Position numbers and translations under genes: made by a program. A stretch of DNA of 41,529 bases from Methylococcaceae bacterium (lineage in GTDB: Bacteria; Pseudomonadota; Gammaproteobacteria; Methylococcales; Methylomonadaceae): positions 1 to 41,529 of the forward strand of contig JAJRDU010000274.1 in the NCBI GenBank assembly GCA_028748685.1, read 5' to 3'. Below are positions 1 to 41,529 of this stretch, piece after piece; the first letter of the stretch is position 1, and the number at the start of each line of letters is the position of its first letter. The notes under the pieces were generated by a model. That model was not told the origin of the DNA, made no database searches, and was given only the letters and a program-made list of their open reading frames with translations.

Positions 1-264
1 CCCCTTGGGTAGCAATTCAGAGTTTCTTTGGACACCCTTGCCTTCGCCTACATCTTCCCTTCTCACAGGGCAATGGCTGGACTTCCACCAGCTTGCTGAC
101 TACCATGCCAGTCGCACCGCACGACGCTACCGCTTATGCACCCTACGCGCCCATACATTTCTACATCGAACCGTTTTCTTCCGATGTCGCTGCCCGGCCG
201 CTTTGTGGGTTACAATCGCGGATCGCTTAACCGGTTGAATCCAGACAACGCCCAGAGAATCAGA
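1..264. other. Region upstream of trpE, no gene recognised
   Basis: No convincing gene was found. The track ORFs here (5..238 plus and the antisense 127..672) have no recognisable domain. The first ~130 bases, with phrases such as ctggacttccaccagc, resemble a multi-copy extragenic repeat that is often mis-translated in bacterial genomes, but I cannot prove this from one copy. A TACAAT box at 211-216 could be the -10 element for trpE, without a good -35 partner. Confidence 0.3.
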
Positions 265-1749
265 ATGACACCCGCGCAATTCAATCAATACGCCCAACAG
301 GGCTACAACCGTATCCCCGTCTGCCGCGAAGTGCTGGCCGACCTGGACACGCCGCTCAGCGCCTATCTGAAGCTGGCCGACGGCGCTTATTCCTATTTGT
401 TTGAATCGGTACATGGCGGCGAGCAGTGGGGGCGTTATTCGATCATCGGTTTGCCGTGCAAGACCCGCGTCAAGATCAGTGACCATACCATTACGGTCGA
501 GAAAGACAGCGCGGATACGCAGACTTTCGAACATGCGCTGCCGTTGGAGTGGATAGAAGAATTCCGCCAGCAATACCGGGTGCCGGATATAGAAGGGCTG
601 CCGCGATTCAACGGCGGACTGGTCGGCTATTTCGGCTACGAAACCATAGGCTATATAGAGCCGCGCCTGCAATCGGCCGGCAAACCCGATCCAATCGGCA
701 CGCCGGACATATTGTTGATGGTGTCACAGGACTTGCTGGTGTTCGACAACCTGTCCGGCAAGATGCTGCTGTTGACCCATGCCGATCCGGCCCAGCCCGA
801 CGCTTACGAGCAAGCGCAAGCCCGTTTGGCGAAGCTGGTCGACAAGCTGCACCAGCTCAAGGCCCATCCGCAACCGCATTCGGGCGTCAAACAAGTCCAC
901 GAAACCGATTTCGTGTCCGGTTTTACCCAGCAAGGTTACGAGGATGCGGTGCGCAAGGCCAAACACTACATTACTGACGGCGATGTGATGCAGGTGGTAT
1001 TGTCTCAGCGTATGTCGATACCGTTCAGCGCCTCGCCCTTGGATTTATACCGCGCCTTGCGTTGCCTGAATCCGTCGCCCTACATGTATTACCTGAATCT
1101 GGAAGACTTCCACATCGTCGGCTCGTCGCCGGAGATACTGGTGCGGCTGGAAGACAACGAAGTCACTGTCCGTCCGATTGCCGGCACAAGGCGGCGCGGC
1201 GAGACTCACGAACAGGATTTGGAGCTGGAAAAAGAACTCCTCGCCGACCCGAAGGAAATCGCCGAACACCTGATGCTGATCGACCTTGGCCGCAACGACA
1301 CCGGACGCGTCGCCAAGATCGGTAGCGTCAAGCTCACCGACAAGATGATCATTGAGCGCTATTCGCACGTGATGCACATCGTCTCCAACGTCACCGGCGA
1401 ATTGCAGGAAGGCAAGAATGCCTTCGACGTGCTTGCGGCGACCTTCCCGGCCGGCACCGTCAGCGGTGCGCCCAAGATTCGGGCTATGGAAATCATCAAC
1501 GAGTTGGAGCCGGTCAAGCGCGGCATTTATTCCGGCGCGGTTGGCTATATCTCCTGGTCGGGCAATCTGGATACCGCGATCGCGATCCGCACCGCCGTGA
1601 TCAAGGATCAAACCTTGCACATCCAGGCCGGCGCCGGCATCGTCTATGACTCGGTGCCGCGCAGCGAATGGGAAGAAACAATGAACAAGGGCCGGGCGGT
1701 GTTCCGCGCCGTCAGTATGGCCGAAGCCGGCCTCGGAGGAAAAGCATGA
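265..1749 (+). CDS. trpE: Anthranilate synthase component I (TrpE)
   Basis: This is the large subunit of anthranilate synthase, which converts chorismate to anthranilate in the first committed step of tryptophan synthesis, using ammonia delivered by TrpG. The 494-aa protein has the usual N-terminal regulatory region and the C-terminal chorismate-binding domain, with the conserved stretches [32 protein letters not shown] and [11 protein letters not shown]. The track ORF opens at 136, but family similarity begins at [19 protein letters not shown], so the ATG at 265 is preferred; the added 43 residues look like translated leader. The stop overlaps the trpG start (ATGA), so the two are translationally coupled. 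No leader peptide rich in Trp codons was seen upstream. Confidence 0.96.
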
Positions 1750-2336
1750 GCGCCGTCAAAGTGGTGATGGTCGATAACTACGATTCGTTCACCTACAACC
1801 TGGTGCAGTATTTGGGCGAACTCGGCGCCGATGTGGTGGTGGTGCGCAACGACGAAGTCACGGTGGCGGACATCGAATCCTTTCGCCCCGACAAGATCGT
1901 GATTTCTCCAGGCCCTTGCACGCCCAAGGAAGCCGGTATCTCGGTCGAGACCATCCGTACCTACGCCGGTAAATTCCCTATCCTCGGCGTATGTCTTGGC
2001 CATCAGAGCATAGGTTATGCCTTTGGCGGCAACATCATCCACGCCAAGCAAATCATGCATGGCAAAGTCTCGCCCGTTTATCACAAGGATGTCGGTGTAT
2101 TCAAAGGCCTGAGCAACCCTTTCACCGCCACCCGTTATCATTCGCTGGTAATCGAACAAGCCAGCTTGCCCGATTGCCTGGAAGTGACCGCCTGGACTCA
2201 GGATGCCAGCGGCAATATCGACGAAATCATGGGTGTCCGCCACAAGACTCTGGATATCGAAGGCGTACAATTCCACCCCGAGTCTATCCTGACCGAGCAT
2301 GGGCATGAAATGTTGAGGAATTTTTTGGCGCGATAA
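1746..2336 (+). CDS. trpG: Anthranilate synthase component II, glutamine amidotransferase (TrpG)
   Basis: This is the class I glutamine amidotransferase subunit, which hydrolyses glutamine and channels ammonia to TrpE. The 196-aa protein shows DNYDSFTYN at the N terminus, the oxyanion motif SPGPCTP, the nucleophile elbow GVCLGHQ (Cys83) and the C-terminal [11 protein letters not shown], which holds the catalytic His and Glu. The start ATG at 1746 overlaps the trpE stop by four bases; the longer track ORF only reads back into trpE. In some bacteria one TrpG/PabA protein serves both tryptophan and folate synthesis; its place next to trpE makes tryptophan the main role. trpD, normally next, lies 4 kb downstream behind a restriction-modification cassette. 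Confidence 0.96.
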
Positions 2337-2339
2337 AAC

Positions 2340-2356
2340 TAATTTTCTGGGCAGTT
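2340..2356 (+). repeat. Left copy of 17-bp imperfect direct repeat flanking the R-M cassette
   Basis: TAATTTTCTGGGCAGTT lies between the trpG stop and the vsr start. It matches TAATTTTCTGAGTAATT at 4651-4667 in 14 of 17 positions, including the first ten in a row. The pair brackets the vsr-methyltransferase-endonuclease block closely. A target duplication or recombination scar is an inference. Confidence 0.45.
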
Positions 2357-2372
2357 TTTACCGAGGCGAAGC

Positions 2373-2810
2373 TTGAGCGACACGCTTTCTCCAGAAGAAC
2401 GAAGCGAGCGAATGTCCAGGGTTCGAAACAAGAATTCGATCCCGGAAATGAAATTGCGACGACTGGTTCATGGCTTGGGTTACCGCTATCGATTGCATGT
2501 TGGCAAACTGCCTGGAAAACCAGATTTGGTTTTTCCAGGCAGACGCTCGGTAATATTCATGCATGGCTGTTTTTGGCATAGGCATCCTGGCTGCAAATTA
2601 GCCAGATTGCCGAAGTCAAAACTTGATTTTTGGGTTGAAAAGTTGGAAGCGAACAGACAGCGCGACATAGCGCACCAAAAACAATTACGAGAACTCGGGT
2701 GGCGGGTCTTGGTTATTTGGGAATGCGAAATGGACGATATCGAACACGTGTCTTTAATGGTTAAGACATTTTTGGGCGCGGAACGGGTAAATAGTAATGA
2801 AATCAGTTGA
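2373..2810 (+). CDS. vsr: Very short patch repair endonuclease (Vsr)
   Basis: Vsr nicks 5' to the T of T:G mismatches that arise when 5-methylcytosine deaminates, so it accompanies C5 methyltransferases. The 145-aa protein has the family core GKPDLVFPGRRSVIFMHGCFWHRHPGC and ends with the WRVLVIWECE stretch. With the TTG start at 2373, E25, D51, H64 and H69 fall at the same numbers as the key residues of E. coli Vsr, and C66, H71 and C74 fit its zinc site. This supports TTG over the internal ATG at 2412, which would remove a normal N terminus. Its 3' end overlaps the methyltransferase start by 14 bases. Base composition is lower in G+C than the trp genes on either side, which fits acquisition with the cassette. 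Confidence 0.93.
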   Translation: MSDTLSPEERSERMSRVRNKNSIPEMKLRRLVHGLGYRYRLHVGKLPGKPDLVFPGRRSVIFMHGCFWHRHPGCKLARLPKSKLDFWVEKLEANRQRDIAHQKQLRELGWRVLVIWECEMDDIEHVSLMVKTFLGAERVNSNEIS

Positions 2811-4008
2811 ACTTTTTGCCGGTGCCGGTGGGCTGGCGATGGGTATATCCCTCGCTGGATTTGAATCCTTGGCCGTTGTCGAATGGGATAAATGGGCTTG
2901 TGACACAATCCGGGAAAACCAAAAACGTGGGTTTCCGGTTATCCAAGATTGGCCTTTATGGGAAGGCGATGTTCGATTATTCGATTGGTCTTCCATTCCC
3001 GAGAATATCGATTTATTGGCTGGCGGCCCGCCATGCCAACCCTTTTCGATGGGGGGTAAGCACCGAGCGTTTGGAGATAGCCGCGACATGTTTCCCACTA
3101 CGGTCGAAGTGGTTCGAAAACTGCGTCCCAAATCTTTCATAATCGAGAATGTAAAGGGATTGACCCGGTCCAGCTTTGCCAATTACTACCAGTACATTCT
3201 TCTCCAATTGGAATTTCCAGAAGTTTCTCGCAAGGATGGTGAAACATGGCTGGAGCATCTCAAACGCTTGCAATCCGAGAAATCATCTGGCGCCCTGCAC
3301 TTGTCCGGACTGACTTATAACGTGGTGCCTACCTTGGTTAACGCGGCGGATTATGGCGTTCCTCAAAAACGCGAGCGTGTGTTTATAGTGGGATTCCGCT
3401 CCGATCTTGACGTCCGTTGGTCTTTCCCTCGCCCCACGCATGGTCTCGATTCCCTTTTGTACTCGCAGTGGATTACCGGAGAATACTGGGAGCGTCATAA
3501 AATCCGGAACAATAACAGACCACCACTCTGCTCTCGGCTGGAACCAAGCGTTCGCAAGCTCTCTCCGCTTCTGCCACCCGAGGAAAAACCTTGGCGAACC
3601 GTCCGCGATGCCTTGATCGATATTCCCGACCCACGTCTTGCCGATGCGCGGAATTTTTTAAACCACAATTTCCAGAGTGGGGCAAGAGCGTATCCGGGGC
3701 ACACCGGCAGCCCTCTCGATTTGCCAGCAAAGACTTTGAAGGCTGGAGATCATGGCGTACCCGGCGGGGAAAATATGATGGTGTTCGAGGATGGAGATGT
3801 CCGCTATTTCAGCGCGCGTGAATCGGCGAGGCTACAAACGTTTCCGGATGGATATGTTTTTCATGGTTCTTGGAGCGAAACCATGCGTCAATTGGGCAAT
3901 GCGGTGCCCGTGACCTTGGGACGACGAGTGGCTGCTTCCGTTGCCGAGCGTTTGGCGGAAGCTCAAATGCGTACGCTTGTTCGTTCAAGGCAAAGGCATA
4001 GCGCATGA
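2797..4008 (+). CDS. Type II DNA (cytosine-5-)-methyltransferase
   Basis: This enzyme transfers a methyl group from S-adenosylmethionine to C5 of cytosine in a specific DNA site and protects host DNA from the endonuclease encoded next to it. The 403-aa protein has the ordered C5-MTase motifs: ELFAGAGGLAMG (motif I), GGPPCQPFS with catalytic Cys80 (IV), IIENVKG (VI), QKRERVFIVGFR (VIII) and QLGNAVP (X). The stretch between VIII and X should be the target-recognition domain. The start overlaps vsr and the stop overlaps the endonuclease start by four bases (ATGA), so the three genes form one transcription unit. Specificity cannot be read directly. The partner resembles Eco29kI, which cuts CCGCGG, so a CCGCGG-like site is a reasonable guess. 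Confidence 0.95.
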   Translation: MKSVELFAGAGGLAMGISLAGFESLAVVEWDKWACDTIRENQKRGFPVIQDWPLWEGDVRLFDWSSIPENIDLLAGGPPCQPFSMGGKHRAFGDSRDMFPTTVEVVRKLRPKSFIIENVKGLTRSSFANYYQYILLQLEFPEVSRKDGETWLEHLKRLQSEKSSGALHLSGLTYNVVPTLVNAADYGVPQKRERVFIVGFRSDLDVRWSFPRPTHGLDSLLYSQWITGEYWERHKIRNNNRPPLCSRLEPSVRKLSPLLPPEEKPWRTVRDALIDIPDPRLADARNFLNHNFQSGARAYPGHTGSPLDLPAKTLKAGDHGVPGGENMMVFEDGDVRYFSARESARLQTFPDGYVFHGSWSETMRQLGNAVPVTLGRRVAASVAERLAEAQMRTLVRSRQRHSA

Positions 4009-4649
4009 CGATCAGAAATATCATTCCATTCAATCCTCTCGACAAACGTCATTTGGGGGAAAGTGTCGGCCAGGCAATGCTTCGGCAAGCCGTGATATGC
4101 ATGACCGACCTGAACACTTTTGAAGGCGCCGGAATCTATGCAATTTACTATTCCGGGAATTTTCCGGCCTACGAAGCCGTTACCATGCGTAATACCGATG
4201 GGAAATTTAATGCGCCGATTTATGTCGGGAAGGCTGTTCCCAAGGGCGCGCGCAAGGGTGGCGATCTCAACGCAAATCCTGGCAGGGTTTTATATAACCG
4301 ACTTACGCAACATATTAAAAGTATCGAGGATGCTTCGAACCTCAATCTTGCCAACTTTCATTGCCGTTATTTAATCGTTGACGATATCTGGATTCCGCTC
4401 GGTGAATCCCTATTAATTGCCAAGTTTGATCCGTTGTGGAACAAACTTATCGATGGGTTCGGCAATCATGATCCTGGCAGCGGCCGGCATGCCGGGCTTC
4501 GCCCTCGCTGGGATGTTTTGCACCCCGGTCGCCATTGGGCTGAAAAATGTCAGCCAAGAGCGGAAACTGCCGAACAAATCATTGGCGAAGCAAGGGATTA
4601 TTTACGAAATAATCCTCCGCCAGAGGATACATCCATGATTAACGTTTGA
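4005..4649 (+). CDS. Eco29kI-like type II restriction endonuclease, GIY-YIG family
   Basis: This 214-aa protein matches the rare GIY-YIG class of type II restriction enzymes typified by Eco29kI. Shared stretches are GAGIYAIYYSG, PIYVGKAVPKG, NRLTQH, the LWN...DGFGNHDPGSGR block and WDVLHPGRHWAEKC. The expected active-site residues are all present: Tyr45 (GIY), Tyr73 (YVG), Arg99, His103, Glu134 and Asn146. It is therefore probably intact and active. It overlaps the methyltransferase stop by four bases and is the last gene of the vsr-M-R block. In the original Eco29kI system, as I recall, the endonuclease gene comes first, so the order here is reversed. Cleavage at a CCGCGG-type sequence is inferred from homology only. 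Confidence 0.92.
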   Translation: MTIRNIIPFNPLDKRHLGESVGQAMLRQAVICMTDLNTFEGAGIYAIYYSGNFPAYEAVTMRNTDGKFNAPIYVGKAVPKGARKGGDLNANPGRVLYNRLTQHIKSIEDASNLNLANFHCRYLIVDDIWIPLGESLLIAKFDPLWNKLIDGFGNHDPGSGRHAGLRPRWDVLHPGRHWAEKCQPRAETAEQIIGEARDYLRNNPPPEDTSMINV

Positions 4650-4650
4650 T

Positions 4651-4667
4651 TAATTTTCTGAGTAATT
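4651..4667 (+). repeat. Right copy of 17-bp imperfect direct repeat flanking the R-M cassette
   Basis: TAATTTTCTGAGTAATT begins one base after the endonuclease stop codon and pairs with the copy at 2340-2356 (14/17 identical). Just beyond it lies TTAACCGGTTGAA (4677-4689), which also occurs upstream of trpE at 227-239. Confidence 0.45.
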
Positions 4668-4752
4668 GATAAATCGTTAACCGGTTGAACCTATACGAAA
4701 CGAAAAACAAATCATCGAACAAGTTTCCGGCCGGACCGATGGGAATAGCGCC

Positions 4753-4971
4753 ATGTACGAACGTTATGTTAAACAAAAAATTGAAACCGGGCTCAATGCC
4801 ATCGAAGAAGGTCGTGTCGTCAATCATGAAGAGGCCAAAGAAAATTTGTTAGGCGAAGATGAAATGGCTTATTTGCTGAAAAATCCGGTTAATAGCGAGC
4901 GCTTGCTAACAGCCATTAACAATATCGAGCAGCCGCAATATATCGTTCGCGTTGATCTATCCGAGCTATGA
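4753..4971 (+). CDS. Short antitoxin-like protein, possibly a remnant
   Basis: The 72-aa product reads like antitoxin C-terminal segments. IETGLNAIEEGRVVNHEEAKENL resembles the region in which small antitoxins carry a GRVVSHEE-type phrase, and EMAYLLKNPVNSERLLTAINNIEQ resembles the YLL.(S/N)P.N...LL..I tail of Phd/YefM antitoxins. The frame stays open upstream to 4681 (QIIEQVSGRTDGNSA), but no standard start is seen before the ATG at 4753, so the N-terminal DNA-binding part may be lost. No toxin gene (RelE/YoeB or Doc type) follows; the next gene is a flavoprotein. It could be a decayed toxin-antitoxin locus or a fusion of two antitoxin ends. Whether it is expressed cannot be judged. Confidence 0.5.
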   Translation: MYERYVKQKIETGLNAIEEGRVVNHEEAKENLLGEDEMAYLLKNPVNSERLLTAINNIEQPQYIVRVDLSEL

Positions 4972-4980
4972 AAATCGCTT

Positions 4981-6225
4981 TTGAACAAAGTGTTCTCTAA
5001 TAATCCTTCCGTCGCCATCATCGGCGCCGGCCCCGCAGGATTAATGGCCGCCGAGGTATTAAGCCAGGCCGGCCTGAAAGTGGATGTTTACGATGCCATG
5101 CCGTCGGTGGGCCGCAAGTTTCTAATGGCGGGCAAGGGCGGTTTGAATATTACCCATGCCGAATCATTCGGACAGTTTTTGTCGCGATATGGCGATCGCC
5201 GCGCCGAATTGACGGATGCGCTGACCGGATTCTCGCCGGATAAGTTGCGGGAATGGGTGTTGAGTTTGGGGATAAACACCTTCGTCGGCACGTCGGGCCG
5301 GGTGTTCCCGGCCGAAATGAAGGCCGCTCCGATGTTGCGAGCCTGGTTACACCGTTTACGGGCCGCCGGCGTCAAATTCCACATGCGCCATCGCTGGCTG
5401 GGATGGACGGCCGACGATCAATTGCGTTTTTACAGCTATGGCCTCGAACGCATCGTCGCGGCCGATGCGGTGGTTCTGGCGTTGGGTGGCGGTAGTTGGC
5501 CGCAGCTGGGTTCTACGGGGGCCTGGACCGCGCTGTTGGCTCAGCGAGACATAGACTTGGCGCCGCTGCGACCGGCCAATTGCGGTTTCGACGTCGCTTG
5601 GAGCGGCTATTTTCGTACTCGCTTTGCCGGCCAGCCGCTCAAGCCGGTTCGCATGGTATTCAATAACCGGCATGGCGAGGCATTCAGCCAACAAGGAGAA
5701 TTGACGATTGCCGAATACGGACTTGAAGGCGGGCTGATTTACAGTTTGTCGGCACCCTTGCGCGATGAAATATCGGCAAACGGTTCGGCGGTGATAGCCT
5801 TGGACTTGATACCGGACCGCACGCTGGAAAACGCCACCGAGCGCCTGTCGGCGCCACGTAGCAAGCAGAGTATCAGCAATCATCTGCGCAAGCGCTTGGG
5901 TCTGGATGGCGCTAAGGCCGCTTTGCTGCGCGAGGTCTTATCCACCGAGACAATGAACAATCCGTCGCAATTAGCCTCAGCATTAAAGGCCTTGCCCATC
6001 AAACTGTTGGCAACGCGTCCGCTGGAAGAGGCGATCAGCACTGCCGGCGGTGTCAGATTTGAGGCACTGGACAGTCACTTGATGTTGCGCAAATTGCCCG
6101 GCGTGTTTATTGCTGGTGAAATGTTGGATTGGGAAGCGCCGACCGGCGGTTATCTATTGACCGCCTGTCTGGCGACTGGCCGTGCCGCCGGTTTTGGGGT
6201 TCTGGCATGGCTAAGTCAAAGATGA
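4981..6225 (+). CDS. HI0933/YhiN-type FAD-dependent oxidoreductase (TIGR03862-like)
   Basis: This 414-aa flavoprotein begins with a Rossmann FAD-binding motif (VAIIGAGPAGLMAAEVL, residues ~11-27) followed by GRKFLMAGKGGLNITH, the signature of the HI0933/YhiN family. Later it has the GGGSWPQLGSTGAW segment and a C-terminal FAD-contact region (GVRFEALDSHLML...GVFIAGEMLDWEAPTGGYLLTACLATGRAAG). Substrate and physiological role of the family are not established; some annotations call it an aminoacetone oxidase, which I regard as weak. The start is a TTG at 4981; no in-frame ATG lies close upstream, and the nearby ATG at 4968 runs into a stop after ten codons. The gene sits between the antitoxin remnant and trpD, in the same direction, with no obvious link to tryptophan synthesis. 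Confidence 0.9.
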   Translation: MNKVFSNNPSVAIIGAGPAGLMAAEVLSQAGLKVDVYDAMPSVGRKFLMAGKGGLNITHAESFGQFLSRYGDRRAELTDALTGFSPDKLREWVLSLGINTFVGTSGRVFPAEMKAAPMLRAWLHRLRAAGVKFHMRHRWLGWTADDQLRFYSYGLERIVAADAVVLALGGGSWPQLGSTGAWTALLAQRDIDLAPLRPANCGFDVAWSGYFRTRFAGQPLKPVRMVFNNRHGEAFSQQGELTIAEYGLEGGLIYSLSAPLRDEISANGSAVIALDLIPDRTLENATERLSAPRSKQSISNHLRKRLGLDGAKAALLREVLSTETMNNPSQLASALKALPIKLLATRPLEEAISTAGGVRFEALDSHLMLRKLPGVFIAGEMLDWEAPTGGYLLTACLATGRAAGFGVLAWLSQR

Positions 6226-6383
6226 GATGCGCGGATATTGGCGGTGGTTTGTTATCATGTCGACCCAAAAAACATTTTATCCTGCGTAGGATGAAGTGGA
6301 CGCGTAAAACCAGCATCAAAATTGCAAGCTGGGTATCGCTTGTGCTCCGCCCAGCCCACGCCCGCCGACTATTGAATTGATAC
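6226..6383. repeat. Probable extragenic repeat remnant upstream of trpD
   Basis: The 158-bp gap holds phrases such as cctgcgtaggatgaag and gctgggtatcgcttgtgctccgcccagcccac, which look like the interspersed extragenic repeats common in this kind of genome. A similar cgcccagcccggcttg phrase lies beyond trpD near 7452. No gene, clear promoter or strong Shine-Dalgarno sequence for trpD was seen. Assignment as a repeat rests on style only, since no second full copy is in the window. Confidence 0.3.
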
Positions 6384-7409
6384 ATGCAAATCCAAGCCAC
6401 GCTGCAAAAACTGCTCGATAAACAAGATCTCGCCGCCGACGAAATGCGCGATGTGATGCGCGAAATGATGGTCGGAGAGTTGACCGATGCCCAGATCGCC
6501 GGTTTTTTGATTGCCCTGCGCTGCAAGGGCGAAACCGTCGAGGAAATTGCCGCAGCGGTTGGCGTGTTGCGAGACCTGGTGCGGCATGTGCCGGTGCAAG
6601 GTGAGCATGTGATCGATACCTGCGGTACCGGCGGTGATGGCGCCAATACCTTTAATATTTCCACCACTGCCGCCTTTGTGGTGGCCGCAGCTGGCGGCAA
6701 GGTCGCCAAGCATGGCAACCGCTCGGTATCCAGTAGTTGCGGGAGCGCGGACGTACTGGAGACGGCCGGTATCAATCTGGATATGTCCGCCGAACAGGTG
6801 GCGCGATGTGTAGCTGAAATTGGCGTCGGTTTCTTGTTCGCCGCCAAACACCATAGCGCGGTGCGCCACACGGTGGGTCCGCGTAAGGAAATGGGCGTCA
6901 GGACGCTATTCAATCTGATTGGCCCGCTATCCAATCCGGCCAATGCCCCTCACCAGTTGATCGGCGTGTTCGACAAACAGTGGTTGCTGCCGGTGGCGGA
7001 AGTGCTGAAAAAGCTCGGCAGCCGCCATGTACTGGTGGTGCATGCCGAGGATGGCCTGGACGAAATCAGCATCGCCGCGCCGACTGATGTCGCCGAGTTA
7101 AAAAACGGTGAAATCAGTACCTTTAGGCTGACACCCGAACAATTTGGCCTTGAACGCGGCAGCCTTGCAAGTTTGGCTGTGGATAGCGCGCGATCCAGCC
7201 TGGAAATTATTAATGGGGTTTTGAATAACCAGCCGGGGCCGGCGCGCGATATTGTGGCGCTGAACGCCGGTGCAGCGATATATGCGGCGGACTTATGCGA
7301 CACCTTACGGGACGGCGTAAAGGAAGCCTTGCGGGTAATCGAAAACGGATCCGCAAAAATGAAGTTCGAAGCGCTAATAGCCTATTCAAGAGACGACTTT
7401 TCCGCTTGA
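6384..7409 (+). CDS. trpD: Anthranilate phosphoribosyltransferase (TrpD)
   Basis: TrpD transfers the phosphoribosyl group of PRPP to anthranilate, the second step of tryptophan synthesis. The 341-aa length is normal. The small helical N-terminal domain is followed by the PRPP-binding glycine-rich motif [17 protein letters not shown] (residues ~75-90), then [18 protein letters not shown] and the anthranilate-contact region [32 protein letters not shown]. The ATG at 6384 gives the expected N terminus [16 protein letters not shown]. In many gammaproteobacteria trpG-trpD-trpC are adjacent. Here trpD is 4 kb from trpG and trpC does not follow, so trpD is probably transcribed from its own signal or by read-through from the flavoprotein gene. 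Confidence 0.96.
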
Positions 7410-7807
7410 TGAGAGGGCTGGATGGGGTAAGTATCAGCTTTTAGTCATCCAACGAAGTTGGCGCCCAGCCCGGCTTGAGGCCCATGCATGCGGCGGATGC
7501 CGAATCCGGGTTTGAGCGATGTATCAAGAAAGGTTAACGCCGATTCGGGTTTTGCTCTCCATGCCGCGCTCAGTGTCAATCGAAATGTGCCTGTCGAGCA
7601 CAATCGCTGTTTGGCATTTTGCAAGTTGATTAGTAACCAAGTTCATTCAATCAGTGTTAACATAATCAAGTAATCTATACAATCGCAAGTGTTCAGAGGG
7701 TGTCGCGCCGCGATTGTCCGGCATTTCGACAAATACCTCTTTCCGTGCTATACATTAGCTAGTGTGTTCAGCACCATTCATTCTCCTACAACAACCGGAC
7801 GACTACT
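7410..7807. other. 398-bp intergenic region between trpD and fliW
   Basis: No gene is supported. The 61-aa track ORF 7488..7673 lacks any recognisable feature. The first part has a gcgcccagcccggcttg phrase like that upstream of trpD. No clear terminator hairpin after trpD was found. The last 80 bases contain the putative fliW promoter listed separately. Confidence 0.4.
7726..7754 (+). promoter_or_regulatory. Putative sigma-70 promoter for fliW
   Basis: TCGACA (7726-7731) and TATACA (7749-7754) are separated by 17 bases, which fits a vegetative promoter with transcription starting about 45 bases before the fliW ATG. No flagellar sigma-28 pattern was seen. Visual match only. Confidence 0.4.
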
Positions 7808-8236
7808 ATGGACATAAAACAAATATTATCCGAAGAACACCAACTCCATAACATTATTTCCTTTCCTCGTGGCCTTCCCGGGTTTGAGGATCAGACCCGC
7901 TTCAGGTTGTTTCGCGAGGAAGGCAACGAAATCGTTTACTGGCTACAGGCGTCGGACAATGAAGCCCTGACCTTTTCAGTTGCCCCTCCCTTGTATTTCA
8001 ATATCAACTATAACTTCACCTTGACCGACGAGGAAGAGAGTTTGCTGCAAGTCAAAAGCCCCGACGATTTGCTGATCTTGATTTTCCTGGCCAAGGAGGA
8101 AGAACAAGGCAACAAACCGAGCATCAAGGGCTCGTTCAAATCGCCTGTGTTGATTAACACCGCAAAGCACATCGGTTACCAAAAAGTCTTGGCTGACATC
8201 GAACAAAACATCACTCTGATCGAAAAGACGAGCTAA
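7808..8236 (+). CDS. fliW: Flagellar assembly factor FliW
   Basis: FliW binds flagellin and the RNA-binding regulator CsrA, so in species that have the circuit it links flagellin levels to translation control. The 142-aa product has the family's opening signature ISFPRGLPGFEDQTRFRL (residues ~18-35). It then has the beta-rich core, including LQASDNEALTFSVAPPLYF and the SPDDLLILIFLAKEEE stretch, and ends in the IGYQKVLADIEQ helix. The length is typical. It stands alone here: no flagellin, csrA or other flagellar gene lies in the window, and the neighbours are trpD and, converging, panD. The usual layout in many bacteria is next to csrA or flagellin genes. The ATG at 7808 is the only sensible start, without a strong Shine-Dalgarno sequence. 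Confidence 0.9.
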   Translation: MDIKQILSEEHQLHNIISFPRGLPGFEDQTRFRLFREEGNEIVYWLQASDNEALTFSVAPPLYFNINYNFTLTDEEESLLQVKSPDDLLILIFLAKEEEQGNKPSIKGSFKSPVLINTAKHIGYQKVLADIEQNITLIEKTS

Positions 8237-8271
8237 ATGACCGATGTCTCTGAAGCTTGATTAGCAAGGAA

Positions 8272-8301
8272 AGACAACCACCAACGGATTGGTGGTTGTC
8301 T
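8272..8301. terminator. Hairpin between convergent fliW and panD
   Basis: AGACAACCACCA and TGGTGGTTGTCT form a perfect 12-bp stem with a 6-base loop, placed between the fliW stop (8236) and the panD stop (8310). There is no long T run on either side, so it may act as a weak bidirectional terminator or as a 3' end stabiliser. Confidence 0.65.
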
Positions 8302-8309
8302 GGATTCAA

Positions 8310-8690
8310 TCAGGCCGGTTGGACGGGAATGGAATGGCTGGAGTGGCTAATGTTGTTATTGCCGTCGAAATAAACCAGAGTTGGCTTATAGTCTTTTAAC
8401 TCATGCTCATCGAGACTGGCGAAGGCGCAGACGATGATCAAGTCTCCGGGGCAAGCCAGACGCGCGGCGGCGCCATTGATGGAAAATACACCCGAGTCTG
8501 CTTCGGCGCGAATCGCGTAAGTCGTAAAACGCTGGCCGTTATTGATGTTGTAAATGTGGATCTGCTCGTATTCTCTGATTCCGGAAAAATCCAAAATCTT
8601 GCTGTCAATCGCACAGGATCCTTCGTAATCCAGTTCGGAATGCGTTACACGCGCCCGGTGTAACTTGGCTTTGAGCATGTTTATGTGCAT
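8310..8690 (-). CDS. panD: Aspartate 1-decarboxylase (PanD)
   Basis: PanD decarboxylates L-aspartate to beta-alanine, one of the two precursors that PanC joins to make pantothenate. It is made as a proenzyme that cleaves itself at Gly-Ser to give a pyruvoyl group. The protein has [24 protein letters not shown], in which Gly24-Ser25 is the cleavage site, and later [13 protein letters not shown] and [19 protein letters not shown]. The ATG at 8690 ([10 protein letters not shown]) puts the serine at position 25 as in E. coli. The track start at 8699 is a TTG that adds three residues, and the ATG at 8678 is a shorter option. It follows panC with a 61-bp gap on the same strand. Confidence 0.94.
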
Positions 8691-8751
8691 GGTAAACAAC
8701 GATAAATACTAGGGCCGGCGATTATGCCTTAAATTGGAGTAGCTATCAAAT

Positions 8752-9639
8752 TTAAGCATTTTCTTTTATAGGTAAAAATCCAGTTCGATCAGGTGTTTGC
8801 TTGCAAAAATAGACGTTGTCGATCAGGCGGGTTGTGCCCAGTCTGGCGGCGAGCAAAATCACCAAAGTATGATCATTTGGGTTTGCCGGCAGCAGATCGT
8901 CGCTTCGGCAGACATTGAAATAATCCACCGCAAACCCGGCTTGTTGCAGGAGTTGCCTCTGCTGATCCTCCACGGCTTGATAATCGTCTTTTCCGGCCAG
9001 AATCGTATCGCGCGCGGCGCACAGCGATTGATAAAGCCGGGGGGCTAGGCGTCTTTGCGCTGCCGACAAATAACCGTTGCGGGAGCTCATCGCCAAACCG
9101 TCGGTTTCCCTAACCGTCGCCACGCCTTGAATCGCCACGGGGATATTCAGATCCGCAACCATGCGGCGGATTACCGCCAATTGCTGAAAGTCCTTCTCGC
9201 CCAGCAGCAACAAGTCGGGCTGCAGGATGTTTAACAGTTTGCAGACCACCAATGCCACGCCGTCGAAATGGCCGGGGCGACTGGCGCCGCAATGTAGCGT
9301 TGACAGGCCGCCGACCGAAATGCTGGTTTGTATGGGTTGCGGATACATTTCCTTTGCCGACGGCAGGAATAGCAAGTCGGTGTCACATTCGATCAGTTTT
9401 GCTTGGTCCTGCTGCTCGGTGCGAGGGTAGCTGGCAAAGTCTTCGTTCGGCCCGAACTGGGTGGGGTTGACGAAGATGCTGACTACCACCTTGTCGGCCT
9501 GCTGTTTGGCGGTGGTCACCAGCTTGATATGGCCGGCATGCAGATTGCCCATGGTCGGCACAAAGGCAACGCTTTGCCGTTCCTGTCGCCATTGCCGAAT
9601 GTTGGCTCTTAAGGCTTCGATGTTTGTGACGGTTTGCAT
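8752..9639 (-). CDS. panC: Pantothenate synthetase (PanC)
   Basis: PanC condenses pantoate with beta-alanine using ATP, through a pantoyl-adenylate intermediate. The 295-aa protein belongs to the cytidylyltransferase-like fold. It shows the HIGH-like motif PTMGNLHAGHIKLV (residues ~28-41), the pantoate-binding IFVNPTQFGPNEDF, GASRPGHFDGVALVVCKL, LGEKDFQQL and the KMSKS-like RETDGLAMSSRN. It lies four bases beyond the end of panB on the same strand, so they are co-transcribed. The C terminus (YFCKQTPDRTGFLPIKENA) is a little longer than in E. coli. The ATG at 9639 gives the standard MQTVTNIEALR opening. Confidence 0.96.
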   Translation of the reverse strand: MQTVTNIEALRANIRQWRQERQSVAFVPTMGNLHAGHIKLVTTAKQQADKVVVSIFVNPTQFGPNEDFASYPRTEQQDQAKLIECDTDLLFLPSAKEMYPQPIQTSISVGGLSTLHCGASRPGHFDGVALVVCKLLNILQPDLLLLGEKDFQQLAVIRRMVADLNIPVAIQGVATVRETDGLAMSSRNGYLSAAQRRLAPRLYQSLCAARDTILAGKDDYQAVEDQQRQLLQQAGFAVDYFNVCRSDDLLPANPNDHTLVILLAARLGTTRLIDNVYFCKQTPDRTGFLPIKENA

Positions 9640-9643
9640 GGTC

Positions 9644-10453
9644 TCAGTAACTGTGTTCCGGGCCTGGAAACTGCGCCGATTTTACCTGTTGGTGATAACG
9701 GTGCACCGCGTCCGCGATGCCAACGGCTCCCGCCATGAAGTTTTTGGAAAAACGCGGCCGGTTGCCGACGCTGATGTCGAGCATGTCGTACAGCACCAGA
9801 ACTTGGCCATCGCAATTGATGCCGGCACCAATGCCGATCACCGGAATATCGAGTCTGCCGGTAATTTCGGCGGCCAGCGGGGCCGGAACGCATTCCAGAA
9901 TCAACAAACCGGCACCGGCCTGTTGGATTTTCAGCGCATCCTCTATCATGTTCTGAGCCTGCAGCGCATCTCTGCCCTGAACCTTGTAACCGCCGATGCG
10001 GTTGACCGATTGTGGCAACAAGCCCAGATGCCCGCAGACCGGTATGCCTTGTTCAACCAGAAAGCCTATCACATCGATTTTCACGCCTTCCAGCTTGACC
10101 ATCTGTGCCGCGCCTCCCTGCATTAGGCGGGCGGCATTGGCTAAGGCCTGCTCCGGTGTCGCATAGCTGGCAAACGGTAGGTCGGTGATCAGGAATGCGC
10201 GTTTCCTGGCGGCTGCAACACTACGGCTGTGATAAACCATATCGTCGACCGTTACCGGCAACGTGGTATGGTGGCCTTGAATCACCATGCCCAGCGAATC
10301 ACCAACCAGAATCACATCGATGCCGGCTTGATCGAGTAATGCGCTGAAACTGGCGTCATATGCGGTCAGACAGCTGATTTTTTCGCCGGCCTGCTTCATC
10401 GCCGCTATATCGCTGATGGTTAGGGTTTTCGGCGTATTCGCATATAAAGTCAT
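9644..10453 (-). CDS. panB: 3-methyl-2-oxobutanoate hydroxymethyltransferase (PanB)
   Basis: PanB adds a hydroxymethyl group from 5,10-methylene-tetrahydrofolate to alpha-ketoisovalerate, giving ketopantoate. The 269-aa TIM-barrel protein has the substrate and metal motifs VGDSLGMVIQGHHTTLPVTVDDMVYH, ITDLPFASY, GLLPQSVNRIGGYKVQGRD, ILECVPAPLAAEIT and IGIGAGINCDGQVLVLYDML. The track ORF begins 11 residues earlier. The ATG at 10453 is preferred because it yields the normal N terminus and overlaps the folK stop by four bases (ATGA), a coupled start. Since the reaction uses a folate cofactor, the link with folK is functional as well as positional. Confidence 0.96.
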   Translation of the reverse strand: MTLYANTPKTLTISDIAAMKQAGEKISCLTAYDASFSALLDQAGIDVILVGDSLGMVIQGHHTTLPVTVDDMVYHSRSVAAARKRAFLITDLPFASYATPEQALANAARLMQGGAAQMVKLEGVKIDVIGFLVEQGIPVCGHLGLLPQSVNRIGGYKVQGRDALQAQNMIEDALKIQQAGAGLLILECVPAPLAAEITGRLDIPVIGIGAGINCDGQVLVLYDMLDISVGNRPRFSKNFMAGAVGIADAVHRYHQQVKSAQFPGPEHSY

Positions 10454-10953
10454 TGCGCTATCCTTTTTAATCCGTCCGCTGGGCAAGCCGTCAGTAACTC
10501 CGCCAGACGGCCCTTGCCGGGTATCGGCAAATCGCTGTCCGCGACATCCGCCAAGGGGTGAAGCACGAAGGCTCGATTCGGCAGTTCAGGATGCGGTACG
10601 ATCAGGTCCGGCTGGTTAATGAGTTGTTGATCGTAAAGCAATATATCCAGATCCAGCGTTCTGGCGCCCCAGCGCACCGACCGCACTCGGCCATGCGCGT
10701 TTTCGATCCCTTGCAGTTGCTTGAGCAAATTCGGCGCCGACAATCGAGTCTTGATACGCATCACCGCATTGACGTAATCGGGTTGATCCTGGGGGCCAAC
10801 CGGCCGACTGCCGTAAAGCGGTGAGAAGGCGATTTCCTCGACATCCGCTAGCCCGGCGATTGCTAGTCGGGCGCTGGCGATGGTATGGATCGGATCGCCG
10901 AGATTGCTGCCCAGTCCGATATAGGCCTCGAACCATGGATTCGATGGTGTCAT
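10450..10953 (-). CDS. folK: 6-hydroxymethyl-7,8-dihydropterin pyrophosphokinase (FolK/HPPK)
   Basis: FolK transfers pyrophosphate from ATP to 6-hydroxymethyl-7,8-dihydropterin, the step before dihydropteroate synthase in folate synthesis. The 167-aa protein shows the HPPK sequence AYIGLGSNLGDP (residues ~10-21), then SRPVGPQDQPDYVNAVMRI and the metal and substrate motif RWGARTLDLDILLY (the paired Asp residues bind magnesium), and ends with VPHPELPNRAFVLHPLADV. It overlaps pcnB upstream and panB downstream by four bases each. pcnB-folK is a common gammaproteobacterial pair. Confidence 0.96.
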   Translation of the reverse strand: MTPSNPWFEAYIGLGSNLGDPIHTIASARLAIAGLADVEEIAFSPLYGSRPVGPQDQPDYVNAVMRIKTRLSAPNLLKQLQGIENAHGRVRSVRWGARTLDLDILLYDQQLINQPDLIVPHPELPNRAFVLHPLADVADSDLPIPGKGRLAELLTACPADGLKRIAQ

Positions 10954-12308
10954 TCCTGATTGGAAGGTTTGGTCCGGCCACGATAACGGCCGGATTTGCG
11001 GCGCGGCTTGCCTGATCCGCCCTTGGGGGGCGCCGTCATTTTCTGGCGCAATTCTTCATCAGCCTCCTGAAAACGGGTCCACCAGTCGAACAGTTCCGGA
11101 TCGGCGCCACCGGTTTCAGCCCTGAGCTGCAGGAAATCGTAAGCGGCCCTGAATTTCGCTTGCTCCAGCAAGCGATACGGCCGAGTGCCGACGGTCTTGG
11201 AAAATTTGTTCTGTAAAAACCAGACGTCCCGCATGGATTGGGTAATGTGGCGCGGCATTGCGGTGATTTTTATTTGCCGGGTCAGCACTTCGTTGGCGGC
11301 ATTTTGATAGGCGAGGGTCTCGTTTTCGCCGTGCGCGATGCGTGTTTGCGCGGCCAGTTGCAAGGGTTCCCACAGCAGCGCCGCCAATAAAAAGTAGGGC
11401 GTCAGGGTTTTGCCTTCGGCGAAACGCTTGTCGGAGTTTTCCAATGCCCGGATCAGAAATAGCCGGGGAAAGTCGTGATCCAGTGTCTGCAGACATTCGT
11501 CCGTCGCCGGAAACAGGATGGCAAACAAGCCGTAATGTCTCAGCATTTCAAAGGTTTGCAGCCCATAGCCGGCCAGGAACAGCTTGAGCATCTCGTCGTA
11601 AAGGCGGGCCGATGGTATGCTTTTCAGCAGTTCGGCCTGGGAGTGAATCGGTTGTTCGGTATCGGGATGCAGCGTGAAGCCCAGCTTGACCGCGAAGCGG
11701 ATAGCCCGCAGCATCCGCACCGGATCTTCGCGATAACGCATGGCGGGATCGCCGATCAGCCGCAACACGGCGGCGGCATGGTCCTGCATGCCGCCGGTGT
11801 AATCCACCACCGAAAAATCGCGGATGTTGTAATAAAGGGCATTGACGGTGAAATCGCGGCGCCAGACATCCTGTTCCAAGGTGCCGAACACATTGTCGCG
11901 CAGCAATCGGCCGTTTTCGTGTACCACTTGCTGATCGGATTCCTCGGGTTCCGAGCCCCGAAACGTGGCCACTTCGATGATCTCGCGGCCAAAAAACACA
12001 TGCGCCAGACGGAACCGCCGGCCGATGATCCGGCAGTTGCGGAAGATTTGTTTGACCTGTTCCGGGCTGGCGTTGGTCGCCACGTCGAAATCCTTGGGCT
12101 CGCGGCCCAGCAATAAATCCCTGACGCAACCACCGACCAAATAGGCTTCGAAGTCGGCCTTTTTCAGACGTATCAGCACCTTTAGGGCATTTTCGCTGAT
12201 CTGAGAGCGGGAAATGCAGTGCTCGGCGCGCGGATAAATCTTCACCGTATTCGCTACCGGTTCCGAATGCTCGGCAGGGGAAAAGATTTTTTTGAAGAAA
12301 CTTAAAAT
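10950..12308 (-). CDS. pcnB: Poly(A) polymerase I (PcnB), probable ATT start
   Basis: PcnB adds 3' poly(A) tails to RNAs and so promotes their decay. The nucleotidyltransferase head has AYLVGGCVRDLLLGREPKDFDVATNA with the catalytic Asp pair, followed by FRNCRIIGRRFRLAHV and RRDFTVNALYYN. The C terminus is basic (KPRRKSGRYRGRTK). The track starts at GTG 12245, but the frame stays open for 21 further codons (ILSFFKKIFSPAEHSEP...), with no ATG, up to a TAA at 12332-12330. The best start is ATT at 12308, eight bases after an AGGA. It gives 452 aa, close to the E. coli protein. E. coli pcnB is itself known to start at AUU, a rare codon that keeps expression low. The GTG would give 431 aa and a shortened N terminus. 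Confidence 0.93.
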   Translation of the reverse strand: MLSFFKKIFSPAEHSEPVANTVKIYPRAEHCISRSQISENALKVLIRLKKADFEAYLVGGCVRDLLLGREPKDFDVATNASPEQVKQIFRNCRIIGRRFRLAHVFFGREIIEVATFRGSEPEESDQQVVHENGRLLRDNVFGTLEQDVWRRDFTVNALYYNIRDFSVVDYTGGMQDHAAAVLRLIGDPAMRYREDPVRMLRAIRFAVKLGFTLHPDTEQPIHSQAELLKSIPSARLYDEMLKLFLAGYGLQTFEMLRHYGLFAILFPATDECLQTLDHDFPRLFLIRALENSDKRFAEGKTLTPYFLLAALLWEPLQLAAQTRIAHGENETLAYQNAANEVLTRQIKITAMPRHITQSMRDVWFLQNKFSKTVGTRPYRLLEQAKFRAAYDFLQLRAETGGADPELFDWWTRFQEADEELRQKMTAPPKGGSGKPRRKSGRYRGRTKPSNQE

Positions 12309-12565
12309 GACACTATTCCTTTGTTGTTGTTATCTGTCCGGTTTTCCACTCCACCGTAAAGCGCCGGAAACCGTTTAATTTAGCGATACTGGTATCATAA
12401 CATCTTGCCGGAATCCAGCTCAATCAGCCCCGCCTTCCACATTCTTTGTCGATATAGTAGAATCGGCGCGCGCGTCGCTGCCATGACGTATCACGATAAG
12501 AACAAATCCGCCATAGCCTTTAACAAAGACCATGGGCGATTACTCAAAAGATGCCGGGGAAGATT
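12309..12565. other. Divergent intergenic region, with possible pcnB promoter
   Basis: This 257-bp gap separates pcnB from the small membrane protein gene. On the minus strand it holds TGTTATGAT (12402-12394), an extended -10 pattern that could start pcnB transcription about 80 bases before the ATT. No RNA gene or further ORF was recognised. Confidence 0.35.
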
Positions 12566-12745
12566 ATGATTAAAAAATTGTTGGATGGTTTGATCGACCG
12601 TCCTTTATTTACCAGTCTGTTTGTGGCCGATTTTGCCGTGTTGCTGTTTCACAGGCCGCCGTTTCTGTTTTCAGTGTTGATGGTTGGCGGTTTGGTTGCC
12701 ATGAGCATGTATTTGGGACAAAAACTCGAATTGTTCAGCAAGTAA
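12566..12745 (+). CDS. Small membrane protein of unknown function
   Basis: The 59-aa product MIKKLLDGLIDRPLFTSLFVADF... has a basic N terminus and a hydrophobic stretch from about residue 14 to 50, with a short break at HRPPF, so it probably crosses the inner membrane once or twice. I do not recognise the family. The ATG at 12566 is preceded by GGGGAAG at a suitable distance; the track start at 12551 adds five residues with no Shine-Dalgarno support. It is followed directly by the RDD-family frame. Confidence 0.6.
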   Translation: MIKKLLDGLIDRPLFTSLFVADFAVLLFHRPPFLFSVLMVGGLVAMSMYLGQKLELFSK

Positions 12746-13213
12746 TTGCGGCAAGCAGATAAAAAAATAATTAAAAAGCCCGGTGCGGAATCTAGTTCCG
12801 CACCGGGCTTTTTGCGTAGGATGACGGCGGTTTGGTACGATGCGCTGCTACTCCTGGCCGTACTGTTTTTCGCGACCGCGCTGGTGCTGCCGTTCAATTC
12901 CGGGCAGGCATTTTCTTCCGGCCAATACCTCTACCCGCTTTATCTGTTAGCCATTAGCTTTATTTTCTACGGTTGGTTTTGGACGCACGGCGGCCAAACA
13001 CTGGGATTAAGAGCCTGGAAAATCAAGGTCTGCCGTGAGGACGGCGGCCCCGTTAGCTGGCGGCAAGCCGGATTGCGCTTTATAGCGGCGGCGCTGTCTT
13101 GGGCCTGCTTCGGTCTGGGTTTTCTCTGGTGCCTGTTCGACAAGAACCACCTGTGTTGGCACGACTACTTATCCAAAACCCGTTTGTGCTCCGCCAACCA
13201 AGAAAAGGGCTGA
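12746..13213 (+). CDS. RDD family membrane protein, start uncertain
   Basis: The protein has the RDD-domain features: an Arg-containing entry to the first helix (PGFLRRMTAVWYDALLLLAVLFF), a second helix (LYPLYLLAISFIFYGWFWTHGGQTLGLRAWKIKV) and a third (FIAAALSWACFGLGFLWCLF) with DKNHLCWHDYLSKT at the end. Roles of the family are unclear; some members affect ion transport. The start is a problem. The ORF opens with TTG at 12746, one base after the previous stop. The next ATG (12821) would cut off the conserved Arg and part of the first helix. A TTG at 12812 is a compromise. A perfect 18-bp hairpin (12773-12813) lies inside the disputed 5' part. Confidence 0.8.
   Translation: MRQADKKIIKKPGAESSSAPGFLRRMTAVWYDALLLLAVLFFATALVLPFNSGQAFSSGQYLYPLYLLAISFIFYGWFWTHGGQTLGLRAWKIKVCREDGGPVSWRQAGLRFIAAALSWACFGLGFLWCLFDKNHLCWHDYLSKTRLCSANQEKG
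12773..12813 (+). terminator. Perfect 18-bp hairpin, terminator-like, at the 5' end of the RDD gene
   Basis: AAAAAGCCCGGTGCGGAA pairs perfectly with TTCCGCACCGGGCTTTTT across a TCTAG loop, giving a GC-rich stem that ends in five Ts, the form of an intrinsic terminator. It follows the small membrane protein gene by 28 bases. If the RDD protein starts at 12746 or 12812, the hairpin is inside or against its coding sequence and could limit its expression. Confidence 0.85.
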
Positions 13214-13275
13214 GACTCAAAACGGATATGATATATTCCCGGCTTACCTCATCAATCGCTCGTCGGGAGTATCCA

Positions 13276-13662
13276 ATGAAAACAATAACAACACTCTTAT
13301 CACTGCTCGCGGCGCTTGCCGCTTTTTCGGCCAATGCTGACGTGAAACTGGAAGACAACTCGAAGATTCTCGGCAAATGGCAGGTCACCGCCGAAGCCCT
13401 CGCGCTGGACAGGGAAAAGAAACCCTTGCATGTGACTTGGGATTTTCAAAAGGACGGCACGCTGATGACCACCGGTGAAGATGCACGCAGTGGAATTGGC
13501 GAAGTGAGCATCCCGATCAAATATAGCGTGGCTGATGGCGTGATCAAAAAACAAATCACTCCGGGCCGGGAAAAATACGAGGATTGCGCGGTAGTGGAAA
13601 TGGACGGAAAGGAGATGACTTTGAAATGTAAATTTCTGTATCTGTTCATGATTCGGAAATAA
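13276..13662 (+). CDS. Secreted small protein of unknown function
   Basis: The 128-aa product begins with a clear signal peptide (MKTITTLLSLLAALAAFSANA, likely cleaved after ANA), so it should reach the periplasm. The mature part, with SKILGKWQVTAEALAL and LHVTWDFQKDGTLMTTG, suggests a small beta barrel of lipocalin-like type (the 'GKW...FxxDG' pattern), but I do not assign it to a known family. Two cysteines (EDCAVVEMDGKEMTLKCKF) could form a disulphide. The track ORF starts far upstream at 13099; the ATG at 13276, with CGGGAG ten bases before it, is the credible start. It converges with lptG. Confidence 0.75.
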   Translation: MKTITTLLSLLAALAAFSANADVKLEDNSKILGKWQVTAEALALDREKKPLHVTWDFQKDGTLMTTGEDARSGIGEVSIPIKYSVADGVIKKQITPGREKYEDCAVVEMDGKEMTLKCKFLYLFMIRK

Positions 13663-13674
13663 TCCCCGATTTAG

Positions 13675-13702
13675 GCCGGTGTATTGGCGGCAATACACCG
13701 GC
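13675..13702. terminator. Hairpin between the secreted protein gene and lptG
   Basis: GCCGGTGTATT and AATACACCGGC form a perfect 11-bp stem with a 6-base loop between two converging genes. No T run follows on either strand, so it may be a bidirectional but weak terminator. Confidence 0.55.
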
Positions 13703-13711
13703 TCGACATCT

Positions 13712-14779
13712 CTAACTCACCCGCCGCACCGCGTAAACCGCTCCGCAAAACACCAATAAACTGGGCAAGACGGCCATCAGCACCGGATTCATGTCGTAAA
13801 CCAGGCCGACATGGCCGGCAATTTTGTCGAAGATATTGAAAGTCGTGCCGATCAGGACCCCGATCAGGATACGGGCGCCGGTACTGGTTCCTCGGCCAAT
13901 GCCGATTACGAATGGCGCGGAAACCATCAGCATCACAAAGGTCACCAGCGGATTGATCAAGCGGCTCCAGAAGGCCAGCTCGTAAATTTGTGATTTCTGG
14001 TTATTTTCTTTCAGAAAGTCGATGTACATGAACAGATCGTACAAAGACAGGTTGTCGGAATCGACTACCGCCACTTTCAACAAATCGGCATCGATGCTCG
14101 ATTTCCATGCCTCGGTAGCTTGGGAGCTGGCAAATATCCGTTGCTCGCCAATTTCCGAATGTTTGACACCCTTTAGCTGCCATTGCTCATCACCTTCGAA
14201 CTGGGCGTGTTCGGCATGCGTGATCTCTTTTAATTTATGACTATCGTCGATTTCGTAAATACGAACGTCAGCCAGCGAACCGTCATCGAGAATTTTTCGG
14301 ACATTGATAAAACGGTTGCCTTCCCGCAGCCACATGCCATATTGCGAGCGTAGTACTACGCCATCATGCAACGCCGTGGTTCTGAGCACCTGCGCGGCAC
14401 GTTCGCTGGGAGGGGCGACATATTCGCCGATCAGTACCGCCCCTATGACCAGTACCAGGCCCGCCAGCATGATGGTTCTGATGATCCAGAACGTCGAAAG
14501 GCCGGTGGCGCGTATAGCGACGATTTCGCGGTTGTTGGCCATGGCTCCCACCACGAACAAACTGCCTAGTAGGGCAGCGGAAGGCGTTAGTTCATATATG
14601 ATGCGCGGCGACGTCAAGGTCAGATAAATCAGAATTTGCTTTAAACCGTAATTGCCCTTGCCCAGATCCTGGAGTTGATCGCTAAAGGTAAACAAATTGT
14701 ATAGGGTCAACAGCAGTAATAGGGCGACGGATGAGCCTTTAACGACTTCCTTGACGATATAACGCGTTAGTACTCCCAT
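13712..14779 (-). CDS. lptG: LPS export ABC transporter permease LptG
   Basis: LptG is one of two inner-membrane permeases of the LptB2FG complex, which extracts lipopolysaccharide from the inner membrane and passes it to LptC and the periplasmic bridge. The 355-aa protein shows the YjgP/YjgQ pattern: three helices at the N terminus (IVKEVVKGSSVALLLLLTLYNLF...), a periplasmic beta-jellyroll domain (residues ~130-260, with LRSQYGMWLREGNRFINV) and three C-terminal helices (LINPLVTFVMLMVSAPFVIG...). The cytoplasmic coupling segment MANNREIVAIRATGLS is characteristic. It starts one base after the lptF stop, so the two form an operon. lptA-C and lptB are not in the window. Confidence 0.95.
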   Translation of the reverse strand: MGVLTRYIVKEVVKGSSVALLLLLTLYNLFTFSDQLQDLGKGNYGLKQILIYLTLTSPRIIYELTPSAALLGSLFVVGAMANNREIVAIRATGLSTFWIIRTIMLAGLVLVIGAVLIGEYVAPPSERAAQVLRTTALHDGVVLRSQYGMWLREGNRFINVRKILDDGSLADVRIYEIDDSHKLKEITHAEHAQFEGDEQWQLKGVKHSEIGEQRIFASSQATEAWKSSIDADLLKVAVVDSDNLSLYDLFMYIDFLKENNQKSQIYELAFWSRLINPLVTFVMLMVSAPFVIGIGRGTSTGARILIGVLIGTTFNIFDKIAGHVGLVYDMNPVLMAVLPSLLVFCGAVYAVRRVS

Positions 14780-14780
14780 C

Positions 14781-15914
14781 TCAGCGTCCCTTTTTCAGAT
14801 TGATTAAAAACCACTTTAGACCGTAAAGGCGGAGCAGAAATACCATGCCCAGAATCAGCAGCAACAGGTCTATCCAGAAATATCCCAGCCAGTACGGGAC
14901 CTTCCCACTGATTACCCAGCTATGATTGACACGTTGCAGGTTCGAGTAGGCGAAATAGATCCCGAATGCCACCAATATGCTGCCATAGACGCCGCCACGC
15001 GGCGACAGTTTTGCCAATGGCACCGCCAGAAAGCCCAATAGAATAACGCCCAAAGGCCCATTCAGGCGATCCTGCATTTCCGCGACGTCTATCAGGTTCC
15101 TGGAGTGCCATAGCTGGTTGGTATTCTGGGCTTGGCTGCCCAGTATCAGTTCGGTGGTTTTTTTCTCGATCTGTACCGCGTATTCGGTAAATTTTTCGAC
15201 CGTGAAATCCTTGTTGCCGGGTACGCCTAGAATACGTTCGCCCTGTTCCAAAATCAGATATAAACCGCCGGGCAAGTTTTCCAGGTGCCCGTATTCGGCG
15301 TTGGCCACTCCGGTTCTGTCACCCTGTTTATTCTGTATGAAGACATGCCGCATTTTTCCGGATGTGTCGACGCCTTCCGTGTAAAAAATCAATTCTCCGC
15401 CGCTGTATTCGCTAAAACGGCCGGCCGAGATGCTGCGTACGTCGGCCGAATCCTTGTCCTGTTTCATTAAGGTTTGGCTATGCGCTTCGGCCCAGGGCGC
15501 GGCAAACATCGACAAGCCGGCCGCGCAAAGGCTGAGCGGTATCAGCACCCAGAAAACCGAGCGGTAAATGGTCAACATACCGCCGCCCGCCGAGGCGATG
15601 GCCGCCATTTCCTGTTCCCTATGCATGCGCCCCAGCACCATCAACACGGACATGAATAGTGCCGCGGGTAGAAACGTCGTGGCAACGGTGATGGTCTTCA
15701 AGCCCAGCAGGCTCAGCACGGTTTCGTTGGAGATATTGCCGGCAATTGCCTGGGCTAATACCCGGATAAACTTCTGGCTGACGATGATGATGACCAATAC
15801 GGTTAGTACCGCGCCGACAGTCTTAAATAAATCGATCACAATCATCCTATCCAGCACCGTCATCAGCCGGAAAGGACGGCCGGCGCCGGGTATCGTTCGT
15901 TCTTCGTTCAACAA
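14781..15914 (-). CDS. lptF: LPS export ABC transporter permease LptF
   Basis: LptF is the partner of LptG. It shows the same architecture: N-terminal helices ([28 protein letters not shown]), a coupling segment [18 protein letters not shown], a periplasmic jellyroll (residues ~150-265) and C-terminal helices ([25 protein letters not shown]). The start is debatable. TTG at 15914 has a GGAG seven bases upstream but gives 23 residues before the family N terminus; ATG at 15863 ([12 protein letters not shown]) or 15845 (MIVIDLF) matches the usual length better. It is divergent from pepA. This lptFG/pepA-holC layout is a familiar one in gammaproteobacteria. Confidence 0.93.
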
Positions 15915-15935
15915 CTCACTCCATATATTCTCATG

Positions 15936-15941
15936 TATAAT
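15936..15941 (+). promoter_or_regulatory. Possible -10 element for pepA
   Basis: A consensus TATAAT occurs in the short lptF-pepA divergent region, preceded by TG but without a good -35 at the right distance. It would start transcription about 60 bases before the pepA ATG. Confidence 0.35.
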
Positions 15942-16005
15942 TTACGCCCATGCCCCGCACCCGGCACAAACTCTAACATCGCGACATTTAAAGGCCACTG
16001 TTAAC

Positions 16006-17490
16006 ATGGACTATTCTATAGAAAGCTTATCCTTAGACAAACTGCAAAGCGACTGTCTGCTGGTCGGGATCTACGAAAACCAGCAACTCAGCCCCGCTGC
16101 GACGACTCTGGATGGGCTGTGCGATGGTCTGTTGAGTAAGTTTATCGCCCGTGGCGACATCAAGGGGAAAAATGCCGAAACCCTGCTGATCAATAACGTT
16201 CCCCGTGCCGGCATCGAACGCATCGTGGTGGTTGGCTTTGGCGAGCGCGGCAAGCTGACTCGCAAACTGTACCGCAAGGCCTTGGCGGCGGCGATTAAGA
16301 CCGTCAAGGACAGCAAGGTTAAAGCGGCGACCTGCGCATTGCTCGATATCGAAGTGGAAAAGGCGGATATTTCTTGGCAGACCCGCCAGATTGTCGAGGT
16401 GTTTAACGAAGGCCTATATCAATACTGCGCCACTAAAAAAGTTGACGATAAATTTCCGTTACAGCAACTGCGCATCGCCGTTACCGACTCCCTCAAGCAA
16501 CAGGCCGAAACTGGTTTGCAACAAGGCGTGGCGATTGCCCAAGGCGTGGATCTGACCAAACAACTGGCCGACTTGCCTGGCAATATCTGCACACCCAGCT
16601 ACTTGGCTGAACAGGCGCTGATCTTGGCCGGACAACACGAAAAATTGGACTGCGAAATTCTCGAAGAAAGCGACATGGAAGCCTTGGGCATGGGGGCGTT
16701 GTTGTCGGTATCGCGCGGTAGCCGTCAGCCGGCCAAACTGATCAGTCTCAATTATCAGGGCGGCGATGCCAATGCTAGACCCATCGTATTGATTGGCAAG
16801 GGCCTGACCTTCGATGCCGGCGGTATCTCGCTGAAGCCCGGCCAAGGCATGGACGAAATGAAATACGACATGTGCGGCGGCGCCAGCGTATTGGGGATTT
16901 TGCGGGCCGCAACACTGTTGAATCTGAGGCTGAACATCGTCGGCCTGATTCCTTCTTCCGAGAACCTCCCGGACGGCAATGCCAACAAACCCGGCGACAT
17001 CCTGACCAGCATGTCCGGCAAGACCATCGAAGTTCTCAATACCGATGCCGAGGGGCGTCTGATCCTTTGTGACACCCTGACCTATGCGAAAAAATTCAAT
17101 CCGGAAGTGGTGATCGATCTGGCTACGCTAACCGGCGCCTGCATCGTCGCCTTGGGCCGGGTCCCCAGTGGCTTGTTCGGTAACGACGACAAACTCTGCG
17201 ACGACCTGCTCGGCGCCAGCGAAGCCGCTTGCGACTTGGTTTGGCGCATGCCGGTCTGGGAGGAATATCAGGAGTTGTTGAAGTCCAACTTCGCCGACCT
17301 CGCCAACATCGGCGGACCCGACGGAGGCAGCATCACCGCAGCTTGCTTCCTGTCGCGCTTCGCCGAGGATTTTCGCTGGGCGCATATCGACATCGCCGGC
17401 ACCGCCTGGCGCACCGGCGCCAACAAGGGCGCGACTGGCCGGCCCGTGCCTCTGGTCAGCCAGTATCTGCTGAATCGCGTATCGGCATGA
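16006..17490 (+). CDS. pepA: Leucyl aminopeptidase (PepA)
   Basis: PepA is a cytoplasmic M17-family metallopeptidase that removes N-terminal residues from peptides; in E. coli it also binds DNA and takes part in site-specific recombination and carAB control. The 494-aa protein has a smaller N-terminal domain (~1-165) and the catalytic domain with [19 protein letters not shown] (Lys265, Asp270), [12 protein letters not shown], the signature [12 protein letters not shown] (Asp347, Glu349) and [13 protein letters not shown]. The track ORF starts at 15568, antisense to lptF; the ATG at 16006 gives the normal N terminus [13 protein letters not shown]. It is followed 120 bp later by holC, a common pairing. 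Confidence 0.95.
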
Positions 17491-17539
17491 CCATGATGCG
17501 AACATCGGTGGAGATTGTTCTAAATTGAAGTTTCGTACC

Positions 17540-17614
17540 ATGGAAGTCATCTCTGCCGGTGGCCGCGTTATCCGTTTTTGCGGTAAGGTTAAAAATCCGC
17601 AAAAACCGGCATGA
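17540..17614 (+). other. Possible short leader ORF and hairpin before holC
   Basis: ATG at 17540 (or TTG at 17526) opens a frame of 24 (or 29) residues, MEVISAGGRVIRFCGKVKNPQKPA, whose TGA overlaps the holC ATG (ATGA). The same stretch holds an inverted repeat GTTTTTGCGG / CCGCAAAAAC (17574-17583 and 17597-17606) just before the holC start. holC lacks a visible Shine-Dalgarno sequence, so coupling through this frame is possible but unproved. Confidence 0.3.
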
Positions 17615-18039
17615 CGGAAGTAAGCTTTTACGTGCTGGGCTCGCATTCTCAGCAGGAGCGCCTGGACTTTGCCTGTAGGCTGATTGAAAAAATCTATCGT
17701 AGCGGTCAAAACTGTTATGTGCTGACCGACTCCCAGGAACAGGCCGCCAGTATCGACAAACTGCTCTGGACTTTTCGGGCCGGCAGTTTCGTTCCGCATC
17801 AGATTTACAACGGCATCGTTCCCGAGTTGAAACAAACCATCCTGATCGGCGGCAATGACATCCCGGAAAGCCGGCAAAACGTGATCGTCAACCTATCCGA
17901 TAACGTGCCGGCCGTTACCGAGCATACCGAACGCATCCTGGAAATCCTCGACAACAGCGAAACCTGCAAGCAGGCCGGGCGCCAGCGTTACCGCCATTAC
18001 CAGCAGCTCGGATTGGCGATAGCCACGCATAAGATGTAG
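17611..18039 (+). CDS. holC: DNA polymerase III chi subunit (HolC)
   Basis: The chi subunit sits in the clamp-loader complex and links it to single-strand-binding protein at the replication fork. The 142-aa product has the family N terminus (VSFYVLGSHSQQERLDFACRLIEKIYRSGQNCYVLTDS), the FRAGSFVPH motif and the VIVNLSDNVP segment, and ends in the basic helix RQRYRHYQQLGL. The length is normal. It follows pepA as in many gammaproteobacteria, and its stop is two bases from the stop of the converging Uma2 gene, so no room is left for a separate terminator. valS, often next to holC, is not here. Confidence 0.93.
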   Translation: MTEVSFYVLGSHSQQERLDFACRLIEKIYRSGQNCYVLTDSQEQAASIDKLLWTFRAGSFVPHQIYNGIVPELKQTILIGGNDIPESRQNVIVNLSDNVPAVTEHTERILEILDNSETCKQAGRQRYRHYQQLGLAIATHKM

Positions 18040-18041
18040 CC

Positions 18042-18644
18042 TCAGCCTAGTTGTTGATCAGCTTGTTGTTTCTGCTGCAAAAACGCCAGTACATCCTCAT
18101 TATTGACCTGATAGTAAATGTCTTCGACGGCAACCGTGATGTCCAAGGACCGGAAGTTAATCTTGTCGCCCAGGTAGTAATAAAACGATTGCCAGCTATC
18201 TCGGCGGCTGAAGACCTGAATTTCACCCTTGTCCTGCTCGATCAGCAGATATTCTTCCAGCGTGGGAATGGCTTGGCAACGCAGGCGTTTGGCACTTTGA
18301 TCGAACTTGCGAGTGGTTTTGGACAACACTTCGACGATGATGACCGGCGATGTTTTGTAGTAATCGTTTTCGTTGTCCTCGCCGCAGACCACCATCGCAT
18401 CGGGATAGAAAAAGTCATCGGCCACTCGAAGTTTCATGTCGGCCATAAAAGTCCTGCACGGTTTGCCTTTCAGGCAATTTCTGAGTTCGCTGAAAATATT
18501 GCCTGCCAGCAGATTATGGTTTTCGCTGGCGCCGGTCATCGCATAAGCTTCGCCGTCTATCAGCTGATGCTTGATCTCGGATGCCAGCTCCCCTTGTAAA
18601 TATTCTTCCGGATTGATGTGACGATGGGCGTGTTGTAATGCCAT
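18042..18644 (-). CDS. Uma2 family (DUF820) putative endonuclease-fold protein
   Basis: Uma2 proteins have a PD-(D/E)XK nuclease-like fold. They are abundant in cyanobacteria and some environmental proteobacteria and have no settled function. The 200-aa protein shows the family pattern: INPEEYLQGELASEIKHQLIDGEAYAMTGAS near the N terminus, MADMKLRVADDFFYPDAMVVCG with the conserved PD, and SPVIIVEVLSKTTRKFDQSAKRLRCQAIPTLEEYLLIEQ with the conserved acidic and basic residues. It may be co-transcribed with the HD-GYP gene, which ends 50 bp upstream on the same strand. Many Uma2 genes travel singly, so a shared pathway is not implied. Confidence 0.88.
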   Translation of the reverse strand: MALQHAHRHINPEEYLQGELASEIKHQLIDGEAYAMTGASENHNLLAGNIFSELRNCLKGKPCRTFMADMKLRVADDFFYPDAMVVCGEDNENDYYKTSPVIIVEVLSKTTRKFDQSAKRLRCQAIPTLEEYLLIEQDKGEIQVFSRRDSWQSFYYYLGDKINFRSLDITVAVEDIYYQVNNEDVLAFLQQKQQADQQLG

Positions 18645-18694
18645 GGTTATCTCGACCTTTAATGTTGTTTGAACAAGGACAATAATTGAAGACT

Positions 18695-19834
18695 TTATTC
18701 GATTTTGGTTTCGGTGGCCGGCTCGACCGTGTCCTTGTAAAGTCTAGCCGTTGTATCGAAAGCGTCAGTGATAGCCAAAAAGGCATCGATCACGTCGGGA
18801 TCGAATTGGGTACCCCGGCCTTCCTTTATCAGACGGACGGCTTCTTCATGAGAATATGCCTCTTTGTAGACACGCTTGGTAATCAAGGCATCGTAGACGT
18901 CGGCAACCGCCATCAAGCGCGCACTGACAGGAATAGCGTCTCCCGAAAGTCCTTGAGGATAGCCGGAGCCATCCCATTTTTCATGATGGCAATAAGCGAT
19001 CTCTATGGCGTAATTCAAAAATGAACGGTCGCTGTCGCCAAAATCCCGCGCCGCCGACAAGATGGCGGACCTTCCGACCTCGCAGTGCCGTTTCATAATT
19101 TTCCACTCGTCAGTACTGAATTTTCCAGGTTTGAGCAGTATCGCATCGGGAATGGCAACCTTGCCGATGTCGTGCAGGGGGGCGGTCTTGAATAACAGCT
19201 CGACAGTGGTATCGGTGAAGGGGTAACGAGGATTGGATCGCAACTGTTGGGCCAATAGTCGTATGTAATTTTGGGTACGACGAATATGGTTGCCGGTTTC
19301 ATTATCCCTGACTTCAGCCAATGCGCAAAATGCAGTGATGATGGAGCTTTGTGCGGCAATGAGCTGCCGATTTTTCCGTTCAACCTCTTCAGTTCGCTCG
19401 GCCACCAAGAACTCGAGGTTTTCGTTATGGCGTTTAAGCTCGCGTTTGGCCTTGGCCAGCATCAGATGATTCCGGACTCGCGCCAACACAACGGGCGGGG
19501 AAGCCGGTTTATGAATGAAATCCTCGGCGCCCAGCGAAAGACCGTATTCCTCGTCGACAGCACTGTCCAAGCTGGTCAGGAAAATCACCGGTATATCGCG
19601 AGTAACCGGGTCGGATTTAAGATGCTTGCAAACCTCGAAACCGTCTATGCCGGGCATCACCACATCCAGCAACACCAAATCCGGCGAATTGCGGGCGATC
19701 AGAGTCAATGCTTCGGTCCCATTGCAGGCAAAACTTGTGCTGTATCCCTTGCCCAGTATGTTGCTCAACACCTCGATATTACCGAGGGAATCGTCAACGA
19801 TCAGTATTCCGGGGCGGTTATCTTGGTTATTCAT
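18695..19834 (-). CDS. Two-component response regulator with HD-GYP domain
   Basis: The 379-aa protein joins a receiver domain (residues ~8-122, phospho-acceptor Asp57 in LVLLDVVMPG, Lys109 in IHKP) through a coiled-coil linker (~125-165) to an HD-GYP phosphodiesterase domain. All signature residues are present: HDIGK (His221, Asp222), HHEKWDGSGYP (283-293) and the following RLMAVADVYDAL. Active HD-GYP enzymes hydrolyse cyclic-di-GMP, so phosphorylation is expected to tune that messenger, and through it motility or biofilm. It overlaps the hybrid kinase stop by four bases; the kinase is therefore its likely phosphate donor. The start ATG at 19834 is the overlapping one. Confidence 0.95.
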   Translation of the reverse strand: MNNQDNRPGILIVDDSLGNIEVLSNILGKGYSTSFACNGTEALTLIARNSPDLVLLDVVMPGIDGFEVCKHLKSDPVTRDIPVIFLTSLDSAVDEEYGLSLGAEDFIHKPASPPVVLARVRNHLMLAKAKRELKRHNENLEFLVAERTEEVERKNRQLIAAQSSIITAFCALAEVRDNETGNHIRRTQNYIRLLAQQLRSNPRYPFTDTTVELLFKTAPLHDIGKVAIPDAILLKPGKFSTDEWKIMKRHCEVGRSAILSAARDFGDSDRSFLNYAIEIAYCHHEKWDGSGYPQGLSGDAIPVSARLMAVADVYDALITKRVYKEAYSHEEAVRLIKEGRGTQFDPDVIDAFLAITDAFDTTARLYKDTVEPATETKIE

Positions 19835-22800
19835 GGTTCTTTCCAGTTATGCCGGTCTAAGAGCTTTTCCAATGCGATCAGCGCCACATCGTAGCGTAAT
19901 TGTTTTATTGCTAGCGCTATGTCCGTAAATTCCAGAGCCAGGGATTGGTCTTTTATCGTGCCGTCAAGATCCTCAACCGAATATCGGGCATCCAGATTCC
20001 TGGTCTTCAATTGCTGCCTTAACGCATTGAGACGAACTATAAGATCGGCCGTTTCAAGCGGCTCTTTCGTTACCTCGGGCGTGATGGTTTGAACATCGCC
20101 GATATTTTCTCCCAGATTGTGCAATAAAAGGAGTATGGCTTCGCACGCCCGAGCAAGGGCTTCCGTATGCACCTTCAAACCTTCCCTTTCGCCGGCTTTG
20201 ATCATATGGCAAAGCCGGTCGGCCGGCGATTTGACCGTTTCGAAGCCCAAGTTGCCGGCTTCACCTTTCAGGCCGTGGGCGACGAAAAACAGCCGTTCGG
20301 GATTGTCGTCGACATTCAGTTGGCGCAGTAGCGTCGCGGTCTCACCATGCTGCTCGGCGAAGGCAAGCAACAAGCGCCGATAAAGGGCGACGTTGCCTCC
20401 CAATCTTGCCAATCCCGCACGCACCGACACGCCGGGGAGCCGGTTCTCGAGCTCGGCCAATGCCTTGGCATCCGGACAGGTTTCGGCTGGCTCTTCGGAT
20501 ATTGCCGCATCGGTTTTGGGTGCTATCCATTTCGCTAGAGTCTCGGCCAATTCTTGGGGTTCGACAGGCTTGGCGATGTGGTCGTTCATGCCGGCGGCGG
20601 CACAAGCTTCCCGGTCCTGAGCCATCGCCGCCGCCGTCATCGCGATGATGGGTAGTTCCTGGCCAATTTCCGACTGGCGTATCTTGCGGGTGGCTTCCAA
20701 TCCATCCATCACCGGCATATGCAGGTCCATCAACACCGCGTCGAAGCCGGCTTTCCTCAGCCATTCCAAGGCCTCCTGGCCATTGTTGGCAACCGTGACT
20801 TCCAGACCGCCTTTTACGAGAAACTCCCGCGCCACCTGTTGATTGAGTTCATTGTCTTCCACCAGCAAAATACGCGCTCCGCGGATGGCCGCGAGAGTCT
20901 TTCGCGTGGCTTTAAATTCATCGGGCACGGGAATAAGCGGGGAGACTTCGTTTTGTTGTAGTTGGATCAATGTATTGAATAGACTGGACGGTGTGATTGG
21001 CTTGGTGATGATCGCATCCACTCTAATGTTGCCGGCCGCCTTAGCCAGCTCTTCCCGGCCATAGGCCGTGACCATGATGGACACCGGCGGCCGGCTGACA
21101 TGCTCTTCCTTTGCTATGGTCTTGGCAAGCTCCAGGCCACTCATGCCCGGCATTCTCCAGTCCAACAACAACAGCTCGAAGGGTTTGCCGCTGGTTTCTG
21201 ATTCGGTGAACAAGCGCAAGCCCTCTTGGCCCGAAAGGGCCGTGACCACCTCGAAATGCCAACTTTCCAAAATGGTGCGAAGAATGACCAGCGAGGTTTC
21301 CTGATCATCGACGACCAGGGTTCTCATGGTCCTTAAATCCTGCAAACCCCGCCCTTTTGCAAACTTGGCCAAAATTGGTCTTGGAGGTAGGTCTAGGGGT
21401 ATTGTAAAGGCAAAGGTACTGCCGCATTCCGGTTCGCTTTCCAGGGACATTTCTCCGCCCATTATTTCCACCAGGCGTTTACAGATCGTTAGCCCCAAAC
21501 CGGTACCGCCGAATTTGCGGGTGACACTGGCGTCGGCTTGCACGAAAGGCTGAAACAGGCGGCTGGCTTGGTCTGGGGTAATGCCGATGCCGGTATCTCG
21601 CACCGCAAAACGCAGGCGTATCGCTTCGTTCGTCCTTTCCAACACTTGAACACGGAGATGAACCTCGCCATGCAGGGTAAATTTAATGGCGTTGCCCACC
21701 AGATTATTGATGATCTGGCTGAGACGGAGCGGATCGCCGAGCAATTGATCGGGCACATCCGGCGCCATGTCGATGAACAGTTCCAGGCCTTTTTCATCGG
21801 CACGAATAGAGAATAAGTCGGCCGTTGAGCGTAGAATTTCTTCCAGGCTAAACTCGATCGTTTCAATATCGACACGCCCGGCTTCGATCTTCGAGTAATC
21901 GAGAATATCATTCAGAATGCCTAGCAAGGCTCGGGACGAACTTAATACCTTGCTTAAATAATCATGTTGTTTTTCATCCAGCGGGGTATCCAGCGCCAAC
22001 TGGCTCAGGCCGATGATGGCGTTCATCGGCGTTCGAATTTCGTGGCTCATGTTGGCGAGAAAGTCGGATTTTGCCTGGTTCGCGTCATCCGCTAGCTTCC
22101 TGGCCGCCTCCAGTTCCGCCGTTCGCGCGTTAACCAGGCGTTCGAGGTGATCTTTATAGTGCTCCAACTCCTCTTCGCTGCGCTTGCGTTCGGTTATATC
22201 CATTCGGATGCCGAGGACGCGGGTAACCATGCCATCTTCGCCGACTCGGACACAGAATGCCTTGACCGCCAGCCACCGGTACGTGCCGTCTGCATGGCGC
22301 ATCCGGGCTTCATAGCTATAGGCATTCGCCTGTTTTGCCAGTACGGCGCCGATTTTTTCGGCGACGTCCGCGCGGTCATCCGGATGAAGCCGCTCCAGCC
22401 ATTCGTCACGGTCGCCTTGACCGGATTTGGGTGGATAGCCCAGCATGGTGTAATAAATTGGCGACACCTCGAAGCTATCATTCTTGACATCCCAATCGAA
22501 GACGCCGATTTGCGCCGCTTCCAGCGTCATTCGCAAGCGCTCTTCCGATGTTCGCAGTTGCTCTTCCACGCGCTTGCGTTCGGTAATCTCTAACGTAAAA
22601 CCGTTGATCTGGCCGGTTTGTTCATTCAAATAGCCGGACATCGAGAACCATTTGACTTGCCCGTTGATGGGCGCCGCTTGTGCTTCAAATCCACGTACCT
22701 CTTTATCTTCCCGAATCAACCGATTAAATAACTTCAATTGATCGAGATCGGCCCACCGCGTCTCGGCCAGCGAATAACGTTGCAGAAAGCTATCGACGGA

Positions 22801-23901
22801 GTCGCATTCGAATTGGCGGGCTAAAGTGAGATTCAAAAAGCTGAAATGTCCTTCAAAATCCCGTTGAAAAATGCCTATAGGTGCGTTTTCGATGATGTAG
22901 CGGTACTTTCGTTCGTTGGCTTGCCACCGAAATATGCTGTATCGGGCCACCAGCGCCAGCGCCAGCGATGCAAGCGCGATGACCAGTCCGGCGATGGCGT
23001 ACCAGAGTAGATGTTTCCACCATTCGGCCAGATAATCCTGTTCGGCGATGGCGGCCAACACATACAGCGGGTACTCGCCGACCCGGCGAAAGCTGTAGAG
23101 CCGCTTGATACCGTCAGCCGGGCTGACCTCTATATAAACACCGTGTTCTATTCCTTGAGAAAGGAATCCGGCAACCGGATGATTGGGCACGGGCACGCCC
23201 AGATTGGTTTCCAATTTCGGGTGGCGCGCCAGAAGCCGCATCCGATCGTCGCGCAGTAAAACCGCGCCGTGTTCGCCAAGGTTCAGTGTCGCGTAAAATT
23301 TTTCGAACGAACTCAGTTGGACAATGACATTAATGTAGCCGGCGAAACCGCCATCGATGGAATCGATTCGCCGGGTAAGAGAGATATGCCAGATGCCCAA
23401 TGTGCGCGAGATCTCGGGGGGGGAAATGTGTAATCCGATATCGCGATTATCCCGATGTAGCTGAAAGCTCTCCTTATCGGCGATATTCATGGGGGGCTGA
23501 GCGTCAATGGAACTGTATATACAATCCCCGGCCGCATTAAATATTTGTATCCCATCTATTCCAATAACCGCCGCTTGGTGAATGTTATCGGCCTTTTCCT
23601 TGAGTAAGGCCTGCAAGGAATTGGTTCCACCGGAAATATCGAACTGACTGGCGCGCATGTCGTCAGGGCGGATATGACTTTGAATATCTTTCAGAATCAG
23701 GTCGATTTTCTGAATAGTGGCCAGCGCATGTCCTTCCAGGACCAGGGAAATATTCTCCGTTTCGATGCGGGCGTGTTCGATGCGGCTAGTGCGTTCTTGC
23801 AGCAGATTCAAGCCCATCAGCGTAGCGAAGCCCAGGACTCCGACCAAGCTGGCAGCGATCACCAAATCAAAAGAGGATGCTTTTGAAAAACGTTGCCTCA
23901 T
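19831..23901 (-). CDS. Hybrid sensor histidine kinase (Cache-like, PAS-PAS, HisKA, HATPase, REC-REC, HPt)
   Basis: This 1356-aa membrane protein holds a whole phosphorelay. In order: a first membrane helix (~12-32), a periplasmic Cache/PDC-type sensor (~40-290), a second helix (~300-325), two PAS domains (~330-445 and ~455-575, each ending in an ITERKR phrase), a HisKA dimerisation domain with His620 in [12 protein letters not shown], and an ATPase domain with [16 protein letters not shown] and [10 protein letters not shown]. Two receivers follow (Asp914 in [10 protein letters not shown] and Asp1059 in [13 protein letters not shown]), then an HPt domain with His1209 in [10 protein letters not shown]. 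All phospho-transfer residues are present. The ligand cannot be inferred. It overlaps the HD-GYP regulator by four bases, its likely output. Confidence 0.96.
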
Positions 23902-23987
23902 GAGTCCCCCTCCTAGTGATCAATTAGCCGATTTCCTAGTCAAATTTAGCTCAGCATGAGCCAATGTGCGGGATATTTTTAATTGAT

Positions 23988-24845
23988 CTAATCCTTTTTA
24001 TGTGATGCGTCCTGCATCTCCAAAGCAGCCTGATACAGCAGCTTCTTGCGTTGCCCGGTGATTTCCACCGCCAACGCCACGGCGGTCTTGATCGAGCATT
24101 CTTTTAGCAAAAGTTTGAGTATGCGTAACTGCTCGTCGCTGAGCCCATCGCCTTCGTCTTCAGCCTCGTGGCCGGCGACGATGACTACAAACTCGCCCTT
24201 GCGCATGTTCTCGTCAGTCTTGACCAACTCGGCGACGCGGGCCAATTGGTCCCTGACGATGGTTTCGTGCAGCTTGGTGATTTCGCGAGCGACACAGACT
24301 TCATGAGCGGCGGGAAAAATTTCCAGCATGTCTTCCAGAGCCGCCTGGATACGATGGCTGGATTCGTAAAAGGCCCAGGTGGTGGCATCCTTGAGTTTAT
24401 CCTGGAAAAAATTCTTGCGCGCCGACGAAGTGCGCGGCGGGAAGCCTTCGAAAGTGAAGCGGGTAATCGGCAGGCCTGACGCCGACAGCGCGGCGATCAA
24501 CGCGCAGGCGCCGGGTATCGGCGACACCTCCATGCCTTCCTGTTTGGCCAGTTTAACCAGCGGCAGGCCGGGGTCGCTGAGCAGCGGTGTACCGGCATCG
24601 GATACCAGCGCGATGGACTGGCCTTCCCTGATTTTGTCCACCAGGCCTTGCGAGGCCTTGTCTTCGTTGTGCTGATGCAGGGAAATCAGCGGCCGGTTGA
24701 TGCCGTAGTGTTGCAGCAGCATTTTGACGTGGCGGGTGTCCTCGGCGGCGATCAAATCCACTTGCTTAAGCACTTCGACGGCTCGAAAGCTGAAATCGGC
24801 CAGATTACCTATTGGCGTGGCAACCACGTATAATTTCCCGCTCAT
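23988..24845 (-). CDS. rsmI: 16S rRNA (cytidine(1402)-2'-O)-methyltransferase (RsmI)
   Basis: RsmI methylates the ribose of C1402 in the decoding centre of 16S rRNA. The 285-aa protein has the tetrapyrrole-methylase-like fold with the family signature LYVVATPIGNLADFSFRAVEVL at the N terminus, AAEDTRHVKMLLQHYGI, LVSDAGTPLLSDPG and the ITRFTFEGFPPR loop. The C-terminal domain ends with LKLLLKECSIKTAVALAVEITGQRKKLLYQAALEM. It lies divergent to lpoA with only 23 bp between the start codons, an arrangement known from many gammaproteobacteria, so the promoters must overlap the opposite gene. Confidence 0.96.
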   Translation of the reverse strand: MSGKLYVVATPIGNLADFSFRAVEVLKQVDLIAAEDTRHVKMLLQHYGINRPLISLHQHNEDKASQGLVDKIREGQSIALVSDAGTPLLSDPGLPLVKLAKQEGMEVSPIPGACALIAALSASGLPITRFTFEGFPPRTSSARKNFFQDKLKDATTWAFYESSHRIQAALEDMLEIFPAAHEVCVAREITKLHETIVRDQLARVAELVKTDENMRKGEFVVIVAGHEAEDEGDGLSDEQLRILKLLLKECSIKTAVALAVEITGQRKKLLYQAALEMQDASHKKD

Positions 24846-24868
24846 CGCTTTTTGTGTCCTCCGCTACT

Positions 24869-26686
24869 ATGACTGATTCAAGATTCGCCGGCATTATGCC
24901 CCGTCACCGCCCGCTTTGCTGGATTTTCGGCATGCTGTTGCTGGCATCTTGCAGCAGCGAACCCGTGAAAAACCAGGCGCATCTCGAAACGCGGCCGCAG
25001 TCCAAGCCGCAACGGCCAAAACGGGCCGCCGCACCGGTCAAAAGCTACGGTTTGGCCGATAATCAGGCCTCCCAACATTTGCTGAATGCCGATACCTTGA
25101 TTCAATCCGGCAACAGTCCCGCCGCCCAGAAAGAACTGGATCTGATTAAGCAGGCCGATTTATCCGCCGAACAGCGCAGCAAATTGAGTCTGCTGGAAGC
25201 GCAAATGGCTTTGAACATGGGCGATGCCGAACAGGCCTTGAACAAGCTGCAAATCACCAGACCGAAGTTGCTGGCTACCCCCGATCAGATCAGTTTTTAC
25301 CAGTCGCTGGCGTTTGCGCACTCGCTGATGGGCAACGTGCTGCCCGGTGTCAGCGCCCGGATCAAGTTGGGTAGCCTGCTGCAGAGCCCCAAACAACAAC
25401 AGGAAAACATCGTCACGATTCTGGACTTGCTCAGCGTGTTACCGATGGAGACCTTGGATGCGCAGCCGGCCATCGCGGACGAACTAAGCGGCTGGATGGC
25501 CTTAGCCAAGGTGCTCAAACAGCGCAATCAGGCCGGTTTTGACGTCGGCGAAGAAATCCGGCAGTGGCGACAAGTATTTCCCAATCATCCCGCCAATGCC
25601 GAATTCTTGCAGGCTTATCTGGCAACGCCGCAACCGGCTTCGCAGCCGATGGCCGCCGAGCAGGCGCCGGGCCAGCCGGCTGATACCGGCGCAATGATAG
25701 CGGTGTTGCTGCCTGCCTCTGGTTCATACGCCCAAGCGGGCAAAGCGATTAAGGAAGGGCTCTCGGTCGCGCATCGCCTGGCCGCCAGCGCCGCGCCGCA
25801 ATCCGCCTTGAAATTCTACGACACCGAGGAAACCGACATCACCTCCCTGTATAACAAGGCCGTTGCCGAGGGCGCCAAGCAAGTGATCGGACCCTTACTC
25901 AAGGAACAGATCGAAACCCTGGCGCTCAATGCCGAGCTGACGGTTCCGGTTCTGGCCTTGAACCATGTCGAGCATCTAAGCAAAACCAATCTCTATCAGT
26001 TCGGTTTAAGCCCGGTAGACGAGGCTGAGCAGTTGGCCTTGAAAGCCCGCCGCGACGGCCGCCAAAGCGCCGTGCTGCTAGTGCCCGACAACTCGTATGG
26101 TCAGCGCATCGGCCAATACCTGGCTTCTGCCTGGCAAAGCCAGGGTGGCATCATTGCCGGCATGCAAAGCTATGATCCGAAGCAGCATAACATTGCCAGC
26201 CAGCTGAATACCTTGCTCGCGACCGATCCGAGAGTTCAAAATCAGCCGCAAACGATCTTGCTCAGCGCTAGTCCCGAGATTGGCCGCGAACTGGCGCCAC
26301 AACTCAAATATCATCAAGGCGGCGATCTTGCGGTTTATGCAATGCCGAATATTTATAGCGGCCGGCAGAACCCCATTAAGGACACCGAACTGGGCGCGAT
26401 CAATTTTTGCGACATTCCCTGGCTGTTTGCGGATGCCTACAGCGGGCCGCTCAGCCAATCCGCGCTGCAATCGACCTGGCAAGCATTGCCCGACAGCGCG
26501 ACCCGGCTGGTGGCCTTGGGCGTCGATGCCTACAACCTGCTCGGTCAGTTGCATCAGCTGGCGACGACACCCTATGCCGGCGCCACCGGCCGTTTATCGC
26601 TGAACGGCGAAAATCAAATTACCCGAAAATTGGTTTGCGCCCAGTTTAAAGCTGGCATGCCGGTGTCGACTGGCTACGTTGAGTAA
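24869..26686 (+). CDS. lpoA: Penicillin-binding protein activator lipoprotein LpoA
   Basis: LpoA is an outer-membrane lipoprotein that reaches through the peptidoglycan to stimulate the synthase PBP1A. The protein has a lipoprotein signal ending LLLASC, an N-terminal TPR-like helical domain (~60-270) and a C-terminal periplasmic-binding-protein-like domain (IAVLLPASGSYAQAGKAIKEGL to the end). With the ATG at 24869 the lipid Cys is residue 28 and the protein 605 aa; the ATG at 24896 (MPRHRPLCWIFGML) is an equally possible start, giving Cys19. The track start at 24812 lies inside rsmI. A proline- and alanine-rich linker (TPQPASQPMAAEQAPGQPA) joins the two domains. yraN and diaA follow closely. 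Confidence 0.92.
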   Translation: MTDSRFAGIMPRHRPLCWIFGMLLLASCSSEPVKNQAHLETRPQSKPQRPKRAAAPVKSYGLADNQASQHLLNADTLIQSGNSPAAQKELDLIKQADLSAEQRSKLSLLEAQMALNMGDAEQALNKLQITRPKLLATPDQISFYQSLAFAHSLMGNVLPGVSARIKLGSLLQSPKQQQENIVTILDLLSVLPMETLDAQPAIADELSGWMALAKVLKQRNQAGFDVGEEIRQWRQVFPNHPANAEFLQAYLATPQPASQPMAAEQAPGQPADTGAMIAVLLPASGSYAQAGKAIKEGLSVAHRLAASAAPQSALKFYDTEETDITSLYNKAVAEGAKQVIGPLLKEQIETLALNAELTVPVLALNHVEHLSKTNLYQFGLSPVDEAEQLALKARRDGRQSAVLLVPDNSYGQRIGQYLASAWQSQGGIIAGMQSYDPKQHNIASQLNTLLATDPRVQNQPQTILLSASPEIGRELAPQLKYHQGGDLAVYAMPNIYSGRQNPIKDTELGAINFCDIPWLFADAYSGPLSQSALQSTWQALPDSATRLVALGVDAYNLLGQLHQLATTPYAGATGRLSLNGENQITRKLVCAQFKAGMPVSTGYVE

Positions 26687-26691
26687 AGCCG

Positions 26692-27650
<959 letters not shown>

Positions 27651-27723
27651 GGGCTTCGCTTTTGTTCAGCACTTCCTGCGGACTGGGTAGGACATACCGT
27701 TAAGTGAAGGAAACTCTGAATAA

Positions 27724-27796
27724 GTCCTTCGACAAGCTCAGGACGAACGGTAACTGTTTGATTCCGTTCGTGATGAGCCTGTCGAACCATGAGCGG
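27724..27796. repeat. Imperfect palindromic REP-like element
   Basis: TCCTTCGACAAGCTCAGGACGAACGG is followed, after a short spacer, by CCGTTCGTGATGAGCCTGTCGAACCATGAGCGG, an imperfect inverted copy. This CTTCGACAAGCTCAGGAC wording is widespread as an extragenic repeat in environmental proteobacteria. It lies between the diaA/gmhA stop and murI. Confidence 0.7.
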
Positions 27797-27827
27797 AATA
27801 AATTTGTTCAGGATTTCCTTAAGAACT

Positions 27828-27886
27828 TGTAGGTGCAAATTTATTTGCACTAATGGCGCTAAATGTCGAATAAATTCGACCCTACA
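27828..27886. repeat. 59-bp element: two small palindromes within TGTAGG/CCTACA ends
   Basis: The element starts TGTAGG and ends CCTACA. Inside are two perfect palindromes, GTGCAAAT-tt-ATTTGCAC (27833-27850) and GTCGAAT-aa-ATTCGAC (27865-27880). The layout resembles REP-doublet or MITE-like units that are non-autonomous. It lies 83 bp before the murI start and might carry transcriptional signals. Confidence 0.65.
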
Positions 27887-27969
27887 GTGTATGCCGACTG
27901 GTAAGGCACCTGTATGACGGGTTTGTGCGGCGATTAAAGGTCTCTGAATATCTATTATCTTACCGAGCT

Positions 27970-28770
27970 ATGACAGCCTTTAACAACGACGCCCCCATCG
28001 GGGTGTTTGATTCGGGCGTGGGCGGATTATCCGTTCTCCGTGCCATCCATAGTAAGCTTCCCGAAGAAAACCTGATTTATGTAGCCGATTCCGGCAACGC
28101 GCCGTACGGTGACAGAGATGGAGATTTTATTGCAACCCGTGCCACAAAGATTACCGAGTTTCTTCTAGCCTCCGGCGCCAAGGCGATCGTTGTTGCCTGT
28201 AACACCGTCAGCGTCGTGGCGATCGAGAGACTTCGCTCATGGTGCCCGGTACCCGTGGTAGCGATGGAACCGGCCATTAAGCCGGCATCGCAAAACACCA
28301 AAACCGGCGTGATCGGCGTGCTGGCCACTCGCCGGACTATCGCCAGCCCAAGCGTCGCGAGGCTCTGCGAAGCCCACGGCAAGAACGTCGAAATTCTGTT
28401 ACAACCCTGCCCAGGCCTGGTGGAACAAGTCGAAAAAGCCGAGTTGCTGAGCGACGCAAGCCGTGCGTTGCTCCTCGGATACATTTCGCCGCTGCTGGCT
28501 GCCGGCGCCGACACGCTGGTGCTGGGATGCACACACTACCCCTTTCTCTCTCAACTGATTCGCGACATCGTCGGACCGAACATCGCCATCGTCGATCCGG
28601 CCGTGGCGGTTGCGTTGCAAGTCGAGCGCCGACTCGGCGACCATCGCGTATCCGCTCCCCGAACCCAACCTGCGGAAGCAAGATTTTTCTCGAGTGCCGA
28701 CCCCAATGACGCTCGGGCGATCATCTCCGCCTTGTGGGGTCGAGAGGTGGCGGTTCAGGGTATGGACTAG
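27970..28770 (+). CDS. murI: Glutamate racemase (MurI)
   Basis: MurI converts L-glutamate to the D-glutamate used in peptidoglycan stem peptides. The 266-aa protein has the opening IGVFDSGVGGLSVLRAI, ADSGNAPYGDR, the first catalytic cysteine in VVACNTVSVV (Cys77) and the second in LGCTHYPFL (Cys187), with all expected neighbours. The track start at GTG 27925 adds 15 residues without homology; the ATG at 27970 is preferred. It is preceded by two palindromic repeats and followed by repeat-like sequence, so it is probably a single-gene unit. Confidence 0.94.
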   Translation: MTAFNNDAPIGVFDSGVGGLSVLRAIHSKLPEENLIYVADSGNAPYGDRDGDFIATRATKITEFLLASGAKAIVVACNTVSVVAIERLRSWCPVPVVAMEPAIKPASQNTKTGVIGVLATRRTIASPSVARLCEAHGKNVEILLQPCPGLVEQVEKAELLSDASRALLLGYISPLLAAGADTLVLGCTHYPFLSQLIRDIVGPNIAIVDPAVAVALQVERRLGDHRVSAPRTQPAEARFFSSADPNDARAIISALWGREVAVQGMD

Positions 28771-28805
28771 CGGTGTTTCGATGAAATCGATGACCCTCTC
28801 GCGAC

Positions 28806-28850
28806 AGCGGGGTTGGTAGGCTGATGGGTAGAGCAAGGCAAAACCCAGCA
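28806..28850. repeat. Probable extragenic repeat after murI
   Basis: The stretch gttggtaggctgatgggtagagcaaggcaaaacccagcatcgtt reads like an interspersed repeat of the type often found between genes in this group (the complement gives tgctgggttttgccttgctctaccc). Only one copy is seen here, so the call is tentative. Confidence 0.35.
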
Positions 28851-28880
28851 TCGTTAGCTTGTTTGGCCCACCCTTTGGTT

Positions 28881-30068
28881 CTATTTGTTAGGTAGTGTTT
28901 GTTCAGGCGGTGTACTTATTTTAATGAGTTCCCCGATTACTTGTCCTTCAAGTTTCGAGGAATGAGTGGCATCTGTTGGCCCAATTAGGATTATGGGGCC
29001 GGCTAGAGCACGCCAACGTTGCTGGAACTTCCTTTGAATAGATTTTGCAAAGGCTGCAAATTGTTTGGGATCCGGTGCGCAACATGGACATCCCGGAATG
29101 CCTACGACGGGATCATCCAGCGCGATATTGTTTCCAACACGCTTGATGTACCAAGTAAACAAGCCCTCACACTCATTACCACCCAGCTCAGGGAGTTGCG
29201 ACTTTTCTTTAAAACGCCAGACGAACAGTCCTTCGTCTCGATTTTCGTAAGCCAAGGACCAGCCCATGGTACGCCCAACCTCTAGTGCTTTGTCCTGCAG
29301 AAAACGATCTGGAGGGAGCGGATTGGTTTGTTGGGTTTCCAATCCCGATATCCCCATTGCATCGCCCCATTTGTAGCGAACAGTGGCCGAGCAAGTGGTA
29401 TCTGCTACCGTTACACTCGCCCCTCCACCACTTTTGCCCAAGACTGCGGGCGCGACGACAATACCAAACACTCCGTCGTCTGTTCCATTGACTGGAAATT
29501 CCCCTAACTCCCCATTGGATTTCGCGACGACTTTGAGCTCTTGTTTTGGTACAAAGCCTTCGCCTTTGATTTGGAAAGCCTGACCTTCCGCGGACAAGGG
29601 CTTGACTGAAAGTCGGCAATTGCCTTCTCCTTGGGCTATGATGGGAAATGGAGTGATTTCAACAAAGGCTTTCTTGCTTTTGTCACTGGAAATCAGCGCG
29701 ATCTCAATGGATTCCCCCTCAAGCATCTTCTTCAGGACGTACTCACGTTCTGCTCCATCATCTTGTAAGATACGACCTGAACCGTCGATGTGAAGTGGCT
29801 TGTATATCTCGGTGGTTCGCCTGTCGATCCCTCTTGCCCACAAAGAGTATGTCTTGTCGCTGGGAAACCCCTCGGCCCGCAACTTATACGTTACCCCCGT
29901 GCCTTCCTGAGTAGGTTCTCGAAAGGTCTCCTCATAGATAAGCCGCGCACCCGGAGAAGCAAATTGGTTTCCCCATTCAAGTTGAACCTCCCTATCTCCA
30001 GAGGTTGGCAGAACCGTTGCGCAAGCACTCAAAAGCAAGGTAATGGCTATCAAAGGGATTGGTCTCAT
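28881..30068 (-). CDS. Unrecognised lipoprotein with CPCC motif
   Basis: The 395-aa product has a lipoprotein signal (MRPIPLIAITLLLSAC, Cys16) and is probably anchored in the cell envelope. I do not recognise a family. The middle (~45-230) contains repeated beta-strand-like stretches such as VTYKLRAEGFPSDKTYSLWARG and FQIKGEGFVPKQELKVVAKSNGELGEFPV, suggesting two similar immunoglobulin-like modules. The C-terminal third has a VVGIPGCPCCAPDPKQFAAF motif and a helix FAKSIQRKFQQRWRAL; the cysteine cluster could bind metal or form disulphides. The track start at 30092 adds eight residues; ATG 30068 has AAAGGT upstream. It is divergent from arsR, and no link with arsenic is shown. Confidence 0.75.
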   Translation of the reverse strand: MRPIPLIAITLLLSACATVLPTSGDREVQLEWGNQFASPGARLIYEETFREPTQEGTGVTYKLRAEGFPSDKTYSLWARGIDRRTTEIYKPLHIDGSGRILQDDGAEREYVLKKMLEGESIEIALISSDKSKKAFVEITPFPIIAQGEGNCRLSVKPLSAEGQAFQIKGEGFVPKQELKVVAKSNGELGEFPVNGTDDGVFGIVVAPAVLGKSGGGASVTVADTTCSATVRYKWGDAMGISGLETQQTNPLPPDRFLQDKALEVGRTMGWSLAYENRDEGLFVWRFKEKSQLPELGGNECEGLFTWYIKRVGNNIALDDPVVGIPGCPCCAPDPKQFAAFAKSIQRKFQQRWRALAGPIILIGPTDATHSSKLEGQVIGELIKISTPPEQTLPNK

Positions 30069-30325
30069 TGTTTTACCTTTTGTGCTCAACAAATGATCAT
30101 ATGATTACCGTATATCATCCCTGTTTGCCATACTCTAGGCAATAGACTCTGTATTTTGATCAAATCTAACTGCCTTTCTTCCCGTATTGGCGAATAGATT
30201 GTTTTGCTGAACGACAGACCCGATATGTTGTGTTGGCTTCAAATGTCGGGTTGCACCACGCAAGGCTAATACGACCGGCGGTTGTGGTTGTTTTGATATT
30301 TCAATAATTGTTGTATAGTTGCCCT
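30069..30325. promoter_or_regulatory. Divergent region; putative arsR promoter/operator at its right end
   Basis: The final 33 bases hold TTGATA (30293-30298) and TATAGT (30314-30319), 15 bases apart. Between them lies the small palindrome CAATAATTG with the nearby TGTTGTATAG, an A+T-rich site of the kind bound by ArsR repressors. The -10 lies only six bases before the arsR ATG, so the transcript may have almost no leader. The rest of the gap contains no recognised gene. Confidence 0.45.
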
Positions 30326-30700
30326 ATGGATAAGCAACTCGCAACGACAATCTTCGAATCCCTGGCTTCCGGCGTGCGGCTGGATGTTTACCGGCTGCTG
30401 GTCAAGAACGCCCCCAACGGCCTGGTCGCCGGCGAAATCGCTACCCAATTAGCTCTGCCGCCGACCAATCTGTCCTTTCATCTCAAGGCCTTGACCCAGG
30501 CCGGCTTGCTAAGCGTAGTTCAGGAAGGCCGCTACCAGCGCTACCGCGCCAATCTCGCGGTGATGCGGGATTTGATCGGGTATCTGACCGCCGAATGTTG
30601 CACCGGCCATCCCGAGCAGTGCTTCGAAACCGATGCGGCGGCCGGCTGCTGCGATGCCAAACCCACACTTTCATCTACACCCACGGACTCGACATCATGA
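30326..30700 (+). CDS. arsR: ArsR family arsenite-responsive repressor
   Basis: ArsR represses the ars operon and leaves DNA when As(III) binds its cysteines. The 124-aa protein has the winged-helix fold (ATTIFESLASGVRLDVYRLLV, then the recognition helix in LALPPTNLSFHLKAL and the wing VVQEGRYQRYRAN). The E. coli-type sensor in the DNA-binding helix (CVC) is absent. Instead a C-terminal CCTGHPEQC (Cys91, Cys92, Cys99) resembles the site of the Acidithiobacillus ferrooxidans type, which uses a vicinal cysteine pair and a third near the C terminus. The ATG at 30326 is preferred to the track start at 30308. The stop overlaps arsC (ATGA). Confidence 0.94.
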   Translation: MDKQLATTIFESLASGVRLDVYRLLVKNAPNGLVAGEIATQLALPPTNLSFHLKALTQAGLLSVVQEGRYQRYRANLAVMRDLIGYLTAECCTGHPEQCFETDAAAGCCDAKPTLSSTPTDSTS

Positions 30701-31197
30701 ACGTGCTGTTTCTTTGTACCGGCAATTCCTGCCGTTCCATCCTCGGCGAAGCGACTTTCAACCATCTGGCGCCGGAAGGCTGGCGGGCATTGAGTGCCGG
30801 CAGCAAGCCCACAGGCCAGGTGCATCCGCGTTCGCTGGCGCTGCTGAATCGGGAAGGCATCTCGACCGAAGGCTATTACAGCAAGTCCTGGAACGACCTG
30901 CCTGTGACGCCGGACATCGTGCTCAGCGTCTGCGGCAACGCTGCCAACGAAACCTGCCCGGCTTATCTGGGCCCGGTATTGCGTAGTCACTGGGGCGTCG
31001 AAGATCCGGCTCACGCCACCGGCACCGATGAAGAAATCGACGCCTCGTTCATGACCGCCTACCGCATCCTGCGCCATCGCATCGAAACCTTTCTGGCGCT
31101 GCCGCTGGATGAATTGCGGAATGATCCGGAGCGACTGAAGGCGGAACTGGACCGCATAGGCAGCTTGTTACCCTCACCCCAGCCCCTCTCCCACTAG
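30697..31197 (+). CDS. arsC: Arsenate reductase, LMW phosphatase type (ArsC)
   Basis: This 166-aa enzyme reduces arsenate to arsenite, so that the exporter can remove it. It has the P-loop-like CTGNSCRS (nucleophile Cys7) of low-molecular-weight phosphatase-type arsenate reductases, and SVCGNAANETCP with Cys79 and Cys87, the pair that forms the relay disulphide in thioredoxin-coupled enzymes. The ATG at 30697 overlaps the arsR stop by four bases; the longer track frame reads inside arsR. The last residues, SPQPLSH, and the stop codon are encoded by an inserted-looking repeat (CCCTCACCCCAGCCCCTCTCCC), while family homology ends at ...AELDRIGSLL, so the C terminus has been replaced or extended by it. 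Confidence 0.93.
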   Translation: MNVLFLCTGNSCRSILGEATFNHLAPEGWRALSAGSKPTGQVHPRSLALLNREGISTEGYYSKSWNDLPVTPDIVLSVCGNAANETCPAYLGPVLRSHWGVEDPAHATGTDEEIDASFMTAYRILRHRIETFLALPLDELRNDPERLKAELDRIGSLLPSPQPLSH

Positions 31198-31210
31198 GAG
31201 AGGGGCTTTT
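31181..31210 (+). terminator. Hairpin of a repeat inside the ars operon (terminator or attenuator)
   Basis: AGCCCCTCTCC and GGAGAGGGGCT form a perfect 11-bp stem with loop CACTA, followed by TTT. The sequence belongs to a CCCTCACCCCAGCCCCTCTCCC-type repeat and includes the arsC stop codon. It lies 37 bases before the arsD start and may reduce transcription of arsD, arsA and acr3. Confidence 0.6.
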
Positions 31211-31250
31211 ACGGCCCTTCCTCTAGTGGGGAAGATTAAGGAGAAGCATG

Positions 31251-31859
31251 ATGAGCAGTATTCAAATATTCGACCCCGCCCTGTGTTGCAGCACCGGCGT
31301 CTGCGGCGTGGACGTCGATCAGCAATTGGTGGCTTTTTCGGCCGATGCCGATTGGGCCAAGCAAAACGGCGCGCAAATCGAGCGCTTCAATCTGGCACAG
31401 CAACCCATGGCTTTTGCGGAAAACCCGGTCGTCAAGGCGTTTCTGGAAAGCTCCGGCGCCGAAGCCTTGCCTGTTATTCTAGTTGATGGCGCGTTGATGC
31501 TCGTAGGACGTTATCCCAGACGAGACGAACTGGCACAATGGGCCGGAATCAACGCCTCGGCGCCAAGCCAACTAAGCGAGCAAGTGGCGGAATTGATCGC
31601 GCTGGGCGCGTCGATAGCCGCCGGCTGCGAACCCTGTTTCAAGTTCCATTACGACAAAGCCCATAAGCTCGGCGTCGACAAACAAACCATGCAACAAGCA
31701 GTCGAAATCGGCGACATGGTCAAACGGGCCTCGGCCAAAAACATGCTGGAACTGGCCGGACGCATCTTAGGTAATCCCACGGCCGACAGCGCCACTTCCG
31801 CCTGCTGCGGCGGCACATCGGAAAAGAAGACGACCGACAGCGGCGGTTGCTGCCGTTAA
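31251..31859 (+). CDS. arsD: Arsenic chaperone ArsD with inserted carboxymuconolactone decarboxylase-like domain
   Basis: ArsD carries As(III) from thiols to the ArsA ATPase. Residues 1-105 match ArsD: IFDPALCCSTGVCG holds the chaperone triad Cys12, Cys13, Cys18, followed by IERFNLAQQPMAFAENPVVKAFL and GRYPRRDELAQW. Residues ~108-174 are not ArsD: LIALGASIAAGCEPCFKFHYDKAHKLGV has the CxxC...H core (Cys126, Cys129, His133) of the AhpD/carboxymuconolactone decarboxylase family, a thiol peroxidase-type fold. The tail brings back ArsD-like vicinal cysteines, CC185-186 and CC200-201. The fused domain could reduce or handle thiol-bound arsenic; this is inference. Start ATG 31251 has AAGGAG seven bases upstream and keeps the E. 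coli numbering; ATG 31248 is adjacent. Confidence 0.88.
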   Translation: MSSIQIFDPALCCSTGVCGVDVDQQLVAFSADADWAKQNGAQIERFNLAQQPMAFAENPVVKAFLESSGAEALPVILVDGALMLVGRYPRRDELAQWAGINASAPSQLSEQVAELIALGASIAAGCEPCFKFHYDKAHKLGVDKQTMQQAVEIGDMVKRASAKNMLELAGRILGNPTADSATSACCGGTSEKKTTDSGGCCR

Positions 31860-31884
31860 CGTGCAAAAAGCCGGAGACCTTGCG

Positions 31885-33642
31885 ATGAAATTCCTGATCA
31901 ACCCGCCCAAGTTTTTGTTTTTCACCGGCAAGGGCGGTGTCGGCAAGACTTCCATCGCCTGCGCCACGGCGATCAGGCTGGCGGATGGCGGCCGGCAAGT
32001 GCTGCTGGTCAGCACCGACCCGGCTTCCAATGTCGGCCAGGTGTTCGGCATAGCCATAGGCAACAGGATTACCGCTATTCCGGCAGTGCCGGGTTTGGCG
32101 GCGCTGGAAATTGATCCGCAAGCGGCGGCACAAGCCTACCGGGACCGTATCGTCGGCCCGGTGCGCGGCTTGTTGCCGGAAACGGTGGTGAAAGGCATAG
32201 AGGAACAACTGTCCGGCGCCTGCACCACGGAAATCGCCGCGTTCGACGAGTTTACCGCGCTGCTGACCGATTCGGCGCTGACCTCAGCTTACGATCACAT
32301 CGTGTTCGACACCGCGCCGACCGGCCACACCATACGCCTGTTGCAACTGCCTGGTGCCTGGAGTGGCTTTCTGGAAACCGGCAAGGGCGATGCCTCCTGC
32401 TTGGGTCCCTTGGCTGGCCTGGAAAAGCAGCGAGAGCAATACAAGGCCGCCGTGGATGCGTTGGCCGACGAAACCCGTACCCGGCTGGTTCTGGTGGCCC
32501 GCGCCCAACAAGCCACCTTGCGCGAAGTCGCCCGCACCCATCGGGAACTGACCGGGATTGGCCTGCGCAATCAATATCTGGTCATCAACGGCATTTTGCC
32601 CCATATCGAGATAGCCAACGATCCCTTGGCTGCGGCCATACACGAACGCGAACAAACGGCATTGCAAGCCATCCCGGACGTATTGCAAAGCTTGCCTAGT
32701 GACGAACTCATGTTGAAGCCCTTCAATCTGGTGGGACTGGATGCCCTGCGCCAATTGCTGGTCGACACGCCAACGCAAGAGCCAATCACGGTGGATTCGC
32801 CGATAGAGCTGGAGCAACCTGGTCTTTCCGAACTGGTCGAGCAGATTGCCCAAGACGGCCACGGTTTGGTGATGCTGATGGGCAAGGGCGGGGTGGGCAA
32901 GACCACGCTGGCCGCCGCGATTGCCGTCGAACTTGCGTATCGGGGACTACCTGTACATCTGACCACTTCCGATCCGGCCGCGCATTTGACCGAAACTCTG
33001 GATGGCTCTTTGGATAACCTGACCGTCAGCCGCATCGATCCCTTCGCAGAAACCGAAACTTATCGCCGGCATGTGGTGGAGACCAAGGGCGCGAAACTCG
33101 ACACACAAGGCCGTGCCTTGCTGGAAGAAGACCTGCGCTCGCCTTGTACCGAGGAAATCGCCGTGTTTCAGGCCTTTTCGCGGATCATTCGCGAGGCCGG
33201 CAAGAAATTCGTGGTGATGGACACCGCGCCGACCGGCCATACCTTGCTGCTGCTGGACGCGACCGGCGCTTATCACCGTGAAATATCGCGGCAGATGGTC
33301 AGTGGCATTCATTACCTGACGCCTATGATGCAGTTGCAAGACCCCAAGCAAACCAAGGTGCTGATTGTCACGCTGGCGGAAACCACGCCGGTACTGGAAG
33401 CCGTCCATCTGCAGGACGATCTGCGCCGCGCCGGCATAGAACCTTGGGCCTGGGTGATCAACCAAAGCGTTGCCGCCACGAAGGTAAATTCGCAATTGCT
33501 ACGCCAGCGCGCCGCCAACGAAGTGCGTGAAATCGAAGCGGTCGCCAATCGGCATGCCAGCCGCTATGCCGTGGTGCCCTTATTGCAGCGGGAACCGGTA
33601 GGTGCGGAACGCTTATTGGAAATCGCATCCTTCAAGCATTAA
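31885..33642 (+). CDS. arsA: Arsenite-transporting ATPase (ArsA)
   Basis: ArsA is the cytoplasmic ATPase that drives the membrane exporter. The 585-aa protein is a tandem duplication with two P-loops, FTGKGGVGKTS (~residue 13-22) and LMGKGGVGKTT (~331-341), and two DTAPTGHT signatures. The metalloid-binding cysteines are Cys113 (SGACTTEI), Cys172 (DASCLGP) and Cys421 (RSPCTEEI), nearly identical in number to Cys113, Cys172 and Cys422 of the E. coli plasmid protein. This, together with GGAG eight bases before, supports ATG 31885 over the GTG at 31861. It follows arsD by 25 bases and receives As(III) from it. It probably pairs with the Acr3 carrier that follows. Confidence 0.96.
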   Translation: MKFLINPPKFLFFTGKGGVGKTSIACATAIRLADGGRQVLLVSTDPASNVGQVFGIAIGNRITAIPAVPGLAALEIDPQAAAQAYRDRIVGPVRGLLPETVVKGIEEQLSGACTTEIAAFDEFTALLTDSALTSAYDHIVFDTAPTGHTIRLLQLPGAWSGFLETGKGDASCLGPLAGLEKQREQYKAAVDALADETRTRLVLVARAQQATLREVARTHRELTGIGLRNQYLVINGILPHIEIANDPLAAAIHEREQTALQAIPDVLQSLPSDELMLKPFNLVGLDALRQLLVDTPTQEPITVDSPIELEQPGLSELVEQIAQDGHGLVMLMGKGGVGKTTLAAAIAVELAYRGLPVHLTTSDPAAHLTETLDGSLDNLTVSRIDPFAETETYRRHVVETKGAKLDTQGRALLEEDLRSPCTEEIAVFQAFSRIIREAGKKFVVMDTAPTGHTLLLLDATGAYHREISRQMVSGIHYLTPMMQLQDPKQTKVLIVTLAETTPVLEAVHLQDDLRRAGIEPWAWVINQSVAATKVNSQLLRQRAANEVREIEAVANRHASRYAVVPLLQREPVGAERLLEIASFKH

Positions 33643-33654
33643 CCGGAGAAGATG

Positions 33655-34713
33655 ATGAATCAAGAAGTTTGCTCGAGAACAGGCCTGTCTTTCCTGGACC
33701 GTTTCCTGACGCTGTGGATTTTCACGGCCATGGCGGTGGGCGTTGGCATCGGCTTTGTTTTTCCTTCCGAGGTCAATGCCGTCAGCCAGGCCGTTTCGGT
33801 CGGCACCACCAACATCCCGATAGCGATCGGCCTGATCGTGATGATGTATCCGCCACTGGCCAAGGTGCATTACGAGGAACTGGGCGATGTGTTTCGCAAC
33901 TGGCGGATATTGGGCGTTTCGCTGCTACAAAACTGGGCCATCGGCCCGCTGCTGATGTTCGTGCTGGCGATTGTGTTCTTGCGCGATTATCCGGAATACA
34001 TGACCGGCCTGATCCTGATCGGCCTGGCCCGCTGCATCGCGATGGTGATCGTCTGGAACGAGCTGGCGCGCGGCGACAATGAATATGCGGCTGGGTTGGT
34101 CGCCTTCAACAGCGTTTTCCAGGTATTGTTTTACAGCGTCTATGCCTGGCTGTTTATCAGCGTGCTGCCGCCTTTGTTCGGCATGCAGGGTAGTCTGGTC
34201 GATATTACGATAGGCGAGATCGCCAAAAGCGTGTTCATTTATCTGGGCATCCCGTTCATCGCCGGCTTCGCCACCCGTTTCGTGGCGGTGCGCGCCAAGG
34301 GCAAGGACTGGTACCAAAACCACTTCGTGCCCAGGATCAGCCCGCTGACATTGATCGCGCTGCTGTTCACCATCGTGGTGATGTTTTCGCTGAAGGGCGA
34401 CTTGATCGTGCAACTGCCGCTGGACGTGGTGCGCATCGCCGTGCCGCTGCTGATTTATTTCGTGGTGATGTTCTTGGTCAGTTTCATGATGGGAAGGGCC
34501 ATAAACGCCGGCTACGCCAAGACCACCACGCTGGCTTTTACGGCCGCCAGCAACAACTTCGAGCTGGCGATTGCGGTGGCGGTGGCGGTGTTCGGCATCA
34601 ACAGCGGCGCGGCATTCGCGGCGGTCATAGGGCCGCTGATCGAGGTGCCGGTGATGATTGCCCTGGTGAATGTGGCGTTTTTCTTTCGCAAGCAGGGATA
34701 CATCAAAGACTGA
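33655..34713 (+). CDS. acr3: Arsenite efflux transporter Acr3
   Basis: Acr3 exports arsenite across the inner membrane. The 352-aa protein is almost entirely hydrophobic, with about ten membrane helices, and carries the Acr3 signatures [59 protein letters not shown] with the conserved functional cysteine (Cys127), and [46 protein letters not shown]. It is not an ArsB-type carrier. The start is ATG 33655, six bases after GGAG, or the adjacent 33652. It ends the ars operon. Pairing of ArsA with Acr3 rather than ArsB is known in other bacteria. Confidence 0.96.
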
Positions 34714-35003
34714 CGTCCGCCGTGCCGCCTCGGCGCGCCGCATGGTGTGGCATGATGAGAGTCGGTTGGAAATGGCTTTCCGATTTGGCCACCGCAAACA
34801 GTTCCGCCAAGCCTGCGTGATATGCCGCATAGTCTTGAAAAAATATGGCATATCACGCAGTTAGGCCGTGTTTGTGACTGGTAAAGGCAGATGGTACCGG
34901 CGTATTGCAGCCACAGACATCCGTTGATGACGAAAAATCGAAGGAATGGCTTATTTATTGCTGAATAAGTCGCTTTAATCGCTGCAAAAACACAGCAACG
35001 CAA
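34714..35003. other. 290-bp region between the ars operon and fecI
   Basis: No gene was found; the long minus-strand frames here are shadows of acr3. It contains the large inverted repeat listed separately. No clear terminator for acr3 or promoter for fecI could be fixed by eye. Confidence 0.4.
34813..34860. repeat. Perfect 14-bp inverted repeat with 20-base spacer
   Basis: CTGCGTGATATGCC and GGCATATCACGCAG match perfectly around a spacer gcatagtcttgaaaaaatat. It lies 100 bp after acr3 and 144 bp before fecI. It might terminate the ars operon, be the end of a small mobile unit, or be a protein-binding site. Confidence 0.6.
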
Positions 35004-35531
35004 ATGTCCAAAGACTCTTCCGGTTTCCTGCATACCCTGTTTCAGCGCCATGCTCGCGAAATCGGCAGCTTCGTACGCGGACGCTGGCCCAAGGAACAGG
35101 ATGTGACCGACATCGTCCAGGAAACCTTTCTGCGGCTGTCGCAAACTCCCGAACCGGAAACCATCCTGAATCCCAGGGCCTTCCTGTTTCAGACCGCCGC
35201 TAATCTGACCGTCGACCGACATCGCCGCCGCGAGACCCGCGAACGCTACGACGAACCGGATGCCGAAGTCGAGCATGTGGCTGACTCGGGTTTATCGCCG
35301 GAACACTACTGGCAAACCCATCAGCAATTGGAAAAATTTAGCGCCTGGCTGGACGAACTACCGGAGCTTCGACGCCATGCCTTCGTGCTGTACCGTATAG
35401 AGGGCTGCTCGCATGCCGAAATCGCCAAGCGGCTGGATATTTCGGTGCGTTGCTCCGAACGTTATGTGATGCTGGCGATGCAACACATCAGCGCCCGTCT
35501 CGGCGCGGAGCGGGATCAGGACTGGCGGTGA
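35004..35531 (+). CDS. fecI: ECF sigma factor, FecI type
   Basis: This 175-aa extracytoplasmic-function sigma factor directs transcription of the following receptor when signalled from the outer membrane. Sigma region 2 is seen in FLHTLFQRHAREIGSFVRGRWPKEQDVTDIVQETFLRLSQ and NPRAFLFQTAANLTVDRHRRR, and region 4 in LDELPELRRHAFVLYRIEGCSHAEIAKRLDISVRCSERYVMLAMQHI. These are typical of the FecI group. fecR and a TonB-dependent receptor gene follow in the standard order. The ATG at 35004 is the only good start; no strong Shine-Dalgarno sequence is seen. Confidence 0.94.
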   Translation: MSKDSSGFLHTLFQRHAREIGSFVRGRWPKEQDVTDIVQETFLRLSQTPEPETILNPRAFLFQTAANLTVDRHRRRETRERYDEPDAEVEHVADSGLSPEHYWQTHQQLEKFSAWLDELPELRRHAFVLYRIEGCSHAEIAKRLDISVRCSERYVMLAMQHISARLGAERDQDWR

Positions 35532-35601
35532 GCGTCATGCTTAACCGTCTACGATAATGTCCGGTAAACTGTGCCCACTTTGAAGTTAAACAATATCGAA
35601 C

Positions 35602-36576
35602 GTGACTGATACATCTAACTGCACCCAAGCTCATCGAGATCAGGCTATCGCTTGGTTGCTGCGCTTGCGCGACGCGCCGGCAGACACTTTGCTGGAACAG
35701 GCTTTTGCCGAATGGCTGGCGGCCAATCCCGCTCATCCGCTTGCCTACCAACAAGCGGAGGCACAATGGGCGTGGATGGACGCGTTTAAGGGACAGGGCT
35801 TTCGGGCGCGGGATGAGGCTTTGCGCTATAGACCGCCGGTTCACAAGCCTCTATGGCGGGGTTTGGCCGGCTACGGCATGGCCGCGACCGTGCTGTTGGG
35901 GGTAGGCTGGGCCATGTTTTCGCCGCAGGGTTGGTATGGATTGCCCCGCAGCTATGGCACCGATAAAGGCCAAAGGCAATCCCTGGCCTTATCCGATGGC
36001 TCCCATCTGGAGTTGAACACCGATACGGAGGTCAGGGTGCATTTCAATCATCACCAACGCCATGTCGATTTGGTGCGCGGCGAAGCCTTCTTTGAAGTCG
36101 GCCACGACGTGGAACGGCCATTTACCGTGCATGTCGGCAATGTCCTGATTCGCGACATCGGCACCGCTTTTGATGTCTACAAGCAATCCGGGCAAATCAG
36201 CGTGGCGGTGCGGGAAGGCGTCGTGGAAATGGAAGGCCAGGGCGAGCGCCGGGAAGTAAGCGCCGGCCAGCAATTGGCTTACGATAACGGTGGCCGTTTC
36301 GTTGAAGTATCGCAAGCGGATATAGCATCGGCTACCGCCTGGCGGCAGGGTCTCCTGCTATTCCGCGGCCGCAGGCTGGCAGAGGTACTTGCGGAGATAG
36401 GCCGCTACCACGACGTCGACATCCGCTTGCCCGATCCCAAACTCGCGGACTTGCGCGTCAACGGCAGCTTTCGCACCGAACAACTGGATAATATGCTCAA
36501 CGCCGTCGCCACGCTGCTGCCGGTTAATGTTAAGCGTATCGGCGAGAAGGAGATCGTGTTGGAGGCGGCCAGATAG
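35602..36576 (+). CDS. fecR: FecR-type anti-sigma factor / signal transducer
   Basis: FecR spans the inner membrane, holds or activates the sigma factor, and contacts the receptor's signalling domain in the periplasm. The 324-aa protein begins with the DUF4880-like cytoplasmic domain (AIAWLLRLRDAPADTLLEQAFAEWLAANPAHPLAYQQAEAQW), followed by a membrane helix (GMAATVLLGVGWAMF, ~residue 92-106) and the FecR domain (QSLALSDGSHLELNTDTEVRVHF...RGEAFFEVGHDVERPFTVHVG...IGTAFDVY). The C terminus (LAEVLAEIGRYHDVDIRLPDPKLADLRVNGSF) is the STN-like part. The start is GTG 35602, 70 bp after fecI. Confidence 0.94.
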   Translation: MTDTSNCTQAHRDQAIAWLLRLRDAPADTLLEQAFAEWLAANPAHPLAYQQAEAQWAWMDAFKGQGFRARDEALRYRPPVHKPLWRGLAGYGMAATVLLGVGWAMFSPQGWYGLPRSYGTDKGQRQSLALSDGSHLELNTDTEVRVHFNHHQRHVDLVRGEAFFEVGHDVERPFTVHVGNVLIRDIGTAFDVYKQSGQISVAVREGVVEMEGQGERREVSAGQQLAYDNGGRFVEVSQADIASATAWRQGLLLFRGRRLAEVLAEIGRYHDVDIRLPDPKLADLRVNGSFRTEQLDNMLNAVATLLPVNVKRIGEKEIVLEAAR

Positions 36577-36743
36577 GGCGAATTCGCTACGCGCTCTTAC
36601 GGGTCATTCGCCCAGGGTTACATAAATTCGCCCCCTGCAAGGTTTGCAAAACGCTGAATTGAAAAAAATTGGCCTTTGTTGGCGGCTTTTAAAACCTCCC
36701 GCGTCTATGCCCATGAACCCTTAAAACAATGGAGACATGGAGC

Positions 36744-39182
36744 ATGACATTGAAGATGAAACGGCTGGCGGTTGCAATGACGCTGATTTCCGCGCAAGCC
36801 TACGCCGACGACGGCAAACACCACTTCGACATTCCCGCGCAAAATCTGGCTTCGGCGCTGCAACAACTGGCGAATCAATCCGGCGCTGCGATGCTGTATG
36901 CCGAACACAGCGCCGCCGGCAAGACCAGTCCGGTTTTGAAAGGCGATTACACCATCGAGGAAGCCATCCGCAAGTTGCTGACTGGCAGCGGCCTGACTTA
37001 TAGCATCGATGGCGACGGCACGGTGACATTGAGACCGGTTTCAAGCGCGAACGATGCGACCACGTTAGGCGCGGTGACGGTGACCGGGCAAGCCGTCTAT
37101 GATGCCAAAGACCCTTACAACCCAGACTACGTCCTGCCCAACGCTACCGCCGGCACCAAAACCGATACGCCAATCATGGAAACGCCGCTGAACGTACAGG
37201 TGATTTCCAAGCAGGTGATGAAGGATCAGCAAGTCGTCAATCTCGATCAGGCCCTGAAAAATGTCAGCGGCGTGACGGTAGTCGGCAACGCGGCGGATGC
37301 CGCTTTTGACGGCGGCCTGCTGCAATCCGTCGTGTTACGCGGCTTCGAATCGCAGTTCTTTTTCCGCAACGGTTTTCGATTGCAACAGGGAGCCGCGAGC
37401 CGGGCGATGGCCAACGTGGAATCGGTTGAGGTGCTGAAAGGTCCGGCGGCTATTCTATACGGCATGGTCGAGCCAGGCGGCATGGTCAACGTCATCACCA
37501 AGCAGCCGCTGGAGACACCGTACTATGCCTTGAATCAGCAGTTCGGTTCCTTCGATTTTTATCGCACGACGATCGATGCCACGGGGCCGGTCACCAACAA
37601 CAAGGATTTGCTGTACCGGATGAATATGTCCTATCAGAACAGCGGTTCGTTTCGCCAATTCGTCGATAAGGAAGATGTGTTTCTGGCGCCGGTTTTGAAG
37701 TGGAATATCAGCCCAAAAACCCAGGCAAGCTTCGAGCTGGAGTACGACCATAATCACTTCGGCGCCGATTCGGCCATCATGCCGATGCTAAACGGAAAAA
37801 CCACCAATATCCCGCGCAGCCGCAATTATGGGGAATATTCGCCGGCAACCACCGAGAGCGTTTTCGGCGGATTCACGTTGGCGCATCAGTTCAACGACGA
37901 CTGGTCGATCAAGCAACGCTTTTCGATCAATCAACAACATAATCACCAACCCAAATTTCTGCTCCGTAATGGCGTCACAGACAACGATATTCACCGCTTT
38001 GGCGCCGGATGGGACTTTCAATACAATACTTACTCCAGCAATATCGACTTGACCGGACATTTCAACACATTTGGCTTAAAACATACCTTGCTGTTGGGGG
38101 GCGATTACTATCACCTGCATACTAAAAAAGCTACGTCCTATTCGCTTGACAGTAGTAGCGGTACCTTTTACGAGTCGACCATTAACTTATTCAATCCGGT
38201 TCATCCGGGCTCGCCCTTACCCATGTTTCCGTCCAGCTTGCTCGCGAACGATACCGATCAATACGGTGCTTACATTCAGGATCAGATCAAGTTGCCATAC
38301 GGTTTTCATGTCATGGGCGGCATTCGCTATCAAAACCTGCATCAAGCGAGTACGGACGAATTTAACCCTGGCGCGGACAGCGCCCAGTCACAAGACGCCG
38401 TCACGCCTCGGGTTGGCATGTTATGGCAACCGCAAAGCTGGCTCAGTCTTTACGCCAACTATGTCGAGAGTTTCGGCGCGAATACCGGAATTGTGTATCC
38501 TAACAAAGTGGCTCCGGCGTCCAGCGCCGAACAGTATGAAGGCGGCATCAAAACCGAGTTCTTCGACGGCAGATTACGCGCCAATTTGGCCTACTACGAT
38601 TTGACCAAAACCAACATTCCTTCCAGCGATCCCGATCCCGCTCATCAGAATTATGTCATCGTCACTGGTGCCGCTAGGAGCCGTGGGCCGGAATTGGATA
38701 TCAGCGGTGAAATCCTGCCGGGCTGGAACATGATCGCCACTTATGCCTATACCGACGTGCGGGTGATCAAAACCAATGCCAATAATGAACCGGCTCGAAA
38801 TGGCACCGTAGCGGTAGGTTCGCGTTATTTCAACGTGCCGCGCAATACCGCCTGCTACTGGAATACCTATGAATTTCGGGATAGCGACTTGAAAGGTCTG
38901 AAATTGGGTGGAGGCGTAACCTTGCGAGATGGCCAAACCGGATGCTGCGATGTGCCCGCCGCAACCATTCCAGGCTATGCGACGGTCGATCTGTTGGCCG
39001 CTTATAGCGTGAAAGTCGCTGGCGCTAAAATCACCACACAACTGAATATCAACAATCTGCTGGACAAACGTTATTACACCGGACTGCTGTCATCCGGCGC
39101 CAATAGCCCGAGCTATAGTCTGGCAACCATAGACTTTGGCCAGCCACGTAGCGTGATAGGATCGATCAACATTCAATATTAA
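36744..39182 (+). CDS. TonB-dependent siderophore receptor with N-terminal signalling (STN) domain
   Basis: This outer-membrane receptor (812 aa) should take up a ferric siderophore or similar ligand using TonB energy and also signal to FecR. After a signal peptide (ending ISAQAYA) comes the STN signalling domain (FDIPAQNLASALQQLANQSGAAMLYAE...GDGTVTLRP, ~residues 28-95). A TonB-box/plug region follows (TLGAVTVTGQAV; PLNVQVISKQVMKDQQVVNLDQALKNVSGV; VEVLKGPAAILYGMVEPGGMVNVITKQP). The beta barrel runs to SVIGSINIQY, a C-terminal aromatic residue. Of the three nearby starts, ATG 36744 fits best with GGAG nine bases before it; the track uses 36729. The substrate cannot be named. Confidence 0.94.
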   Translation: MTLKMKRLAVAMTLISAQAYADDGKHHFDIPAQNLASALQQLANQSGAAMLYAEHSAAGKTSPVLKGDYTIEEAIRKLLTGSGLTYSIDGDGTVTLRPVSSANDATTLGAVTVTGQAVYDAKDPYNPDYVLPNATAGTKTDTPIMETPLNVQVISKQVMKDQQVVNLDQALKNVSGVTVVGNAADAAFDGGLLQSVVLRGFESQFFFRNGFRLQQGAASRAMANVESVEVLKGPAAILYGMVEPGGMVNVITKQPLETPYYALNQQFGSFDFYRTTIDATGPVTNNKDLLYRMNMSYQNSGSFRQFVDKEDVFLAPVLKWNISPKTQASFELEYDHNHFGADSAIMPMLNGKTTNIPRSRNYGEYSPATTESVFGGFTLAHQFNDDWSIKQRFSINQQHNHQPKFLLRNGVTDNDIHRFGAGWDFQYNTYSSNIDLTGHFNTFGLKHTLLLGGDYYHLHTKKATSYSLDSSSGTFYESTINLFNPVHPGSPLPMFPSSLLANDTDQYGAYIQDQIKLPYGFHVMGGIRYQNLHQASTDEFNPGADSAQSQDAVTPRVGMLWQPQSWLSLYANYVESFGANTGIVYPNKVAPASSAEQYEGGIKTEFFDGRLRANLAYYDLTKTNIPSSDPDPAHQNYVIVTGAARSRGPELDISGEILPGWNMIATYAYTDVRVIKTNANNEPARNGTVAVGSRYFNVPRNTACYWNTYEFRDSDLKGLKLGGGVTLRDGQTGCCDVPAATIPGYATVDLLAAYSVKVAGAKITTQLNINNLLDKRYYTGLLSSGANSPSYSLATIDFGQPRSVIGSINIQY

Positions 39183-39512
39183 CCGCGTTTCGCGGATCAG
39201 GGTCTGCAATCGTGACCTGAACGTTTCAAACCAATTTTTCAACTTGCACGGGTTGGGGTTTTCAACCCCGATCTGAACGTTTGGCATAAGACCGATATTA
39301 TCCAGCTAAAGCATTTCGGCTGAGGTAAATACCCCGTCCAGCCAGATTAATAGGCGTGCGTCACGTGGGCTCCTTTTACGGAGCGGTTACAGAATACCAC
39401 TACGGTAAATTACACATTTTTTCGCACAGGGTGGGGATTTAGCGGTTTCATTCGTCTTAACCGATATGATCCCGAATCAGCTTTCCAATCATCCCACTTC
39501 ATCTTTGTATTG
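39183..39512. other. 330-bp region after the receptor, hairpins only
   Basis: No gene was supported. It contains a small hairpin GGGGTT-ttc-AACCCC (39255-39269), a GCTCC-ttttac-GGAGC hairpin near 39370-39385, and two related phrases with ctgaacgttt (about 39217 and 39273). The first hairpin may help end receptor transcription, but it lacks a T run. No clear promoter for the efflux genes was identified. Confidence 0.4.
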
Positions 39513-40934
39513 ATGTCCGCCAGACGCAAACACCTCAAGGCTAATCTTGTTGCGTTACTGCTCGTGTTCGCGGCCGGTTGCTCCACCGTGCCGGAGCGGG
39601 ACGCCAAGCGGCTCGATATGCCCGTGCCGGCTCGATGGGCCAGCGATGGCGGTTTTGCCGATCAGGCTTCCACCGCCTGGCTGGAAGCCTTCGCCGATTC
39701 TAAGCTTACTGTGCTGGTGCGGGATGGTTTGGCCGCCAACTTCGACTTGAAAGCCGCCGCCGCCCGCGTCGATGCGGCGCGCGAACAGGCCATCATCGCC
39801 GGCGCGCCTCGCTGGCCGCAGTTGTATTTTGCACCCGGCTACCTGCGCGGCAAGGACAGCAGCGGGGAAGCCGGCGCGTTCAGCGCGCTATTCAATCTGG
39901 GGTGGGAGCTGGATGTCTGGGGCAGGATCAAGGCCACGCAGCAAGCGACTGCGCGGGAGGCCGATGCGGTTGAAGGTGATTACCGGGCCGCGCAACTGTC
40001 GCTGGCGGCGCGCATCGCCCAGGCCTATTTCGATTTGACCGAGGCGCAATTGCAGGCCAGTGTGGCCGAGCAATCGGTCAAGGACAGGGGCGTGATCGCC
40101 GATCTGGTGCGCGGCCGTTTCAACAAGGGCCTGACGCGCGGCCTGGACCTGCGGCTGGTATTGACCGACCTGGCCAATGCCGAGGCGCAATTGGCTCAAA
40201 CCCGCAATGACGTGCAGATCTTAGCTCGCCGCTTGCAAAACCTGCTAGGCCGCTATCCGGACGGCAAGTGGGTGGCGTCGAACGGCGGGGCGAATGATTT
40301 CGCCGCCACATCCTCACAACTCGAACGAGCCACGGCACTGCCAGAACCTCCCAAGGCGTTGGCAGCCGGCTTACCGGCGGAATTGCTGGAGCGGCGGCCG
40401 GACATCGTTGCCGCCTTCACGCGCCTGCGCGCAGCCGATTCTCGTTTGGAAAGCGCCGAGAAGGCCTTGTTGCCGCGAGTGACGCTGACGGCGGCCGGTG
40501 GTACCAGCAGTCCGGCATTGACCGAGATGGTCGATCCGCGCATGGTAGCCTGGAATCTGGCGGCCGGCCTGGCGCAGCCGCTGTTTACCGGCGACCGTCT
40601 GCAAGGCGAGATTCGCTTCAACGAAGCCAAGGTCAAGGAAGCCTACAATCAATATCAAAGCGTGGCGCTGAATGCCTTCCGCGAGGTCGAGCAGGCGCTG
40701 GCCGCCGAGGCCTGGTTGCGCAATCAGGAACGGGCCTTGCGCGAAGCCGTCGAGCAGACCGCTGCCAGCCGCAAGTTGGCGGTGTATTCCTACCGGCAGG
40801 GCCTGATCGAAATCCTTACCCTGCTCGACAGTTACCGCAGCACGCTGAATGCGCAAAGCGCCCATTTGGCCGTGCAACGGCAATTGCTGAACAATCGTAT
40901 CAATCTTTATCTGGCCTTGGGCGGTGCCGTTTGA
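39513..40934 (+). CDS. RND efflux outer-membrane lipoprotein (NodT/OprM type)
   Basis: This 473-aa protein is the outer-membrane channel subunit of a tripartite efflux pump. It has a lipoprotein signal (LLLVFAAGCSTVP) and the two-fold repeated OEP domain of long helices and short beta strands (e.g. LSLAARIAQAYFDLTEAQLQASVAEQSVKDRG and VALNAFREVEQALAAEAWLRNQERALREAV), with LPAELLERRPDIVAAFTRLRAADSRLESAEKALLPRVTLTAAGG characteristic of the NodT subfamily. Start is ATG 39513; the track's TTG at 39510 adds one residue. The next gene overlaps its stop by four bases and encodes the adaptor. The pump subunit is presumably beyond the window, so the substrate is unknown. Confidence 0.94.
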   Translation: MSARRKHLKANLVALLLVFAAGCSTVPERDAKRLDMPVPARWASDGGFADQASTAWLEAFADSKLTVLVRDGLAANFDLKAAAARVDAAREQAIIAGAPRWPQLYFAPGYLRGKDSSGEAGAFSALFNLGWELDVWGRIKATQQATAREADAVEGDYRAAQLSLAARIAQAYFDLTEAQLQASVAEQSVKDRGVIADLVRGRFNKGLTRGLDLRLVLTDLANAEAQLAQTRNDVQILARRLQNLLGRYPDGKWVASNGGANDFAATSSQLERATALPEPPKALAAGLPAELLERRPDIVAAFTRLRAADSRLESAEKALLPRVTLTAAGGTSSPALTEMVDPRMVAWNLAAGLAQPLFTGDRLQGEIRFNEAKVKEAYNQYQSVALNAFREVEQALAAEAWLRNQERALREAVEQTAASRKLAVYSYRQGLIEILTLLDSYRSTLNAQSAHLAVQRQLLNNRINLYLALGGAV

Positions 40935-41529
40935 ATCTGCAACAATCGAGCTTGAAAATCCTGGCGCCGATACTGGTGTTGCTGGCGGCGGCCGGCACGG
41001 CCTGGGCGATCGTCGCTCTACGGCCCGAGACCGTTCAACGGTCCGAACAACCCAACACACCCAAGGTCAATGTCATCCGCGTCGAACCACAAACCTTGAA
41101 ACTGAATGTATTTTCGCAAGGCGTGGTAGCGCCACGCGAAGAAATCGACTTAGTCTCGGAAGTGGCCGGCAAAGTCGTGCAGGTGCACCCGGCCATGGTG
41201 GCCGGTGGCTTTTTCGCCGCCAACGAATTGTTGCTGACCATCGATACCCGCGATTACGATTACGCCATCGCCGCCGCCGAAGCGCAAATCGCCGAAGCCC
41301 GGCGTGTGCTGATCAACGAGCAGGCCCAGGTCGAACAGGCCAAGAGCGAATGGCAGGCGCTGGGCGAAGGCGAGCCGACCGACTTGGCGCTCCGCAAACC
41401 GCAACTGGCCGAGGCGGAAGCCAAGTTACATGCCGCCAAGGCCGATCTGGCCAAGGCCAAACTCAACCGCGAACGCTGCGAACTCAGGGCACCATTTGCC
41501 GGCCGGGTAATCAGTAAACAGGCGGGACT
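40931..41529 (+). CDS. RND efflux periplasmic adaptor subunit, partial
   Basis: This gene is open to the window edge and therefore missing from the ORF track; the track ORF 40924..41517 is a shadow. TTG at 40931 overlaps the outer-membrane gene's stop (TTGA). Translation gives LNLQQSSLKILAPILVLLAAAGTAWAIVAL, a membrane anchor, then KVNVIRVEPQTLKLNVFSQGVVAPREEIDLVSEVAGKVVQVHPAMVAGGFFAANELLLTIDTRDYDYAIAAAEAQIAEA, a typical HlyD/AcrA-type barrel-lipoyl domain. A long helical hairpin rich in A, E and K follows, and the lipoyl segment returns at RCELRAPFAGRVISK. About 199 codons are seen; the C-terminal beta-barrel and the pump gene lie outside. Confidence 0.9.
   Translation, partial: MNLQQSSLKILAPILVLLAAAGTAWAIVALRPETVQRSEQPNTPKVNVIRVEPQTLKLNVFSQGVVAPREEIDLVSEVAGKVVQVHPAMVAGGFFAANELLLTIDTRDYDYAIAAAEAQIAEARRVLINEQAQVEQAKSEWQALGEGEPTDLALRKPQLAEAEAKLHAAKADLAKAKLNRERCELRAPFAGRVISKQAG

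Follow-up and report, generated by a model that had tools for sequence, protein, structure and literature searches.

A Vsr-containing Eco29kI-type restriction-modification cassette at the 3′ end of trpEG in a Methylococcaceae genome

Eco29kI-type systems and the cassette behind trpG

The Eco29kI system of plasmid pECO29 (PMC3039593, PMC1952068) encodes an endonuclease of 214 aa and a methyltransferase of 382 aa (PMC3039593), and the active site of R.Eco29kI comprises Y49, Y76, R104, H108, E142 and N154 (PMC1952068). Its relative R.DraR1 cuts CCGCGG, and 310 putative m5C systems for this site, some with V elements, were reported in 2024 (PMC10855626). By description, the putative m5C CCGCGG systems listed in REBASE resemble the locus analysed here in combining an Eco29kI-like endonuclease, an m5C methyltransferase and a Vsr-like element (PMC10855626). 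In Eco29kI itself the endonuclease belongs to the same Pfam family as ours and has the same six active-site residues, the m5C methyltransferase is about 50% identical to ours, and stop and start codons overlap in both systems. However, the order there is R then M, with no Vsr in the annotated neighbourhood, whereas ours is V, M, R.

Our locus lies in a stretch of 41,529 nucleotides from a Methylococcaceae bacterium (JAJRDU010000274.1 of assembly GCA_028748685.1), hereafter the window. The window is one whole contig, which begins just before trpE, leaving the trp promoter region outside; the assembly of this source genome (G000) is 77% complete, in 337 contigs. No match to PF02461 (methane/ammonia monooxygenase) turned up in it, but none turned up in any control either, which makes this result uninformative. 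The relevant features are:

136-1749, + strand: trpE, anthranilate synthase I (TIGR00564, 581.6 bits, over cut-off), the native left neighbour
1743-2336, + strand: trpG, anthranilate synthase II (TIGR00566, over cut-off); the inserted DNA starts directly past its stop codon
2337-2372, + strand: trpG-vsr junction, 36 bp, containing the vsr ribosome-binding region
2340-2356, + strand: left copy of an imperfect 17-bp direct repeat (14/17 matches; weak)
2373-2810, + strand: vsr (V), 145 aa, T:G mismatch nicking endonuclease (TIGR00632)
2797-4008, + strand: M, 403 aa, C5-cytosine DNA methyltransferase (PF00145)
4005-4649, + strand: R, 214 aa, Eco29kI-family GIY-YIG restriction endonuclease (PF09517)
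4651-4667, + strand: right copy of the 17-bp repeat, absent in the second carrier genome, G027
4753-4971, + strand: chimeric ORF of 72 aa; its C-terminal half matches the ORF that precedes yoeB in relatives
4968-5000, + strand: yoeB stub, MKIAFEQSVL and then a stop; the remainder is absent and the flavoprotein gene comes next
4981-6225, + strand: flavoprotein gene (TIGR03862/HI0933-like, 551 bits), the native right neighbour of trpG in the genus; its exact start is uncertain, similarity to relatives starting near 5005
6384-7409, + strand: trpD (TIGR01245, 415 bits)

The original prediction described a compact, coupled V-M-R set, lower in G+C than its surroundings and with Vsr in the same unit, and this description holds throughout. 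The three genes lie where predicted and form a single overlapping same-strand unit, beginning 36 bp past the trpG stop, in which V overlaps M by 14 bp and M overlaps R by 4 bp (ATGA). The start codon of vsr is TTG, with GAGG upstream. The overlaps suggest one transcript with coupled translation. The G+C content of V, M and R is 0.46, 0.52 and 0.48, against 0.54-0.58 in trpE, trpG, the flavoprotein gene and trpD, and at third codon positions it is 0.47, 0.51 and 0.48, against 0.64-0.73 in the same four genes: the composition of the cassette is foreign to the flanking genes. No integrase or transposase gene was found between trpG and trpD in the window.

The endonuclease matches PF09517 in a profile search with 220.9 bits (cut-off 30.8, 1.1e-65) and the R.Eco29kI structure PDB 3mx4 with 5e-40, at 39-47% identity to R.Eco29kI. 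A GIY-YIG endonuclease with its full catalytic set had been predicted, and all six residues are indeed present: Y45, Y73, R99, H103, E134 and N146 correspond, in that order, to the R.Eco29kI residues listed above, and they are invariant in A1. The methyltransferase matches PF00145 (4e-61) and the PADLOC model MTase_II (433 bits), with motifs I, IV (PPCQ), VI (ENV), VIII (QxRxR), IX and X (GNxV) at residues 5, 77, 117, 190, 341 and 367.

Vsr matches TIGR00632 with 146.1 bits (cut-off 97.85, 5.5e-43) and the E. coli Vsr structure PDB 1cw0 with 4.5e-29. The two proteins are of the same family and 35% identical, and E25, D51, H64, F67, W68, H69, W87 and C66/H71/C74/C118 are common to both, so that the same catalytic, intercalating and zinc-binding residues occur in each; residue 63 is M here and T in E. 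coli Vsr. Following the roles in E. coli Vsr, we take D51, H64 and H69 to be catalytic and F67, W68 and W86 to be intercalating, in addition to the zinc ligands. E. coli Vsr serves Dcm (CCWGG), whereas the presumed partner of the window Vsr is the adjoining M.

Proposed function and recognition site

The reading that we favour, with a probability of roughly 0.87, is that the cassette is a Type IIP restriction-modification system of the Eco29kI kind that was acquired horizontally and inserted, in the order V-M-R, at the 3′ end of trpEG, with the roles, the predicted CCGCGG target, the partial read-through and the ancestral entry proposed here and below. Specifically, M would methylate host DNA at the predicted CCGCGG sites, R would cut unmethylated incoming DNA at the same predicted site, and Vsr would nick the T:G mismatches that arise from deaminated m5C, thereby limiting the mutagenic cost of M.

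CCGCGG is the likely target of M and R because M shares 50% identity, in its target-recognition region, with the methylase of a 5.27-kb Eco29kI-type plasmid, and the R of 214 aa and M of 382 aa that this plasmid encodes match the sizes of the Eco29kI proteins. M and R are adjacent and overlapping, and we infer that they have a common target. Alternatively, both enzymes could be active at some other site, the branch of M-R and V-M-R systems having a specificity of its own. The M and R proteins of this branch do separate from those of the R-M group, to which the Eco29kI-type plasmid belongs, and R is only moderately identical to R.Eco29kI. However, relative to the Eco29kI-type methylase the target-recognition region of M is conserved as much as the catalytic part, which would be unusual if the specificity differed, and R.DraR1, an equally distant relative of Eco29kI, also cuts CCGCGG (PMC10855626). 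We consider a different site unlikely and retain CCGCGG as the predicted target.

Avoidance of CCGCGG was also considered as a sign of activity and dropped. In about 300-400 kb sampled from each of four genomes, the observed/expected ratio was 0.45 and 0.59 in the two carriers (G000, G027) and 0.50 and 0.68 in two non-carriers (G014, G016). Avoidance is thus strong in all four, and since the site is equally under-represented in non-carriers, genome composition gives no carrier-specific sign of activity. Among six-base palindromes CCGCGG ranks second or third in avoidance, whether or not the genome carries the cassette, in the company of CGATCG, GATATC and CTGCAG.

The insertion site and its carriers

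We compared 34 genomes of the genus for what lies behind trpG. A search for the empty site in sister species had been proposed as a check, and five of these genomes have one: the flavoprotein gene lies within about 40 bp of trpG, with no insert (L051, L057, L059, L062, L063). In L057 and L059 it is followed by trpD and then by gene families common to the right side of the window, and in L059 fliW, which lies to the right of trpD in the window, is in the same place. Since these two loci continue with trpD and the families of the window's right side, the native gene order in the genus is trpE-trpG-flavoprotein-trpD (L051, L057, L059). In other relatives, DNA similarity to the window ends within a few bases of the trpG stop. 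The five species with an empty site all belong to those whose trpG differs more from that of the window (DNA identity below 0.79); trpG divergence, used in place of a species tree, suggests that the empty state is ancestral. The position of the flavoprotein gene directly behind trpG in these species also makes it a possible native member of the trp operon.

These comparisons change how the locus was first described. The original prediction took trpG and trpD to be usual neighbours, but in this genus the flavoprotein gene stands natively between them. The block does lie between trpG and trpD, as had been said, but it shares that interval with a toxin-antitoxin remnant (4753-5000) and the flavoprotein gene. 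It had further been argued that a split operon leaves trpD in need of other means of expression. In five single-chromosome, cassette-free genomes (G003, G008, G013, G015, G016) trpD is at least 29 kb from trpG, so the insertion implies nothing special for trpD expression.

For the cassette itself, read-through from trpEG probably accounts for at least part of the transcription of V-M-R, because the distance from trpG to vsr is just 36 bp and that junction gave no promoter match. No terminator match was found on the + strand in these 36 bp, nor between R and the flavoprotein gene. The promoter scan gave one match against 6.1 expected in shuffles, and so says little about where transcription starts.

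The block had been expected to be missing from at least some relatives, and in fact G027 (L032) alone, of the 34 same-genus loci compared, shares it with the source genome at this junction. Its left junction can be aligned with that of the window over the full length, the differences being two single-base indels and a few substitutions, and from trpG through R the DNA is 88.6% identical without a break. The V, M and R proteins are 92%, 96% and 88% identical to ours. Divergence between the two genomes at four-fold sites is 0.17, 0.30 and 0.42 for V, M and R and 0.33 and 0.46 for trpE and trpG; the values for the cassette are in the range of the flanking genes, as expected of shared descent from one insertion. 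Because the same junction occurs in G027, a two-contig genome, an assembly chimera can be ruled out. The imperfect 17-bp repeat around the cassette was rejected as a mobile-element footprint: equally good repeats occur inside genes, and G027 lacks the right copy. When the two flanks were shuffled 2000 times, a repeat of this quality arose in 3 cases, though the repeat had been spotted before it was tested.

The cassette most likely entered the common ancestor of G000 and G027, given their shared left junction, and the right side would afterwards have been rearranged differently in each: in G027 the cassette is followed by genes for a transporter and a deaminase, with trpD some 120 kb away. Separate entry into the two genomes at one insertion-prone spot would also account for the completely different right flanks, the more so as the position behind trpG has taken many different inserts in the genus and as G000 and G027 are not, by trpG, clearly each other's closest relatives. 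Such a history would sit poorly with the near-identical left junction, the unbroken identity up to the end of R, a divergence similar to that of the flanking genes, and a tree of M and R in which the two cassettes are sisters with support 1.0, and we think it quite improbable.

Descent from one insertion thus remains our preferred reading for these two genomes, but the genus has probably received the cassette at least twice, because a third genome, G034, has a V-M-R set (73-77% identical to ours) at an unrelated location (L093) that the tree places apart from the window's. The nearest other relative lies outside the genus (L104; R 81%, M 82% identical), and this similarity, together with the location and branching of the G034 copy, points to mobility and separate entry. 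That the system is instead decaying, a passenger with R or M inactive, is very unlikely: the adjoining toxin-antitoxin pair is clearly broken and R has diverged more than M between the carriers, yet in both carriers V, M and R are uninterrupted reading frames, with catalytic residues and overlaps retained.

Reuse of the position behind trpG and distribution of related systems

The stretch at 4753-5000 is a toxin-antitoxin remnant. Positions 4855-4992 match the partner/yoeB junction of L042-L044 at 87-90% identity, and the yoeB reading frame stops after its first few codons; the slot in the window therefore once held such a pair, now broken, beside the cassette. The N-terminal half of the 72-aa ORF is of other origin, and the ORF matches no Pfam family over cut-off. 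Intact YoeB genes (PF06769) occur at the same position in L042-L044.

Other genomes differ in what lies between trpG and the flavoprotein gene: DUF4160/DUF2442 genes, a gene for the YoeB toxin together with the partner upstream of it, a gene for an aspartyl-protease-like, RES-domain or deaminase protein, or a candidate defence pair of the PADLOC type PDC-M02 (G003, G018). The last consists of a DUF4365 gene and a partner, matching PDC-M02A/B, about 20-1,770 bases past the trpG stop (L048, L056). The position is thus reused by different species and is worth searching for new defence genes. One could go further and suppose that the trpEG 3′ end serves the genus as a slot that takes in defence and toxin-antitoxin genes without the help of an integrase or a tRNA site, with inserts often on the operon strand just behind trpG and driven by trp read-through, tying restriction and the balance of methylase and endonuclease to tryptophan status; we regard this as doubtful.

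The endonuclease had been described as being of the uncommon GIY-YIG type. The cassette as a whole is ordinary and of a widespread kind, and the combination of Vsr with an Eco29kI-type M and R is common and already reported (PMC10855626). A search of public genomes and viral contigs with the R alignment gave 106 loci, 55 of them V-M-R, a share that applies to loci picked by similarity to the window's R and not to the whole family; in 12 further loci a Vsr gene lies nearby at a different position. The 106 come from Proteobacteria, Nitrospirota, Desulfobacterota-like and Hydrogenedentota records, among others. None of them has a trp gene match, so the trp location is seen only in the two same-genus genomes. 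What the cassette does offer is a clean example, with two carriers and five empty sites, of how an Eco29kI-type system that includes Vsr has entered a biosynthetic locus.

Within the same taxonomic family, PF09517 occurs in 16 of 237 genomes. Thirteen of the 16 lie outside the genus and have the order R-M, with no vsr match nearby within the fetched stretches; the family's three V-M-R systems are all in this genus. Further afield, a plasmid of Paraburkholderia aromaticivorans (NZ_CP051517, L097) has V-M-R with the same 14-bp V/M and 4-bp M/R overlaps and with proteins 57-71% identical to ours, although there the cassette lies behind an integrase gene and not in a trp locus.

Two variants of the arrangement were also seen. 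In one part of the tree, which includes Pseudomonas, Pusillimonas and others, M-R systems have their Vsr gene on the opposite strand behind R (L138, L139, L153, L157, L165, L167, L168, L183, L190, L195), so that Vsr has moved and been retained. On the Rhizobium plasmid pR132502 (L102:2088-4437), a vsr and M that are 56-57% identical to ours are followed, in the position of R, by a different GIY-YIG nuclease of 252 aa with no match to the window's R, a possible replacement of R behind the same V-M pair.
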